From positions 1 to 64,000 of the forward strand of contig NZ_LGHT01000045.1 of NCBI RefSeq assembly GCF_001202035.1: 64,000 nucleotides of DNA, written 5' to 3'. Under the pieces are notes generated by a model. It worked only from the letters and a program-made list of their open reading frames with translations. It was not told the origin of the DNA and did no database searches. Of the stretch, positions 1-64,000 are shown one piece after another. The stretch's first letter is position 1. Every line of letters begins with the position of its first letter. The DNA comes from Pseudorhodobacter wandonensis (GTDB lineage: Bacteria > Pseudomonadota > Alphaproteobacteria > Rhodobacterales > Rhodobacteraceae). Both the position numbers and the translations under genes were made by a program.

Positions 1-602
1 GTCTTCATGTTATCATAGATGCCACGCCCGGGGACGCCTTCGAAGACGCGGAATGCATGCCAGTGGGCATCAAACAGCATCTCATGCGTTTGCAACAGAT
101 AGGCCCGCACCAAAAATGCCCGGCTGTGCGACAGCTTGATATGCGCGACCTGCAGCTTGATACGCTCGCCGCCGACATAGGCCCAGTCCTCGCTCCAATC
201 GAACTGGAAAGCCTCGCCCGGCGCGAACACCAGCGGCACGAAAGTCCCACGATCTGTCGTGTGATGCGCACGCTGCCGGTCACCCTTCCATTCCCGCACA
301 AAGGCCGCAACACGTTCGTAGGAACCGTCATATCCAAGCTTTACAAGATCGGCATGCATCAGCTTCGCCGTTCGGCGTTCCTTGCGTGATTTGCGCTGAT
401 CAGTCGTCAGCCACGCAGTAAGATGCTTAGCATAAGGGTCCAGCTTGCTGGGGCGATCTGGCACCTGAAATGCAGGTTCAACAATCCCCTCCCGCAGATA
501 CTTCTTGATCGTGTTGCGAGATACGCCCGTCCGCCGCGCGATCTCGCGAATAGGCATCTTATCCCGCAGTGCCCATTTCCGAATTACCCTCAAAAATCCC
601 AT
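1..602 (-). CDS. istA: IS21-family transposase IstA, N-terminal part (cut by window edge)
   Basis: The minus strand is open from an ATG at 602-600 to the window edge, giving about 200 residues without a stop; the C-terminus lies outside. The N-terminus carries a helix-turn-helix (about residues 15-40, IREIARRTGVSRNTIKKYL) typical of IstA DNA binding. The start of the DDE integrase core follows, with the first catalytic Asp in FQFDWS (D135) and the second in IYDN (D197). IstA cuts and joins IS21 ends and works with the ATPase IstB, whose gene would lie further left. The terminal repeats of the element are just upstream of the start (656-710). Family assignment is strong; whether the copy is intact cannot be seen. 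Confidence 0.9.
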   Translation of the reverse strand, partial: MGFLRVIRKWALRDKMPIREIARRTGVSRNTIKKYLREGIVEPAFQVPDRPSKLDPYAKHLTAWLTTDQRKSRKERRTAKLMHADLVKLGYDGSYERVAAFVREWKGDRQRAHHTTDRGTFVPLVFAPGEAFQFDWSEDWAYVGGERIKLQVAHIKLSHSRAFLVRAYLLQTHEMLFDAHWHAFRVFEGVPGRGIYDNMK

Positions 603-655
603 GTCTATCACTCCATGCGCCCCCAGCTGATTCAAGCCGGGGCAAGGTTACACAT

Positions 656-710
656 GGGTCAATTCTCAATGACAATTTCTGCTGGTGCCGGGTCAGTTCT
701 CAATGACAAT
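656..710 (-). repeat. IS21 terminal and subterminal repeats (right boundary of the IS)
   Basis: Two near-identical 21-bp copies, GGGTCAATTCTCAATGACAAT (656-676) and the same with one A-to-G change (690-710), sit upstream of istA. Read on the minus strand the outer copy begins TGTCATTGAGAA at 708, the usual start of IS21-family ends with multiple transposase-binding repeats. I place the insertion boundary at about 708. Confidence 0.75.
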
Positions 711-740
711 CAACAATTATGTTTAGAAAGAACCCGTCCC

Positions 741-1961
741 ATGACACATATTTTCACCTTAAAGGCACCAGCTTTTGCCGCGGCACTTCTGTTACTGTCG
801 GCGCCAGGGGGCATGGCGCAAAACCTGACCTACCCCCTCGTCGATACGATGCAAGATGCTTGTTTTGACACGACTGGGGCCAAGATTACCTGCCCCGCCG
901 AGGGTGAGGCGCTTTACGGCCAAGATGCCCAGCACCACCGGCTTGCTGCATCCTACACCGACAATGGCGATGAAACGGTCACTGATAATAACACGGCGCT
1001 TGTCTGGCAAAAGACGCCCGAAAACGCCCGCCTGCAATATGCCGAAGCCTTATCCTATTGCAGCGCCCTAAGCTTGGGTGGACGCGACGATTGGCGCGTG
1101 CCTACAATTAAGGAACTGTACTCACTGGCCGATTTTCGCGGCGAGCTGCTGAAGCCGGAAGAGGGTGAACCGCGGCCCTATATCGACACCACGGCCTTTG
1201 ACTTCTTCTATCCTGATCGTGGCATGATCTTTGCCGGGCAATATTGGAGCAGCACGCTCTATGTCAAAGGGCCGGCTATGAACGGCGCGAACCAGGGCGC
1301 TTTCGGCTTCAACTTTGCAGACGGCCACATCAAAGCCTATGGCACGGGTCTGGATTTTTATTCGGGCGGCGAGGCGGCAAGCAGTGGCCTGTCTAACGGG
1401 CCCGCCGATGGCAAGGCCCCCGGCAACTATGTGCGCTGCGTCAGTGGCGATGAGGCGGTTTATGGCGTAAACGCCTTTACAGCCAACGGCGATGGCACCG
1501 TCACCGATGCCGCCACGGGTCGTATGTGGCAGCAATCTGATGACGGCACCCGCCGCGACTGGCCCGAAGCTTTGGCCTATTGCGAGGCGCTGGACCTTGG
1601 CGGGCATGACGACTGGTATTTGCCCAACTCGAAAGAGCTGCAAAGCATCGTCGATTATCACCGCACCGATTTGCCAGCGATTGACACCTCTGTCTTTTCC
1701 ATCACCGAAGATTCCGATACGCTGGATTTCTGGACCAGCACAACCTTTGGCGACTGGAAAAATTACGCGAACGTCATAGCCTTTGGCAAAGCCCTTAGCA
1801 AAGCGGGCGATCAGACCGAATACACTGATTGGCATGGCGCGGGTGCCCAACGCTCGTCGATCAAATCGGTTGCAGGTCAAGAGATGACCGAAGAAACCAC
1901 ATGTTCGGTCAATGCCTGCGATTACAACCGCCCTGATAACCTTGTGCGCTGTGTGCGCTAG
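741..1961 (+). CDS. Secreted protein with two DUF1566 (Lcl C-terminal-like) domains
   Basis: 406 residues from the ATG at 741, preceded by a purine-rich GAAAG. The frame stays open further upstream, but only through IS21-end DNA. An N-terminal signal peptide (about residues 1-26, hydrophobic run then AQN) indicates export. Two repeats follow: one around 72-236 with NGDETVTDNNTALVWQ and DDWRVPTIKEL, and one around 246-406 with NGDGTVTDAATGRMWQ and DDWYLPNSKEL. Both end in NYVRCVS/NLVRCVR. These are hallmarks of DUF1566, a domain of surface or secreted proteins with a collagen-binding precedent (Lcl of Legionella). The actual ligand here is unknown. It is probably co-transcribed with the next secreted gene; the IS21 end 33 bp upstream may have replaced its promoter. 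Confidence 0.8.
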   Translation: MTHIFTLKAPAFAAALLLLSAPGGMAQNLTYPLVDTMQDACFDTTGAKITCPAEGEALYGQDAQHHRLAASYTDNGDETVTDNNTALVWQKTPENARLQYAEALSYCSALSLGGRDDWRVPTIKELYSLADFRGELLKPEEGEPRPYIDTTAFDFFYPDRGMIFAGQYWSSTLYVKGPAMNGANQGAFGFNFADGHIKAYGTGLDFYSGGEAASSGLSNGPADGKAPGNYVRCVSGDEAVYGVNAFTANGDGTVTDAATGRMWQQSDDGTRRDWPEALAYCEALDLGGHDDWYLPNSKELQSIVDYHRTDLPAIDTSVFSITEDSDTLDFWTSTTFGDWKNYANVIAFGKALSKAGDQTEYTDWHGAGAQRSSIKSVAGQEMTEETTCSVNACDYNRPDNLVRCVR

Positions 1962-2034
1962 GCCCTGACATCATTGGCGGGTGAAACAAACACCCGCCGA
2001 CCAAAATCCACGACTTTCGACAAAAGGAAACACA

Positions 2035-2565
2035 ATGTTCAAACCCATGATCCCTGCCACCCTGATTGCGGTATGCCTATCCGCAGGCGTCGCACAGGCC
2101 ACCCCTGTAGAAATCTATCTGACTGATATGCTCGACAACACTCAGGCCGGATATTGCCTGGATATCGCAGGCGGAAAAGGCGCCGATGCCGACCCGTCGA
2201 ATGGGCTGCAGGGCCACACCTGTTACAGCCCGCTCGGTTCGTTGTTGGAGGACCAGACCTTTGACACCGAGCGTTTTGCCAAGGGCACGCTTTACATGAC
2301 CGAATTCGATGTCTGCGCCCAGATGAGCGGGTTTGAGGAAGGTGCGTCGGTTGATCTTGCAGCCTGTGATGGCAGCAAGGCGCAAAGCTTTGTCTTCTCT
2401 GGCCAAGGTATGATCACCCCGACCGAAGCCCCTGACATGTGCTTGACCGTCGGCGCGGAAACCCGCTCGGGTCGCAGTGACACAAACCAAATTAAGGCCT
2501 TGTTGCTGAAACCTTGTGATGCAGACTTGGCCCCATATCAAACTTGGGCCACGCGCAGCGAGTGA
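2035..2565 (+). CDS. Small secreted beta-trefoil (ricin-B-like) protein
   Basis: 176 residues. I chose the ATG at 2035 because an AAAAGGA ribosome-binding site lies 7 bases upstream and a clean signal peptide follows (hydrophobic core, cleavage near AQA-TP). The mature part has weak threefold repeats with the spacing of a ricin-type trefoil: AGYCLDI...LQGHTCY, FDVCAQM...VDLAACD...QSFVF, and MCLTV...LLLKPCD...YQTW. The Cys residues could form disulphides after export. Such folds usually bind carbohydrate, but the binding residues cannot be confirmed by eye. It lies 73 bp after the DUF1566 gene, on the same strand, suggesting a shared extracellular role. Confidence 0.6.
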   Translation: MFKPMIPATLIAVCLSAGVAQATPVEIYLTDMLDNTQAGYCLDIAGGKGADADPSNGLQGHTCYSPLGSLLEDQTFDTERFAKGTLYMTEFDVCAQMSGFEEGASVDLAACDGSKAQSFVFSGQGMITPTEAPDMCLTVGAETRSGRSDTNQIKALLLKPCDADLAPYQTWATRSE

Positions 2566-2646
2566 TCGGTTGTATGATTTAATCCGAACAAACTATCTGA
2601 CGTCAGCCGCTTAGGCACTGATGTGAGGATTTGATCCCCACAAGAA

Positions 2647-2689
2647 TTCTGGTTCATCTTGCCGATCAAGAGGTTACGATGAACCAGAA
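2647..2689. repeat. 12-bp perfect inverted repeat in the intergenic gap
   Basis: TTCTGGTTCATC (2647-2658) and GATGAACCAGAA (2678-2689) are exact inverse copies with a 19-base spacer. No T-run follows, so it is not a clear terminator. It could be an IS relic or a hairpin between the convergent genes. The rest of 2566-2820 shows no gene. Confidence 0.5.
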
Positions 2690-2820
2690 AATTGAGGCGC
2701 AAAAGGTAATCTGAAGCACCCCAGTTTTAGCCAAGCTGCATTCTGTCATTTCACGCGACCATATCGCGCAGTTCGCATAACGCATAAGCCGAATGACTTT
2801 GGTTATGGCAAAAGGGCAGG

Positions 2821-3599
2821 CTATTTGCTTTCCATGATTTCGATCTGACCAACCAATTCACGTACGCGTTCGGCATTATCGGCGGCTGTGGTGCCGTCCA
2901 TGTTCAAACGGTTGTTTTCAAACCCGATCCGCGCTTTTCCACCCTGACGCATAGCCTCTATCAGGCAAGCCGTTTCCTGCGGGCCAAAGGCGCAGGCGCC
3001 CCAATCGACACCCGGAACTGATGATTTCAGCAATTGTGCGAGCGGACTTACATCAGATGGCAAGCTGACCTGCCCTACCGAATAGCGCCCGAGAACAATC
3101 AGCGCCATCAGGCCTTTGCGCGGCACGCAACCGGTTTCAACAAGCCTGCCCAGATGCGCTACATCGGCGGAATCGTAAAGGATGTGTTGAACGCCGATAT
3201 CTGCCTCGGCACAACTCGCGAAAAAGCGGCGCGAGATCGCATCATCCTGACCTGCGGTGATTTCACGCAGCGCAATCGATACCGCTGCGGGGCGTAGGTC
3301 TTGCACCAAGCGGCGTTGTTCAGCGGGGGTGTAGCGCCCCACCGCCTCTGACGTGATTTGCACGTAGAGGCCAGGCGCGCGCAGCCCAAGCTCGGCCAGT
3401 AATTCGGCATAAAGCCCCGCATCAAGCACATGCCGCTGATCGGCATCGCGCACATGGGCATGCAACCGTCAGCGCCCGCAGCTTGGCAATCGACGGCGCA
3501 AGCAACCACGTCTTCGATGGTCACGGGCAAGGCTGGATGATCTGCCTTGGTCAACCTGGCCCCGTTTGGCGCCACCATGATGCGTGGTAGCGGCATCAT
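2821..3599 (-). pseudogene. Beta-keto acid cleavage enzyme (BKACE, DUF849), frameshifted
   Basis: BKACE enzymes condense a beta-keto acid with acetyl-CoA to give acetoacetate and a new acyl-CoA. The N-terminus reads from the ATG at 3599 (MMPLPRIMVAPNGARLTK...) to about 3468 (AAGADG). The expected continuation HAHVRDADQRHVLDAG is in another frame from about 3464 down to the stop at 2821. An in-frame TGA just upstream of this second part rules out an independent gene, so one base appears to be missing near 3465. The two parts together give about 259 residues, close to family size, and the metal-binding HAHVRD motif is intact on the second part. The start overlaps the stop of the aminotransferase gene (ATGA), so they form one operon. 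It could be a real mutation or a sequencing error. Confidence 0.8.
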
Positions 3600-4924
3600 G
3601 GTGCCAGCGCCCTGGCAATTGCGACCGACAGCTTGTCAACCAATTCATCAATCTGGGCGTCTTCGATGATGAACGGGGGGGCAAGCAGAATATGGTCGCC
3701 GTTTTGCCCGTCAATCGTCCCCGACATTGGATAGCAGATCAAACCGGCTGCAAAGGCCTCTTTCTTAACCCGCGCCGCCAAACCGCGCTTGGGGTTAAAG
3801 GTGGATTTGGAGGCACGATCTTCCACCAGCTCCACCCCCCGAAACAGCCCGCGCCCGCGAATATCGCCGACATGCGGGTGCTGGCCAAAAGCGCCGCGCA
3901 ATGCCGTATCCAGCTTGGCACCTTGCTCGCGAACACGCGCCAATAACCCGCCTTCCAGAATTTCGTCCAGCACCGCATTCGCCGCTGTAGCAGCCATCGC
4001 GTGCCCCATATAGGTGTGGCCATGCTGAAAAAAACCGCTGCCCGCCGCAATGGCGTCGTAGATTTTGCCCGAAGTCAACAAGGCGCCGATAGGTTGATAC
4101 CCTGCGCCAAGCCCTTTGGCGATGGTGATCATATCGGGGGAAACCTCATCCTCAAGGCAAGCAAAAATATGCCCTGTCCGCCCCATGCCGCACATGACCT
4201 CGTCCAAAATCAACAGCACGCCGTACTTGTCACAAATTTCGCGGATACGCTTGAAATAGCCGGGCACGGCGGGCACCGCACCCGAGGTCGCACCAACCAC
4301 CGGCTCGGCGATAAAGGCCATCACCGTCTCTGGCCCAAGGCGCAGGATTTCGGCCTCTAGTTCATTGGCGACGCGCAAGCCATAGTCCGCCTGGGCTTCA
4401 CCGTCTTGGCGGTCACGGTATTCATAGCAGGGGTTGATATGGCTTGTCTCGGCCAACAGCGGGGCAAACTGCGCCCGCCGCCAAGCATTCCCACCCGCCG
4501 CCAATGCGCCCAATGTGTTACCATGATAGCTTTGCCGCCGTGCGATCACGCGGCGCCGTTCAGGTTGACCGACCTCAAGAAAATACTGGCGCGCAAGCTT
4601 GATTGCGGCCTCAACTGCTTCGGACCCGCCCGAGACCAGATAAACACGCTCTATCCCCGTTGGCGCATTGGCGATCAATCGGTCCGCCAACTTCTCGGCC
4701 GGTTCCGAGGTGAAGAAACCCGTGTGTGCAAAAGCAAGCCGATCAATCTGGCCGTGCAACGCCGCACGCACCGCCGCGTTGGAATGCCCGAGACAAGATA
4801 CCGCGGCCCCGCCAGACCCATCCAGATAGCGCCGCCCCTCGGCGTCAATCAAATAGCAACCGTCCCCTGCCACAGCGACAGGAAGCGCACCTTTCGTGGA
4901 TCGTCCAAAGATGTGGCTGGTCAT
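3596..4924 (-). CDS. Class-III PLP-dependent aminotransferase
   Basis: 442 residues, normal length for class III (omega-)aminotransferases, which move an amino group from amines or non-alpha amino acids to a keto acid. Visible landmarks are VSGGSEAVEAAIKLAR for phosphate binding, the Asp of LILDEVMCGMGRTG (D241) that contacts the pyridine nitrogen, and the Schiff-base Lys in TIAKGLGAGYQPIG (K270). The stop overlaps the start of the BKACE gene, and an RpiR regulator is divergent 116 bp away. An aminotransferase feeding a keto acid to BKACE is a sensible catabolic pair, but the substrate cannot be read from the sequence. Confidence 0.9.
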   Translation of the reverse strand: MTSHIFGRSTKGALPVAVAGDGCYLIDAEGRRYLDGSGGAAVSCLGHSNAAVRAALHGQIDRLAFAHTGFFTSEPAEKLADRLIANAPTGIERVYLVSGGSEAVEAAIKLARQYFLEVGQPERRRVIARRQSYHGNTLGALAAGGNAWRRAQFAPLLAETSHINPCYEYRDRQDGEAQADYGLRVANELEAEILRLGPETVMAFIAEPVVGATSGAVPAVPGYFKRIREICDKYGVLLILDEVMCGMGRTGHIFACLEDEVSPDMITIAKGLGAGYQPIGALLTSGKIYDAIAAGSGFFQHGHTYMGHAMAATAANAVLDEILEGGLLARVREQGAKLDTALRGAFGQHPHVGDIRGRGLFRGVELVEDRASKSTFNPKRGLAARVKKEAFAAGLICYPMSGTIDGQNGDHILLAPPFIIEDAQIDELVDKLSVAIARALAP

Positions 4925-4972
4925 GCCAGAGACCTTTCATGGTTTGGCGCCTATATAGATTGCGCAAAGAGG

Positions 4973-4992
4973 AATAATTCGATTGTATTATT
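4973..4992. promoter_or_regulatory. Inverted repeat in the divergent aminotransferase/rpiR promoter
   Basis: AATAAT (4973-4978) and ATTATT (4987-4992) form an inverted repeat with an 8-base spacer, extended by flanking near-matches. It lies in the AT-rich 116-bp gap between the two divergent genes. RpiR regulators bind palindromes at such places; assignment to this regulator is inference. Confidence 0.4.
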
Positions 4993-5040
4993 TTCTGGCA
5001 AAATGTAATGCAAGTGAATTATTGATCCTTTTCTGATGCT

Positions 5041-5925
5041 ATGGGCTTTATGGAACAACCTGACGTTATCCGCCGCCAATTGGCCGATCTTTGCGCCCAA
5101 GGTACCCCTGCCTTGCGCAGCTTTGCGGCTTGGCTCTTGGACAACATGCCGCTTGTCGCCTTCAATTCCATACGCGGCCTTGCCAAGCAGGCCGCGGTCA
5201 ACCCCAATACAGTGACCCGATTGGCAAAGGAACTCGGCTATACTGGCTATGATGCCTTCCGCGCCGAGGTGCAAACCGCACTGCAAACACCCGCCGAAAG
5301 CTATGCCGAGCGCGCACGCGCATTGCGGAGCCGCAGCGGCCATGATGCGTTTGCCGCAGTGATCGACGCCAATTATCAGAATTCCGCAGCCATTTTTTCG
5401 GCCGAGACGCTTGAATTGTTGGAAAGCTGTATCGATCCTCTGCTTGATGCGCGTAAAATCCATAGTGTTGGCGTTCGCAGTTGCTATTCTATTGCTCATT
5501 ATTTTAGCTATGTTGGTGGCATGGCATTTGAGAACTTTGTTGATCTGCCGTCGCTTCCCGGTGCAATTGCTGACCAGATGTCACAAGTTGGCCCCCAAGA
5601 TATTGTCATCGCAATCACCTATGAACACTATTCCGCCGAAGTGGTTCGCGCCTGTGAAATTGCCCGCAGCAATTGCGCGCGTGTGCTTGCGCTGACCGAC
5701 AGCTATGCCTCACCCATTGCAATCGGGGCTTGGAAGACGTTGCGACTGCCGATGGCCGGCCCGCTATTCATGCCCTCGCTTAACTCGGCTTTTCTTGCGG
5801 TCGAGATGCTGCTTGTCGGTATGGCCGCAAGATCTGACGGGGCCGCCGAAAAGGTGGCCGCATTCGAGGCGCGCGTCCGGCGTTTTGGTGGTTATGCAGG
5901 GGCAAATGGCAATCGCGATTTGTAG
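5041..5925 (+). CDS. MurR/RpiR-family transcriptional regulator
   Basis: 294 residues, typical RpiR length. The N-terminal HTH_6 domain is at about residues 10-85 (NSIRGLAKQAAVNPNTVTRLAKELGYTGYDAFR). A SIS sugar-isomerase domain follows (about 125-260, KIHSVGVRSCYSIAHYFSYV ... DIVIAITYEHYSAEVVRA), which usually senses a phosphorylated sugar or related metabolite. ATG codons at 5041 and 5050 are both possible; 5041 follows an AT-rich leader with no strong ribosome-binding site. Divergent from the aminotransferase-BKACE operon, which it probably controls. Confidence 0.9.
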   Translation: MGFMEQPDVIRRQLADLCAQGTPALRSFAAWLLDNMPLVAFNSIRGLAKQAAVNPNTVTRLAKELGYTGYDAFRAEVQTALQTPAESYAERARALRSRSGHDAFAAVIDANYQNSAAIFSAETLELLESCIDPLLDARKIHSVGVRSCYSIAHYFSYVGGMAFENFVDLPSLPGAIADQMSQVGPQDIVIAITYEHYSAEVVRACEIARSNCARVLALTDSYASPIAIGAWKTLRLPMAGPLFMPSLNSAFLAVEMLLVGMAARSDGAAEKVAAFEARVRRFGGYAGANGNRDL

Positions 5926-6205
5926 GCCTAACATCATGATCAAAATACGTTGCAGCCGGATGATATTCCAATGCCCTTGGCACTTGTCAGATGGTCTTAA
6001 GCGGTTGAAATTAAATACTTGTGCTGGCGATGCCGCGCCCCACATCGGCATCATGTGTCGTGGCGAATTTGGACTGCGAAGAACTGCCGCTAAATGCCTT
6101 AGGCATGGTTTCAATCTTCCCGAAGCTGTCGAGCGACAAGCGCAACACATCTGGGACTAGGGCTTTGGCTTGTTTGCCAAATTTATACAGCGTTTTCAAT
6201 TGTAT
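5926..6205. other. Gap between rpiR and the left end of the integrative element
   Basis: No convincing gene. A 62-codon minus-strand frame (6199-6011) has no recognisable family and starts almost at the attachment site. Before the element inserted, this DNA was directly downstream of tRNA-Ser. Confidence 0.5.
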
Positions 6206-6219
6206 TGGCGGATGGGGTG
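6206..6219. repeat. attL of the integrative element
   Basis: Exact 14-bp copy of the tRNA-Ser 3' end (TGGCGGATGGGGTG). A further GTTTTCAAT lies at 6192-6200, matching the same word just outside attR (15822-15830) with a one-base spacing difference. It lies 162 bp before the integrase. Confidence 0.85.
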
Positions 6220-6380
6220 ACTGCCATTGCTAAGGCGTATCCCGTGCCGTTCCCGTGGCAAATATTGGCTTTAAGCGCTTATTTTCATACATATTTGCAT
6301 TCTGCCCGTCCTTTCCCGTTGCATCCCGTAGCCTTCCCGTTATTCTATTTATGATGGGTAAGATAGTGGGTGAAAGCTAA

Positions 6381-7685
6381 ATGCCGAGAACTGCATCTGA
6401 ATTAGGGCCGCTAGACGTCAAAAGAATTGCTCACAATGGCGGGAAGTGGGCGAACATGGTTCCAGTAGGGGGCGTTGCTGGCCTTTACCTGCAAGTCACC
6501 CCCAATAATGGCAAGACATGGATACTGCGAATGCAGGTTGGTGACCGCCGCCGCGATATTGGCTTGGGTGGATATCCGACTGTCACGCTATCGCAAGCCC
6601 GCGACAAAGCGCGTGTAGCCCGTACCAAGGTTGAAGCTGGCATTGACCCTGTAGAAGAACGCAAGGCGACTAAAGCGGCTCTGACCGCCGCCCAGCGCCG
6701 GGGGATGCTCTTTTCTGAAGCGGTGGAAAAGGCTTTGGGTGCAAAGCTGGAAGCCTTCAAGAATGAAAAGCACCGCAAGCAATGGCGCGCCACGCTTGAC
6801 ACTTACGCAACGCCGGAACTGGGCAAAATGGCCGTGCAGGATATAACCGTGCAAGACGTGTTGCGTGTCTTGGAACCGATCTGGACAGGTAAGACAGAAA
6901 CCGCTGCGCGCCTTCGGGGCCGGATTGAGGCCGTTCTTTCTTGGGCAACTGTGTCGGGCCACCGCACGGGCGATAATCCGGCGCGCTGGGCGGGTAACCT
7001 GAAAGAGCTGTTGCCAGCGGCGGCGGCAGTCAAAAAAAGCGATAACCAACCTGCCTTGGCGCTGGGCGATGCAGCCGCATGGTTTGCCGATCTGCGCAAG
7101 CGCGACGGCTTTGGCGCGCGGGCCTTGGAACTGGCCGCATTGACCGCCGTCCGTTCCGGCGAAGTCAGGGGCGCGGTTTGGGATGAAATCGACCTAGAGG
7201 CGGAAATTTGGACTATTCCGGCCCAGCGCATGAAAATGACCCGCGAACACCGCGTTCCGCTTACGCCCGCCGCAGTGGCGATGTTGCGCGCCTTGCCACG
7301 TTTGAACGATTCTGGCTTGGTTTTTCCAGCTGCACGGGGCGGGATGCTTTCGGATATGACCCTTTCCGCCACCATGCGCCGCATGAATGAGGCCGAGAAA
7401 GAACGGGCAGGGGGTGGGGATAACGCCGGATATCTGGACGCTCGAAGCAAGCGCCCAGCCGTTCCGCATGGCCTGCGCAGCACTTTCCGAGATTGGGTGG
7501 CAGAGAAAACCCAATATCCCGGCGATATGGCCGAGGTGGCCTTGGCGCACAGTATCAATAGCGCGGTAGAGGCTGCATATCGGCGCGGCGATATGATGGA
7601 AAAGCGCCGCCGCATGATGGCCGATTGGGCTGACTTTCTGCAAGGCCGTGCACTGGGCGGCAATGTGGTGAGGATTGGCGCATGA
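6381..7685 (+). CDS. int: P4-type tyrosine recombinase (integrase)
   Basis: 434 residues. The N-terminal arm-binding domain (DUF4102-like, about residues 8-95, with GLYLQV and GLGGYPTVTLSQARDKA) is followed by a SAM-like core-binding domain (about 110-210). The catalytic domain has all expected residues: R258 (TAVRSGEVRG), H363 and R366 (HGLRSTFRDW), H390 (LAHSINSAVE) and nucleophile Y400 (AAYRRGDM). It catalyses site-specific insertion at the tRNA-Ser 3' end and, with an excisionase, excision. Its stop overlaps the next start (ATGA), so the following gene is translationally coupled. It reads inward from attL. Confidence 0.95.
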   Translation: MPRTASELGPLDVKRIAHNGGKWANMVPVGGVAGLYLQVTPNNGKTWILRMQVGDRRRDIGLGGYPTVTLSQARDKARVARTKVEAGIDPVEERKATKAALTAAQRRGMLFSEAVEKALGAKLEAFKNEKHRKQWRATLDTYATPELGKMAVQDITVQDVLRVLEPIWTGKTETAARLRGRIEAVLSWATVSGHRTGDNPARWAGNLKELLPAAAAVKKSDNQPALALGDAAAWFADLRKRDGFGARALELAALTAVRSGEVRGAVWDEIDLEAEIWTIPAQRMKMTREHRVPLTPAAVAMLRALPRLNDSGLVFPAARGGMLSDMTLSATMRRMNEAEKERAGGGDNAGYLDARSKRPAVPHGLRSTFRDWVAEKTQYPGDMAEVALAHSINSAVEAAYRRGDMMEKRRRMMADWADFLQGRALGGNVVRIGA

Positions 7686-8257
7686 GTGAGCCTCTGATGG
7701 AAAAGGCCGCATTTTTAGAGGGGTTAGAAGCCCGAAGTAAACAATTTCTGCAAAGGCTGAATGATAAAGAAGGCAACATATCCGAGGCATATATTGCACT
7801 TGACCTCATGCGGGCCATGGCGTCAGCCCACAATGGCGGCATTTCTAGCGATGAGATATTGGCTGCTTTGCCCGTCAAGGCATGGCGAGAGGATACTGTG
7901 CCAATTCCATTTGCTTTTCTTCGCACTCTGGCAATGGGCTGGGCCGAGTATCTTGGACAACAAAACGTAGAGGGCGGAAAGACACTGGGCCACTGCTTCG
8001 AATTGGAGGGGAGGTTTCAAGGAGCAAAGGGGATTGCCCGAAAGGCAAAGACACGAGACCAACTCCAGCGCCTTGCAAAATTGGTAGTTATCGAAATTCT
8101 ATTCGAAGAAAGCGCAGGCAGACACCCAAAGTTAATGGCTGCAATCAAGAAAGTTTCTGTGAGTGAAGGCAAAAGCGAAGCCACCGTCCGCAATGCTTAT
8201 CGCCGCTTTGGGCGCTCTAAAATGTCGGAGTATAGAGAGGCGGTAAAAACCTCCTAA
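7682..8257 (+). CDS. Unknown protein coupled to the integrase
   Basis: 191 residues; no family recognised. The protein is soluble and largely helical. The C-terminal third (SEGKSEATVRNAYRRFGRSKMSEYREAV) resembles a helix-turn-helix in which the second helix binds DNA. The ATG overlaps the integrase stop codon. That coupling suggests a helper of integration or excision, or a regulator of the element, but function is not established. Confidence 0.7.
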   Translation: MSEPLMEKAAFLEGLEARSKQFLQRLNDKEGNISEAYIALDLMRAMASAHNGGISSDEILAALPVKAWREDTVPIPFAFLRTLAMGWAEYLGQQNVEGGKTLGHCFELEGRFQGAKGIARKAKTRDQLQRLAKLVVIEILFEESAGRHPKLMAAIKKVSVSEGKSEATVRNAYRRFGRSKMSEYREAVKTS

Positions 8258-8347
8258 GGTTTCTACCCCCGGCTTCGCGTGACCGTCGCACCCCAATGCC
8301 GCATGTTTATCCCCATGAAGTCACGCTGACATGAGGGACGCAACACA

Positions 8348-8557
8348 ATGCCAAAGCAAATTGCAACACCGACCGACCGCCCTGCCTACGCAACCGACAC
8401 GGCGCTTGCCGCGCATTTCGGTGTAAATCGCGCGACAGTCTGGGGTTGGGTTAAGCACAATGGCTTTCCAGCCCCGGTGAAGCTTTCACCACAAATGACA
8501 CGCTGGAAATGGGCTGATGTGCAAGCGTGGGAAACCGCGCAAAGCCAAGCCGCATAA
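8348..8557 (+). CDS. AlpA/MerR-like small HTH regulator
   Basis: 69 residues. The pattern TDTALAAHFGVNRATVWGWVKHNGFPAPVKLS...RWKWADVQAWE is the winged-helix signature of AlpA or excisionase-type proteins: a helix-turn-helix, a wing with FP.P..L, then W...V..W. Such proteins activate excision or early genes of P4-like elements. It sits between the integrase unit and the replication genes, the usual place. A GAGGGACG ribosome-binding site precedes the ATG. A short CCACCC/GGGTGG hairpin (8564-8581) follows. Confidence 0.8.
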   Translation: MPKQIATPTDRPAYATDTALAAHFGVNRATVWGWVKHNGFPAPVKLSPQMTRWKWADVQAWETAQSQAA

Positions 8558-8662
8558 GAACCCCCACCCCCGGCAGGGTGGAGGCATGTTCTTTGCACGG
8601 TATCTGGATACCGAAAACATAGCACCACCTGCCTCAAACAACAATACAATGAGGCTAACACA

Positions 8663-8977
8663 ATGAAACAAACTTGGGCGCTTGCCGCATTCGACGTTCA
8701 CAAAACTACAGGCGAAACATTCCGCATCAGCGTTAAAGGCCGCGACCGTTGGGCCCTTGAAAACTTGCTACGCGCTGGGCCTAAAGGCTGCACACCGATT
8801 GACCATCCGGGGCCACGTTGGTCAGCGTATGTGCATAATATTCGGGGGCTTGGTGTTGAAATCGAGACTATCACCGAACCGCATGAGGGTGACTTCAAGG
8901 GCCATCATGCCCGGTATGTTTGCCGCTCGACTGTGACCCCGTTCCGCTTGGCAGGGCAAGAGGGGGCGGCGGCATGA
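8663..8977 (+). CDS. Small phage-type protein, winged-helix-like
   Basis: 104 residues. The middle part (DRWALENLLRAGPKGCTPIDHPGPRWSAYVHNIRGLGVEIET) has the layout of the small winged-helix proteins often found upstream of phage replication genes. In these, a recognition helix is followed by a GVEIET.xE wing. A role in DNA binding is inferred. It begins a chain of ATGA-overlapping genes leading to the primase. Confidence 0.65.
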   Translation: MKQTWALAAFDVHKTTGETFRISVKGRDRWALENLLRAGPKGCTPIDHPGPRWSAYVHNIRGLGVEIETITEPHEGDFKGHHARYVCRSTVTPFRLAGQEGAAA

Positions 8978-9192
8978 GCAACGTCCAAAAACTGCCAACG
9001 GCGGCTATCAGTTTTTACACCGTAAACAAGGCGGGCCGCAACTTCGACGTGGTCTTAGTGACGCCTTGCCCCGGCAAAGACCTGAAAACACGGTTGCGCC
9101 GTTGGTCTGACCGTGAGGCTGCGATTGCCGATGCAAAGGCGACTGCCGACACAATGAAGCGCCCATTTAAGATGCGGGGGGCGGCAGCATGA
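8974..9192 (+). CDS. Small hypothetical protein of the replication operon
   Basis: 72 residues from the ATG at 8974, which overlaps the previous stop. It contains a beta-rich N-terminal half (ISFYTVNKAGRNFDVVLV) and a basic C-terminus (KTRLRRWSDREAAIADAK). No family recognised. The strict overlaps on both sides indicate it is translated with its neighbours. Confidence 0.65.
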   Translation: MSNVQKLPTAAISFYTVNKAGRNFDVVLVTPCPGKDLKTRLRRWSDREAAIADAKATADTMKRPFKMRGAAA

Positions 9193-9290
9193 GCGCGTTA
9201 CGCCTTGCCCGCCTTCGCCGCCTGTGTGGCCTCAGCGGGCCGCTTGCGGGGATTCTGGCCCAGCTTGCCTATGGGGAGGGCCGCGAATGA
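9189..9290 (+). CDS. Very small protein of 33 residues, coupled on both sides
   Basis: The ATG at 9189 overlaps the upstream stop, and its own TGA (9288-9290) overlaps another ATG at 9287 that opens a 19-codon frame ending at 9346. The product, beginning MSALRLARLRRL, is short, basic and leucine-rich and has no known relatives that I can name. It may act mainly as a translational bridge to the primase gene. Confidence 0.4.
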   Translation: MSALRLARLRRLCGLSGPLAGILAQLAYGEGRE

Positions 9291-9338
9291 CAGTTGCCCA
9301 CCATACCCGCGCGGCGGGACTGCGAAAGGATGGGCCGT

Positions 9339-11498
9339 ATGGGTGAAGCCTTCGCAATTCGACAAGATAGCAGCTTGGCCCAAATTCCTGCGCAAGTTGC
9401 GGCAAGCTGGGCGCGCGCGGGGTTTCCCGTCTTTCCTTGCGGGTCAGACAAAAAACCCCTTACGCCCCACGGGTTCAAGGATGCGACAACCAACTTGGAC
9501 GCGGTGGCCGCATACTGGCAGGCAAACCCCAGGGCGCTTGTCGGGCTTCCCACGGGGGAAACCTCTGGCCTATTCGTGGTAGACCTCGATACCGACCGCC
9601 AAACGGGCGAAGTGGTTGGCGAAGCGTCATTGGCCGCGCTGGGCCTATCCCACCTGATCGGCGCGGTTCCCACGGTTGCCACCCCAAGCGGCGGGCGGCA
9701 CCTTTATTTCCGCGATTGCGGGTTGGGCAGCACAGCCAACAAGCTGGGGCCGAAAATCGACACGCGCGGGAATGGCGGTTATATCATCGCCCCCGGCTCT
9801 GTAACGCCAGCCGGTGCGTATGTCCTGTTGAATAGCCCTTTGACGCGGGAAAGCCTGCAAAGCGCCCCTGATGCGATTCTAGAGAGGCTGCGGGGCCATA
9901 GCGCACCACACCAACCGCTGCGGGGCCTTCAAGGGTTGGAGCAAAAGACCGATGCCGCCGAGGTTCTGGACCTCTTGGCGCATATCCCGCCCGATTGCAG
10001 TTATAGCGATTGGGTGGCGGTACTTATGGGCTTACATGACCATTTCGACGGATCCACGGCGGGCCTATCCATCGCAGACGATTGGAGCGCCAAGGGCTAC
10101 AAATACAAGCCCGGTGAAGTCTCTGCAAAGTGGCGAGGCTTTCAGTTGGGCGGCGGCGCGGGCTGGGGTAGCGTTTGCGAACTGGCACGGCAGAACGGGG
10201 CCGATTTAGGCGCTATTGCAAAGCTGCATAAGGGTAATCAGAACACGACCCGCCGCGCTATGCCAAAGCCCAGCGCTGGGCCAGCCTCTGATAACCAAAA
10301 GCAGCGCAGCGGAAATGAAGGCAAAACCCGTGCCAAGTGGTGCGCAGATATTGCTTGCACAATTCTGGAGACAAATCCCGATTGGGCCGAGGTTCTGGCC
10401 TATGACGAATTTGCGGGGCTTTACCTGCTATTGAAGCCAATCCCGGGAACAACGGTTCCCCGCTCGACCTTCACGCCGCGCCCGATTGCAGACACCGACA
10501 TAACGGCGGCGGTGCGTTGGTTTAATCGCAATGGTTTTCCAGATGCCACCAAGAACGGCGCGGCGGATGCCCTTTTCCTAGTCGCGTCCAGCACCATCAT
10601 TTCACCCGTCCGACACTTCCTAGAGGGCTTGGCTTGGGATGGCTTTCCGAGGGTGCAAAACTGGCTTTCCCAATACTGCGGGGCCGAACGTTCCGACCTG
10701 ACCGCCAAAGTCGGCACCGCTTGGCTTGTCTCTGCCGTTGCGCGGGTGTTGAAACCGGGCTGCAAGGCTGATTGCGCCCTTGTGCTAGAGGGCAAGCAGG
10801 GCGCGGGCAAGTCGTCTATCCTGCGGGCCTTGGCGGGGGATGAGTGGTTCCATGACGGCCTAAGCGATATGCACGGCAAGGACGCCAGCGCCGCCTTGCG
10901 GGGCAAGTGGATTATTGAACTGCCTGAACTGTCAGCTATGCGCCGATCTGATACCGAAGCGGTCAAAGCCTTCCTTAGCCGCACAGAGGAACGCTATCGC
11001 CCCGCCTATGGCCGCACAGAGGTTATTGAGCCGCGCCGATGCGTCTTTGCTGGCACGACCAACCGCAATGACTACCTGACAGACGACACGGGTGGGCGGC
11101 GGTTCTGGCCTGTCACTGTGGGCGCGGTGAATCTGGACGAATTGACCGCCGACCGGGAACAAATATGGGCTGAGGCAGTGGACCTATACCGCAACGGCGC
11201 GCGGTGGTGGCTCGACAAGACAGACGAAAGCGCGGCGGCGGCAGTGGTGGCAACCCGCGCGGCAGATGACCCTTGGTCGGCTGACGTGTTGCGCGTTGTG
11301 GATGGCCTAAGCGAAGTCAGCACCCGCGATGTTTTCCAGCTACTCGATATAGCCATTGATCGGCGCGGCAAAGCCGATGCCATGCGGATAACAGGCATTT
11401 TGACCCGCGCCGGATGGGCGCGCGAAGGCAAATTCACAAGCGGGCCAAATCGCGACCTATCGCGCTATGTGGCACCAAAGGGGGGCCACCATGTTTGA
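9339..11498 (+). CDS. Replication primase-helicase: Prim-Pol plus VirE-like P-loop domain
   Basis: 719 residues from the ATG at 9339, chosen because GAAAGGA at 9324-9330 lies 8 bases upstream (ATG at 9330 is the alternative). The first 170 residues are a bifunctional primase-polymerase domain with the catalytic VVDLDTD acidic motif (about 81-86) and the conserved GGRHLYF histidine (about 121). A PriCT-type domain follows (about 205-290, SYSDWVAVLMGLHDHF). The C-terminal half is the virulence-associated-E-type helicase/ATPase, with Walker A LEGKQGAGKSS (about 484-493), a Walker B region IIELPEL and the FAGTTNRNDYL sensor region. Proteins of this build start and unwind replication of satellites and islands. 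The iteron array directly downstream is its likely target. Confidence 0.9.
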   Translation: MGEAFAIRQDSSLAQIPAQVAASWARAGFPVFPCGSDKKPLTPHGFKDATTNLDAVAAYWQANPRALVGLPTGETSGLFVVDLDTDRQTGEVVGEASLAALGLSHLIGAVPTVATPSGGRHLYFRDCGLGSTANKLGPKIDTRGNGGYIIAPGSVTPAGAYVLLNSPLTRESLQSAPDAILERLRGHSAPHQPLRGLQGLEQKTDAAEVLDLLAHIPPDCSYSDWVAVLMGLHDHFDGSTAGLSIADDWSAKGYKYKPGEVSAKWRGFQLGGGAGWGSVCELARQNGADLGAIAKLHKGNQNTTRRAMPKPSAGPASDNQKQRSGNEGKTRAKWCADIACTILETNPDWAEVLAYDEFAGLYLLLKPIPGTTVPRSTFTPRPIADTDITAAVRWFNRNGFPDATKNGAADALFLVASSTIISPVRHFLEGLAWDGFPRVQNWLSQYCGAERSDLTAKVGTAWLVSAVARVLKPGCKADCALVLEGKQGAGKSSILRALAGDEWFHDGLSDMHGKDASAALRGKWIIELPELSAMRRSDTEAVKAFLSRTEERYRPAYGRTEVIEPRRCVFAGTTNRNDYLTDDTGGRRFWPVTVGAVNLDELTADREQIWAEAVDLYRNGARWWLDKTDESAAAAVVATRAADDPWSADVLRVVDGLSEVSTRDVFQLLDIAIDRRGKADAMRITGILTRAGWAREGKFTSGPNRDLSRYVAPKGGHHV

Positions 11499-11781
11499 GT
11501 GCGGAACCCCCTGCGGAACCTCTTGCGCCACCTGCCCGAAAAAACCCTGTAAAAACAGACATAGCCCGCAAATGCGGAACCTTGCGGAACCTTTTCCCAC
11601 ACATTTCACCAGAACCCTTAACTATATGAAAATAATGAGGTTATCGGGTATAAGTCGGTTCCGCAGGTTCCGCTTATTCTGGGTGTTTGCGCGCTCGGAC
11701 GAAATGTGTGGGAAAAGGTTCCGCAGGTTCCGCTCTGACCAATTTCTTACTCCCCTAAATCATGAGGAAATTACAAAATGA
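11491..11781 (+). CDS. Candidate Cys-rich protein overlapping the iteron region
   Basis: A 96-codon frame begins at an ATG that overlaps the primase stop by 8 bases and ends with a TGA overlapping the ATG of the next gene, the same coupling seen throughout this operon. The first 22 residues hold six cysteines in CGTPCGTSCATCPKKPC, a possible metal-binding knot. The rest is basic (FRRFRLFW, RFRRFRSD) because it is written over the inverted iterons. It may be a real DNA-binding protein or a chance frame across an origin. Confidence 0.4.
   Translation: MFECGTPCGTSCATCPKKPCKNRHSPQMRNLAEPFPTHFTRTLNYMKIMRLSGISRFRRFRLFWVFARSDEMCGKRFRRFRSDQFLTPLNHEEITK
11501..11733. repeat. Iteron array, probable replication origin of the element
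   Basis: The 8-mer GCGGAACC occurs four times directly (11501-11508, 11513-11520, 11574-11581, 11584-11591). It occurs four times inverted as GGTTCCGC (11657-11664, 11666-11673, 11717-11724, 11726-11733). Copies come in pairs 9-12 bp apart, about one helical turn. The segments 11574-11607 and 11701-11733 are inverse copies that differ by one base of length, and both include CCCACACATTTC. An AT-rich stretch (11608-11656) lies between the direct and inverted sets. This layout, directly after the primase-helicase gene, matches origins of satellite phages and pathogenicity islands. Confidence 0.75.
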
Positions 11782-13667
11782 CACCAGAACAGCAAGCCGC
11801 CGTAGCGGAAGCAAAAAAGCGCCGCGCAATTGCAGAAGGGCAGCAAATACGCCCTACAAACGGAGGTTCAAACCCTGCCGATTTTATTGAATTTGATATG
11901 CCAGACGGGCGCAAGGCGCGTTTACCCAAAGGCATGTCACGCGCGGAAATGGCAGCGGCACTAAATAGGTTTCCTTCTGCGCAACCAGCCCAGCAGCAAG
12001 AACAGCCCGTTTTTGAGGTTCAGGGACCGGATGGGCAAATTTATGAGGTGCAAGCGCCGGACATAGAGAGCGCCGCGCGCGCTACTCAATCATTCACCCC
12101 GGAACAGTTTGCGGCTATCGCAGCCGCCAGAAAACTGCGCACTGATACAGAGGTGCAAGGTAAGCCTTCGACATATGCCGAAATGATTGCCAAGAGCCGC
12201 GAACTTGCGGCGGCTGGTGACATGGAAAGCGCCAAGCGTGTTGCACAAATTGCGATTGCCCGCCGTGATGGTGTGGCGCAACCATCTGCCGCCCCGCAAA
12301 CCAACCTTTTCGAGCAATCAACAAGCGGAATAAACGAGGGCATTGCAGGGATGCTTGGCGCCCCGGTTGACCTGATGGCGGGCGCGCTAAATATGGGGGC
12401 CAAGGGCATTAACGCGGTAGCAGGGACAAACCTGCCCAGCATTGAAAACCCCGTTGGTGGTAGCGGCACGTTCCGAGACTTGCTTTCGCCCACCATTTCC
12501 GAAGTCGCACCACAAACAACTGCCCAGCGCTACGGGCGGCGGATTGGGCAGGAAGTTGGCGCGGCGGCTGTTCCCGGTGGTGTAATGATGCGCGGCGCAG
12601 CGGCACCGATTGCTTTAGCCGGAACAGAAGTTGCAAGCGCCTTGGGCGCTGGGCTTGCGGGCCAGACCTCGCAAGAGATTGCCCCCGGCAATGCAACCGC
12701 CGACATGATAGCGTCTATGATTGGCGGCATTGGCCCAGTCGTGGCAAGGCGGGCACTGAGACCCGGCCCACAGGCCCCCACGCTGGACAATCTCAAACAG
12801 CAGCAAGCGGCGGCTTATACCGATGTAGACGCGTCACAGGCACGGCTCGACCCCACGCAACGGCAAGGGCTTATTGACCACATGCGCGGGCGCACCGATG
12901 CAATGGATATGGACGAATTTTTGCACCCCCGCGCAAATCGCACCATGAGCCGGATGGATAGCCTAGAACCATCGCCACGCATTGCTGATGTAGAGCAAAA
13001 ACGCCGCCTTGTCGGGCGTGATGTTGCTGGCTCGCTCGACCCGTCCGAGGCCATGATAGGCCAAGGCATGAAAGACGAAATCGACGCCTATCTTAGAGGG
13101 CTTGCCGATAATGGGGGGCTTGGGCCGGATGCCAGCGCAACGCTTGGGCGGCTGCAAGATGGGCGCGAAATGACACAGCGGATAAAGAAGGCCGAGGCCG
13201 TCACAGGCGCTGTCACGAAGGCCGAGCGCCGCGCCGCATCATCTGGCACGGGTGGCAATGAGGTAAACACGACACGGCAGAACATTCGCGCGATGCTCGA
13301 CAATCCAAAGCAAAGCCGAGGCTTTAGCGCTGCGGAACGGGAACAGATGGAATCTATTGTCAGGGGAACGCCTGCGCAGAACGCCTTGCGCCTAGCCGGA
13401 CGGTTCTCCCCTACCTCTGGGGCGTTGTCCGCGATGGGCGGGCTTGCCAGTGGCGCATCATTCGGGCCGCTTGGCGTGTTGCCTTCTGTCATTGGCTACG
13501 GAGCTAAAGCCGGGGCCGAGGCTTTGACAAAGCGGCAGATTGATAAGCTGATGCAAACCATTCGGAACGGTGGGCCGTTGGCTGCAAAGGCTTTCAATAG
13601 CACCGATAAGCGCGCTGCAATCGCGGCTTTGCTTGCCAGCGGTGCAAGCGCCCCAGAACCAAATTGA
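11778..13667 (+). CDS. Large virion-like protein of unknown function
   Basis: 629 residues with its own AGGAAA ribosome-binding site. The N-terminus (about 1-125) has two copies of a pattern like F(D/E)..MPDGRKARLPKGMS..EMAAAL and VFEVQGPDGQIYEVQAPD. These are small beta modules followed by a helix, often seen in phage proteins carried inside capsids. Residues 175-330 form a Gly/Ala-rich amphipathic or membrane-active stretch (GINEGIAGMLGAPVDLMAGALN ... APIALAGTEVASALGAGLAGQ). The rest is helical, and the C-terminus is again Gly/Ala-rich. No lytic motif is seen. I infer an ejection or internal virion protein, the only structural-type gene on the element; this is tentative. Confidence 0.6.
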   Translation: MTPEQQAAVAEAKKRRAIAEGQQIRPTNGGSNPADFIEFDMPDGRKARLPKGMSRAEMAAALNRFPSAQPAQQQEQPVFEVQGPDGQIYEVQAPDIESAARATQSFTPEQFAAIAAARKLRTDTEVQGKPSTYAEMIAKSRELAAAGDMESAKRVAQIAIARRDGVAQPSAAPQTNLFEQSTSGINEGIAGMLGAPVDLMAGALNMGAKGINAVAGTNLPSIENPVGGSGTFRDLLSPTISEVAPQTTAQRYGRRIGQEVGAAAVPGGVMMRGAAAPIALAGTEVASALGAGLAGQTSQEIAPGNATADMIASMIGGIGPVVARRALRPGPQAPTLDNLKQQQAAAYTDVDASQARLDPTQRQGLIDHMRGRTDAMDMDEFLHPRANRTMSRMDSLEPSPRIADVEQKRRLVGRDVAGSLDPSEAMIGQGMKDEIDAYLRGLADNGGLGPDASATLGRLQDGREMTQRIKKAEAVTGAVTKAERRAASSGTGGNEVNTTRQNIRAMLDNPKQSRGFSAAEREQMESIVRGTPAQNALRLAGRFSPTSGALSAMGGLASGASFGPLGVLPSVIGYGAKAGAEALTKRQIDKLMQTIRNGGPLAAKAFNSTDKRAAIAALLASGASAPEPN

Positions 13668-13670
13668 AGT

Positions 13671-13699
13671 GGCAGGGGGGTAAATTCACGCCCCCCGCC
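13671..13699 (+). terminator. GC-rich hairpin after the large protein gene
   Basis: GGCAGGGGGG (13671-13680) can pair with CCCCCCGCC (13691-13699) across a 10-base loop with one bulged A, directly after the stop codon. No T-run follows, so termination may be weak or Rho-assisted. Confidence 0.45.
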
Positions 13700-13763
13700 T
13701 ATTCCAACGCCTTAGCCCGCCTGTGGCCCCCAAAATACGGTCAATAGAACGAGAGAGAAACCC

Positions 13764-14036
13764 ATGCCAGAACCCGACCCACACGGCATTGAGCCGGGCA
13801 GCAATGGGCCTTTGTCCCTGTCAGTGTCCTTTTTCCTTTGCCAGAATAAAAAACACCGCCTTGCCCGTGCAAAGCGCATCCTGCGCAACATGCATTGGGG
13901 TGATTGGTGTTGCCCGCAATGTGGGGGCTACGTGCCTCTATTTCGCCGTGCAGATGCGGTTTATTGCCGTGAATCTTGCCGCAAGAAAGCCGCGCGGCAG
14001 CGGCGACGAGAGCCTAATAATTATGATGCCATTTAA
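13764..14036 (+). CDS. Small zinc-ribbon protein
   Basis: 90 residues. The C-terminal half has CCPQCGGYVPLF...YCRESCRKKAARQRRR, that is, CxxC followed 18 residues later by CxxxC and a strongly basic tail. This suits a zinc-binding, nucleic-acid-interacting protein of phage origin. It follows the hairpin after the large gene and has a GAGAGAAA ribosome-binding site. It converges on the secreted-protein gene with only one base between stops. Function unknown. Confidence 0.6.
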   Translation: MPEPDPHGIEPGSNGPLSLSVSFFLCQNKKHRLARAKRILRNMHWGDWCCPQCGGYVPLFRRADAVYCRESCRKKAARQRRREPNNYDAI

Positions 14037-14037
14037 C

Positions 14038-14550
14038 CTAGTCTTTTGCCACCGAATACCCTTTCCCGAGCAAAGGACTTGAAACCGTCACTTTCCAGTC
14101 TGCTGTGGCAGTGGAGCAAGTCAGAAGGAACATTCGATCAAGGTCTTTGAAAAGGGTTTCGGGTTCATTCTTATTGTAGTAGCCTTCATGCTTAAACAAC
14201 CTTGCAGCTCTCGAAATTTCTGCAAATAGCGGTTCCCCTGTCTCAAGATTGAGGCCAAACAGACGCTTCACGTTAGTAATCCATGTTGCGCATTCTGTTT
14301 CAGCTTCGTCTTTGGTTGGAAAAATTTTCAGAACGATGCCGAGTGGCGCGCTAATATCAATACGATTTGAATCCCAGTCATATTCTGCGTAACCGCCGGG
14401 GTCGTTTTGAAGCGCCAAGTCTAGCCGCAATACTCCTAAATCCATCATCGATACTGGTGTGTTAGTAAGGTAACTCGCCGATGCGTCAGGGCCTGCCAAA
14501 GCAGGGGCAAACTGAATTCCAAGTGAAGCGGCTAATGCAAGAAATCTCAT
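14038..14550 (-). CDS. Secreted protein coupled to the Xre repressor
   Basis: 170 residues with a signal peptide (MRFLALAASLGIQFAPALA, cleavage near ALA-GP), so it is exported to the periplasm or beyond. The mature part has no family I recognise. Its ATG overlaps the stop of the Xre gene (ATGA), so it is expressed together with the probable repressor while the element is integrated. Genes in this position in prophages often alter the host surface or exclude other phages; that is inference only. Confidence 0.7.
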   Translation of the reverse strand: MRFLALAASLGIQFAPALAGPDASASYLTNTPVSMMDLGVLRLDLALQNDPGGYAEYDWDSNRIDISAPLGIVLKIFPTKDEAETECATWITNVKRLFGLNLETGEPLFAEISRAARLFKHEGYYNKNEPETLFKDLDRMFLLTCSTATADWKVTVSSPLLGKGYSVAKD

Positions 14551-14792
14551 TCTTTCGTACCTCTAAACGCGACCCCAGCACCTGCCGCAACTTGCCCAGC
14601 TTCCAAGAATTGGACGCCCTGCGCTTCAAGGGCCGCTTTAACGCGCGATACAGTTTCCGCCCCGACAAGCCCTGTATGGTCCGGCCTTCCTTCAATGCGG
14701 CGTAGTGTGATGAGGGGAACTTGCGCAATTTCGCACAATTCTTGCTGCGTCATGGCTAATAGATCACGAGCAGCTTTAATCTGAACCTTCAT
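14547..14792 (-). CDS. Xre-family HTH regulator, probable repressor of the element
   Basis: 81 residues. The helix-turn-helix KAARDLLAMTQQELCEIAQVPLITLRRIEG is followed by the short wing AALEAQGVQFLE common in small alphaproteobacterial Xre proteins. It is divergent from the 14888 gene across a 95-bp gap carrying repeated TATCAGTA sites, the classic layout of a lysogeny switch. It probably represses both promoters. Function is inferred from family and layout. Confidence 0.85.
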   Translation of the reverse strand: MKVQIKAARDLLAMTQQELCEIAQVPLITLRRIEGRPDHTGLVGAETVSRVKAALEAQGVQFLEAGQVAAGAGVAFRGTKE

Positions 14793-14832
14793 GGCGAATC
14801 CTTCTGATAACTTTCAATCACTGTGCACTTGC

Positions 14833-14867
14833 TATCAGTAAAGTCTACTGATATAAAGCTATCAGTA
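14833..14867. promoter_or_regulatory. Repeated operator sites between the Xre gene and the 14888 operon
   Basis: TATCAGTA (14833-14840) and its inverse TACTGATA (14846-14853) form a perfect palindrome with a 5-base spacer. A further TATCAGTA lies at 14860-14867 and a partial CTGATA at 14804-14809. Several equal half-sites in a divergent promoter fit cooperative binding by the Xre repressor. Confidence 0.7.
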
Positions 14868-14887
14868 AGCAGCGCAAGGAGGCCGCA

Positions 14888-15166
14888 ATGTTCAACAAAT
14901 CGGAAATCATGAAAGCCGCTTGGGTTCAGTTTCGCAGCATTGACGTGACCAAACTGTCAAAGCGTGTTCGGGCCATCCGCTTCGCTTCATGCCTGCGCAT
15001 GGCGTGGGCCGCTGCAAAGCGCATTATCCGCGCCGCAATCATCCCGACCCCCGCCGAATGCCTTGATGCCCAGATTGCAGCGCTGGAAAATACCGACCGT
15101 TTGGGCGTTGCTGGCATTGCCCGCCTTTCGACCCTGCGCACCCAAGCCGCCCATATGGCCGCTTAA
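14888..15166 (+). CDS. Small hypothetical protein, first gene under the operator
   Basis: 92 residues with a strong AAGGAGG ribosome-binding site. The first half is basic and helical (RSIDVTKLSKRVRAIRFASCLRMAWAAAKRIIRAA). The C-terminal half is a predicted helical hairpin. No family recognised. Its place opposite the repressor suggests an early gene switched on by derepression, as for an antirepressor or excision factor. Confidence 0.65.
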   Translation: MFNKSEIMKAAWVQFRSIDVTKLSKRVRAIRFASCLRMAWAAAKRIIRAAIIPTPAECLDAQIAALENTDRLGVAGIARLSTLRTQAAHMAA

Positions 15167-15198
15167 ACACTTCAATCAATCCAAGAGAGGATAGGACC

Positions 15199-15411
15199 AT
15201 GACCACCGAAAACGCGACAACGCCGAAAACCATTTCAGACCTGCAAACGGATGCAACATTCCTTCACGCAATGGCCCAAGGCATCGACGTGCTTTACGAC
15301 ATAATCAAAACCGACCTTTCCCCCGCAAGCAATTCCATGCCTGCAATGCTTCAAAGCCTAATCGAACGGGCCGACCGCTTGGCGCAAGACTTGGACCGGG
15401 TGAAGCCATGA
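15199..15411 (+). CDS. Small hypothetical helical protein
   Basis: 70 residues, acidic, with a helix-loop-helix look (ISDLQTDATFLHAMAQGIDVLYDIIKT ... LQSLIERADRLAQDLD). No family recognised. An AAGAGAGGA ribosome-binding site precedes it, and its stop overlaps the start of the next gene by four bases. Confidence 0.6.
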   Translation: MTTENATTPKTISDLQTDATFLHAMAQGIDVLYDIIKTDLSPASNSMPAMLQSLIERADRLAQDLDRVKP

Positions 15412-15614
15412 CCAAAGCAAAAACCACAATCGACAAAGCCTATGACCTTATGAGCCTGCTCAAGGTTCTATCGCTGGCAGTTGATGGCGAAGACGTGGCG
15501 GCGGCAACGCTGGGCCATGTTGGAGGTGGGCGTGTTCTGGATATGGCGGCGGAATTGGCTTTTGACATTCTGGGCGATTTGGAACGGGCAGAAACGGCGG
15601 CTGTGAAACTTTGA
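15408..15614 (+). CDS. Small hypothetical helical protein, last gene of the element
   Basis: 68 residues, helical (KAYDLMSLLKVLSLAVDGED ... AAELAFDILGDLERAE), resembling its upstream neighbour in size and make-up, so the two may act as a pair. It starts within the previous stop codon (ATGA) and is followed by a terminator. Function unknown. Confidence 0.6.
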   Translation: MTKAKTTIDKAYDLMSLLKVLSLAVDGEDVAAATLGHVGGGRVLDMAAELAFDILGDLERAETAAVKL

Positions 15615-15647
15615 TGCAATGCAGCTTTGCGTTGCCAGACTAAAGGA

Positions 15648-15675
15648 AGGCCCTGCTAACTGCGGGGCCTTTTTG
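15648..15675 (+). terminator. Rho-independent terminator at the right end of the element
   Basis: AGGCCCTGC (15648-15656) pairs with GCGGGGCCT (15662-15670) around a TAACT loop, with one G-T pair, followed by a run of T. It ends the right-hand operon before the tRNA. Confidence 0.85.
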
Positions 15676-15836
15676 TAACCAGACAGCTTGATAAACGATT
15701 GCGGGGCTTAGACTTGTCGGAATTTGAGGCACGAGTCGGGCGAAGTGAAGCACTTCCCAAGCGTTTTTTCTTTGTGGGGTTTAATGATGGGTGTGGCGAG
15801 TGAATGTTGAAAATATCTAATGTTTTCAATGGTGTC

Positions 15837-15850
15837 TGGCGGATGGGGTG
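15837..15850. repeat. attR of the integrative element
   Basis: TGGCGGATGGGGTG, identical to 6206-6219, here forming the last 14 bases of the tRNA-Ser gene (minus strand). Confidence 0.85.
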
Positions 15851-15926
15851 GGATTCGAACCCACGGTACGGTTCCCCGCACGCTAGTTTTCAAGACTAGA
15901 GCCTTAAACCGCTCGGCCACCCATCC
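15837..15926 (-). tRNA. tRNA-Ser (anticodon UGA), with encoded CCA
   Basis: Read on the minus strand, the 90-base gene starts GGATGGGTGGCCGAGCGG and ends in CATCCGCCA. The 7-base anticodon loop CTTGAAA gives UGA, a long variable arm (GCGTGCGGGGAACCGTAC) marks a class-II serine tRNA, and GGTTCGAATCC is the T-loop. It is intact although the element is inserted at its 3' end. Confidence 0.95.
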
Positions 15927-16126
15927 TAGCTGCCGCTCTGATACCACGGCCAGTCGGGATTTCAAGCCCGAGTCGCAGCATTCTTGCATCCCATTCAACG
16001 AATATTGGTTTTGTTTCACGATTGGTTAGGATGGATTGGCTAGGCTTGGCATATGCCGGTCACCGAATCTCCCGACCGACTATTTGAAGTTTGGCAATGG
16101 CAGTTATTTGATGCGAAGGTTTGCGG

Positions 16127-16648
16127 ATGAAAAGTGATGTTCTTGGCGTAGCTCGCGTCTTGCATGTGGTGCAAGGTCAGGTTGCGGTGTCGGCCGATCC
16201 CAATGTTACCTTTACGACAATTTTGGGCGCCTGCGTCGCTGTTTGCCTTTTTGATCCCGAAAAAAGGCTTGGGGGGGTGGCGCATTTTCTGTTTCCTGAC
16301 GGCGAAATGCATGCCCCACATGAACAGCGGTTTTGCAATCAAGCGATCTCGGATTTAATGGCGCGCGTTGAAGAAATGGGCGGAAATTTGAACCGACTAC
16401 AAGCCAGCTTGTTCGGCGGCGCCAAGAGCCATGATGGCCGTCGAAATATCGGTAAGCGAAATGCGGATTCGGCTCTTAGATTCCTTGTCTCACATGATTT
16501 GGCGGTCGTGAAACGGGCGTTGGGTGGTGAACAGGTACGGCGTATCCGGTTTTCGCCAACGACCGGGTATTGTACCGAACGCTCAATGAACGATGGCTGG
16601 CCACATGATACATTTGGTGCTTATAAAGAAGGAGAACATTATCTTTGA
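16127..16648 (+). CDS. cheD: CheD-family chemoreceptor glutamine deamidase
   Basis: 173 residues. The ATG at 16127 has GAAGG about 7 bases upstream. CheD removes amide groups from glutamines of chemoreceptors using a Cys-His-Thr triad. The family core TTILGACVAVCLFDPEKRLGGVAHFLFPDG shows the nucleophile Cys and the active His. The later KSHDGRRNIGKRNADSALRFL matches the usual IGxRNxxFA region. No other chemotaxis gene is nearby, so it is an orphan copy between tRNA-Ser and cobF. It is separated from cobF by only six bases and convergent with it. Confidence 0.85.
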   Translation: MKSDVLGVARVLHVVQGQVAVSADPNVTFTTILGACVAVCLFDPEKRLGGVAHFLFPDGEMHAPHEQRFCNQAISDLMARVEEMGGNLNRLQASLFGGAKSHDGRRNIGKRNADSALRFLVSHDLAVVKRALGGEQVRRIRFSPTTGYCTERSMNDGWPHDTFGAYKEGEHYL

Positions 16649-16654
16649 AAAAGA

Positions 16655-17419
16655 TTAAGGCGTTCGCTCAAGGATGTAGATGTCCATGATCCAGCCATGT
16701 TTGGCGCGTAGTTTTTTACGCGTTTCTATAATCAGCGGCGAAGTCTGGGCGAGTGAACCCGAGAGAATGGTTTCTTGTGGCATGCCTGCGTAGGCCGCCC
16801 ACCATACCTGAATGTTCTGTTGAGGGATGTTTTGGAAAGAGCATTCGCCATCAAGCATTACCGCAATACGGTTGCTGCCAGCTGGCCAGCCGTTGTCACG
16901 CAATTGGCGCCCCGTGGTGACTGTGAATGGGGCGGCAAGATCGTTCAGCGGAATGGCATGTGCCGCTGTAAGCCCTTGCAGTGACGTGATGCCGGGGATG
17001 ACCGTTATTTTCGGTGTGGGGGTGAGCCTTGCTGCAATACGCAGCGTACTGTCATAAAGCGATGGATCCCCCCAGACGAGCAGAGCAACTTTTTCCTTGG
17101 GGCTGTGAGTTTGTGCGAGCGCCTCGGCCCAAATGTGGGCGATGCGGTCGTGCCAGTTTTCAACGCGTTGCACATAGTCGGGCAGGGCTGCATCGCGCGT
17201 GGGTAGGTCGAATTCAACGATACGTGTCAATGGGTTGGTCAGCACCTTGGAGCAGATATCGCGGCGCAGTTCAGCCAGCTCTGCTTTGCTTTCGCCTTTG
17301 CGCGGGATTAAAATCACGTCGACCTCGTTCAAGGTGCGGATAGCTTGCAAGGTCAGATGCTCGGGGTTGCCAGTACCAATACCAACAAGGAAAAGCTGTT
17401 TCAACTTAGGCGCTCCCAT
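16655..17419 (-). CDS. cobF: CobF, precorrin-6A synthase (deacetylating)
   Basis: 254 residues. CobF methylates C1 of precorrin-5 and releases acetate, a step specific to the aerobic pathway. The N-terminal VGIGTGNPEHLTLQAIRTLNEVDVILIPRKG and later VIPGITSLQGLTAAHAIPL are typical of this tetrapyrrole methylase. I chose the ATG at 17419 because the frame upstream runs through a transcription terminator. It lies downstream of the CbiM-like gene and separate from the main cob operon, so it probably depends on read-through or a promoter in the 17420-17464 gap. Confidence 0.92.
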   Translation of the reverse strand: MGAPKLKQLFLVGIGTGNPEHLTLQAIRTLNEVDVILIPRKGESKAELAELRRDICSKVLTNPLTRIVEFDLPTRDAALPDYVQRVENWHDRIAHIWAEALAQTHSPKEKVALLVWGDPSLYDSTLRIAARLTPTPKITVIPGITSLQGLTAAHAIPLNDLAAPFTVTTGRQLRDNGWPAGSNRIAVMLDGECSFQNIPQQNIQVWWAAYAGMPQETILSGSLAQTSPLIIETRKKLRAKHGWIMDIYILERTP

Positions 17420-17444
17420 AAAAAAGCAGCCCACAAGGGGCTGC
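17420..17444 (-). terminator. Rho-independent terminator between cbiM-like gene and cobF
   Basis: On the minus strand GCAGCCC (17444-17438) and GGGCTGC (17432-17426) form a stem, followed by TTTTTT (17425-17420). It ends just where the cobF start codon begins. Confidence 0.85.
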
Positions 17445-17464
17445 CTTTGATGTCGTTTGTAAGA

Positions 17465-18133
17465 TCAGGCCGCGTTGTGCAGGCGCGGGGTGAGAAGGGT
17501 CGAGCCCCTGAGGTTTTTGGCCAGAGCCAAAACAGCCAAGTCAACCAGTGGCTCCAACAGAATCACCGACATATAGGCAATACCGAAAGTTGCAATGCTG
17601 GCCAAATTGGCGGCGGCAAACCCGTTGCCAAGGATCGCCCAGAACGCAACCCAGGCGACAACGCCGGCTTGATAGGTGGTCGAAAGCATGAGCGCTTGCT
17701 TGTAGCTCAGATCAACATAGGCGGTGTTGGCCGAAATAACACGTGCGGCAATCGCCTGGATCGCGAACAGCGGCACCAAAAGTGTGGTCATGTTCATGCC
17801 GTATTGCGGCAGATCGATCGGCGAAAAGAACATGCCTTGGATCAACAGACCCAGAGCAAGGCCTAGGGCCGCTGGTGCCGCGCCCAACAACAAGAACAAA
17901 GTTGAGCCCAGAATGAAGTGAACTTCTGACACGCCGACCGAGAAATGCGGTAGGACTTGAAAGAAGATAAAGACCGAAACAGTTGAAAACATTGCGCGGG
18001 CGGCAAGTGAAAACACGCCTTTTTCACGCAACGCGTCGGCAATCAGTTTCACGGAATAGGTCGCAGCAGCGGCGGCGGTGCCATAGCTGAACAGAATCTT
18101 GGCGCCAGTTACGATGCCTGGTTCGATATGCAT
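17465..18133 (-). CDS. cbiM: CbiM-like energy-coupling-factor transporter component (Co2+ uptake)
   Basis: 222 residues with about six hydrophobic helices. The N-terminus MHIEPGIVTGAK matches the Met-His start of CbiM-type S components, whose second-residue His binds the metal. No CbiN, CbiQ or CbiO gene lies next to it. A cobalamin riboswitch directly upstream shows that expression falls when B12 is plentiful, which fits cobalt import for corrin synthesis. It has its own terminator. Nickel is possible as substrate, but the riboswitch favours cobalt. Confidence 0.8.
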   Translation of the reverse strand: MHIEPGIVTGAKILFSYGTAAAAATYSVKLIADALREKGVFSLAARAMFSTVSVFIFFQVLPHFSVGVSEVHFILGSTLFLLLGAAPAALGLALGLLIQGMFFSPIDLPQYGMNMTTLLVPLFAIQAIAARVISANTAYVDLSYKQALMLSTTYQAGVVAWVAFWAILGNGFAAANLASIATFGIAYMSVILLEPLVDLAVLALAKNLRGSTLLTPRLHNAA

Positions 18134-18175
18134 GTCAGTCTCCTATGCCGTCACACCCGACGGCGTTATTGTTTC

Positions 18176-18372
18176 CTGCGCAGGCCGGTCTCCTGACTCG
18201 CGGGTCCAAGCTGCTTTCCGCCTTCCCAACCAGAACCCCGGTCAGTGGCAAATTGGAAAGCCGCTCTCCGCATACAGTCGCGGGGGCGGTTGGGATTGAG
18301 GCGCCGCAATTTGGTCCACCTTTTCCCATTCCCGTTTCAGTTCGGGCGCTTTGCGCCAATCGAACACCTATG
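18176..18372 (-). promoter_or_regulatory. Cobalamin riboswitch controlling the cbiM-like gene
   Basis: On the minus strand conserved blocks appear in order: ATAGGTGTTCG (18372-18362), CTGAAACGGGAA (18340-18329), CCGCCCCCGCGACTG (18291-18277), the B12-box core GCCACTG (18249-18243) and GAGTCAGGAGACCGGCCTGC (18199-18180). This is the full cobalamin aptamer. A small hairpin CCGTC/GACGG next to the AGGAG ribosome-binding site of the 18133 gene may act as the switch. Confidence 0.9.
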
Positions 18373-18466
18373 CCAATTCATTTGGTGCGAATGGCACGAT
18401 CTGGTCAAGGCAAATAGCGGCACAATGGTATGAATTCCCGACCCCGTAACGACTGCCAGTCAGATT

Positions 18467-19204
18467 TCAGGCGCCGTCGGTCAGGGGCCCCATCATCAAT
18501 GGCCCGATCATTATCAGGGCCGGTCCGTCATTGTCTTGGTCCGCCACGATCTGTGCAAGGGTGCCTAGCGTTCCACGTGTCATGCTCTGATCAGGTTTAG
18601 AGACGTTTTGCGCAAGCAATACAGGGGTTTCGGCGGGCAGCCCATGTGCTTGTAGCTGCGTAGCCAAGGCGGCACTGGTACGTTTGCCCATGTAAATAAC
18701 CGTCGTGGCTTCGGGGTCGGCAAGTGCGGCCCAGTTCAATCCTTTGGGCAGTTGGCCGGTTACATCTGCGCCAGTCAAAAACTGTACCCGCCGCGCGGTC
18801 AGGCGGCGCGTCAGCGGGATGCCAACGGCTGCCGCAGCAGCCGAGGCAGATGTAACGCCCGGGATAATTTCAAACCGGATGCCTTCGGCGCGCAATGCGG
18901 TGATTTCTTCCTCTAACCGCCCGAATACGCCTGAATCGCCTGATTTCAGCCGCACAACGTGGGATCCACTTTGGGCGTGGTCTACCAACAACCGGTTCAC
19001 ATGCTCTTGCTTGGCGGACGGGCGCCCCGCGCGTTTACCAACGCTGATAAGGTCGGCACCTTGCCGCGCATGCTCTAGGATCGGGCCAGACGACAGGTCA
19101 TCGTACAAGACGACATCCGCAGCTTGCAGCCGCTTTAGCGCAGCAAGCGTCAATAAATCCGGATCGCCGGGGCCAGAAGAGACGAAAGAAACAAAGCCGG
19201 TCAT
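18467..19204 (-). CDS. cobA: CobA, uroporphyrinogen-III C-methyltransferase
   Basis: 245 residues, normal length for stand-alone SUMT. It makes precorrin-2 with two SAM molecules, the entry to corrin and siroheme synthesis. Motifs: VSSGPGDPDLLTLAALKRLQAADVVLYDDL at the N-terminus, VRLKSGDSGVFGRLEEE, and VTSASAAAAAVGIPLTRR. The start overlaps the cobB stop (ATGA), and it is the last gene of the riboswitch-controlled operon that begins at 31514. Confidence 0.93.
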   Translation of the reverse strand: MTGFVSFVSSGPGDPDLLTLAALKRLQAADVVLYDDLSSGPILEHARQGADLISVGKRAGRPSAKQEHVNRLLVDHAQSGSHVVRLKSGDSGVFGRLEEEITALRAEGIRFEIIPGVTSASAAAAAVGIPLTRRLTARRVQFLTGADVTGQLPKGLNWAALADPEATTVIYMGKRTSAALATQLQAHGLPAETPVLLAQNVSKPDQSMTRGTLGTLAQIVADQDNDGPALIMIGPLMMGPLTDGA

Positions 19205-20523
19205 GTCGCGCGCCCGATTAGGTGGAAATAAGTTCCCGTTGCAATGCCACCTTGCGCGTGGCGGCGCAAGGAGCCGGTTTCGGGGACGGTGGCACCATTT
19301 GCATCGTGTACCTCGGCCAAGGGGGCATCGGGTTGGTCTAGAATTGTGGAATAGTGAAACTCATGCCCGCGCAAGCCGCTGCCCGAAGCATGGCCGGGCA
19401 TAGCATGTGCCAGTTTCGCAATCCGGTAGCCAAGATGCATTTTGCGCTTTTCGTAGGACGTAACAAGGCCCAGCAGCCCGGCCATTTCGTGCCGCACACC
19501 GTCTTTGTCAATGAGCGCAGCACCCATCGCCATGTATCCGCCGCACTCGCCATGCACTGGGCGGCTTTCGGCAAAGCGTTTGATTTTTTGTAGAAAAACC
19601 GAAGCACCTGCGATTTTTCCGGCGTGTAGCTCTGGGTATCCCCCCGGTAGCCAACAGCAATCGGCGCTGTCATCGGGGCCTTCGTTACCTAACGGAGAAA
19701 ACGGCAGAATTGTCGCGCCAGCCTGTCGCCAGCCCTCAAGCAAATGCGGGTAAATGAATGAAAAGGCAGCGTCGCGCGCAAGGGCAATGCGCATGCCCGG
19801 CGGCGGCAAGCGTAGAGGTTCTGCTATTGTGACTTCTGTGGCTTTTGCCGCCAAAAGCAGTGCTGGAATATCGACATGTGCCGCCACAAAAGCAGCCGCC
19901 CGTTGCAAAATCGTCTCAAGAACAGGGTTTTCCTCAGCTTGGATCAACCCGAGGTGGCGCTCGGGCAAGGTGATTTCGGGATTGCGGGGCAGGGCGCCGA
20001 ACACCCGGATGCCTGCAGCTTCCATCCCTGCACGGACCAACGCTTCGTGTCGGGGCGAGGCGATGCGGTTCAGAATAACACCCGCAAATGGCATCTCGGG
20101 CCGCAATTTGGCAAAGCCGAGCGCCACGGCCGCGGCCGATTGCGCCTGACCTGACACATCGATTACCAGCACCACAGGCCAGCCCATGAGCGTCGCCATA
20201 TCCGCGCTTGCGCCACTGCCGGTTTCGCCCACAGTCGCTACGCCGTCAAACAGACCCATCGAGCCTTCGGCCAGGATCAGATCGGCCCCCGCCGCATGTG
20301 CCAACATATTGCCGAGCGTATCTTTGGGCATTGCCCAGCTATCAAGGTTGAACGAGGCGCGCCCCGATGCGGCGGTATGAAATGCGGGGTCGATATAATC
20401 CGGCCCGCTTTTGTAGGGTTGCACTGAAATACCTTGGGCGCGCAAGGCGGCCAGAAGCCCCAGCGTTACCGTGGTTTTTCCCGTGCCGGACGCGGGCGCA
20501 GATATCAGCAAGCCTCTGATCAT
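19201..20523 (-). CDS. cobB: CobB, hydrogenobyrinate a,c-diamide synthase
   Basis: 440 residues. It amidates side chains a and c using glutamine and ATP. The N-terminal dethiobiotin-synthetase-like domain has the P-loop [17 protein letters not shown] and [12 protein letters not shown]. The C-terminal class-I glutamine amidotransferase domain has its nucleophile Cys in [12 protein letters not shown] and a late HEFHYS. Its ATG overlaps the cobM stop and its stop overlaps cobA. Confidence 0.94.
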
Positions 20524-21305
20524 AGAGCTGTATCGGGAAATCGCGGCTCGGTGCCGACGGGACGATAGCGGCGATCATAATCGCCGGCATAAAGGCGGCT
20601 TTCGTCAAAACTCTCGGCCCCGATCGCGTGTCCGACAAGAATAAGGGCAGTGCGCTCCATTTCCGCGCCAATCGCTGTTTCCAACGTCTCTAGCGTGGCT
20701 TTGACCACGCGCTGGTCGGGCCAGCTTGCACGCCACACCACCGCGACGGGGCAATCGGGCCCGTAATGCGGCGTCAGTTCTGCGATCACTCGGTCCAGCA
20801 CATGCACCGACAAATGAATGGCAAGCGTGGCCCCGGTGGCGGCAAAGGCCGATAGGGTTTCGCCCGGCGGCATCGCACTGGCGCGGCCCGAGGTGCGGGT
20901 CAAAATCACCGATTGCGCCACGCCGGGCAGAGTAAGCTCGGCGCCCAGGGTCGCTGCGGCGGCGGCAAAGGATGGTACGCCGGGGGTCACATCATAAGGA
21001 ATGCCAAGGCTGCGCAAACGGCGCAGTTGCTCGCCCATCGCCGACCAGACCGACAAATCGCCGGAATGCAGGCGGGCGACATCTTGGCCCACAGAATGGG
21101 CGCTAGAAATCTCGGCCATAATCTCATCCAGCGATAAGGATGCCGTGTTCACAATCCGCGCACCTTCGGGGCAATGGGCCAGCAGTGCCTGCGGTACCAG
21201 CGAACCTGCGTAAAGGCAGACAGGGCTGGCGGCGATCAGGTCACGCCCGCGCAAGGTGATCAGGTCGGCGGCACCGGGGCCTGCCCCGATGAAATGAACG
21301 GTCAT
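20520..21305 (-). CDS. cobM: CobM, precorrin-4 C11-methyltransferase
   Basis: 261 residues. It methylates C11 to give precorrin-5. Motifs: [28 protein letters not shown] (typical of CobM/CbiF), [15 protein letters not shown] and [22 protein letters not shown]. The start overlaps the stop of cobE (ATGA). Confidence 0.93.
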
Positions 21306-21658
21306 GAGTTTTTCCTTTGTGCAAGGGCCATGGTCGCCGTGCCATCGGGCGCGGTGATGCGGCTTTGTATCAGTATAGACCCTGGTCCAGCGGCGGCCAA
21401 GGCCGCGGCCTCGGCGACCGAGGTTTTGCCATAGCGGGGCGGTTGGTGTGGCGCAGGGGTTCGGGCGCGGTCACTTGCCAGCGCATCCAGCGGTACGCAC
21501 AGCAGCGGTTTGTTTATCTCATGGCTAAGAGCCAGAATTGCGGGGTGATCAGCCTTGTCGGCAACCACGGCCAGCGCATCAACTTGGGTTGCCCCCAACA
21601 GCCCGCGCAGGCTGGGCAACGTTACCGAGGCACGAAAGCCAAAACCTGCGATAATCAT
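21302..21658 (-). CDS. cobE: CobE / CbiG C-terminal-like protein
   Basis: 118 residues from the ATG at 21658, which overlaps the cobL stop. It corresponds to the C-terminal domain of CbiG as a separate protein: [20 protein letters not shown] at the start, then [13 protein letters not shown] and [19 protein letters not shown]. CobE is needed for B12 synthesis in aerobic producers, though its exact reaction is not settled. It lies between cobL and cobM with overlaps on both sides. Confidence 0.88.
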
Positions 21659-22839
21659 AGCACCACGCTCCACTGCACTACGGGGCGGGCGGGTTGCCAG
21701 CCGCGCATTTTGCCAAGAGGGGCCGCACTGGCCAGTTCAATCCGCAACAGGCTGCCGCCTTTTCGCGCGTGCCAGTCAGCCAGCAGCATTTCCGTTTCCA
21801 AGGTCACGCCGTTTATAACCAGCCGCGTACCTTGCGGTAGCAGGTCAAAAAGCGCCGCGACAAGTGCCTCATTTGCCCCGCCCCCTATGAACACCGCATC
21901 GGGCTGGGGTAAATTGTGCAGGCGGGTGGGTTCCACTTTTCCTTCAACCAGCGTCATCTGCTGCGCCAGTCCAAATCCCGCAATGTTGCTAGTGATATTG
22001 GCACAACGCTGTGGCTTTGCTTCCATTGCCACAGCGCGGCCGCCCGCAAGGCACCATTCGACCGAGATCGAGCCAGAACCCGCGCCGATATCCCACAGCA
22101 GCGCGCCTTTGCGCGGGGCAAGGGCCGCGATTGTCAGTGTACGGATCGGTTGTTTAGTGATTTGCCCGTCATGGGCAAAGCTGTCGTCGGGCAGGCCGGG
22201 CGAATTGGCGCGGCCCGCGTTTTGGGTGATGTGAAGGGCTACGGCGACAGGGGCCTGCACATCCGTCAGGTCAAACCCATCAGCGCGGGCATGGCGCAGC
22301 CGTTCTTGCGGCCCGCCAAGGCGTTCCATGACATGCATTTCGGTTTGCGCGGCGCCTTGGGCCACCAACCAAGCGGCCAGTTCGGCAGGTGCAGCCCCAT
22401 CGCGCAATAGGCAGATCAGCTGTTGATCTTTGTGCAAATGCCCCGAAAGCTGCGCAAAAGGCGCAGCATGCAGGCCAAAACAGCGCGTATCCTCTAGCCG
22501 CCAGCCCAATTGGTTTGCGGCAAGCGCAAAGGTGGACGGGGCCGGAAAGCTGCGCCATTCATCGGGCGCCAGATGCGGCACAATCGACCCGCCGGCGCCA
22601 AACCATAACGGATCACCCGAGGCGAGGATAACCACCTTTTGCCCGCGCAGGGCCAGCACAGGATCAACTGAGAATGGCACTGGCCAAGCCTGCCCACGCG
22701 CCCCAACTTGCGCCAGTTCCAAATGGCGCGGGCCACCAAAGATCACCGCAGCCGCATCAAGCGCTTTGCGGGCAGTGCTTGACAAACCGCACAAGCCGTC
22801 TTCATTCAAGCCAATGACATGCAACCAAGGATCAGCCAT
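21655..22839 (-). CDS. cobL: CobL, precorrin-6Y C5,15-methyltransferase (decarboxylating)
   Basis: 394 residues (396 if the ATG at 22845 is used). It methylates C5 and C15 and decarboxylates the C12 acetate. The N-terminal CbiE-like domain has VIGLNEDGLCGLSSTARKAL, VVILASGDPLWFGAG and FPAPSTFALAANQLGW. The C-terminal CbiT-like domain has the SAM motif LLWDIGAGSGSISVEWCLAGG. The start codon at 22839-22837 shares CATG with the start codon of the opposite-strand cobK. That odd divergent overlap leaves no room for separate leaders. Confidence 0.94.
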   Translation of the reverse strand: MADPWLHVIGLNEDGLCGLSSTARKALDAAAVIFGGPRHLELAQVGARGQAWPVPFSVDPVLALRGQKVVILASGDPLWFGAGGSIVPHLAPDEWRSFPAPSTFALAANQLGWRLEDTRCFGLHAAPFAQLSGHLHKDQQLICLLRDGAAPAELAAWLVAQGAAQTEMHVMERLGGPQERLRHARADGFDLTDVQAPVAVALHITQNAGRANSPGLPDDSFAHDGQITKQPIRTLTIAALAPRKGALLWDIGAGSGSISVEWCLAGGRAVAMEAKPQRCANITSNIAGFGLAQQMTLVEGKVEPTRLHNLPQPDAVFIGGGANEALVAALFDLLPQGTRLVINGVTLETEMLLADWHARKGGSLLRIELASAAPLGKMRGWQPARPVVQWSVVL

Positions 22840-23581
22840 GCGCATCCTCCTGCTGGGTGGAACGACCGAAGCCTCCAACCTTGCCGCAGCTTTGGCCGCG
22901 CGGGGCATGGATGCCGTCTTTTCCTATGCCGGGCGCACCGCGCAGCCCGTGGCGCAGCCCTTGCCGACGCGGGTGGGCGGGTTTGGAGGCGTTGCGGGGC
23001 TTTCGGCCTATATTCGGGCCCAAGGCATTACGCATATCATTGACGCCACTCACCCCTTTGCCGCGCAAATAAGCCGGAATGCTCTTGAGGCCAGCCATAA
23101 CTGTGGCATTCCGCTTTTGGTACTGGAGCGTCAGCCGTGGGGTGCCATTCAGGGCGATGATTGGCAGCATGTGCCAGATATCGGGGGCGCTGTCGCAGCC
23201 TTGCCCGATGCGCCCGCCCGCGTTTTCCTTGCGATAGGCAAGCAGAACCTTGCGCCCTTTGCCGCCAAGCCCCAACATTTTTACCTGCTGCGTCTGGTGG
23301 ATAGGCCCAGTGCCTTGCTCCTGGCCAATGCCACAGCGATCATTGCACGTGGTCCGTTTGATGTTGCGGGTGATAGCGCGCTGCTGCAAGCCAATGCCAT
23401 CACCCATATTGTCGCCAAAAATGCCGGTGGCAGCGGGGCAGAGGCAAAGTTGGTTGCCGCCCGCGCGCTGGGCGTGACTGTGATCTTGATCGACCGGCCG
23501 GTTTTGCCGCCGCGTCATGTCGTGGGTTCGGTCACCGAGGTGCTGGCGTGGTTGGGTCATAGCGCGGAACGTGGCGTGTAA
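22838..23581 (+). CDS. cobK: CobK, precorrin-6A reductase
   Basis: 247 residues. It reduces precorrin-6A to 6B with NADPH. Motifs: MRILLLGGTTEASNLAAAL at the nucleotide-binding N-terminus, IIDATHPFAAQISRNA, and THIVAKNAGGSGAEAKLVAARALGVTVILI-type C-terminus with the conserved KNSGG-like KNAGG. It is the only plus-strand gene inside the minus-strand cob operon. Its start shares bases with the cobL start, and its last 25 bp overlap the end of cobJ. Its promoter would have to lie within the 5' part of cobL. Confidence 0.94.
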   Translation: MRILLLGGTTEASNLAAALAARGMDAVFSYAGRTAQPVAQPLPTRVGGFGGVAGLSAYIRAQGITHIIDATHPFAAQISRNALEASHNCGIPLLVLERQPWGAIQGDDWQHVPDIGGAVAALPDAPARVFLAIGKQNLAPFAAKPQHFYLLRLVDRPSALLLANATAIIARGPFDVAGDSALLQANAITHIVAKNAGGSGAEAKLVAARALGVTVILIDRPVLPPRHVVGSVTEVLAWLGHSAERGV

Positions 23582-24303
23582 ATATGTGGCCCGATGCGGC
23601 GGGTCTGTGAATTGCCGACCAGCACAACCGTGCGCATATCCGCCATTTCCGGCGTCGCCTCGGCCAATGTGACGGTGTTCAGCGCCTCATCCGGCGTGGA
23701 AACCGCGCGGGCAAAGATGATCATGCGCGACGGCTCGCAATGTTCGCGCAGCACTTCTAGCACGCGGGCGAATTGATGCGGGCGGCTGGCCGAGCGCGGG
23801 TTGTAAAATGCCATTGCAAAATCACCCTGTGCGGCTAGGGCGACCCGTTTTTCCACTGTGGCAAAGGGTTTTAGGTTGTCGCTCAGGTTGATCGCGCAGA
23901 AATCATGGCCCAATGGCGCGCCCGCACTCGCGGCCGCCGCCAGCATTGCTGTAATGCCGGGCAGAATACGAATATCGAGGTTAAGGTATTCAGGCCGCGC
24001 CTCTAACGCCTCAAAAATAGCCGAGGCCATAGCGAAAACCCCCGGATCGCCTGATGAGACAACGACCACGCGTCGGCCTTGCGCTGCCAATTGCAAGGCA
24101 TGTTGGGCGCGGTCAATTTCCACACGGTTATCGGAGGGATGCAGGGTTAGCCCCTCACGCGGTGCCACGCGGGCCACATAAGGGATATAGCCGACAACAT
24201 CAGTCGCCTGCGCCAAAGCTGCGGCAACCTGCGGTGTTACCAAATCTTCCGCACCGGGGCCAAGCCCTACGACCACCAGCCAACCTGAGTTTGAAGTGCT
24301 CAT
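23557..24303 (-). CDS. cobJ: CobJ, precorrin-3B C17-methyltransferase
   Basis: 248 residues. It performs the ring contraction that gives precorrin-4. Motifs: VVVGLGPGAEDLVTPQVAAAL, VVGYIPYVARV, VVVVSSGDPGVFAMAS, GITAMLAAAASAGAPLGHDFCAINLSDNL and FYNPRSASRPHQF. The start overlaps the cobI stop (ATGA), and its 3' end overlaps convergent cobK. Confidence 0.95.
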   Translation of the reverse strand: MSTSNSGWLVVVGLGPGAEDLVTPQVAAALAQATDVVGYIPYVARVAPREGLTLHPSDNRVEIDRAQHALQLAAQGRRVVVVSSGDPGVFAMASAIFEALEARPEYLNLDIRILPGITAMLAAAASAGAPLGHDFCAINLSDNLKPFATVEKRVALAAQGDFAMAFYNPRSASRPHQFARVLEVLREHCEPSRMIIFARAVSTPDEALNTVTLAEATPEMADMRTVVLVGNSQTRRIGPHIYTPRSAL

Positions 24304-25025
24304 TCTGCAATCTCCGGCCTGCGCCCGTGGCCATGCACCAGCACGATGGCGAAATAGGGCGTGTCACTGTCATGCAAATCGGCCAGCTTCATCACCCGTT
24401 GTTTTGGCATGGTGCCGCGTTCCACCAGCCAAGCCTGATCCAGCCGCCCTGCCGTTTCCAGCGCGCGGCGTACTTTGGGCAGGTTGCGGCCGGTTTTCAT
24501 AATTACCAGCGCATCGGCTTGGCCGATATGGTGCACCAGATCCTCTTCGGGCAGGGTGGCCATGACCACGCTCATCACATCATCGCCCCAAGTGATCGGC
24601 ACGCCGGTCGCATTCCAGCAGCCGGTCATCCCCGTGATACCGGGAATCACGTCCATCTCGACCCGCCCCAATAGGCGGGTATAGAGGTGCATGAAGGAAC
24701 CGTAAAAGAAGGGGTCACCTTCGCACAGCACCACCACCTCGCCGGGCATGGTGGCAAGGCGTTCGGCCCAGTCATCGTAAAAATGCGCCAAAAGGTCGTT
24801 ATATTCCGGGCTGTTGAACGGAATTTCGGTGGTGACAGGGTATTCCATTGCCAATTCCACCGCGCCTTCGCGCAACATGCCTTCGACAATCTGGCGGGCT
24901 TGGCCGCGTTTACCGGCTTTGCGGAAATAGGCGATGGTTTCCCCACCCCGCACCGCGCGGTCCGATTTAACCGAGATTAGATCGGGGTCGCCCGGCCCAA
25001 GCCCTGCGCAGATGATACGGGCCAT
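24300..25025 (-). CDS. cobI: CobI, precorrin-2 C20-methyltransferase
   Basis: 241 residues from the ATG at 25025; a longer open frame upstream runs through cobH and is not used. It makes precorrin-3A. Motifs: ICAGLGPGDPDLISVKSDRAV, VVVLCEGDPFFYGSFMHLYTRL, VIPGITGMTGCWNATGVPI and ADALVIMKTGRNL. It follows cobH with a 2-bp gap. Confidence 0.95.
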   Translation of the reverse strand: MARIICAGLGPGDPDLISVKSDRAVRGGETIAYFRKAGKRGQARQIVEGMLREGAVELAMEYPVTTEIPFNSPEYNDLLAHFYDDWAERLATMPGEVVVLCEGDPFFYGSFMHLYTRLLGRVEMDVIPGITGMTGCWNATGVPITWGDDVMSVVMATLPEEDLVHHIGQADALVIMKTGRNLPKVRRALETAGRLDQAWLVERGTMPKQRVMKLADLHDSDTPYFAIVLVHGHGRRPEIAE

Positions 25026-25027
25026 GG

Positions 25028-25657
25028 TTATTCCTTTCGGCTGGCAAGCGCGTTTACCGCGGCCACAGTGATGGCTGACCCGCCAAGCCGCCCTGAAACC
25101 ACCAATGATGGGACAGGTGGTGCGGTGATCAGCGCCTCTTTGCTTTCGGCAGCACCCACGAACCCCACGGGGCAGCCGATAATCGCCGCAGGTCGCGGGC
25201 AGCTTGGGTCCTCTAGCATGTTCAGCAGGTGAAACAGTGCAGTAGGCGCGTTGCCAATCGCCACAACGGCGCCGGCGAGTTTGGGGCGCCACAGTTCCAG
25301 CGCCGCCGCTGAACGGGTGTTCGCCATTTCCGTCGCCAAGCCCGCCACCGCAGGGTCGCGCAGGGTGCAGATCACCTCATTGTCACGCGGCAGGCGGGTG
25401 CGGGTGATGCCTTCAGATACCATATGCGCATCGCAGAAAATCGGCGCACCGTCTTCCAGTGCCGCCCGTGCGGCAATCGCCATACCCTGCGAGAACTGGA
25501 TGTATTGCTCCAACCCCACCATGCCCGCGGCGTGTATCATGCGCACCGCAACAATTTCTTCCTCGGGTGTGAAACGCGCCAGATCGGCCTCGGCGCGGAT
25601 CATCGCAAAGGATTGCAGGTAGATGGCAGCGCCGTCGGTCTCATACTTATGGGGCAT
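25028..25657 (-). CDS. cobH: CobH, precorrin-8X methylmutase
   Basis: 209 residues from the ATG at 25657 ([20 protein letters not shown]). It moves a methyl group from C11 to C12 to give hydrogenobyrinate. The catalytic His is in [38 protein letters not shown] and [18 protein letters not shown] are typical family signatures. It overlaps the end of cobG by 11 bp. Confidence 0.95.
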
Positions 25658-26843
25658 TGGGGTTCTCAAACAAAAGATCGGGGTTTGCGGCCAGATCGGC
25701 GGCAGGATGGGTGGTGCGGGGCGTAGCGGCTGCGGTGGCATTGTGCAACGGGGCAAAGCCAGTGACGGTGGCGACAAGGGTGTAATTAGCCGATGCGGGG
25801 TGTGCGCAGCCTTTGGAACATCCGGAAACATGCAGGGTTTTGCCAGCGGGCACATGGGGGGCCAAAGCCGTGGCCAGGGCGCGGGTGGGTGCCAATGCCT
25901 GCGGACACCCGGGCGCGCCGGTGCAAGCGACCACGCGCGTAAGTGGGTCATCGGGGCTGGTGATCAGACCAGCAAGGTCGGGCGGTGTTGCCAGATTTTC
26001 AACCAAAACCATCCGCCAAGGGGTTAGCCGCAGGTCGCCGAATTTGGCAAGATCAGCAAGGGTTTGCGCCTGCATTTGGCCAAAGGCAAAACCTATGAAC
26101 ATTCCTTTGGCGCAAGGCCCGATCTGCGGAGGCCACGGGTTTGCCGACCGCGCAGGGTGTGTTTGAAAGACTGCGGGCAGGCGCTTGTGGCGATCTTGGC
26201 TAGCAAGATCGGCAAAAACCGTCGCCATACGGCCACGCCCGTTCTGAATATGGCCCGTTTGGGTGAACCAATGGGCCAGTGCGATTGCAAGCGTGGCCGC
26301 CGCCTTGGCATTGCTTGCCAACGCGCCAGTTGCAAAGCCTTCTCCACGTACCAAAATACCGCCTTTGGCCGCCTCTATCCGAATATCGGCGGGGGCGCTT
26401 GCAAGCTGGTTGTCAGCTGACAGATCAATCGAAAAGCCAAATTTTCCAGGAAGTTGCGGCGCATTCTCGGCCGCAAGTTCTGCAGCTAAGGCCGTGTAAA
26501 TCGCCAGCGTGTCATCAGTTTCGGTCCAGAACGGTGAAACCATGATGTTGCGGCGGGCTTCAATCTCGGCGGTTTCATCAAGGCAACCAATTTCGCGCAG
26601 ACCCTTGATCAGTGCAGGGTGGTTGCCTTGCGTCACGCCACGGATTTGCAGGTTGGCGCGATTGGACAGGTCTAGCAGCCCGTTGCCATGACGTGCCGCC
26701 AGTTCGGCAATGGCAATCGCCTGCGCTGCGGTCAGCTTGCCACCACGTGGGCGCACCCGCACCACAAGGCCGTCGCCCGACATCATCGGCCGCAGGGCAC
26801 CCGGGCACCAGCCTTGAATGATTGGGGCTTGGGCCATCGTCAT
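25647..26843 (-). CDS. cobG: CobG, precorrin-3B synthase
   Basis: 398 residues from the ATG at 26843, which overlaps the cobN stop. It is an Fe-S monooxygenase of the sulfite/nitrite reductase fold that uses O2 to form precorrin-3B, a marker of the aerobic pathway. Cluster ligands are visible near the C-terminus in [10 protein letters not shown] and [25 protein letters not shown] and [10 protein letters not shown] match the ferredoxin-like repeats. Confidence 0.92.
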
Positions 26844-29800
26844 CGCTGCGGCTCCAATGTCGCGGCGATAGAGTTGCGGCGTGTCAGCCACAAGCCTGCA
26901 TCGCGCAAGGCCGCGAATTTCGCCTGCATTGCAACCAAGGCAGAAGGGTTTTCGCGCTCCAAAAAGGCCACTAGATCCTCGCGGCCCAAGGTTGCATCAT
27001 GGTACAAATCAAACAGATGCGGCGGTACGGCGCGGGTTAGATGCGCGAAAGAGGCAAGGTGATCCAGCGTCGCCGCCACCTCGGCAGCACCGCGAAAACC
27101 GTGGTTCATCATGCTGTTGGCCCAATTCGGGTTGGCGGCACGGGCGCGGATAACGCGGGCGATTTCTTCGGCCAAAGTGCGGGCGCGGGGGCTGTCGGCG
27201 CGGGTGGCGTCCAGATGATAAAGCGCAGGTGCTTGCCCGCCAAGCGCTGCCACCGCTGCCGCAAACCCGCCTTCATGGGCGGCGTAATCGGATGCCACTA
27301 GCACATCAGTTTCGGCCAAATCCTGCACATGGGCAAAGCCGTCGGCGGCCAAAACACGGGCCTCTAGCGCGTCCCGCGCATGATGCGCCGTACCTTGGGC
27401 ATTGATCGCCCATTCAGACCCTTTTAGCCACGCTTCGCCAGCCGCCGCACGGCCTGCGTCGGAATAATCCTCAAGAGCGTCGGTCATGCCCATACCATAC
27501 AGCCCCGGTTTGGGGCCGAAAACGCGGGGGCTGCGCTGGGTGTAGGGGTTGTCCTCGGGGGCCTCATCGCGCTGTGAAAGTGCCTCGGCTGCGGATTCGA
27601 ACAGCTGTGCAAGGCCGGGGAAGATGTCGCGAAACAGACCAGACACCCGCAAGGTTACGTCAATGCGCGGGCGGCGCAGCAGGGCCAATGGTGTGATTTC
27701 ATAACCCGAGACGCGTTCAGACCCGTCGTCCCAGCGCGGGGCAACACCTGCCAGATGCATCGCCATGGCAAATTCTTCGCCACTGGTCCGCATAGATGCC
27801 GAGCCCCACAGATCAATCACCAACCCCCGCGGCCAATCGCCGTGGTCTTGCAAATGGCGGCGCAGCAGTTCCTCGGCCAGCTTCACGCCTTGGGCATGGG
27901 CCGAACGCGACGGCACCGCACGCGGGTCAACCGAAAACAGATTGCGCCCCGTCGGCAACACATCGGTGCGGCCACGATAGGGCGACCCTGACGGACCAGC
28001 GGCCACGCGGCGGCCGGACAGAGCGGTCAGCAGACCCTCCATCTCGCCATTGGGGCCAAAGATATGCAGCCCTTCGCCGTATTGGCTTTCTTTGATATCA
28101 CAGACAAAGCGGTCAATCCGCGTGATCGCCTCGGCGGGTGAGGCATCGGGGGCAAGGCCCAGATCAGCCTCGACCCCTGCGGCCTGCGCCTCGGCCCGCA
28201 CATCGGCAATCAGGCGGGTGCGGCGCGCGGGGTCCAAACCATCGGCGGTGGAATATTCATCCAGCAGCCGTTCCAGCCGTGTCATATTGGCAGGCGTTTC
28301 CGATAGCGCCAAAGGCGGCGGCATATGGCCCAGCGTGACCGCGCCGATGCGGCGCTTGGCCTGCGCGGCCTCACCCGGGTCATTGACGATAAAGGGATAG
28401 ATGACGGGCAGGGGGCCGGTTAATGCGTCAGGCCAGCAGGTGGCCGACAGGGCCACCGATTTGCCCGGCAGCCATTCCAACGTACCATGCGCGCCAACAT
28501 GCACCAGCGCGTGCAGTCCTTGGGCGCGCAGCCAGAGGTAAAACGCCACATATCCATGGCGCGGCGTGCGAGACAGGTCGTGGTAATCATCGTCGCGGCT
28601 TGCAACCTCGCCGCGTTCGGGTTGCAGCGCGATCAGGGTTGAGCCTCGACGTAGGGCGCTGAAATGGAAGGCGCCATCGCGATAGCAGTGGTCGGATGTA
28701 ACATCTCCCCAAGCAGCGGCCAGATCATCTTGCAAAGCTTGTGGCAAGGTTTTCAGCGCGGTTTTATAAGCGTCAAGCGACCACGATAGCGTGTGATGTG
28801 TAAGTTCCAAGCCAAGGGATTCACCCGCTGCAGCGTCATAACCCGCCGCTTGAAGACTGGCCAATATCGCCTCGGTTGACGCGAGTGCATCAAGGCCAAC
28901 GGCATGGGCCAGCTGATAAGTTTTGCCCGGATAAGTGGACAGCACCAGCGCCAAACGGCGGTCGGGCGCGGGCGTTTGTGCCAACTGGTGCCAAGCGGCG
29001 ACTTTCTCGACAATAGCGTCGACCAACCCCGCATCCGCGCGGTGGGTAAAGCGCGAATATTGCAGGTCAGGGTCGCGCGGGGTGGGGGATTTAAAGCTGA
29101 CGGCGCCTGCGAAAATGCGGCCATCCACCTCGGGCAGCACCACATGCATTGCCAGATCGGCGGGCGACAACCCACGATCGGCCGCCGCCCATTCGCGCCG
29201 CCGCGCCGTAGACAGCCCGACCTGAAACACAGGGCAACCGGCGGCGTCAAGGGGCGAGGTGCCATCGGCCCCTTTGGCCGAAAAGGCGGTGGCATTGATC
29301 ACGGCGACAGGGGCAAGCGTAACCAGAGATTGGCGCACCCAAGCTGCAGAAACAGGGGCTTTCAGTGAATTGGCAAACAGGCCGATCGCGTTGAAACCGC
29401 GCCTGCGCAGGCGGGTGATCAGCGCATCCACAGGGTCGGTATCGGCCGAAGTCAGATAACTGCGATAGAATGTAACGACGACGGTTGGGCCACCGCCCAC
29501 AGGCCCTGCTACCACGCCCATATCTGGGTCATACCAGCCACATTCGGGCATGGATTTATCACCCGCGACGGGCCCGGCATAAAGCCCCGCCGCAAGGGCA
29601 AGTTGTGCCAATGCCGCTTGGGCTGCCACTGCACCGCCTGCTTCGCATAGCGCAGACAGCCGGCGCAGGGTAGACAGGGGCAGGGTGGACAGTGCATCTA
29701 ACCGATCATCTGGTCGGCCATCGGCAGGCACAACCGCCAGCGCAATACCTTGGCGGCGGCACAGATCCTGCACCTGCGCCAAGCCGTAGGGCCAATAGCT

Positions 29801-30070
29801 TTCGCCGCCGATCAGGCGGATCAGAATGCCCTTGGCCCCTGCCAGCGTATTTTCGACATAGGTATCAACCGACAGCGGATGCCGCAGCGCCACCAGATTG
29901 GCCAAACGGGTCGAGGGCAGCTTGCCCTTACCGCGATGCCAGCCTGCCGCGAAAGCCCCAAGGTCGCTATCAGAAAACGACAGCACCACCAAATCGGCAG
30001 GGCTTTGCCCCACGTCAAACGGCGCGTCCGTTTCCTCTAGCCCGTGGCTTTCGCGAAAGACGACATGCAT
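26840..30070 (-). CDS. cobN: CobN, cobaltochelatase large subunit
   Basis: 1076 residues. CobN inserts Co2+ into hydrogenobyrinate a,c-diamide together with the ATPase pair CobS and CobT, whose genes are not in this window. It belongs to the BchH/ChlH family. Typical stretches are [57 protein letters not shown] and [26 protein letters not shown]. It is shorter than the roughly 1250-residue type but has both ends typical of Rhodobacter-like CobN ([14 protein letters not shown] start). It follows cobW with a 3-bp gap. Confidence 0.95.
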
Positions 30071-30073
30071 GGC

Positions 30074-31108
30074 CTAGCCCACCAGAACGGCGCGGATGGC
30101 GGCCTCATCTACATGGTCATGCTCGGCAATCACCACAAGGCGGGTTTGGCGCGTTGTGTCGCCCCAAGGCCGGTCGTATTGCGCGCGGATGCGTTCGCCC
30201 ACGGCTTGCACCAGCATCCGCATCGGTTTGCCCGTCACGGCGACATAACCTTTGACGCGCAGGATATGCTGTTCGCGGGCAAGGCGGATAATCGCAGCTT
30301 GCAGCGCCTCGGGGTCGGCCACTTCGGGCAGGTCGATCACCACGGATTCGAAATCGTCATGCTCGTGGTCGTCATGGCCGTCGTGGTGGCTGGGGCGGGC
30401 GTCGATGTCATCTTCGGCGGCTGCGTTCAGGCCAAGGATCACGCGCGGATCAATGATGCCATCGGTCATCGCGATCATCGGCAACTCGCGCGGGGTTTCC
30501 GCCGCAATCACGGCACGGGCAGCGGCCAGACCAGCCTCACCCGCCAGGTCAGCCTTGGACAGCAGGATGATGTCGGCGCAGGAGATCTGATCCTCAAACA
30601 CCTCGGACAAAGGGGTTTCATGGTCAATGCTGTCATCAGCCGCGCGCTGGGCATCCACCGCCGCCACATCGGGGGCAAAGCGGCCAGCGGCCACAGCCTC
30701 GGCATCGGCCAGCGCGATCACACCATCAACAGTGATTTTCGACCGGATTGCAGGCCAGTCAAACGCCTTGAGCAGCGGTTTAGGCAGCGCCAAGCCCGAG
30801 GTCTCAATAAGAATATGGTCAGGGCGTTGCGGCAGCGCCATCAGCGCCTCAATCGTCGGGATGAAATCATCGGCCACGGTGCAGCAGATGCAACCATTTG
30901 CCAGCTCGACAATATTTTCGGCGGGGCAGTTATCATCGGCGCAGGATTTCAGAATATCGCCATCGACGCCCACGGTGCCAAATTCATTGACCAACACCGC
31001 CAGCCGCTTGCCCTGCGGGTTCATCATCAAATGCCGGATCAGCGTGGTTTTGCCCGAGCCGAGGAAACCGGTGATCACGGTAACGGGGATTTTGGATAGA
31101 TCAGACAT
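30074..31108 (-). CDS. cobW: CobW, GTPase metallochaperone for cobalt
   Basis: 344 residues, G3E GTPase family. It carries the P-loop TGFLGSGKTT near the start, the metal site GCICC, and SKADLAG for guanine recognition. A His-rich tract (HHDGHDDHEHDD, about residues 235-250) suggests extra metal binding. It is thought to deliver Co2+ to CobN, whose gene follows directly. Its start lies inside the end of the DUF1636 gene (8-bp overlap), so the two are coupled. Confidence 0.94.
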   Translation of the reverse strand: MSDLSKIPVTVITGFLGSGKTTLIRHLMMNPQGKRLAVLVNEFGTVGVDGDILKSCADDNCPAENIVELANGCICCTVADDFIPTIEALMALPQRPDHILIETSGLALPKPLLKAFDWPAIRSKITVDGVIALADAEAVAAGRFAPDVAAVDAQRAADDSIDHETPLSEVFEDQISCADIILLSKADLAGEAGLAAARAVIAAETPRELPMIAMTDGIIDPRVILGLNAAAEDDIDARPSHHDGHDDHEHDDFESVVIDLPEVADPEALQAAIIRLAREQHILRVKGYVAVTGKPMRMLVQAVGERIRAQYDRPWGDTTRQTRLVVIAEHDHVDEAAIRAVLVG

Positions 31109-31514
31109 TTGGGGTTTCCTTGGTCAAGGTAAGTGGAGGAATGCGGGCGATACAATTCTTGCGAAAGTGTTGCGATCTTTCGCGCCATGGCACCAGCCCA
31201 TCTGCGGCAGCTTGATAGCGGGCAGCGCCATCGCGCAGGGTTTCGACATCAGTTTCGGGGTTCAGGTTACCGTAAACATAGGACCAACGGTCACCACCCC
31301 GCAGCGCAACCGTGCAACCGCGTGTGCAGTTGGACAGGCATTCGACGGCATGCACCTTAACGCCCGAAGGAATCTCGCCCGCCATCAAGGCCGCATAAAG
31401 CAGTGCGCCGGGACGAGTATCATCATCCGTTGGGTCAGTTACGACGCTGGATTTGCAGGTCACGCAGATCAGTAATTCGGCATCTGGCAAGGTGGCATCT
31501 GGTTGGTCTGGCAT
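31101..31514 (-). CDS. DUF1636 metal-binding protein
   Basis: 137 residues from the ATG at 31514. It is a thioredoxin-like ferredoxin-type domain with cysteines in LLICVTCKSS and VECLSNCTRGCTVAL, suitable for a 2Fe-2S cluster or metal. DUF1636 genes often sit next to cobW; here this is the first gene of the B12-riboswitch operon and overlaps cobW. A role in cobalt handling or as an electron donor is likely but unproven. Confidence 0.85.
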   Translation of the reverse strand: MPDQPDATLPDAELLICVTCKSSVVTDPTDDDTRPGALLYAALMAGEIPSGVKVHAVECLSNCTRGCTVALRGGDRWSYVYGNLNPETDVETLRDGAARYQAAADGLVPWRERSQHFRKNCIARIPPLTLTKETPNV

Positions 31515-31606
31515 CTCATCGGTCCTTTTTGGCAACAGGGACCGGGGTAAATGGCGGGCGCATAGTAATGCCCGACACCGGGGCACCCCGCCCGGAAACG
31601 TCTTGT

Positions 31607-31806
31607 CTTATGGCTGGCAGGTCTCCCGGCTTGCGGATGTCAGGGGGTACCCAAATCGGGTTGGCCCTGTCGGCTGCCCCGCCTTCCCGTACCTCGCGGC
31701 CAGTGGCTTTGGGCGACCTCTCCGGTCACGGTCGCGGGGGCGGCTGTGTTTGGGGCGGATCGCCTTGGCACATTCCCTTTTCACCCGAATGTTTCGGGCA
31801 CCAGCA
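31607..31806 (-). promoter_or_regulatory. Cobalamin riboswitch controlling the main cob operon
   Basis: On the minus strand: GGTGCCCGAAA (31803-31793), GGGTGAAAAGGGAA (31786-31773), CCGCCCCCGCGACCG, GCCACTGG (31706-31699) and GCCGGGAGACCTGCC (31630-31616). All blocks of the cobalamin aptamer are present. The leader to the DUF1636 start is 93 bases and holds the hairpin GGGGTGCCCC (31585-31576). It should reduce the whole DUF1636-to-cobA operon when adenosylcobalamin is high. Confidence 0.92.
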
Positions 31807-31958
31807 TGGCACGTTTGGCGTATGTAACAGGGCGGAGTCAAGCGCCCCCGTAATCCAACCCTGCCGCAATTGTCGCGGCAAGTGCCGTGGGTTCGGGTTG
31901 TAGTGGGCGGCAACTGGTGCCAATGATACGCCAAACCGACCGAAAAGGACCTGATGCC

Positions 31959-32591
31959 ATGCCCGAATCCGCAAATGAAAAACCGCCTGTAGATAACGCC
32001 CGCCACGCCAGTAAAATGGCCAAGAAAAAAGCCGCCCGCGATAAGATCATGGCGACCAAAGAAGGCGATAAGGGCCTTGTGATTGTGCATACGGGGGCGG
32101 GTAAAGGCAAATCCTCATCCGGTTTCGGGATGATCCTGCGCTGCATCGCGCATGAGATGCCTTGCGCGGTGGTGCAGTTTATCAAAGGCGCGTGGGACAC
32201 TGGCGAGCGGCGTTTGATCGAGGCGAATTTTTCCGAACTTTGCCAGTTTTACGCGATGGGCGAAGGGTTTACATGGGAAACCCAAGACCGCGAGCGCGAC
32301 GTGGCCGCCGCCCAAGCTGGTTGGGCCAAGGCAAAGGAGCTGATCCTTGACCCCGAGATCCAGTTTGTTTTGCTGGATGAAATCAACATCGCCCTACGCT
32401 ATGACTACTTGGATATCGCCGAAGTCGTGGCCTTTTTGCGCGATCATAAGCCGCCGATGACCCATGTGGTTCTGACAGGCCGCAATGCGAAAGAGGAATT
32501 GATCGAACTGGCCGATCTGGTGACAGAAATGACCTTGATCAAGCATCCGTTCCGCTCGGGGATCAAGGCGCAAAAGGGTGTGGAGTTTTAG
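31959..32591 (+). CDS. cobO: CobO, cob(I)yrinate a,c-diamide adenosyltransferase
   Basis: 210 residues from the ATG at 31959 with AAAAGGA 9 bases upstream. It attaches the 5'-deoxyadenosyl group using ATP. The P-loop TGAGKGKSSSGFG and VVQFIKGAW, FVLLDEINIALRYDYL and HVVLTGRNA are family signatures (BtuR/CobO). It is the first gene of the plus-strand operon with the Lin0512 pair and cobQ, and divergent from the riboswitch operon. Confidence 0.95.
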   Translation: MPESANEKPPVDNARHASKMAKKKAARDKIMATKEGDKGLVIVHTGAGKGKSSSGFGMILRCIAHEMPCAVVQFIKGAWDTGERRLIEANFSELCQFYAMGEGFTWETQDRERDVAAAQAGWAKAKELILDPEIQFVLLDEINIALRYDYLDIAEVVAFLRDHKPPMTHVVLTGRNAKEELIELADLVTEMTLIKHPFRSGIKAQKGVEF

Positions 32592-32927
32592 GTGAAAAAA
32601 CGGATGCTTACCGAAATGGGGATGGGGACATCCCTGCGCCGTCAGGATTATACCGAGGCGGCGGTGCGGGCGGTCAAAGACGCGCTGTGGCATAATTCGA
32701 TCAACTTGGCCGAGCTTTTCGGCCGCGATAAATCGGATATGTTGATTGATCTGGAAATTGGCGTCCAGCAGCCCGACCGCGTGGACACGGATGCACTGGC
32801 GGGCGTGTTCCCGTACGGGCAGGTTTCGGTGCGCGTCGTTCACGGCGGGCTCGATGTGCCGCGCGCTGATGGCGGCCTGCCCACGGTCATCGCCAATGCT
32901 GCCATTTCCGTTTCATTCGAGGTTTAG
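32592..32927 (+). CDS. Lin0512-family protein, first of a tandem pair
   Basis: 111 residues with a GTG start directly after the cobO stop (0-bp gap). The family pattern (TEMGMGTSLRRQDYTEAAVRAVKDAL ... LEIGVQQPDRVD ... VRVVHGGLDVPR) is clear. The family's function is unknown to me. The tight placement between cobO and cobQ suggests a part in late cobalamin synthesis or its regulation. It is a paralogue of the next gene. Confidence 0.82.
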   Translation: MKKRMLTEMGMGTSLRRQDYTEAAVRAVKDALWHNSINLAELFGRDKSDMLIDLEIGVQQPDRVDTDALAGVFPYGQVSVRVVHGGLDVPRADGGLPTVIANAAISVSFEV

Positions 32928-33266
32928 ATGCAGCGCTTTATTATTGAAATGGGCATGGGTAACGACCAATACGGCCAAGATTACACCAAAGCCGCCGCCC
33001 GCGCGATCGAGGATGCGATCCGCCATTCCTCTATTCCGATGTTCGATGCGATGGGTCTTGCGCATTCGGACATGGAGGTGCGGGTGACGATTGGCGTGCA
33101 AAACCCTGAAGTAGTTGATTGTGCGGCGCTGGCAAAGAACCTGCCGCGCGGGCGGGCGGTTGTGACCGCGACCCACGGCGGTTTGAACGTCACCAACCCC
33201 GATAATGGCAATGTGCTGGTGATCGCCACGGCGGCGGTTGAGGCGTTTTTGCCAAAACAGGTCTGA
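32928..33266 (+). CDS. Lin0512-family protein, second of a tandem pair
   Basis: 112 residues; ATG directly follows the stop of its paralogue (0-bp gap), and cobQ starts 3 bp after its own stop. It shares the pattern IEMGMGNDQYGQDYTKAAARAIEDAI, VTIGVQNPEVVD and VTATHGGLNVTN with its neighbour, but the two differ at many positions. An old duplication with divided roles, or two chains of one complex, is likelier than a recent copy. Confidence 0.82.
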   Translation: MQRFIIEMGMGNDQYGQDYTKAAARAIEDAIRHSSIPMFDAMGLAHSDMEVRVTIGVQNPEVVDCAALAKNLPRGRAVVTATHGGLNVTNPDNGNVLVIATAAVEAFLPKQV

Positions 33267-33269
33267 CTT

Positions 33270-34715
33270 ATGCCTGCGCTGATGATCCAAGGGGCTGGCT
33301 CGAACGTCGGGAAATCCTTGCTGGTGGCGGGCTTGTGCCGTGCGGCGAAACTGCGCGGCCTGTCGGTGCGCCCGTTCAAGCCGCAAAATATGTCGAACAA
33401 CGCCGCCGTCACCGCCGATGGTGGCGAAATCGGCCGCGCACAGGCGTTGCAGGCGATGGCCTGCGGGGTGGACCCGATGGTTGATATGAACCCGGTCTTG
33501 CTGAAACCGGAATCCGAGGTCGGTTCGCAGGTAATTGTACAAGGCAGGCGGGTAGCCACGGTTAAGGCGCGCGAATACTCGGCCCTGAAACCCAGCCTGA
33601 TGGCGCCCGTGCTCGACAGTTTTAACCGCCTGAAATCGCAATGTGATCTGGTGATCGTCGAAGGTGCAGGCAGCCCAGCCGAGGTGAACCTGCGCAGCGG
33701 TGACATTGCCAATATGGGCTTTGCGGCAGCGGCTGGCGTTCCGGTGGTGCTGGTGGGGGATATTGACCGTGGCGGCGTGATTGCGCAGATGATCGGTACC
33801 CAAGCCGTGCTGGCCCCCGCCGATAATGCCTTGATCGCAGGGTTTCTGATCAACAAATTTCGCGGTGATGTGTCATTGTTTGATGATGGTTACAAACTGA
33901 TTGCCGATCGCACCACATGGCCCGGTTTTGGCGTGGTGCCGTTTTTCGCAGATGCCAGCCGCTTGCCGGCCGAGGATGCGCTTGACCTGCCGTGCGGCGG
34001 TGGCACGGGCAGCTATAAAATCGCCTGCCTTGCCCTGTCGCGCATCGCCAATTTCGACGATCTCGACCCGCTGGCGCAGGAACCGGGCGTGTCCCTACGC
34101 ATGATCCGCGCGGGCGAGGTGGTGCCGGGGGATACCGATCTGATCATCATTCCGGGGTCCAAATCCACGCGTGGCGATTTGGCCTATCTGCGCGCCCAGG
34201 GCTGGGATGTCGATATTGCGGGCCATGTGCGGCGCGGGGGGGCGGTGCTGGGCATTTGCGGCGGGTATCAGATGCTTGGCGAATGGGTGCGCGATCCGCA
34301 TGGAATCGAAGGCGTGGCCGGCGACACAATGGGCCTTGGCCTTTTGGATATTGAAACAGTGATGAGCCCCGACAAAACCCTGACCCGCGTTTCCGCCACG
34401 CATGTTGAAACCGGCTGCCCCATTTCAGGCTATGAAATCCACATTGGCCGCAGCGAGGGCCCCGCGCGCGCACGGCCATTTGCGACAGTGAATGGCACGC
34501 CTGAAGGTGCGGTCTCAAACGACGGTCGTATCATGGGCAGCTATTTGCACGGCCTCTTTGTTGATGACAGCTTTCGTGCAGCGTTTCTGGCGGCGCGGGG
34601 GGCAGCGGCATCAACCATGTCTTACAGCGCTGCTGTTGAGCAAACTCTGGATGCTTTGGCCACCCATTTAGAGCGGTATATCGATGTGTCGGGCCTTTTG
34701 GCTTTGGCGAAATAG
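33270..34715 (+). CDS. cobQ: CobQ, cobyric acid synthase
   Basis: 481 residues. It amidates side chains b, d, e and g of adenosylcobyrinate diamide. The N-terminal P-loop-like [19 protein letters not shown] and [12 protein letters not shown], the [19 protein letters not shown] block, and the glutamine amidotransferase Cys in [14 protein letters not shown] with YEIHIGRS are family hallmarks. It is the last gene of the cobO operon. Confidence 0.95.
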
Positions 34716-34732
34716 ATTTCTCGTAACAGTCG

Positions 34733-34751
34733 TTGCGCAAAATATGCGCAA
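34733..34751. promoter_or_regulatory. Palindrome between cobQ and the BMP transporter operon
   Basis: TTGCGCA (34733-34739) and TGCGCAA (34745-34751) form a perfect inverted repeat with a 5-base spacer, about 145 bp before the start of the binding-protein gene. It is a possible operator for the transporter operon. No T-run follows. Confidence 0.45.
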
Positions 34752-34894
34752 TACAGCTGCGGGTGCCTGTTTGTGTAGCAGTTTGGCCGGATGCTGTGGA
34801 TGATGGCAAAACATTTTCTGCTTGCTTGTAGCGAATCGCATTCTTGCTTTACCATCTGGTCAAACATCAAAAACAAACAGGGATAGGACAAAAC

Positions 34895-35905
34895 ATGCAC
34901 AAGATGATGTATTCCACGTCACGCCGTAGCCTTCTTATAGGGGCAGGGGCCGCGCTTGGTGCAGGGCTGCTGCCCCGCATTGCCAGCGCACAAACGCCGA
35001 TCAAAGTCGCAGGCATCTATACGGTGCCGGTTGAACAGCAATGGGTCAGCCGCATCCATGTCGCGGCCGAGGCGGCCAAAGCGGCGGGACAGGTGGATTA
35101 CACCTACACCGAAAACACCTCGAACACCGATTACCCGCGCGTCATGCGTGAATATGCTGAAAGCGGCGTGCAACTGATCGTGGGCGAGATTTTCGGCGTT
35201 GAGCAAGAGGCCCGCGAAGTGGCCGCCGAATACCCTGATGTGGCGTTCCTTATGGGCTCCAGCTTTATGCCCGATGAGGCGCTGCCAAACCTTGCGGTGT
35301 TTGACAACTATATTCAGGATGCCAGCTATCTGTCGGGCATCATTGCGGGGGCGATGACCAAAGGCAATATCGGCATGGTAGGCGGCTTTCCGATCCCCGA
35401 GGTGAACCGCCTGATGCACGCCTTTATGGCCGGCGCCAAAGAATCCAACCCCGAGATCAAGTTTCAGATCAGCTTTATCGGCTCGTGGTTTGATCCGCCA
35501 AAGGCCAAAGAAACTGCCTTTGCGATGATCGAAAACGGCGCGGATATGCTTTATGCCGAGCGCTTTGGCGTGTCGGATGCGGCGATGGAAAAGGGCGTTC
35601 TGGCAATCGGCAACGTGATTGATACGCAGGCCGATTACCCCGAAACCGTCGTCGCCTCGGCGCTGTGGCAATTTGAGCCGACTTTTAACGCAGCCGTTGC
35701 CGCCGTGCAGGCAGGCAGCTTTAAAGCGGCTAATTATGGCACCTATTCCTTGATGAAAGAGGGTGGTTGTTCGCTGGCCCCGCTGGGCACATTTGAGGGC
35801 AAAGTACCCGAGGCCGCGCTGGCGCTCGTGGCTGAAAAAGAGGCCGCGATCAAATCAGGTGCCTTTACGGTTGAGGTTAACGACGAAGAGCCGAAATCCT
35901 CGTGA
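34895..35905 (+). CDS. BMP-family ABC transporter substrate-binding protein
   Basis: 336 residues. The ATG at 34895 follows GGGATAGGA. The signal peptide has a twin-arginine motif (TSRRSLLIGAGAALGAG) and ends at ASA-Q, so Tat export is likely. The body resembles the BMP (PnrA/Med) family of nucleoside and nucleobase binders (IKVAGIYTVPVEQQWVSRIH, GMVGGFPIPEVNRLMHAF). It is the first gene of a four-gene transporter operon that ends with a deaminase-like amidohydrolase, which supports a nucleobase or related ligand. Confidence 0.88.
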   Translation: MHKMMYSTSRRSLLIGAGAALGAGLLPRIASAQTPIKVAGIYTVPVEQQWVSRIHVAAEAAKAAGQVDYTYTENTSNTDYPRVMREYAESGVQLIVGEIFGVEQEAREVAAEYPDVAFLMGSSFMPDEALPNLAVFDNYIQDASYLSGIIAGAMTKGNIGMVGGFPIPEVNRLMHAFMAGAKESNPEIKFQISFIGSWFDPPKAKETAFAMIENGADMLYAERFGVSDAAMEKGVLAIGNVIDTQADYPETVVASALWQFEPTFNAAVAAVQAGSFKAANYGTYSLMKEGGCSLAPLGTFEGKVPEAALALVAEKEAAIKSGAFTVEVNDEEPKSS

Positions 35906-37440
35906 CATCAATATCTTCGGGGGCGCAGGACATTGTTCTGCGCCTTGATCGCATCACGAAACGTTTCGGCGCGTTAACCGCGAATGACGCGATTTCTTTG
36001 GATTTGCGTCGTGGTGAAGTCATAGCCCTGTTGGGTGAAAACGGCGCGGGCAAGACCACGTTGATGAACATTCTGTTTGGCCAATATACGGCCGATGAAG
36101 GTAGCGTGCAGGTGTTTGGCAAGCCCTTGCCACCCGGCAACCCCCGCGCCGCATTGGCGGCTGGCTTGGGCATGGTGCATCAGCATTTCACGCTGGCCGA
36201 TAACTTAACCGTGCTGGAAAACATCCAGCTTGGCACGGTGCCGCTGTGGCGGTTTAGCTTGAAAGGAACCGCTGCGCGGGCCAAACTGGCGCGGCTTATG
36301 AATGATTTTGGCCTAAGGGTTGATCCTGACGCTTTGGTGGGCAGCCTGACTGTGGGCGAAAGACAGCGGGTTGAAATCCTTAAGGCATTGTACCGCGATG
36401 CTCGGATCCTAATTCTGGACGAACCGACCGCAGTGCTGACGCCACAAGAAAGCGAGGCGCTGTTTGATACCTTGCGGCGGGCAGTAAAAGCCGGCCTGTC
36501 TGTCATCTTTATTTCACATAAATTGCATGAAGTTACGGCCTTGTCCTCGCGTGTTTTGGTGTTGCGGCACGGGCGATTGGTTGGCGAGGTTGCCACCCGT
36601 GATACCGACCGCCACGCGCTTGCCGAATTGATGGTCGGGGCCGAGGTTACGCTGCCAAGTGTTGCGCCTGGTTTGCCCGGCCCTGCGCTTTTAACCTTGC
36701 GCGACGTGACTACTCGCAGCATGGGCGCGGCCCCTGGCCTAAAATCCGTGTCGCTTGCGTTGCGGGCAGGGCAGATTACCGGCCTTGCAGGCGTTTCGGG
36801 GAATGGGCAATCTGCGCTGTCTGACCTGATTTCGGGGCTTTTGACACCCGAAACCGGTGCGCTAGAGTTGGATTTTGCCGCAGCCGCTTGGTCGCCCCGC
36901 GCGGCTGTGGCGGCAGGCATCGCGCGCATCCCCGAGGATCGGCATAAAACCGGCACAATCGCAGATTTTTCTTTGACTGAAAACGCCATTCTGGAAACCT
37001 ATGCGCAGGCCCCGTTCAGCCGCAACGGCCTGATGAACTGGCGCGCGGCCGAAGACCACACCCGCAAGCTGATCGATACCTATGACGTGCGCTGCCCCGG
37101 TCCGTCAGGCCCGATCCGCCAGCTTTCTGGCGGCAATATGCAAAAGCTGATTTTGGGGCGGGTGCTAGAGTTGGGGCCAAAGATTGTTCTGGCAAACCAG
37201 CCAGTGCGCGGGTTGGATATAGGGGCGATCACCTATGTTCACGGACGGCTGTTGGCGGCACGCGATGCAGGTGCGGCGGTGTTGTTGATATCAGAAGATC
37301 TGGATGAAATCATGGGATTGTCAGATGTTATTCATGTGATGTCCGAGGGGCGCTTGTCGCCGGAATTCAGACGTGGCGCCCTTACAGCGGCCGAACTGGG
37401 GCTATGGATGGCGGGGCAAGGATTTTCAGATGCGGCTTGA
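35902..37440 (+). CDS. ABC transporter ATP-binding protein, two nucleotide-binding domains
   Basis: 512 residues. The GTG start overlaps the previous stop (GTGA). The first domain has Walker A GENGAGKTT, signature LTVGERQRVEI and Walker B ILILDEPTAVL. The second has a degenerate GVSGNGQSAL in place of Walker A and the signature LSGGNMQKLILGR, as is usual in this family (like YufO and RbsA). It powers the two permeases that follow. Confidence 0.93.
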   Translation: MTSISSGAQDIVLRLDRITKRFGALTANDAISLDLRRGEVIALLGENGAGKTTLMNILFGQYTADEGSVQVFGKPLPPGNPRAALAAGLGMVHQHFTLADNLTVLENIQLGTVPLWRFSLKGTAARAKLARLMNDFGLRVDPDALVGSLTVGERQRVEILKALYRDARILILDEPTAVLTPQESEALFDTLRRAVKAGLSVIFISHKLHEVTALSSRVLVLRHGRLVGEVATRDTDRHALAELMVGAEVTLPSVAPGLPGPALLTLRDVTTRSMGAAPGLKSVSLALRAGQITGLAGVSGNGQSALSDLISGLLTPETGALELDFAAAAWSPRAAVAAGIARIPEDRHKTGTIADFSLTENAILETYAQAPFSRNGLMNWRAAEDHTRKLIDTYDVRCPGPSGPIRQLSGGNMQKLILGRVLELGPKIVLANQPVRGLDIGAITYVHGRLLAARDAGAAVLLISEDLDEIMGLSDVIHVMSEGRLSPEFRRGALTAAELGLWMAGQGFSDAA

Positions 37441-38479
37441 ACCAATCGCGAACCCTAGCCTTGCCCGCAGCCTCGGTTTTCCGGCGCTGGCGATTTGTGT
37501 GACTGTGCTGGTTGCCTCTGGTTTGGCGGCCATTGCGGGCGGCAACCCCTTGCAAACCTTGGGGCTGATTGTTCAGGGGGCCGCGGGGTCAAAATTCGCA
37601 CTGCTAGAAACGCTGAACCGTGCGACTCCGCTTATCTTCACGGGTTTAGCAATTGCTGTCGCGTTCCGGGCAAAGCTGTGGAACATCGGCGCCGAGGCGC
37701 AGCTTTATGGGGGCGCGATTGTAACGGTTATTCTGGGGACTTCGGCGCTATCAAACTTTGGCGGGGCGGCGCTGCCATTGATTGCTTTGGGCGCCATGTT
37801 GGCTGGTGCTGTGGTCCTGCTGGTACCTGTTATGCTTAAAACCCGTTATGGTGTGGACGAGGTGGTGACTACGCTTTTGTTAAATTTTATCATGCTGTTA
37901 CTGGTATCTTACCTGCTCGAAGGCCCGATGAAAGACCCGATGGGTATGGGCTGGCCCAAATCGGCTCCGCTGGATAAGGATCTGCGCTTACCGCGGATTG
38001 TGGCGGGGCTGCGCCTGCATTGGGGGTTCGGATTGGCCCTGATTTCAGCGGCCTTAATCTGGTTTTTGCAAACCCGCACCACACTGGGTTATGAGATGCG
38101 GGCCGTGGGGTTTAACCCACAGGCGGCGCGGTTTGCGGGAATTCCGCTGAACCGGGTTTTGGTGAAAACCGCCTTGCTTTCCGGCGGTTTGGCGGCACTT
38201 GCAGGGTTTTCCGAGGTGGCTGGGCTAAAGGGGCACCTGAGCCTCGATCTGTCGCCGGGGTTTGGCTATACGGGGATTATTGTCGCGATGTTGGCACTGC
38301 TTCATCCGTTAGGCGTTGTTATTTCAGCGATTTTTGTTGCGGGTATTTTCGTGGGGGCCGATAGCATGAGCCGTGCGGCGCAAGTGCCGACATATATCGC
38401 CGATATGCTGCTGGCGACGGCACTGCTGCTGATGGTCTTGGCGATTGGCCTGACCAAGTATCGCATGGTGCGGGGATGA
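37430..38479 (+). CDS. ABC transporter permease (BMP-type system), first subunit
   Basis: 349 residues from the ATG at 37430, overlapping the ATPase gene by 11 bp. Many hydrophobic helices; ATPLIFTGLAIAVAFRAKLWNIGAEAQLYGGA is the conserved family block, and YGVDEVVTTLLLNFIMLLLVSYLLEGPMKDP is typical of the BMP-system permease. It forms the membrane channel with the next gene product. Confidence 0.92.
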   Translation: MRLEPIANPSLARSLGFPALAICVTVLVASGLAAIAGGNPLQTLGLIVQGAAGSKFALLETLNRATPLIFTGLAIAVAFRAKLWNIGAEAQLYGGAIVTVILGTSALSNFGGAALPLIALGAMLAGAVVLLVPVMLKTRYGVDEVVTTLLLNFIMLLLVSYLLEGPMKDPMGMGWPKSAPLDKDLRLPRIVAGLRLHWGFGLALISAALIWFLQTRTTLGYEMRAVGFNPQAARFAGIPLNRVLVKTALLSGGLAALAGFSEVAGLKGHLSLDLSPGFGYTGIIVAMLALLHPLGVVISAIFVAGIFVGADSMSRAAQVPTYIADMLLATALLLMVLAIGLTKYRMVRG

Positions 38480-39423
38480 ACGCGCTGTTTGACATTCTGC
38501 TGACTGCCAGCTTTTGGGCCGCTGCAGTGAGGATTGCCTCGCCCCTGATCTTTGCCACGATGGGAGAGTTGATTTGCGAACGGGCAGGCGTGCTGAACCT
38601 TGGGATCGAAGGGATCATGGTCATTGGCGCGTTTTCGGGTTGGATGGCGGTGTATCTGGGGATGGGCCTTTGGGGCGGTGTTTTCGTCGCGATGCTGGCG
38701 GGGATGCTGTTTGGCCTGCTGCACGCCACGCTGACAGTACCCTTTGGCCTTAGCCAGCATGTGGTTGGGCTTGGCATTACGCTTTTGGCGACATCGACCA
38801 GTTATTTCGCCTATCGGCTAATCTTGCCCGAGGTGACAAGCCCACCAAAAATCGAACCTTTTCAGGCTGTGGAGGTTCCCTATCTTGTTGATATTCCATT
38901 GCTTGGCCCAGCACTATTTGCACAAACCGCACTTACATATGCGGCATTCGCCGTGGTGGCCCTGACCGTGCTTATCCTGTATCGCACACCGCTTGGCCTT
39001 GCCATTCGTGCGGCCGGCGAAAGCCCGAACGCAGTGGCGGCCCAAGGGCTTTCGGTTACGCGCTTGCGGATGGGGGCGGTTATTGTGGGCTCGGGGCTGA
39101 TGGCCGTTGGCGGGGCATTCCTGACGCTCTCGGCGTTTTCCAGCTTTTTCTTTGAGATGGTTAACGGGCGCGGCTGGATTTGCATTGCGTTGGTCGTTTT
39201 CGGGGCTTGGCGGCCCGGCAAGGCGCTGCTGGGGGCGCTGCTGTTTGCTGGCTTTGACGCGCTGCAAATTCGTTTGCAACAAACACCTATCGGGCAGGCG
39301 GTACCTTATCAGGTGTTTCTGATGGCACCTTATTTCCTGTCTATCCTCGCGCTGATCTTGATGTCACGCCGCGCCCAAGTGCCCTCGGCGCTAATGGTGC
39401 CATTCAACAAAGGAGAGCGTTGA
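38476..39423 (+). CDS. ABC transporter permease (BMP-type system), second subunit
   Basis: 315 residues. The ATG overlaps the previous stop. The conserved block ATMGELICERAGVLNLGIEGIMVIGAFSGW marks the second permease of nucleoside-type systems, followed by GLALAIRAAGESPNAV-like GLAIRAAGESPNAVAAQGLSV. It overlaps the following amidohydrolase gene by one base. Confidence 0.92.
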   Translation: MNALFDILLTASFWAAAVRIASPLIFATMGELICERAGVLNLGIEGIMVIGAFSGWMAVYLGMGLWGGVFVAMLAGMLFGLLHATLTVPFGLSQHVVGLGITLLATSTSYFAYRLILPEVTSPPKIEPFQAVEVPYLVDIPLLGPALFAQTALTYAAFAVVALTVLILYRTPLGLAIRAAGESPNAVAAQGLSVTRLRMGAVIVGSGLMAVGGAFLTLSAFSSFFFEMVNGRGWICIALVVFGAWRPGKALLGALLFAGFDALQIRLQQTPIGQAVPYQVFLMAPYFLSILALILMSRRAQVPSALMVPFNKGER

Positions 39424-40715
39424 TGTTCGATCTGCTGATCAAAGGCGGCACATTGCCCGATGGCACCCGCAGTGATATTGGCATTTCCGGTGACCGTATT
39501 GCGGCGATGGGAAATTTACCCGATGCTGCTAGGCAAATTATTGATGCAACAGGTGATTTGGTTAGCCCACCCTTTGTAGACCCGCATTTTCACATGGATG
39601 CCACGCTATCGTATGGCACGCCGCGTCTGAACGCTTCGGGTACCTTGCTGGAAGGCATCAACCTGTGGGGCGAACTGCGCGATATTGCCACTGTAGATGA
39701 AATGATTTCCCGCGCAGTAGACTACTGCGACTGGGCGGTTTCCATGGGTCTTTTGGCCATTCGCAGCCATGTCGATACCACGCCAGACCATTTGCGCGGG
39801 GTTGAGGCGATGTTAGAGGTCAAGCGCCGCGTCGCGCCCTACCTTGATCTACAGCTGGTGGCCTTTCCGCAAGACGGGCTGTATCGCACGAAAACCGGAC
39901 GCGAAAACCTGATCCGGGCCTTGGAAATGGGCGTCGATGTGGTGGGCGGGATTCCGCATTTTGAACGAACAATGGCAGAGGGAGCGGCCTCGGTAACGGA
40001 CCTTGCGCAAATTGCGGCAGACCGTGGTCTGATGCTGGATTTGCATTGTGATGAAACCGACGACCCTATGTCGCGCCATGTGGAAACTTTGGCCTATGAG
40101 GTGCAGCGGTTGGACCTTGGCAGCAGGGCGGCGGGCAGTCACCTGACCTCGATGCATTCGATGGACAATTATTATGTGTCGAAGTTACTGCCCTTGATTG
40201 CCGAAAGCGGTTTGTGTGCCATTCCTAACCCATTGATAAATATTACATTGCAGGGGCGGCACGATACGTTTCCGAAACGGCGCGGCCTGACGCGGGTAAA
40301 AGAAATGCAGGCGCATGGTATCACTGTGGGTTGGGGGCAGGATTGCGTTTTGGATCCTTGGTACTGCCTTGGCACAGCCGATATGCTGGATGTGGCGTTC
40401 ATGGGCTTGCATGTTGCGCAGATGACTTCACCTGACGAGATGGCGCGTTGTTTCGATATGGTAACTACGCAAAACGCAACCATTATGAACCTGCAGGACT
40501 ACGGTTTGCGGGTTGGCGCACAAGCTAGCCTTGTCGTGCTGGATGCTGGTGGGCCGGTTGAGGCGCTGCGCCTGCGGCCAGACAGGCTTGCCGTTGTGTC
40601 AAAAGGTAAGTTGGTTGCCAAACGGCAGCGCAATGATGCCAACCTTGCGCTGCCGGGGCGGCCTGCATCGATCAATCGCCGCCACGTTACGGGTAGGGCC
40701 CATCCACAGCCCTAA
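39423..40715 (+). CDS. Cytosine-deaminase-like amidohydrolase
   Basis: 430 residues from the ATG at 39423, preceded by AAAGGAGAGC. It is a metal-dependent hydrolase with HxH in PFVDPHFHMDATLSYG (H55, H57), further ligands in LHCDETDD and SHLTSMHSM, and the catalytic Asp in VGWGQDCVLDPWY. This matches the CodA-like branch that deaminates cytosine and other N-heterocycles. Linked by one-base overlap to the importer genes, it probably acts on the imported compound; the exact substrate is not known. Its stop codon overlaps that of the facing cyclase gene. Confidence 0.88.
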   Translation: MFDLLIKGGTLPDGTRSDIGISGDRIAAMGNLPDAARQIIDATGDLVSPPFVDPHFHMDATLSYGTPRLNASGTLLEGINLWGELRDIATVDEMISRAVDYCDWAVSMGLLAIRSHVDTTPDHLRGVEAMLEVKRRVAPYLDLQLVAFPQDGLYRTKTGRENLIRALEMGVDVVGGIPHFERTMAEGAASVTDLAQIAADRGLMLDLHCDETDDPMSRHVETLAYEVQRLDLGSRAAGSHLTSMHSMDNYYVSKLLPLIAESGLCAIPNPLINITLQGRHDTFPKRRGLTRVKEMQAHGITVGWGQDCVLDPWYCLGTADMLDVAFMGLHVAQMTSPDEMARCFDMVTTQNATIMNLQDYGLRVGAQASLVVLDAGGPVEALRLRPDRLAVVSKGKLVAKRQRNDANLALPGRPASINRRHVTGRAHPQP

Positions 40716-43700
40716 AGCTGGGCTTTGATCCTGCTTTGCAATATCTGCATTCCTTCGTCCTGCGCCAGTTGACTGGCACGGTGCAGCATTTCGCTGCGCA
40801 GATTTCTATTGCGGGTCAAAAGTGCCTCGCAAGTCAACACGCGTGCCTCAAGAAGGCCGGTGCCATCACCGTGATAGTTTGCGCGAAAATAAGCGAGGTC
40901 TGCCGCCGCCAGTTTGCGCGCCTTAAAGCGAATGGCGATCACTGTCGCAATGTCTTTCAGCCCCGGCTGTGGTGGGGGCTGTACGCTGCGGTCTGGCAAA
41001 TCCGGTGCAGGCACCGGTTCTTTCATCAAACCCGCAATTTTCAGCAGTACTTCAGCGCGTACCAGATGGAAGTAGCGGCTGAACACAACATTCCCATCAA
41101 TGCGGGTGCGTTCGATAACTGCGCAAAGCCGGGTCCAGCCGATCCTTATCATTCCAAGTCGCAAATGGTAGATTGCATCGATCAGCTCATTCCCTTGAAT
41201 GATGTTATAATCGAGATATTTGCGCGACAGCTCCAGCATTTCATCCAGCGTTGCACGGGCCTTTTGGGGGGTGCTGCCCAACACGACATTTGCCGCCCAA
41301 ACAGACTTCAGTACATGTGCATCCGCAGTTCCAGCCAGACTCAGCGGCATAGCGGCTTCGGTCAGTTGAACTGCGGCCTCATTTTCTTCGGCAATTTGAT
41401 GCAACAGACTTAGGGACCAGGCTGCAAAACTTTGGCCGCGTTTATCGTTTTCAGAGATCGCAAAATCCTGCAGTGCAAGGCTGCGTTCGCGTGCCGCATT
41501 CATTTTCCCATGGGACCGGTATTTTGCAGCCTGCAAATAAATGAGCTGCATTTTCAAGCGCGTTTCGCCAAGCCTCTCGGCAATATGCAAACTGTCGTTG
41601 GACAGCTGCATATAGGCCTCGAGCGAGACGGCGTTGGTTTCATCATAGGCCCGTAGCAAAGGCAGATGCAGCCATGCGGCCGACATTTCGTCGCCACGCC
41701 GTCGGGCCTGATCGATCCCATTCAGTGCCAGCTCGATCGCCTGTTGGTAGTGGCGCGTATGGGCCAAGGCTGTGGCGTAATGTGAGACCGTAATTTCAAT
41801 TGCACGCGCATTTCCTCCGGCCCGCAGTTTAGGCAAGAATTCGCGCCCCACTTCGATAGCGCGGGCAAAATCGCCCTTGAGCGTCATGGCCTCTCCCCAA
41901 ATCATAACCATTTGGTCTATCTTGGCCTGATCAATAACTTCAGGGTTTTCGCGTAGCATGTCGCGGACCAGCAGTAATAGGCGGTCGACTTCGCTCAGAT
42001 CATAAACTTGCAATGCTTTGCGGGCAGATCGGATTAAGTAAGGGGCGGCGCGCGTAGGGGTTTGGGCCGTATGAAAGTGAAAGGCCAAGGTTTCCGAAAC
42101 TTCGTCAAGCCGCGCCAAATTAAGGTGCTCGATCATCGTGCCAACGGTGTGGTGCATCAGGCGGCGATCATCTTCAAGCAGGCTGCTGTAAATTGCATCT
42201 CGAAGCAGCGCGTGACGAAAGCGCCAACAGTCTTTTTTGCCCAGTGGCGCGACCTCGATCAAACCGCGATCTGCCGCTTCGGCCAGATGCTGGGAAATAT
42301 CTTGCCCAAGCTGAACGGTTTTCAACACGAGCGCGCTGAACTGACGGCCTTGCACAGCGGCAAAACGGAGCGTTCGGCGCATCGGTGCGGGCAGGGCATC
42401 GACGCGAGACATGACAAGATGTTGAAGGTTTCCGCTTGCCAAGCCGATGTCTGCATTGCCCAGAATCGTCAACCCATCCTTGCCATCCCCTATCGCATCG
42501 GTTGCGCCAAGATAGCGCAGGATTTCTTCGATAAACAAAGGGTTACCCTCTGATTTTTCATAGAGGGTCTGCACCAATCCGGCCGACAGCTTTGCGTTGC
42601 GCAATCTGCGGGATGCCAATGCTTTTGTCTCTTTTAAGGTCAGGCTTTCCAGATGTAGCGTGGTGACCTTTTCGTGCTTTGCCCAATGGTGCGTGCCTTC
42701 TGGTCGGCTGGTCAGCAATATGGGGCGGGCAGTGATGTTGGCTTGGAAATCGGAGTCCCGCAGCAAGTCATCAAGCAGGTTTCGGCTGGAGCCGTCGATC
42801 CAATGTACATCTTCGATTACCAAAAGGCAGGGTTGGGTTTCGTAAAGACGCGCCAGTGCCTGTTTGAGGCACAAGCGCAGTGCAAGGGCCTGGTTGGTCG
42901 GGGTACTGGAAATATCGACATCTTTGCCCGGCGACAGAACATGTTGCAAAGGTCCAAGATCTATATCTTGTCCCAGCACTTGCTGCAGGCCTGCCAACAC
43001 AGCATTTTGGCCCTCAGTTGGATCAACCTGGCTCGCAGCGACAATAATATCCGCAAACGGTTGAAACAGCACTTTGGAACCGGCGCGGCATTGGCCCTGA
43101 AAAATGCGTCGTTCACCTTGCAGGGAAAACCGCAGGTCGTGCAGCAAGCGTGACTTTCCGATACCCGGGGGCCCCTCGATCAGGCCCAAGTTCCAACCAA
43201 CAGGCGCGGTCTGCGATAGGTTGTGCAGCGCGCTAAGTTGGTCTCTGCGCCCAACCATATCGACCAGACCGCGCCTGATCCGCCCTGCAAACCTTTGTGA
43301 CGATTCAATCGTTCTGTGCAATGCAAAGACCGGCGACTTGCCCGCAATGCCTCTCAGCGTGTGAGGCCCCAGGTTTTCAAACTCGACCTCTCCGGCAACT
43401 TGCTCGAATATCGCGTCGGACAAGAGAATTTGGCCCGGCTTGGCAAGCTCTTGCAAGCGTGCGGCCATATTTACCGGCTGGCCCATGATGTTCAGGTCCA
43501 TTCCGGCGTTTGGGCCCATATGGCCTACGACGACCATGCCGCCGCTAATGCCGATCCGAAAGGTGGGGCGGACGTCAAACTGCGCCTCGATTCTGTCGGT
43601 TTCTTCGACGACGGCGGCTTGAAAGGCAAGTGCCGCCCGGCAGGCCCGCAACGACGCTTCCTCTACTGCGATTGGGGCGCCAAAAGACGCTAACAAGCTG

Positions 43701-43891
43701 TCTCCGCCAAAGGTTAGGGCGGTTCCGCCTTCATGCTCTACGGCGCTGACGGCCATGGCAATAAGCCGAGTCAGTAATAGGTAAGCATTCTCGGTACCAA
43801 TCTGTTCGGTGATAACCGTTGATCCTGCCAAGTCGGCCATCAACACAGCTGTCCAACGCCGTTCACCGCCAAGAGGTACCAGAGTTTGCAT
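40712..43891 (-). CDS. Class-III adenylate/guanylate cyclase fused to an AAA-type ATPase and TPR region
   Basis: 1059 residues. Residues 12-190 are a class-III cyclase domain with metal-binding Asp in VLMADLAGST (D20) and GGDSLL (D64), and N141/R145 in QPVNMAAR. Residues 212-490 are a STAND-type ATPase with Walker A EGPPGIGKSR (K246) and LLVIEDVHWIDG as Walker B. The rest is made of helical TPR-like repeats. Such proteins are large signal-integrating cyclases; the signal here is unknown. The catalytic residues look intact, so it may make cAMP. It converges on the amidohydrolase with overlapping stops. Confidence 0.9.
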   Translation of the reverse strand: MQTLVPLGGERRWTAVLMADLAGSTVITEQIGTENAYLLLTRLIAMAVSAVEHEGGTALTFGGDSLLASFGAPIAVEEASLRACRAALAFQAAVVEETDRIEAQFDVRPTFRIGISGGMVVVGHMGPNAGMDLNIMGQPVNMAARLQELAKPGQILLSDAIFEQVAGEVEFENLGPHTLRGIAGKSPVFALHRTIESSQRFAGRIRRGLVDMVGRRDQLSALHNLSQTAPVGWNLGLIEGPPGIGKSRLLHDLRFSLQGERRIFQGQCRAGSKVLFQPFADIIVAASQVDPTEGQNAVLAGLQQVLGQDIDLGPLQHVLSPGKDVDISSTPTNQALALRLCLKQALARLYETQPCLLVIEDVHWIDGSSRNLLDDLLRDSDFQANITARPILLTSRPEGTHHWAKHEKVTTLHLESLTLKETKALASRRLRNAKLSAGLVQTLYEKSEGNPLFIEEILRYLGATDAIGDGKDGLTILGNADIGLASGNLQHLVMSRVDALPAPMRRTLRFAAVQGRQFSALVLKTVQLGQDISQHLAEAADRGLIEVAPLGKKDCWRFRHALLRDAIYSSLLEDDRRLMHHTVGTMIEHLNLARLDEVSETLAFHFHTAQTPTRAAPYLIRSARKALQVYDLSEVDRLLLLVRDMLRENPEVIDQAKIDQMVMIWGEAMTLKGDFARAIEVGREFLPKLRAGGNARAIEITVSHYATALAHTRHYQQAIELALNGIDQARRRGDEMSAAWLHLPLLRAYDETNAVSLEAYMQLSNDSLHIAERLGETRLKMQLIYLQAAKYRSHGKMNAARERSLALQDFAISENDKRGQSFAAWSLSLLHQIAEENEAAVQLTEAAMPLSLAGTADAHVLKSVWAANVVLGSTPQKARATLDEMLELSRKYLDYNIIQGNELIDAIYHLRLGMIRIGWTRLCAVIERTRIDGNVVFSRYFHLVRAEVLLKIAGLMKEPVPAPDLPDRSVQPPPQPGLKDIATVIAIRFKARKLAAADLAYFRANYHGDGTGLLEARVLTCEALLTRNRNLRSEMLHRASQLAQDEGMQILQSRIKAQL

Positions 43892-44359
43892 TATCTGATA
43901 CGCCCACTGCAGAGGGCCGTTTGCTGGTCAAACCGATGTCGAAAAACTGTGTGACATGCGCTGCTGGCGAAACAGTTTTCTATCCGAGAATGCTTCTTTG
44001 CCAGATACCTTGTCGCCACAATAAAATTGATGGGCTGCGGCGCGCCTTCCGGCAAATTGCGCCGGTTTCGTCCGCCCGCTAGGAATCCTATCGGGTTTCG
44101 AATGATACTCGGCTTGTCCATGTAAGTGTTGCCGCCCCTTGCATCCACTGCATGGCCATAGCGCACGATCTGTGCGTGTTGCAAGCTGGGTTTGATTGTT
44201 TCTTATAAAAACACCCTACTTATGGGGGCAAATGTTCCAGATATGCGCGGGTACGCGTGTCGGGCGCGGCCATTTCCAACAAACTTGTCGCAAAGGTAAG
44301 ATGCTTGGCACTACTTTTGGCGAGTGTCGCGGCTGCGTTTAATCAAGGGTCAGTTTAAA
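43892..44359. other. Gap between the cyclase and cbiX; no gene recognised
   Basis: This 468-bp stretch has short frames on both strands that resemble nothing known. It must hold the cyclase promoter at its left side. No clear hairpin terminator for cbiX was found. Confidence 0.5.
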
Positions 44360-45034
44360 TCAGCTCGGGGCGCGGTTCAAAGCCGCTGCAATCAACTGTG
44401 CCGTTCCGATATCTTCGCCAATGGGCGGTAAAACGGTACCCTGAAATTGCGCTTCCTTCAAAGCCTGAGGAATATCCTGCACAATATGTCCGGCGCGCAA
44501 AGCAAAGAATGGCAGGCAAATAGCCTCGGGCATATCGCGGGCAACATCTGCCAAGAAAGGTGCCTCTTCTATAAAGCCTGCCTCGATCGGGCCAATGCCC
44601 AAGCTTTCTAACTGCGAAATCATTGCATAGGTCGTATCTGACGACGTTTTCGAAACTTTGCTACCATGTGCGGCAATCAATACCCCTTTGGCGGCACCGC
44701 CTGATCTGGCTGCCTTCGCCATTAGTCCAACCAATGCTGGGTCGGTACCAAATGGCGCAAGCTGCACCAGATCCGTGCGATGGGCTGCCGCAAGCCTGCG
44801 TGGCAAATTGGTGCGCGTAAACCACCCCTCGGCCATGAAAAACGGATAGATAAAGGGCTTTTCTACTTTGGACAGGGCGTTTTCCAGCGCCCCCTCTTGC
44901 GCCAAGGTCGCACCAATTATCTGCCAGCCTGGCAACCACATGGCAACACGTACTGCAAGTGCTTGCATCGTGGCCTCTTGTGGCACTGGGTCGGCTGGTG
45001 AGCCATGGGCCACCAAGATGGCAGATTTTCTCAT
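44360..45034 (-). CDS. cbiX: CbiX-type chelatase (sirohydrochlorin cobaltochelatase family)
   Basis: 224 residues from the ATG at 45034. The two repeats each carry a metal or catalytic His, in ILVAHGSPADP and LIAAHGSKVSK, and FYPFFMAEGWFT-like IYPFFMAEGWFT and LPFFALRAGHI are typical of CbiX/CbiK/SirB relatives. It would insert Co2+ (or Fe2+) into an early tetrapyrrole. It stands apart from the cob cluster, which has the late chelatase gene cobN. It may serve siroheme or an alternative cobalt step. Confidence 0.85.
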   Translation of the reverse strand: MRKSAILVAHGSPADPVPQEATMQALAVRVAMWLPGWQIIGATLAQEGALENALSKVEKPFIYPFFMAEGWFTRTNLPRRLAAAHRTDLVQLAPFGTDPALVGLMAKAARSGGAAKGVLIAAHGSKVSKTSSDTTYAMISQLESLGIGPIEAGFIEEAPFLADVARDMPEAICLPFFALRAGHIVQDIPQALKEAQFQGTVLPPIGEDIGTAQLIAAALNRAPS

Positions 45035-45064
45035 GTTGGGCCTCATTTCTTTGGCAAGTCTGGG

Positions 45065-45424
45065 CTAGTCGGAATGGTAGTCGAGAGTTCTCTTTGTGCA
45101 ATCCTGTGGCACATAAAAGACGGGTTTTGAAAGCGAAAATAGGGCTATCTTTGTGCCCGTCCATACGAGCCCACTTCGAATTGCAAGCTTTGCGGATTTG
45201 AGCGCTATAAAAAGCGACCCGCCATTGGCCGCCGCATGCAGATTTTCGGCACTTGGGGTTTGAAATCGTCGGCAGCGCCATGTGCAATGGTGGCAAGAGC
45301 ATTTGTCCGGTAGCATATGGCCACAATTGGTGCAGCTTTCGGCTTTGTGCCATTCGGGGAGGCGACGTTTGCTATCGCCAAGGCTTTTGGCGAAAACCAT
45401 TGCCTTGATGCACCCGTTCATCAA
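45065..45424 (-). CDS. Doubtful Cys-rich small protein upstream of cbiX
   Basis: An open frame of up to 119 residues lies 30 bp upstream of cbiX on the same strand. It contains CTNCGHMLPDKCSCHHC, a zinc-ribbon-like spacing, followed by a hydrophobic stretch. No family recognised and no convincing ribosome-binding site, so it may be a relic or a chance frame. The remaining gap to 45520 holds the promoter of the EamA gene. Confidence 0.3.
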   Translation of the reverse strand: MMNGCIKAMVFAKSLGDSKRRLPEWHKAESCTNCGHMLPDKCSCHHCTWRCRRFQTPSAENLHAAANGGSLFIALKSAKLAIRSGLVWTGTKIALFSLSKPVFYVPQDCTKRTLDYHSD

Positions 45425-45520
45425 TCAAGTGTATGCAATTGACCGCACCATGCAATTCGCTAGCAATTGTCCGGGTGATCAGGTTACAGGACATAGCCTA
45501 ATATACGACGAAGGGACTTT

Positions 45521-46429
45521 GTGGTGCCAAAAGAATATGCGTGGGGTGTGATAGCCATACTGTTCTCCGCAACTGTCTGGGGCACGACAGGTACAGCTGC
45601 GACCTTTGCACCCGATGTCAGCGCCGCGGCGATTGGTGCTGCCGCAATGGGCGTTGGCGGCATTGGTCAGGCCCTTTGGGCTGCACGCGGTATTGTGCGG
45701 TCGCGTAAGGCGCTTTGGGACCAGCGTCTGCTTTTGGTCTTTGGCGCCGTGGCTGTCATGATCTATCCATTGGCGTTTTATGGCTCTATGCGGATGGCAG
45801 GTGTGACGGTTGGCACGGTCGTCACCATTGGTTCGGCACCTTTGCTATCGGCGTTAATCGAATATGTGCTTGACCGGACACTCCTGACATTGCGTTGGAG
45901 CATTGGGGCCGTTGTTGGTGTGGTTGGTATAGTACTGATCTGTATCGCGGAAAATGCATCCCATGGCGCGGCAATCGGCGGCGATTACGTGCTCTTGGGT
46001 GTGCTTTTGGGGCTGATCGGCGGGCTAACCTATGCGCTTTATTCCTGGACCGCGCGCCGAATGATGTTGGGCGGCACGCAGTCTTCGGTCGCGATGGGTG
46101 CTACGTTTGGCCTTGGCGGCCTGCTGCTGTTGCCGGTGTTGATCATGACGGGCGCCCCGTTTTTTGCCTCATGGTCCAATGCGGCTGTTGGGGTCTATAT
46201 GGCTGCAGTGCCAATGTTTCTTGGTTACATTGCATTCGGCTATGGCCTTGCCCGCGTTGCGGCAAGCATGGCAACGGTGCTCACGCTGCTGGAACCGGTT
46301 ATCGCAGCGCTGCTGGCGGTAATCATCGTCGGCGAGCGTTTGCCAAGCCTTGGATGGGCTGGCGTCGTGCTGGTTGTCGGAAGTTTGGCGATCATTACGC
46401 TGCGATTTCCGCGCAAAAGTAGACGTTGA
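45521..46429 (+). CDS. EamA-family (DMT) permease
   Basis: 302 residues with about ten membrane helices in two EamA halves (VIAILFSATVWGTTGTAATFAP and GVLLGLIGGLTYALYSWTARR). The late VLTLLEPVIAALLAVIIVGERL is the typical end motif. GTG at 45521 or 45524 follows AAGGGA. DMT permeases export or import metabolites; the substrate is unknown. Confidence 0.88.
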   Translation: MVPKEYAWGVIAILFSATVWGTTGTAATFAPDVSAAAIGAAAMGVGGIGQALWAARGIVRSRKALWDQRLLLVFGAVAVMIYPLAFYGSMRMAGVTVGTVVTIGSAPLLSALIEYVLDRTLLTLRWSIGAVVGVVGIVLICIAENASHGAAIGGDYVLLGVLLGLIGGLTYALYSWTARRMMLGGTQSSVAMGATFGLGGLLLLPVLIMTGAPFFASWSNAAVGVYMAAVPMFLGYIAFGYGLARVAASMATVLTLLEPVIAALLAVIIVGERLPSLGWAGVVLVVGSLAIITLRFPRKSRR

Positions 46430-46479
46430 GAATAACGGCAGCTGATTTTTACTTGTCCCGTTTGTGTTCTGGTCTCGCA

Positions 46480-46650
46480 ACTCTTTTAGGCGGCCTTTCG
46501 TTCGAAGGCCTAGGGGCTTTGCGGCCCAGCGATGAATGGCGCCGCCGCAGATTTTAGAACCCATTGATATACTGGAATATCGCTCTTTCGGTAAAGCGTC
46601 GGGTTTCCCAACGGTTTCGCCAGATAAGCTCTGCCCTGAGGGATTTGAAG
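46480..46650 (-). pseudogene. IS3-family OrfB C-terminal remnant
   Basis: The minus strand reads FFKSLRAELIWRNRWETRRF then ERAIFQYINGF, a stop where Tyr is expected, and NLRRRHSSLGRKAP. This is the end of an IS3 transposase catalytic domain. The rest of the gene is missing and the frame is broken. Confidence 0.8.
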
Positions 46651-46754
46651 AACGTGAGGAGGATCAGGAAACCGTACGGGGGACTGTTTCTGCCACGCAA
46701 GACGCTTCTGATAGTCATGTGATCAATATTGCGCATCGCGGTTGGTATGTTGAA

Positions 46755-47925
46755 TGTCACCCTCTGGTGGGGGCCGCAACGCCACGGCCATGTCTAATGC
46801 CCGGATCGCCAGCCTTGCGGTGATGCAAATATCGTCTGCCGACCATCGGATCCTGCTTCATGCGGTTGCTGGCATTCGGAACAGTGATGATACGGTCATT
46901 CGCCAAATACTCTGTGCGTCTAGGCTCAATGCCTGGCCGCTAAGCGTCATTGGTATTGATGGCTGGAGCTGGCGGAAATTGTAGACGTGCGGGACAATCG
47001 TCATCGATCTTGAAAATCGCTCCGCTGTCGGCATCCTTGACGAGCGCAACGTGGACATATCCACGGAGTGGCGGCGTCGCCCCCCCGAAATCGAGGGTAT
47101 CAGCCGGGATCGTTATGGTCCCTGCGCACAGGCTGCCGATTAAGGTGCCCCACAGACGGTACAAGTCGCGGCGCGGTTTTATATCATCCAGAGCCTTCGC
47201 ATGGCGATTGAAGTGTGAATGAACTTGCACGGTCGCGCGACCGGTAGGGCCTTTCTCTCTGATGCGAATAACATCAGCACCGCCAAACATCTGTTGCGGT
47301 CCCGCCTAGCTTTTCGCAAGTCCCGAGAAGAAATAGTTGAGAGCGTTCATGCCCTTCAACAGCATGGACCGTCGTGCAGCGAGGTCCAGCGAAGGACAGG
47401 GTTCAGGCGTCGCGGTGTCGCAAAGTGGCTGATGTATGAAGCTAGCAGACCTTAGGCGAGTGACAATGAAGCCAACTCCGCAGTGGTATTCCGAAGAGTA
47501 CTTGAACCAATGGTGAAGAGACGGCGTTCGCACCGGCAGTGCCCTGTTCCAGTAGATCAAAATCGGGGACATGAAGGTAGTCTGACACACTTGCAGCGCC
47601 TGCTTGCCGGGTGGAGCCGCAGTGTTGTGTATCAAGCCCAAGGCAAACCTCTCACACGATCAGGCACGCAAGGTCGATGCATAGAAAGCCGGTTCTCCTG
47701 CCTTCGCGACGATGCGATCGGCGCAAACCTTGCTCCAGTCGTGCGATTGCTCGAACGCTTCACTGTAACATCGATGCTGTCAGAAATGCCATCGAACAAC
47801 CGTAGAGCAACGACCAAGCTGAAAGCCAGGTCAACCGGTTGAAAGCCTTGAAACGCACCATGTACGGCAAGGCGGGTTCGAATTTGCTGAGGGCCAGTCT
47901 GCTGCCGCCCCACCACACAAACTGA
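46755..47925 (+). pseudogene. ISL3-family transposase remnant, many frameshifts
   Basis: Fragments of one transposase lie in order on the plus strand: RIASLAVMQISSADHRILLH (about 46800), GIDGWSWRKL, then after a stop TIVIDLENRSAVGILDERN and EIEGISRDRYGPCAQAAD...APQTVQVAARFYIIQSL (to about 47210). A helix-turn-helix (SEVQRRTGFRRRGVAKWL, about 47375-47440) and the C-terminal QVNRLKALKRTMYGKAG...LLRASLLPPHHTN (to 47925) follow, with several stops and frame changes between them. The N-terminal zinc-finger part is absent. It is an old, dead insertion; minus-strand open frames here are shadows. Confidence 0.8.
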
Positions 47926-47983
47926 GGATGATCCAAAAATAGGGCTACGCGATATCGACGTGACAGAAAGATACAAAATAAAT

Positions 47984-48019
47984 TTGACTTTTCTCTAAAT
48001 TGGGAATAATTAATCCCAA
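47984..48019 (+). promoter_or_regulatory. Promoter and palindromic operator of the IclR gene
   Basis: TTGACT (47984-47989) and AATAAT (48005-48010) are promoter-like hexamers. They overlap a palindrome at 48000-48019 with arms TTGGGA and TCCCAA, where 18 of 20 bases are symmetric. IclR proteins bind such sites; autoregulation is likely. Confidence 0.5.
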
Positions 48020-48032
48020 GATAGGGAATCAA

Positions 48033-48812
48033 ATGAGCGAAAATCTTAACCGCACTCTGATCTTGCTAGAGCATCTCTCGGCTGCAAAGCGTGCGGGGGT
48101 AACTGTTGCGCAGTTGGTCGAGCAAACAGGTTTGGCCAGTTCAACCGTTTATCGCTTGGTTCAAGAGCTTGAGGCGCTCGGATATATACGCAAATCCGAT
48201 GATCGCCGTCTGTTTCCGAAATTCCATTTTGAACAAGGCATGAGCTTTGGTGGAGTTGATATTGGGCGCTTGTCTGATGCTTGCCAATTGGTCTGCGTTG
48301 CATTGGTTGCCGCTTCGGAATTCATCGCCATGCGGCGTGAAACGCTGTTTTGGCATGTCGCCGAAGGGCACCCCAATCAATCCATTCGGCTGCGCGCAGG
48401 GGTTGGGTTTGTGCGCGGCATGTATGAACTGGATTGCATAACGCGTATGGCTCTAGCGCATTTGCCGTTGTCAGAGGTAGAGACGAGCTGGGATATTGCT
48501 GGCTTTTACGAAGTGGGCGTGTCCGGTCGCAAAGTGTCGTGGGATGAGGCGCGCGAGCAGATATTGGCCGTTGATACGGCGGAAATGCAATTTGATCTGA
48601 TGGGCAATGCCAAGGGTGTGCGCCGCTTTTGCGTGGCAATTCATGGCGACGAAGGGGAATTCGTCGGGCTTATGACTGCAGCCGAAGCGGCAACGCCGGT
48701 GCGGGATGTAGACGCGCATGTGGCACAGGTGCGCGCCGTGCTGTTGGAGGCAAAAGCGGCCGTTGAAAGCGGCAGCAAGTTGGCAAGACAAAATTTGACG
48801 TATCAGGCTTAG
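48033..48812 (+). CDS. IclR-family transcriptional regulator
   Basis: 259 residues from the ATG at 48033 (AGGGA upstream). The N-terminal winged helix (RTLILLEHLSAAKRAGVTVAQLVEQTGLASSTVYRLVQELEALGYI) is followed by the IclR effector domain (about 80-250). It is directly upstream of the sugar ABC/sulfatase operon on the same strand, so it probably senses the substrate and controls that operon and itself. Confidence 0.9.
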   Translation: MSENLNRTLILLEHLSAAKRAGVTVAQLVEQTGLASSTVYRLVQELEALGYIRKSDDRRLFPKFHFEQGMSFGGVDIGRLSDACQLVCVALVAASEFIAMRRETLFWHVAEGHPNQSIRLRAGVGFVRGMYELDCITRMALAHLPLSEVETSWDIAGFYEVGVSGRKVSWDEAREQILAVDTAEMQFDLMGNAKGVRRFCVAIHGDEGEFVGLMTAAEAATPVRDVDAHVAQVRAVLLEAKAAVESGSKLARQNLTYQA

Positions 48813-48837
48813 TGAGGTGGAAATGAGGGAGGATAAG

Positions 48838-50106
48838 ATGAAGTTTACATTTAAAGGTGCCGCTGGGATTGCGGCGGCCATGGCGCTTTGCGCGCCGGTA
48901 ATGGCGACAGCGCAAGATCTGGTCATGTCGATCGGGTCTCGCGGCTACGGCGGCATGGTCGAGCGGAATATCAAAGCGTTTGAGGCTGCCAACCCCGGCA
49001 CATCAGTGGAATGGTTGAAAGTGTCGGATGTTCCCGGTGACAGCCGTAAGCTCTATGTCACGGGTCTGACAGCGAAAAGCCCCACACCGGATGTCTTTGC
49101 GATTGATGTGATCTGGGCGGGCGAATTTGCGCAACGCGGCTGGCTTGAGCCATTGAGCGATTATCTGGGCGCAGACACGATTGCGGCCTATAACCCGTCG
49201 TTCCTGTCTGCCGCGACAGTGGATGGCAAGGTTTTTGCTGCACCGCTTTATGTCGATGGCACGCACCTGTTCTATCGCAGCGATCTTTTGGAAAAATACA
49301 ACATTCCAGTGCCAAAGACCTGGGAAGAGGTCATCGCCGCCTCTAAAACCGTGATGGAGGGCGAAGGCAATCCACAACTTTACGGTTTTGTCTCGATGTG
49401 GGCCAAGATTGAAGGCTTGTTCATGAACTGGTTATCGTTCACCGGTGCCAATGGCGCGACCTTCTTTGATGCCGATGGCAACGTCGCGGTCAACTCTCCC
49501 GAGGCGATTGCCGCCACGCAAACCATGGTTGACATGATCTATAAAGACAAGATCGTGCCGGATTCAATTCTGACGATGAAACCAGATGACGCACGCACGT
49601 TGTTCCAACAAGGCCGCGCGGTGTTCATGATGGTGCAGGATTTTGTCTATGCCCCGCTAAGCGCTGCCGATAGCCCGGTTGCGGGCAAGTTCGATTTCAC
49701 CCGCAACCCCTATTTCGAGGGCCATCCCGACGGTCATTCCACAGCAATGGGTGGTTGGCTTTTGGCTGTAAATGCGAATTCGGAGCATAAGGAAGCTGCG
49801 GCGAAATTGGTGGAATATTTCACCTCTTATGACGCGCAGCTCGCGGCGGCGCTGGACGAAAACCGTGCCCCCGGCCGGACAGATGTTTATGCCGCGCCAG
49901 AAATGGAAAAGGCTGCGTTGCTGAAGAAACTTGGGAATGACTTTGCGGTTGGCGTGGTGCGCCCGTCAGCAACAACGGGGAATCTCTACCCACGTATTTC
50001 CGAGACTATGCAAACCGAAATCACCAACGCTTTGCATCGCGAAAAAACGGTAGAGCAAGCGCTGAACGACGCAGAGACCGAGATCAATTCTATCCTCGGC
50101 AAGTAA
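48838..50106 (+). CDS. Sugar ABC transporter substrate-binding protein (family 1 type)
   Basis: 422 residues. The ATG at 48838 has AGGGAGG 5 bases upstream. The signal peptide ends near ATAQ. The body is a classic family-1 carbohydrate binder (FAPDVFAIDVIW-like TPDVFAIDVIWAGEFAQRGWLEPLSDYL, and AMGGWLLAVNANSEHKEAAAKLVEYF). It delivers a sugar, probably an oligo- or sulfated sugar in view of the following sulfatase, to the two permeases. Confidence 0.9.
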   Translation: MKFTFKGAAGIAAAMALCAPVMATAQDLVMSIGSRGYGGMVERNIKAFEAANPGTSVEWLKVSDVPGDSRKLYVTGLTAKSPTPDVFAIDVIWAGEFAQRGWLEPLSDYLGADTIAAYNPSFLSAATVDGKVFAAPLYVDGTHLFYRSDLLEKYNIPVPKTWEEVIAASKTVMEGEGNPQLYGFVSMWAKIEGLFMNWLSFTGANGATFFDADGNVAVNSPEAIAATQTMVDMIYKDKIVPDSILTMKPDDARTLFQQGRAVFMMVQDFVYAPLSAADSPVAGKFDFTRNPYFEGHPDGHSTAMGGWLLAVNANSEHKEAAAKLVEYFTSYDAQLAAALDENRAPGRTDVYAAPEMEKAALLKKLGNDFAVGVVRPSATTGNLYPRISETMQTEITNALHREKTVEQALNDAETEINSILGK

Positions 50107-50114
50107 GTCAATCA

Positions 50115-50143
50115 CCCCGCGCGCGATCCTTTCCCGCGCGGGG
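50115..50143 (+). terminator. Strong hairpin between binding-protein and permease genes
   Basis: CCCCGCGCG (50115-50123) and CGCGCGGGG (50135-50143) form a perfect 9-bp stem, then ATTTTC. It probably stabilises the upstream message or partly stops transcription, so that the binding protein is made in excess over the permeases. Confidence 0.7.
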
Positions 50144-50167
50144 ATTTTCAAAACAGATGGGTTGACC

Positions 50168-51058
50168 ATGAACCGCACCATGAACTTGGAACAGCGCACG
50201 GCGCTGACCGGGATCGGCTTTGTCACGCCGACCGTTATCATTATTGCGCTGATCCTGATCTATCCGATCATTCAGTCGGTCGTGCTTAGCTTTGGACAAT
50301 CCAGCATCGACGGGTCCGAGCCCTATCATTTTGTAGGCTTGCAGCATTACGCCAAGTTGATGGGTGACAGCCAGTTCTGGAACGCCCTTGGCGTGACCTT
50401 TACTTTCACCGCGCTGTCTATTCCGTTGGAGCTGGCGCTGGGTATCGGGCTGGCCCTGCTGATGAACGAAAGCTTCAAAGGCAAGGGGCTGGCGCGTTTG
50501 GCCATCCTGTTCCCCTGGGCACTGCCTACGGCGTTGAACACATTGATCTGGCGCTGGATGTATAATTCGGATTACGGGTTGTTTAATGCCGTGGCCTTGC
50601 AAAGCGGGTTGGCGGACAGGCCCATCAACTTTCTGGGTGACACCTCGCTTGCCATGGGGTCGATGGTGGTTGTGGCGGTTTGGAAGACCAGTTCTTTCAT
50701 GGCGCTGATCATTCTGGCAGGCCTGCAATCCATCCCCAAAGACCTGTTTGAGGCAGGCCGCATGGACGGCATGACCAAATGGCAAGAGTTTCGCCAGATC
50801 ACCCTGCCTTTGCTGAAAGGCCCAATCCTTGTGGCGCTTATTATCCGGTCGATGGACGCGCTGCGCACCTTTGAATTGCCGTTCAACCTGACCGATGGCG
50901 GGCCGGTAAACGCGACCGAAAGCCTGTCACTTTATGCCTATAAGGTGATTTTCGATTTCCTCGATTTCAACTTTGGTGCGGCAGTGGTCGTGGTGCAGTT
51001 TCTCGTGATCTTCGCGATGAGCCTGATCTATGTCATCGCCCTTCGGAATAAGGATTGA
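50168..51058 (+). CDS. Sugar ABC transporter permease (MalF-like)
   Basis: 296 residues from the ATG at 50168. Six or so hydrophobic helices, with the EAA loop DLFEAGRMDGMTKWQEFRQITLPLLKGPI that contacts the ATPase. CUT1 family. It is paired with the following MalG-like gene. Confidence 0.92.
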   Translation: MNRTMNLEQRTALTGIGFVTPTVIIIALILIYPIIQSVVLSFGQSSIDGSEPYHFVGLQHYAKLMGDSQFWNALGVTFTFTALSIPLELALGIGLALLMNESFKGKGLARLAILFPWALPTALNTLIWRWMYNSDYGLFNAVALQSGLADRPINFLGDTSLAMGSMVVVAVWKTSSFMALIILAGLQSIPKDLFEAGRMDGMTKWQEFRQITLPLLKGPILVALIIRSMDALRTFELPFNLTDGGPVNATESLSLYAYKVIFDFLDFNFGAAVVVVQFLVIFAMSLIYVIALRNKD

Positions 51059-51062
51059 GATC

Positions 51063-51887
51063 ATGAACCAGAAACCGCGCTTTGGCCTTTATGCCCTTGT
51101 CACCTTGTCGGTGGTGATCTCCTTCTTTCCGATTGTCTGGCTGATCCTGACGTCGTTCAAAAACACAGCGGGCATCTATGCCTGGCCACCGCAATACTGG
51201 CCGGACCCGTTCACGCTGGAAAACTATATCTCTATTTTCACCAATTCACCCGAACTGCTGCGCTATATTCTGAACAGCTTTATCGTAGGGGTTGGGACGA
51301 CCGCCATCACGCTGCTGCTGGGGGGGCTTTCGGCCTATGCGCTGTCGCGGTTGGGAATGCGGTTTGCGGGCGTGTTGATGGTGGGCATTCTGGCTGTGTC
51401 GATGTTTCCACCCGTGTCGCTGCTGCCGTCCCTGTTCCAGAACTTTCTGAACTTTGGGCTGCTCAATACATATACGGGGCTTATCCTTGCCCATGCTGGT
51501 CTGTTCCTGCCCTTTACCGTCTGGATGCTGGCCAGTTATTTCGCCACCCTGCCGGTGGAGATTGAGGAAGCCGCCCGCATGGATGGCATGGGCTTTTTGC
51601 GGATTTTCCTGACAATCGTGCTGCCGCTGTCATGGCCGGGGTTTGTGGCTACAGGATTGATTGTCTTTATCTTTTCGTGGAATGAGTTTCCGCTTGCCTT
51701 GGTCTTGATGACGCAAAACGCGATGCGGACCGCCCCCGTCGGCATCTCGCTTTATCCCGGCGAATACGCCTTTCCGTGGGAAACAATTTCAACTGCGACC
51801 GTTCTGGCAATTATCCCGGTTCTGGTCATTACCGCAATATTCCAAAAACAGATTGTCGGCGGGTTGACTGCTGGCGCTGGCAAATGA
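51063..51887 (+). CDS. Sugar ABC transporter permease (MalG-like)
   Basis: 274 residues from the ATG at 51063, 4 bp after the previous stop. It has the typical MalG start (LYALVTLSVVISFFPIVWLILTSFK) and EAA loop EIEEAARMDGMGFLRIFLTIVLPLSWPG. CUT1 family membrane partner. Confidence 0.93.
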   Translation: MNQKPRFGLYALVTLSVVISFFPIVWLILTSFKNTAGIYAWPPQYWPDPFTLENYISIFTNSPELLRYILNSFIVGVGTTAITLLLGGLSAYALSRLGMRFAGVLMVGILAVSMFPPVSLLPSLFQNFLNFGLLNTYTGLILAHAGLFLPFTVWMLASYFATLPVEIEEAARMDGMGFLRIFLTIVLPLSWPGFVATGLIVFIFSWNEFPLALVLMTQNAMRTAPVGISLYPGEYAFPWETISTATVLAIIPVLVITAIFQKQIVGGLTAGAGK

Positions 51888-51896
51888 GGGTCTGAC

Positions 51897-52991
51897 ATGG
51901 CAAGTGTAACACTCAACCAAATTGGCAAAGCCTACGGGGCTGTGACAGCGGTTGAACAATTCGATCTGGAAATTGCAGATGGTGAGTTTCTGGTTCTGTT
52001 GGGGCCTTCGGGCTGCGGTAAATCCACCACGCTGCGGATGATAGCTGGCTTGGAAAGTATTACGCACGGCGACCTGATGATCGGTGGCAAGCGGGTGAAT
52101 GATATCGACCCAAAGGATCGCGGCGTGGCGATGGTGTTCCAGAACTATGCGCTTTATCCGCATAAATCCGTGTTTGACAACATGGCGATGGCCTTGAAGC
52201 TGCAAAAAATGCCTAAGGCTGAGATTGCCGAGCGGGTAAACGGCGTGGCTGACATGTTGGGCCTGACCCCATATCTAGAGCGCAAACCCGCTGCCCTGTC
52301 TGGCGGTCAGCGGCAACGTGTTGCCATTGGACGGGCCATTGTTCGTACGCCCGAAGTGTTCTTGTTTGACGAGCCGCTTTCCAACCTTGACGCCAAGCTG
52401 CGGGTCAAGATGCGAATGGAGCTGCAGGAACTGCATGGCCGGATGGGCGTCACCTCAATCTATGTGACCCATGATCAGGTGGAGGCGATGACGCTGGCCG
52501 ACCGGATTGTCATTTTGAACGGCGGCAAGGTTGCCCAAATTGGCACACCGCGCGAGGTGTATGATCATCCGGCAACCGAGTTTGTGGCTGGTTTTATCGG
52601 TAGTCCCGCGATGAATTTCATGTCGGGGCGGCGGACAGGAGACCATTGGCAGATTATCGATTCAGATCTGGTGTTGCACGCGACTGAAAGGTTGCAATCA
52701 ACTGACCCCGCTCTGACGCTGGGTGTTCGCCCTGAACATCTGGAAGTGTTTGCCCCTGAGGACGCACCCGAAGGCCCATGGGTCTTTGACGCAAAGGTCA
52801 AACTGGCAGAGCTGCTTGGTGCTGATGCCTTGCTGAACCTGTCGGTGATGGGCCAACCCATGCTGGCGCGTGTCGGTGGCACTGATTTCCCGCTTGCGGG
52901 CCAGTCTGTGCGCGTCCGCATCGACCCGGCACGGCTACACGCATTTCATCCCAAGACGGGTCTTTCCATCCACTCCGAGGCCAAGCAATAG
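51897..52991 (+). CDS. Sugar ABC transporter ATPase (MalK/UgpC type)
   Basis: 364 residues. Walker A LGPSGCGKSTT, Q-loop VFQNYALYPHKSV, signature LSGGQRQRVAIGRA, Walker B VFLFDEPLSNLDAKLR and switch His in YVTHDQVEAM. The C-terminal regulatory OB-fold (TLGVRPEHLEVF, VRIDPARLHAFHPKTG) is typical of MalK. It powers the importer encoded directly upstream. Confidence 0.95.
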   Translation: MASVTLNQIGKAYGAVTAVEQFDLEIADGEFLVLLGPSGCGKSTTLRMIAGLESITHGDLMIGGKRVNDIDPKDRGVAMVFQNYALYPHKSVFDNMAMALKLQKMPKAEIAERVNGVADMLGLTPYLERKPAALSGGQRQRVAIGRAIVRTPEVFLFDEPLSNLDAKLRVKMRMELQELHGRMGVTSIYVTHDQVEAMTLADRIVILNGGKVAQIGTPREVYDHPATEFVAGFIGSPAMNFMSGRRTGDHWQIIDSDLVLHATERLQSTDPALTLGVRPEHLEVFAPEDAPEGPWVFDAKVKLAELLGADALLNLSVMGQPMLARVGGTDFPLAGQSVRVRIDPARLHAFHPKTGLSIHSEAKQ

Positions 52992-53002
52992 GACAATCGC
53001 TT

Positions 53003-54514
53003 ATGACAAAACGCCCCAATATCCTGTTCATCATGGCCGACGATCACGCTTCCAAAGCGATAAGTTGCTATGGCCACGGAATTAACCATACCCCCAACCT
53101 TGACCGCATCGCCAAGGAAGGGATGAGGTTGAACCATTGCTATGTGACCAACTCTATCTGCACCCCGAGCCGCGCGGCAATCCTGACGGGCACTTATAAC
53201 CATGTGAACAATGTCACCACACTGAACACCCCGATCCACAGTCGCGGGCCGAATGTGGCTAAACATCTGCGCGGGACGGGCTATCAGACGGCGATTGTCG
53301 GGAAATGGCATCTGGGCGAAGGCAAGGCGCATGAACCCAGCGGCTTTGATTTCTGGTCAGTGCTGCCAGGGCAGGGCGAGTATTTCGACCCCTATATGAT
53401 CGAGATGGGCGAAGAGATTGAGGTGCCGGGCTATACGACGGATATCATCACCGACAAAAGTCTTGAGTGGTTGAAGTCTTGCGATCCTGACAAGCCGTTT
53501 TTCCTGATGTGCCACCACAAGGCACCGCACCGCGAATGGGAACCGCACCCCAAAAACCGTGACCTTTACACCGATGACATCAAAGTGCCGGAAAGTTTCG
53601 ACGATGATTACCGCAACCGTGCCCGCGCCGCCGCCGAGGCCAAAATGCGGATCAAGGATGATATGAAATATATCGACCTTGGCCTCGTGCAACCCGAAGG
53701 CGGATCAGAGGTCGGCGAGCGGGTGAAGGTCGGCGATATCAACCGCAAGATCCCGAACCCTGAAGATGTGACCGGAATGCGCCTGATTGACCGCGATACC
53801 GGTGAGGTGTTCACCTTTGCCACGCAAAAAGAGCTGAATCACTTCAAATATCAGCGCTATCTGAAGCGCTATTTGCGGACAATTCAATCGGTAGATGAGA
53901 GTGTCGGGCGGTTGCTGGATTGGCTGGATGAAAGCGGTCAGGCCGAAAACACCATCGTGATCTATACCTCGGATCAAGGATTTTTTTTGGGTGAACATGG
54001 TTGGTTCGACAAACGGTTCATGTATGAGGAATCGTTCCAGATGCCCTTCCTCATCCGCTATCCCGCCGCCATTCCGGCAGGTCAGGTCTGCAATGACATT
54101 ATGTGCAATGTCGATTTCGCGCCGACATTCCTCGATTTCGCGGGGCAGGTGGTGCCGAATTACATGCAAGGCCGCTCGGCCCGAAAGGTGTTTGAAGGCA
54201 AAACCCCCGCAGATTGGCCGCAACTGGCCTATCACCGCTATTGGATGCACCGCGACCCCGATCATAACGCCTATTCGCATTACGGCGTGCGCAATCAGCG
54301 CTACAAGCTGATCTACTGGTATAATGAGGGCTATGAGTTGCCCGGCACCAATCACGGCGGAGAGGATCGGGAGTGGGAATTGTTCGACTGTGAAAAAGAC
54401 CCGCTAGAGTTGTTCAATGTGGTCGATGATCCAGCCTATGCCGATATTCGCATGGCGTTGCAGGCCGAGCTGGACGCGAAAATGGCAGAAATTGGGGATG
54501 AACCTGAGCATTGA
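53003..54514 (+). CDS. Cys-type sulfatase (S1 family)
   Basis: 503 residues. It hydrolyses sulfate esters using a formylglycine made from the Cys in the signature CTPSR (C53). The metal-binding DD of IMADDH and the later YTSDQGFFLGEHGWFDKRFMYEESFQMPFLIRYP are conserved in family S1. No signal peptide is seen, so it acts in the cytoplasm on an imported sulfated compound. The Cys form suits the anaerobic-type maturase at 60160. It resembles sugar sulfatases (GlcNAc-6-sulfatase group), but the exact substrate is not known. Confidence 0.92.
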   Translation: MTKRPNILFIMADDHASKAISCYGHGINHTPNLDRIAKEGMRLNHCYVTNSICTPSRAAILTGTYNHVNNVTTLNTPIHSRGPNVAKHLRGTGYQTAIVGKWHLGEGKAHEPSGFDFWSVLPGQGEYFDPYMIEMGEEIEVPGYTTDIITDKSLEWLKSCDPDKPFFLMCHHKAPHREWEPHPKNRDLYTDDIKVPESFDDDYRNRARAAAEAKMRIKDDMKYIDLGLVQPEGGSEVGERVKVGDINRKIPNPEDVTGMRLIDRDTGEVFTFATQKELNHFKYQRYLKRYLRTIQSVDESVGRLLDWLDESGQAENTIVIYTSDQGFFLGEHGWFDKRFMYEESFQMPFLIRYPAAIPAGQVCNDIMCNVDFAPTFLDFAGQVVPNYMQGRSARKVFEGKTPADWPQLAYHRYWMHRDPDHNAYSHYGVRNQRYKLIYWYNEGYELPGTNHGGEDREWELFDCEKDPLELFNVVDDPAYADIRMALQAELDAKMAEIGDEPEH

Positions 54515-54614
54515 TCACTCTGGCTTTGTCGTTTTCCAAATTATTTAGCCATAATCGCTGACACGATCTCAACGTCTGGGCAATGCACGTAACCCTCTAA
54601 AAGGCTGATTCACG

Positions 54615-55853
54615 ATGTCCCTTCCGCTTTCGTCTCCCGCAGATGGCTTTTGGCTTAACGATCCGACGCATCGGGCCTATCTTGTCCGGGATGCAAAGCG
54701 GCAGCTGGATTTTTTTGACGCCAGCCTTGGCGAAAGTGGTGGGCTGGCAACTCTGGATTTTGCGGGCAAACCCCTCTCGGGCCCACAAGAATTGATCACT
54801 ACCACACGGCTGGTTCATAGCTATGGCTTGGCGCAAATAGCAGGGCGGCCCGATCATGCGGGTATCATCGATAGGGGCATGTCCGATCTTTGGAACCGCC
54901 ATCGTGACACGCGGTATGGTGGCTATGCTTGGGGCGTTGGCCAAAACGGTATCGTGGATGGTGTGAAACTGGCCTATGGGCATGTGTTTGTCTTGCTGGC
55001 GGCCTCCACCGCGAAACAGGCAGGTCACCCTGACGCGGATCGCTTGCTCGCCGATGTTGCCGAGGCTCTGGACCGATATTTCTGGGACGATCAAGCGGGG
55101 CTGTTTCGTGATGAGTTCACCCGCGAATGGCAGCCCTTCTCGTCATATCGCGGAATGAACGCCAATATGCACGCCGTTGAAGCAATGTTGACCGCATATG
55201 AGGCCGGCGGACAGGCGATTTTTCTGGAACGTGCCAGCCGTATCCTCGACTTTTTCGTGGGACGCATTGCCCCGGCTGAAAACTGGCGCATTCCGGAACA
55301 CTATACCCAAGATTGGCAAATAGATCGTGCCTATGAAGGCAATCCGATGTTTCGCCCGGCAGGGTCAACTCCCGGCCATTCATTTGAACTTGCGCGCCTT
55401 TTGCTGCAACTGTGGGATCTGTCGGGCCGTTTTGACACAACCGCGCCAGCAAACGCCCGCCGTTTGATCACGCGAGCCCTACAGGATGCATGGCAGACTG
55501 AACGTGGCGGTTTTATCTATACTCTGGCATCGGATGGAACTGTGCTGCGCAATGCCCGGTATTGGTGGCCGGTGACTGAGGCCATTGGCGCGTTGGCCTG
55601 TCTGATCAAGTTTGATGCGCAGCCGGAAGATGAAATCTGGTATCGTCGATTGTGGGGGTTTGCAGATGCCCATTTGATCGACCATGTCCGTGGTGGCTGG
55701 TATCCGGAACTTTCAGACAGCAATGGAATCGCCGCTGATCAATTTTCGGGCAAGCCTGATATCTATCACGCTTTGCAGGCAGACCTGTTGCCTCTGGTGT
55801 CCGACATCAGTCGCTCGGCAATGGCGTTGGGAAAGGCCAAGCCATTGGCCTGA
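54615..55853 (+). CDS. AGE-family sugar epimerase/isomerase
   Basis: 412 residues of an (alpha/alpha)6-barrel type protein. Family signs: TRLVHSYGLA, YGGYAWGVGQNG, MNANMHAVEAMLTAYEAGG with an active His, and the second His in STPGHSFELARLLLQL. The family includes N-acylglucosamine 2-epimerase and the YihS aldose-ketose isomerase. It follows the sulfatase by 100 bp on the same strand, so it may convert the desulfated sugar. No sugar kinase is seen in the cluster. Confidence 0.9.
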   Translation: MSLPLSSPADGFWLNDPTHRAYLVRDAKRQLDFFDASLGESGGLATLDFAGKPLSGPQELITTTRLVHSYGLAQIAGRPDHAGIIDRGMSDLWNRHRDTRYGGYAWGVGQNGIVDGVKLAYGHVFVLLAASTAKQAGHPDADRLLADVAEALDRYFWDDQAGLFRDEFTREWQPFSSYRGMNANMHAVEAMLTAYEAGGQAIFLERASRILDFFVGRIAPAENWRIPEHYTQDWQIDRAYEGNPMFRPAGSTPGHSFELARLLLQLWDLSGRFDTTAPANARRLITRALQDAWQTERGGFIYTLASDGTVLRNARYWWPVTEAIGALACLIKFDAQPEDEIWYRRLWGFADAHLIDHVRGGWYPELSDSNGIAADQFSGKPDIYHALQADLLPLVSDISRSAMALGKAKPLA

Positions 55854-56149
55854 TACCGAGCAACGGTTTTTGGGGACGGTCGAACCAAGAGTTTTGCTGT
55901 TCTTTTGGTTCCGCCGCAAATTTCTGTAAGGGATGGAAAAGGGCTATATTTTGGACATGGCTATACCGCGAACACAGCAAATTGTTTGTCGCGTAGCCTT
56001 TGAGTGCGGTATAGAGTAGTCAACAAAATCAATGGGATGCTTTTGTCATTCAATACGATAGCTTGTTTCTAAATCCGACGTTTTTACCGTTAAATCTGAC
56101 ACAGGATTCACGGGATATGACGGCTGTGAGCGATAGAAGACAATGACGA
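55854..56149. other. Gap with inverted repeats; no gene
   Basis: Inverted repeats with near-pairing arms are seen at about 55882-55911 (GAACCAAGAG / CTTTTGGTTC) and at 55961-55969 / 56006-56014 (CTATACCGC / GCGGTATAG). They may be a terminator for the sugar operon and the edge of an insertion. Nothing coding is recognisable. Confidence 0.4.
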
Positions 56150-56735
56150 AAAAAGTGGCGATGTTGGTGCTGAAGCGCTAGGTCGGCATCAGCCCTTCGA
56201 CCGCTTGTTCAGGTGCATCTCAACTGCAACGGAAGCTTGGAGAGCGGTATACGTGATTCAATCTGGGCGCTTGGCGTCAGCAAGACCACTGCCTGGCACT
56301 GGAGCCGACGGTTTGCAGAAGGAGGTGGCCGGACAAGCGCCCTTGTTCCCCGCAAACACGGCCAACCCACGGGTTTGTCATGGTGTTCGGTGATGTCGAG
56401 GGCATCATCAAAGAGCATTTGACGCGATATTTCCTTTGGCGAGAACGCCTCACCCCAGTGCGAGATGTGACAAAAATCCGCAGTGCCTTGTGCTTCACGC
56501 GGGCCGTCGCCCCAAAGCAGAGTTTCTGGCTGACATCGAGTTTATTGTCCCGTGGCCCACGCAGGGCAGGCCGGACAGCATTCAAGTCGACACTGGCCGC
56601 AATTTTCGATCCCGTGCCTTTCATTCGACCTGCGCGGAATGGTGGAACAATCCGGCCTATCGCCCGCTTGCAAAGCCCTCACTTTGGTGGACATGTCAAG
56701 CGACTGATTGGGACTACGGTGGGCGCGGTGCATCT
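56150..56735 (+). pseudogene. Degenerate DDE (Mu/TnsB-type) transposase
   Basis: Fragments in several frames line up with one transposase: an HTH-like VSKTTAWHWSRRFAEGGGRTSALVPRKHGQPTG, then DVEGIIKEHLTRYFLWRERLTPVRDV. Next come the catalytic-core pieces KAEFLADIEFIVPWPTQGRPDSIQVDTGRNFRSRAF and, in another frame, PHFGGHVKRLIGTTVGAVHL. Stops and frame changes show it is dead. It is broken at about 56735, where P-type-ATPase sequence begins in the same frame. Confidence 0.7.
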
Positions 56736-56978
56736 CGCTGCCATTCTGCGCAATCGGGTGACATACGTGCCGACACAAATCCGGCTGTCGCGCGCGGCAA
56801 TGGCGACTATCTGGCAGAATGTGACGCTGGCCTTGGGGCTGAAGGGGGTGTTTCTTGTGGCCTCGGCTTTTGGGATAACCGGCCAGAGCATCGCCATTCT
56901 GGCCGACACGGGCGCAACCTGCTTGTGACCCTGAACGCATTGCGCCTGCTGCGTTCTAACCACGAGCGGAAGGGGTGA
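56736..56978 (+). pseudogene. C-terminal fragment of a ZntA/CadA-like P1B-type ATPase
   Basis: The frame reads LRNRVTYVPTQIRLSRAAMATIWQNVTLALGLKGVFLV, then ITGQSIAILADTGATCLVTLNALRLL. This is the last two membrane helices and end of a heavy-metal-exporting P-type ATPase. The rest of the gene is missing; it is joined to the transposase remnant at its left, so a rearrangement deleted the front part. Confidence 0.8.
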
Positions 56979-56990
56979 TGATACCGCCGG

Positions 56991-57875
56991 TCATTCTGCT
57001 TTCGGCGCGACCCAGTTTGAAAGGCACCATGCCCAAACTGCGTCAACGCTTTCGCGTGGTTGCGGTCTGTGCTTGCGGATGAGGTAAAAATCCGACTTGA
57101 CATCAAAGCCTGCGGGGCAAATCTCTATCAACCGCCCAGCCTCCAGGTCTGCTTGCACAAATGCACGACAGGCGATTGCAGCGCCTTGACCGGCCAGCGC
57201 GGCATCAAGAGCCAGCGTCGTCTGGTTGAAAACCGCACCGGACAAAGGCTCGCCCGCGCCAAAAAACTTTTGCCAGTGATGGGAGGCATCGTGCAGCAGC
57301 GGCAAAGCCCTAATCTGCTCGACCGATAAAGGAAGGCGAAGATCGCGCAACAGATGTGAGTTTGCCACGACGACGAGGTCTTGGCGAAACAAAAGCTGGG
57401 CCTCGAGTGTTGCGGGAAAGGGGGGGCGGGTCTGGCGTACGGCAATATCGACTTGGTCGCGGTCAAAGTCGGAAACGGCCTCGGTCGCGATTGTGCGCAA
57501 CTCGATCCACGGCAACGCTGTTTTCAGCAGTGATAGCTGAGGGATTAACAACTTGGTTGCAAATGTTGGTGTGACGCTAATCGTCAACGCATCGGCACGA
57601 TTATAGAGCTGACCTGTTGCCTTGCCCATAATATCAAAAGCCCGCGTTATCTCGGCAAGGTAGGCCGTGCCCTGCGTCGTAAGCGCCACTCCGCGCGGCA
57701 AGCGATAAAAAAGCGATAGCCCCAGATGATCCTCAAGTAGTCGCACCTGTTGGGCAACGGCGCCTTGTGTAACGCCAAGCTCTTCCGATGCCTCACGGAA
57801 ATTCAATCGCCGCCCTGATGCTTCAAAGGCCCGCAAAGCGTTAAGGGGTGGCAAGGTACGGCGCGATTTCAACAT
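56991..57875 (-). CDS. LysR-family regulator (GcvA-like)
   Basis: 294 residues. The N-terminal winged helix LPPLNALRAFEASGRRLNFREASEELGVTQGAVAQQVRLLEDHLGLSLFYR is typical of the GcvA/AmpR branch, followed by the effector domain. It is divergent from the MFS gene (162-bp gap) and may control it. Confidence 0.9.
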   Translation of the reverse strand: MLKSRRTLPPLNALRAFEASGRRLNFREASEELGVTQGAVAQQVRLLEDHLGLSLFYRLPRGVALTTQGTAYLAEITRAFDIMGKATGQLYNRADALTISVTPTFATKLLIPQLSLLKTALPWIELRTIATEAVSDFDRDQVDIAVRQTRPPFPATLEAQLLFRQDLVVVANSHLLRDLRLPLSVEQIRALPLLHDASHHWQKFFGAGEPLSGAVFNQTTLALDAALAGQGAAIACRAFVQADLEAGRLIEICPAGFDVKSDFYLIRKHRPQPRESVDAVWAWCLSNWVAPKAE

Positions 57876-58037
57876 TTCAAGCCTATAGATTTTCTACAGC
57901 ATAGCGCGTTCCTTTCTGGCGCGAAAGCCTGATGGAATTAGGTCAATGTGATTTGCACGGCTATGGCCGACTTTAGACCAATGTGCAGGTTAACCGTGGA
58001 CAATATCTGTCTCACCCAAACAAGAACGAGCATCAAG

Positions 58038-59219
58038 ATGGCGACGAGACACGAGACCCTGATACCCACGTCTTATTCAGTGATATTGGCCGTTAGCGGC
58101 ACACATCTGATCAATGACTTAATCCAGTTTTTGTTGCCCGCGCTGTATCCGGTTTTCAAATCGGAATATGCGCTGAGTTATTTCCAGCTTGGCCTGCTTA
58201 CTTTGGCCCAGCAGATCACGGCCTGTATTTTGCAACCGGTCATGGGCCTATACGGAGACTTGAAGCCCAAGCCATATGCACTGGCAGTTTCAATGGCGGT
58301 GGTTGCTGTGGGGATTGTTCTGCTCGCGACAGCTGGTTCTTTTGCTTTACTGCTTTTGGCAGCAACGGTTTTGGGCATAGGGTCCGCCCTGTTTCACCCC
58401 GAGGCATCGCGGGTTTGTCGTATGGCATCGGGTGGGAAACTTGGCTTTGCGCAATCGAGTTTTCAGGTTGGCGGCAACACCGGCACCGCATTAGGGCCAC
58501 TTGCGGCGGCACTTTTCGTTCTGCCGCTGGGTCAGATTAGTACGGTCTGGTTCGGCCTGCTTGCCGTGGTCGCAGTGATGGTTTTAGTTTGGGTTGCGCG
58601 ATGGTTTGTGAACCATCAACGCGTCACAAAAGCAGCAGGAAAACCGATAGTCACTGCCCCAACATTACCAAAGCCCCGGCTCATCCTTGCGTTTTCGATT
58701 ATCGGGGCGCTGCTGCTGAGCAAGTTCGTTTATATTGAAACATTCAAAAGCTATTACACGTTTTTTCTTATCGAGCGCTTCGGGATAGAGATCAAAGCAG
58801 CGCAGACAACACTGTTTGTCTTTTTGGGGGCTGTTGCTCTTGGCACCTTTGCGGGTGGCCCTATCGGCGACCGTATTGGCCGTAAAAAGGTGATCTGGGT
58901 GTCGATCTTGGGGGCATTGCCTTTCGCGCTTATGTTGCCGCAGGCGAATTTGATGGGGACGATCGTGCTTAGCATCCTGATCGGGTTTATTCTTGCCTCG
59001 GCCTTTTCGGCCATAGTGGTCTACGCGCAAGAGTTGATGCCACAAAAGGTCGGCATGGTGTCGGGGTTTATCTTTGGTTTTGCGTTCGGAATAGGGGCGC
59101 TTGGGGCTGCGGCGTTGGGGGCCTTTGCGGATCAGTTCGGTATGCAGCAGGTTTTTAACGGTTTGCCAGTGCTATTGTTTCTAGGTTTTCTGACATTCTA
59201 TTTGCCGAGGATGGACTGA
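58038..59219 (+). CDS. MFS transporter, fosmidomycin-resistance (Fsr) type
   Basis: 393 residues with twelve likely helices, from the ATG at 58038. The start TSYSVILAVSGTHLINDLIQFLLPALYPVFKSEY and LGIGSALFHPEASRVCRMASGGKLGFAQSSFQVGGNTGTALGPL are the Fsr signature. Fsr exports fosmidomycin and other compounds in E. coli; the real substrate here is unknown. Upstream ATG codons in the same frame have no better ribosome-binding site. Confidence 0.88.
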   Translation: MATRHETLIPTSYSVILAVSGTHLINDLIQFLLPALYPVFKSEYALSYFQLGLLTLAQQITACILQPVMGLYGDLKPKPYALAVSMAVVAVGIVLLATAGSFALLLLAATVLGIGSALFHPEASRVCRMASGGKLGFAQSSFQVGGNTGTALGPLAAALFVLPLGQISTVWFGLLAVVAVMVLVWVARWFVNHQRVTKAAGKPIVTAPTLPKPRLILAFSIIGALLLSKFVYIETFKSYYTFFLIERFGIEIKAAQTTLFVFLGAVALGTFAGGPIGDRIGRKKVIWVSILGALPFALMLPQANLMGTIVLSILIGFILASAFSAIVVYAQELMPQKVGMVSGFIFGFAFGIGALGAAALGAFADQFGMQQVFNGLPVLLFLGFLTFYLPRMD

Positions 59220-59379
59220 GACGGCTCTTAATGGCTATTCCACGAACGCTTGGGACTGGATAGGAAGCCTATGGTCTGCCTGCAAACAGTGACCCACCAC
59301 CCGTTCAGCTTTTGGCATAGGCGCACACCTTCGCATCTGCGGTTTCTACACGGCTTTGGGTTTGTTCCAAGGCTGCGAC

Positions 59380-59752
59380 GAGCGTGTCACGCGTTAGGGG
59401 CAAGGCCCATTGATTTCCGCCTATCGGCGCGCGGGCCTTGTTGAGCAGCTTGCCGAATGTCGATTGTCTGCTCGGCGACCGGGGCTATGACGCGGATTGG
59501 TTCAGAGAAGCGTTGAAAGGCAAAGGCATACGAGCCTGCATCCCTGGTCGGAAACAGCGGAAGAAGGCTGTGAAGTACGACAAGCGCCCATACAAACAGC
59601 GCAATCGGATCGAGATCAAGTTCGGCAGACTCAAGGATTGGCGGCGTGTGGCGACCCGATACGATAGATGTCCGAAGGTCTTTCTGTCAGCAATCGCTCT
59701 CGCGGCCATTGTCATCTGCTGGCTTTTAAACTCAATGAGTCCAGACCCTAGC
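59380..59752 (+). pseudogene. IS5-family transposase remnant (C-terminal part)
   Basis: From about 59427 the frame reads ARALLSSLPNVDCLLGDRGYDADWFREALKGKGIRACIPG and YKQRNRIEIKFGRLKDWRRVATRYDRCPKVFLSAIALAA. This is the end of an IS5 (IS427-group) transposase with the last catalytic residues. A TAG stop interrupts the part before it, and the N-terminal half is absent. The end GAGTCCAGACCCTA (59738-59751) looks like the terminal repeat. Confidence 0.8.
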
Positions 59753-60159
59753 GATCAGGCGGACGGCTGGAATTCCGGCTGGCTGGCAGATCAGGCCGAG
59801 GATCCGGCGAGCGTCAGCTTTTCACTGGAAACCCCAGAAAACGACGACTCCGGCGTTTTGGTCGGGGGCAGCTTTAGGGCGCCAGCGGGATAGGGCGAAC
59901 CTTTGTCAAACGGGGTCACAAATGGCAAGCGGACGCAGCACATTGACGGCGTGTTCAAAGCCGTCTTGCCGCACTTGATTATTAAAGGCCGTTGAAACGG
60001 TCCGCGCGGCGCTAACCCACGGCCCAGGGCGGGTAATTTGTCGCAGGCAAAGGCTGAAAGCCTTGATTGAGATCATCGCGGTGCCGCCCAATGTTTTGCA
60101 TCTGTTTGGCATATCGCAGCCAAAGCCCGCAAGGCGCCGCCGACAAGGATTGTCACGCA
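59753..60159. other. Gap before the sulfatase maturase; no gene recognised
   Basis: A plus-strand frame continuing from the IS5 end to 59893 and a minus-strand frame (60172-59906) have no recognisable family. It is likely further insertion debris, with the promoter of the maturase gene at the right. Confidence 0.4.
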
Positions 60160-61380
60160 ATGCAGACCGCAAGTCCCTTTAATATAATGATAAAACCTAT
60201 TGGTCCGCGCTGTAACATCAGCTGCGAATATTGCTACTACCTTGAGAAAGAAAAACTCTACCCCGATGAAAAGAAATTCCGGATGGCCGATGATGTGCTA
60301 GAGTCAACGATTAGCCAAGTGATCGCAGCCTCTGCCGAGGCGGGTTTGACCGAGGTGCCGTTTGCGTGGCAAGGAGGCGAGCCGACGATGCTGGGCGTGG
60401 ATTATTTCAGAAAAATCGTTGCGTTACAGAAAAAACATGCGCCAAACGGTTTGAAAATTACAAATGCATTTCAAACCAATGGGACGTTGCTTGATGAGGA
60501 ATGGGGCGCTTTTCTGCATGACAATCGCTTTCTTGTCGGGATCAGCATTGACGGGCCTAAAAAGATCCACGACCGTTACCGGCTTGATCGGGCGGGGCGG
60601 CCCACGTTCGATGCCGTCATGCGCGGGCTGGATGTGCTGCAGCGCCACAAGGTAGAGCATAACGCGCTGACCGTTGTGCAGCACGCAAACAGTGGCAAAG
60701 GCAAAGAGGTCTACAGCTTTCTAAAGGGGCTTGGGATTGAGTTTATTCAATTCATCCCGATTGTCGAACGCAGCGCAGGGGCTGGCCTTGCCAGCGCGCC
60801 GCAGGTTGATATGGAACCTGGCAACAGCGTCACAGCATGGAGCGTTAGCCCCCGTGCCTATGGCAAGTTCTTGTGCGATGTTTTCGATGTCTGGTTTCGG
60901 CACGATATTGGCACAACATTTGTTCAGTTTTTTGACGTACAGCTTGGGCTTTGGCTGGGCGCACCTTCTACGCTGTGTGTTTTTGCAGAAAGCTGCGGGA
61001 ACGGTTTGGCTCTGGAACATGACGGCAGTCTTTATTCCTGCGATCACTATGTTTATCCCGAATACCGCCTTGGCAATCTGACAAAAACGCCATTGCGCGA
61101 AATGCTTTGGACCGAACGGCAGCAGGCATTCGGCAACGACAAACTTGACCAGTTGACCGCGCAATGCCGGTCTTGTGCTTTCCGTTTCGCCTGTAATGGC
61201 GGGTGCCCCAAGCATCGTTTTGCTCGCACACGGAATGGCGAGCATGGCCATAATTATTTCTGTGAAAGTTATAAAATGTTCTTTCACCACGCGGGGGATA
61301 GATTGAAGGAAATGGCCAATCTGGTTCGGTTTGGCCGACCCGCAAGCGAGGCCCGGGCCGCATTTTACAGGCCAAAGTGA
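60160..61380 (+). CDS. Anaerobic sulfatase-maturating enzyme (radical SAM, SPASM)
   Basis: 406 residues from the ATG at 60160 (AAGGA about 10 bases upstream). It oxidises the active-site Cys or Ser of sulfatases to formylglycine. The radical-SAM cluster motif is CNISCEYC (C18, C22, C25), followed by AWQGGEPTMLG. The C-terminal SPASM part has CGNGLALEHDGSLYSCDHYVYPEY and CRSCAFRFACNGGCPKHRF for two further 4Fe-4S clusters. Its natural client is the Cys-type sulfatase at 53003, now 5.6 kb away behind insertion debris. Confidence 0.92.
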   Translation: MQTASPFNIMIKPIGPRCNISCEYCYYLEKEKLYPDEKKFRMADDVLESTISQVIAASAEAGLTEVPFAWQGGEPTMLGVDYFRKIVALQKKHAPNGLKITNAFQTNGTLLDEEWGAFLHDNRFLVGISIDGPKKIHDRYRLDRAGRPTFDAVMRGLDVLQRHKVEHNALTVVQHANSGKGKEVYSFLKGLGIEFIQFIPIVERSAGAGLASAPQVDMEPGNSVTAWSVSPRAYGKFLCDVFDVWFRHDIGTTFVQFFDVQLGLWLGAPSTLCVFAESCGNGLALEHDGSLYSCDHYVYPEYRLGNLTKTPLREMLWTERQQAFGNDKLDQLTAQCRSCAFRFACNGGCPKHRFARTRNGEHGHNYFCESYKMFFHHAGDRLKEMANLVRFGRPASEARAAFYRPK

Positions 61381-61532
61381 CCTGTCAGTAAGCGTCCTAA
61401 AACACTGCGGCTTTAGGGCAGAAGTGAACTTCGCTGTCGGCTGCGAGGATTAAGCCGAGGTTGGAGTGTTCTCATCGGATGGTCCAGTCTAAAACTGCCC
61501 AGAAAACCATCTTCGCAATTTGTAATCAGACA

Positions 61533-61562
61533 GCATCGTTTTGACTTTAGTCAAGACGATGC
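61533..61562 (+). promoter_or_regulatory. FNR-type palindrome upstream of feoAB
   Basis: TTGAC-TTTA-GTCAA (61541-61554) has perfect arms, is close to the FNR/FnrL consensus TTGAT-N4-ATCAA, and is extended by GCATCGT / ACGATGC to a 30-base near-palindrome. It lies 71 bp before feoA, where it could activate ferrous-iron uptake at low oxygen. Confidence 0.65.
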
Positions 61563-61624
61563 GCTGCGGCCCTCACTAAAAGGATACAAAATTACTCAGG
61601 ATTAAAGCGCTCGGAAAGGCCCCG

Positions 61625-61861
61625 ATGATGAAATTGAAAGAGTTGAGTTTGGGGGACCGCGCCCTGATCAGCGGCTTTGCGGCAAGTTCCTCTGCCTATC
61701 GTCGCAAACTTTTGTCTATGGGCCTAACGCTTGGCACGCAGTTCACCGTGCAGCGTATCGCACCGCTTGGTGACCCGATCGAAATCCGGCTGCGTGGCTA
61801 TGCATTAAGCCTGCGCAAAGATGAGGCGGACGCCCTGAACCTAAGTCGGATTGCATCATGA
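61625..61861 (+). CDS. feoA: FeoA, ferrous iron transport accessory protein
   Basis: 78 residues (ATG at 61625 or 61628). SH3-like FeoA domain: [58 protein letters not shown]. It assists FeoB at the inner membrane. Its stop overlaps the feoB start (ATGA). Confidence 0.92.
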
Positions 61862-64000
61862 ACGCGCCGTTAACCATCGCAATAGTCGGCAATCCGAACT
61901 GCGGAAAGACGACGTTATTCAACGCATTAACCGGATCACATCAGCAAATCGGTAACTGGCCGGGCGTCACGGTTGAACAGAAAACCGGCAGGCTTCGGCA
62001 TGGCAATCATGCGATCCGGTTAATCGATTTGCCGGGTGTTTACTCTCTTTCGGTTACCGACTCCGGCTCGATTGATGAAAGGCTTGCGCGGGATTTCATT
62101 CTGACCGAACGGCCTGATCGGATTATCAACGTCCTCGACGCCGCTAATTTGGAACGCAACCTGTACCTGACCACCCAGCTGTTAGAGATGGGCGCGCCGC
62201 TGATTGTGGCGTTGAATATGATGGATATTGCGCGGCTTCGGCGGATCAAGATTGATCCCGAAGCCCTTGCGGCGCAGCTTGGTTGCCCCGTGGTGCCGAT
62301 TGTCGCCTCGGGCAAAAACGGGTTGGCAGAGCTGCGTGACCAGATGATTACACCCCCCGCCAGCGCACCCCAAACCACCCGTTTTAGCCCCGAGATAGAG
62401 GCCGCACTGGCGCAGTTATTGCCTGAAATGGTCACTGCGCAGGGGGAGGGGTCAAACCGCTGGCGTGCGATTAAACATCTGGAAGGCGACGTATTGCGCC
62501 CCGAGATGACTAATGCAAGTTTACAAGCCCATGCAGCCACAGTGCGCGCGGCCCTAGAGGCGGATACAGGCGTCGATGCCGACACGCTGATTGCCTGCGC
62601 CCGTTACGATTTTGTTGCCAATCTGGTCGCCGGTTCCGTCAACCGGCTGGATGAGGTTAGCCGCCCGCTGTCTGACCGCATCGACCGTGCGATTTTGCAC
62701 CGCCTGTTTGGTATCCCGATTTTTCTTGGCGTGATGTATCTGATGTTCATGTTCACGATCAATATCGGTGGCGCTTTTATCGACTTTTTCGATATCGCTG
62801 CCGGTACGGTTTTTGTCGATGGGGCGGCAGTGTTGCTGGCGCAACTTGGCGCGCCCGATTGGCTGGTGACTCTGCTTGCCCAAGGGGTTGGCGGCGGCAT
62901 CCAGACGGTGGCCACCTTTATTCCCATCGTTGCCTGCCTGTTTTTCGCTCTCTCGGTGCTAGAGGATAGCGGGTATATGGCCCGCGCGGCCTTTGTGATG
63001 GACAGGTTCATGCGGATGATCGGGTTGCCCGGTAAAAGTTTTGTGCCGTTGATCGTAGCCTTTGGCTGTAACGTGCCTGCGATCATGGCGACGCGCACCT
63101 TGGATAGCGAACGCGACCGCGTGTTGACGGTGATGATGGCCCCCTTCATGTCTTGCGGCGCGCGTCTGCCGGTCTATGCGCTATTTGCGGCGGCGTTCTT
63201 TCCAACGGGTGGGCAAAACATTGTTTTCGGGTTGTATTTCCTTGGCTTGCTGGCGGCTGTTGGCACGGGGCTTTTGCTGAAAGCTACGGTTTTGCAGGGC
63301 AAGCCGACCCCGTTTGTGATGGAGTTGCCACCCTATCATCTGCCCACGCTTTACGGGCTTACAACCCGCACATGGCACCGGTTGCGCGATTTTTTGCAAG
63401 AGGCGGGGCAAGTGATTATTGTGATGGTTGCGGTGCTGGCGTTTCTAAATTCGTGGGGTGCGGATGGAAGTTTCGGCAATGATAATGGCGAAAACTCGGT
63501 TCTGTCCGAGATCGGGCAGTCGCTGACGCCAGTCTTTGCACCGATGGGGATTGAGCAAGACAACTGGCCCGCAACGGTGGGTATTTTTACCGGTATTTTG
63601 GCGAAAGAGGCGGTCGTCGGCACCTTGAACACGCTTTATGGTGGCGCATCGGAGGTGGACGGCAGCGCATTTTCCCTGATCGACGGATTTAAAGAAGCCG
63701 CCGCAACCATCGGCCCCAATTTGCACGATGCGATGGGTATGGCAGGCGACCCGCTGGGCCTGAACCTTGGTGATATTAGGGATGCCGAAATCGCAGCCGA
63801 GGCCCAGGGCGTGCAAACCACAACTTTCGGCTCGATGGCGGCGAGGTTTGACGGCCAGGCCGGTGCCTTTGCCTATTTGCTGATGATCCTGCTTTATATG
63901 CCCTGCGTTGCTGCGATGGGCGCAATTTGGCGCGAAACCGGTTGGAAATGGGCAAGTTTCGCAAGCCTGTGGACCATGGGTCTCGCCTATGGCTCGGCGG
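61858..64000 (+). CDS. feoB: FeoB, ferrous iron transporter (3' end outside window)
   Basis: At least 714 residues with no stop before the window end. The N-terminal G domain has G1 GNPNCGKTT (11-19), the switch region [18 protein letters not shown] (G3) and LNMMD (G4). The membrane part follows, with the two Gate motifs including [16 protein letters not shown] and [17 protein letters not shown]. It imports Fe2+. It is coupled to feoA and probably under the FNR-type site. Confidence 0.95.

Follow-up and report, generated by a model that had tools for sequence, protein, structure and literature searches.

Positions 11501-11733 of the window, by which we mean the whole 64-kb stretch of DNA analyzed here, very probably form the replication origin of an integrated element of about 9.6 kb (Table 1). 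Its position, geometry, conservation, and homology all point to origin function, and recognition by the neighboring primase-helicase is the best explanation for the site and is well supported by these comparisons. The site contains eight copies of the word GCGGAACC, four direct (plus strand, starting at 11501, 11513, 11574, and 11584) and four inverted (minus strand, 11657, 11666, 11717, and 11726), as the original prediction had claimed. It had also been placed directly after the primase-helicase gene; the stop codon of that gene ends at 11498, and 2 bases separate it from the first copy. The copies are arranged as four pairs (A, B, C, and D) with spacings of 12, 10, 9, and 9 bp, respectively; a single helical turn had been proposed. 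The AT-rich core proposed to lie between the pairs was confirmed. The inner gap (11592-11656) has a GC content of 35%, compared with 61% for the primase gene and 57% for the element, and the lowest-GC 50-bp stretch of the core, which starts at 11603, has a GC content of 32%.

Inverted arms of 33 to 34 bp that match apart from one base were likewise present as described. The arms span 11574-11607 (34 nt) and 11701-11733 (33 nt), the difference between them is one inserted base, and the longest perfect uninterrupted match is 25 nt. They are made up of GCGGAACC words and the 16-nt box TTTTCCCACACATTTC. The long arms couple the inner-left pair B with the outer-right pair D, and the pair at 11657/11666 lies inside the palindrome; the pairs therefore do not mirror each other simply, two by two.

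Table 1. Features of the integrated element and its iteron array (positions in the window)
Feature	Position	Strand	Remarks
Attachment-site repeat TGGCGGATGGGGTG, integrase side	6206..6219		Exact 14-bp copy of 15837-15850
Tyrosine integrase	6381..7685	+	Pfam Arm-DNA-bind_3, Phage_int_M, Phage_integrase
Small winged-helix protein, PF22324 HTH_91	8663..8977	+	E 4.8e-37
Initiator, 734 aa	9294..11498	+	Prim-Pol 38-193, PriCT_2 225-298, VapE-like helicase 443-650, C-terminal winged helix ~662-726
Iteron pair A, outer left	11501..11520	+	12 bp apart
Iteron pair B, inner left	11574..11591	+	10 bp apart
Box TTTTCCCACACATTTC, 16 nt, inward, adjoining pair B	11592..11607	+	
AT-rich core, 65-bp inner gap	11592..11656		35% GC; proposed to melt
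Iteron pair C, inner right	11657..11673	-	9 bp apart
Box TTTTCCCACACATTTC, inverted copy, adjoining pair D	11701..11716	-	
Iteron pair D, outer right	11717..11733	-	9 bp apart
629-aa cargo protein, related to Sulfitobacter podovirus virion protein	11778..13667	+	PHROG 21712 E 2.6e-113
Small HTH protein, possible repressor	14547..14792	-	HTH_3 below Pfam cut-off
tRNA-Ser(TGA), integration target; 3' end is second attachment repeat (15837-15850)	15837..15926	-	

The window contains 10 copies of GCGGAACC, compared with 3.4 expected from shuffles, and 8 of the 10 are inside the array. A genome-wide count of the 8-mer, proposed in the original prediction, gave 136 copies in 3,887,441 bp, from which 0.008 copies would be expected in 233 bp. 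The word is concentrated only at the array: same-strand pairs separated by a gap of 1 to 4 bp occur four times in the whole genome, and all four are in 11501-11733. The array score was 8.6, whereas the best score among 1,000 dinucleotide shuffles of the 650-bp region was 3.4. When the 233-bp array itself was shuffled 1,000 times (a weaker control), the commonest 8-mer reached at most 6 copies, overlaps counted, against the 8 observed. A scan of the 64-kb window revealed no second array at a score of 4.5 or above.

The boundaries of the element were defined by an exact 14-bp repeat, TGGCGGATGGGGTG, one copy of which lies at 6206-6219 and the other in tRNA-Ser(TGA), at its 3' end; together with the integrase gene, which begins some 160 bp inward of the first copy, these paired repeats delimit an integrated element of about 9.6 kb. 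The integrase is 72% identical (residues 1 to 423) to the one encoded beside the closest related primase (locus L002/L043). The HTH_91 protein is encoded between the integrase and the replication module, and a weak HTH_3 match lies at the other end. Over 70% of its length, the 629-aa protein is 59% identical to a product of Sulfitobacter phage NYA-2014a annotated "major head protein"; this homologue adjoins endolysin and virion structural genes and may have another virion role. A lone virion-type gene on a 9.6-kb element hints at a phage satellite. We also noted a 92-aa protein (14888-15166) with a subthreshold match to NCBIfam AcrIIA3 (33 bits; cut-off, 70). No excisionase-named family was matched by the element's proteins in Pfam and PHROG searches, the tRNA was the sole Rfam match at gathering thresholds across 6000-16200, and PADLOC returned weak matches to the small HTH protein and nothing else. 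Among nine genomes of the genus, own genome included, the tRNA-Ser end was matched in all nine (at 88% identity or more over at least 90 bases in seven) and the other flank of the element in two; no empty attachment site was demonstrated among them.

The initiator is homologous in sequence and fold to PriRep1, the structure of which has been solved with double-stranded DNA. AF2 gave a usable model of a 395-residue part of the initiator with 46 aligned sequences; a single-sequence run on the whole protein gave a useless one (pLDDT, 36.6). The window protein is thus a homologous primase-helicase initiator of the phage-inducible chromosomal island (PICI) type, with a predicted C-terminal winged helix for which a DNA-binding role is predicted.

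In order to determine whether the array is kept in related elements, the DNA behind homologous VapE genes was compared. An initiator match at an E value of 1e-30 or lower was found in 56 of 394 genomes of the family. A MAG contig from Marinibacterium falls in the same family, and the host therefore is probably one of the Rhodobacterales. In the closest relative, L002/L043, the initiator is 66% identical over residues 342 to 730, and its array retains both inner pairs and the word GCGGAACC, which in some copies carries one mismatch; the eight remaining proteins of the window that were tested had no match at this locus. An array was present behind the gene in 19 of the first 36 scorable loci, a count that includes near-identical and duplicate loci. 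Other relatives retain the geometry, mostly steps of 9 bp and a core low in GC, but use different words, which include TGCACCAC, GTCACCAA, GGTCCGGG, TGTCCCAC, and TGACTACC. VapE genes with an array also were found on all four plasmids chosen (pGO128, pKNA06, p1318-5, and pLAO97), and all three phages chosen (LPPA36, PS3, and Jess A) had an array; these seven loci were hand-picked among the 50 matches listed of 1,433 matching records (312 plasmids and 1,121 phages). One of them, pGO128 (L032), is a 4.3-kb Gluconobacter plasmid with five annotated genes, none of which except the VapE gene is obviously a replication gene; a mirrored array lies right behind that gene. A 4.9-kb contig (L057) lacked an exact terminal overlap, and hence a circular plasmid was not supported there.

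We then scored a wider set at a threshold of 4.5, within 640 bp 3' of the gene. Arrays were found in 33 of 65 protein clusters, compared with 1 of 356 control windows located upstream or within the gene and 8 of 255 located further downstream. The 65 clusters comprise 78 loci and are a nonrandom sample that held loci already known to be positive. They consist of 40 cluster representatives drawn from 80 loci on viral contigs plus 11 at the class level (of 43 clusters, 3 were dropped because the gene was cut off or had fewer than 650 bases behind it), 19 longer regions, 7 of which (L043 to L046 and L048 to L050) cover loci already seen, the 7 picked plasmid and phage loci, and 12 loci taken from the first 30, among which 9 were known positives. 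The 80 viral-contig loci were kept from at least 590 obtained by an alignment search; a search of viral contigs with the protein alone gave no relative. Near-identical prophage loci (L009 to L011, L013, L015, L018, L021, and L023), cut-off genes (L019 and L025), and pieces without the helicase part (L027 and L029) were left out. Since the sample was nonrandom, the count was repeated on loci unseen before the scan, and an array was found in 31 of 59, compared with 1 of 329 control windows. These positives comprised 18 of 40 viral and class representatives, 6 of 12 regions, and all 7 plasmids and phages. Representatives were chosen by the length of downstream DNA, and clusters can therefore hide negative or positive members; the L050 cluster, for example, appears to contain L048, which has no array. 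Counting all members of the viral and class loci gave an array in 42 of 87, and the unclustered count was 70 of 138 loci with an array within 700 bp.

About half of the related loci thus have no adjacent array by the detector. In some, arrays begin further off (+1213 in L049, +1156 in L061, and +663 in L062), and in one near-identical prophage group (L009 and kin; L048) no array was found behind the gene within the stretches scanned. The detector also scored no array in L005/L046, L007, or L045/L004. By eye, palindromic TGCGCA words that the detector missed are seen behind the VapE gene in L005/L046 and L007, and TGTGGAA words are visible in L045. The original prediction had named related elements that keep the primase and lose the repeats as evidence against an origin; this pattern was seen in part of the relatives, including the prophage group, and elsewhere arrays occur far above background. 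On these comparative grounds, the concentration of the word and the mirrored arrays at the same place in relatives support the claim that the segment is an initiator-bound replication origin.

The geometry of 32 arrays was compared. A step of 9 bp accounts for 60 of the 102 steps inside clusters; the detector demands pairs at 8 to 12 bp, and therefore the mode is informative and the range is not. The distances between the inner cluster and the outer copies, which the detector leaves free in phase, concentrate near 45, 55, 66, and 75 bp, with a phase of about 10.5 bp (66 distances; Rayleigh R, 0.46; p ~8e-7, the distances within one array not being independent). Core GC was lower than gene GC in all 32 arrays (mean, 0.47 versus 0.62).

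A TTTTCCCACAC-type box lies inward of the iterons in the window (11592-11607 and 11701-11716) and in L043, L044, and L045, elements that differ in their iteron words; the boxes resembling TTTTCCCACACATTTC in these three relatives were recognized by eye. The box was found only in the window's subgroup, and inward of the words there was no 6- or 7-mer common to more than 6 of the 32 arrays. The box may mark where primers start or where a host factor binds, and it resembles a DnaA box with two mismatches.

The relationship between the word and the C-terminal domain was assessed next. L051 and L052, which reside in the same genome, have helicases that are 93% identical and C-terminal 70-aa segments that are 46% identical; their words match at 6 of 14 positions (background, 6.7 to 6.8), and their array layouts are nearly the same. 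This looks like a natural domain swap, and the contrast points to the C-terminal winged helix as the probable reader of the word. Across 388 nonindependent pairs, word similarity correlated with C-terminal identity (Spearman 0.67) and almost as well with helicase identity (0.58), and the link between word and domain is therefore partly common descent. L057 and L028 have a common word despite a C-terminal identity of 19% in a crude 70-residue comparison.

The original prediction further suggested a new origin type, and this was not borne out. In staphylococcal pathogenicity islands (SaPIs) and PICIs, two iteron sets flank an AT-rich stretch directly 3' of the primase/initiator-helicase gene, and Rep reads the iterons through its C-terminal domain (PMC6092414, PMC7581432). 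The PICI paper considers this organization common to no other known bacterial replicon. The pri-rep-ori regions of SaPIbov1, SaPI5, and EcCICFT073 have the same plan as the window array, and the initiator PriRep1 is homologous. The window has an array directly 3' of the initiator gene, two word sets around an AT-rich gap, and, as in PICIs, a small integrated island with an integrase and a specific attachment site, here at the 3' end of tRNA-Ser. The element differs from these islands in being alphaproteobacterial and inserted at tRNA-Ser and in encoding one virion-type protein and an initiator that fuses Prim-Pol, PriCT_2, and VapE; related arrays also occur on plasmid and phage records.

The crr site of P4 also is close: it follows the alpha gene at a distance of about 45 bp and has 8-bp type 1 repeats in both orientations, in pairs 9 bp apart. 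P4 differs in that a pair of 120-bp direct repeats makes up crr, about 4.5 kb from the annotated ori. The detector recovered crr with a shifted word and missed ori1, a limit that applies equally to our search for a second iteron site, in which no other array was found in the window and no other tandem GCGGAACC pair in the genome. The RepA replicon of phage-inducible chromosomal island-like elements (PLEs) (PMC8263062) is a satellite iteron replicon like that of the window, but its initiator is of the RepA_N type without primase or helicase, and its iterons are about 30 bp. Within the literature searched, which was of limited coverage, we found no paper joining VapE with iterons. What is new is possibly the spread of the plan to VapE plasmids and phages and the swapping of words on a fixed lattice.

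Three other explanations of the array were weighed against an initiator-bound origin. It is highly improbable that the repeats are operators through which a regulator, such as the HTH_91 or the small HTH protein, acts on the primase or on the virion-type gene downstream. The element does encode small HTH proteins and the array does occupy the gap before the 629-aa gene, but arrays stay behind the VapE gene though the next gene varies, including on plasmids and phages with other neighbors. Moreover, the virion-type gene and the small HTH proteins were unmatched in the 14 to 15 kb around the L043 and L044 primases (tblastn, E 1e-4, a search in which short proteins are easily missed). An origin at which the initiator recognizes a structure extruded by the long inverted arms is just as improbable. 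Such a mechanism has been proposed for pRN1, where an essential stem-loop site lies just 3' of orf904, a Prim-Pol/helicase/winged-helix gene (PMC4234260). The window has both the position behind a Prim-Pol/helicase gene and 25-nt perfect arms. However, the orf904 site is described there as a structure without conserved sequence (PMC4234260), whereas here tandem words recur and define every array, the latter by the detector's construction. A stem with kept pairing was not found over the 32 arrays: non-iteron inward flanks matched at a mean of 10.9 compared with 9.8 of up to 28 positions (p 0.045), and clear cases are few (e.g., L044 and L068). With flank matching only slightly above chance, the recurring feature is the mirrored words and not a stem, and the complementarity of the arms looks to be mostly a by-product of those words.

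It also is unlikely that the array is a remnant, either the former origin of a now-immobile element or a set of sites for copy control only. Evidence of excision was not obtained, and the sister genomes yielded no empty site, which would suit this explanation; against it, all eight words are exact, the reading frames of the 734-aa initiator and of the integrase are open, and the attachment repeats are paired.

If 11501-11733 is the origin, replication would follow excision of the element, and the C-terminal winged helix of the primase-helicase would bind the GCGGAACC words on both sides. Hexamers would assemble at the two word sets, facing each other, and the GC-poor core between them would melt. 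The helicase rings could then load onto the single strands, and the Prim-Pol domain would lay primers. The iteron word would serve as the specificity tag of the replicon and would tend to change with the C-terminal domain, and arrays would keep their spacing lattice and their place behind the gene as the word changes.

The window provides a clean example, from the alphaproteobacteria, of a primase-helicase origin, and the plan called unique to PICIs in the PICI paper now extends to VapE plasmids and phages. We give about an even chance to a broader proposal, that VapE-family initiators use one origin grammar in integrated elements, plasmids, and phages. Mirrored words with 9-bp steps and a phase of about 10.5 bp would surround a GC-poor core, usually 3' of the gene; the word would be swapped together with the C-terminal winged helix, and lineages would hop between mutually blind specificities. 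In PLEs, the origin and the DNA-binding domain swap as a module, and escape from an origin-directed phage nuclease is the proposed driver (PMC8263062). The paired words and C-terminal domains assembled here are a ready set for working out DNA recognition by this winged helix and the reasons for which satellites and phages change their origin words. If the proposal is true, origin specificity would be readable from sequence throughout a very large family of primase-helicases.
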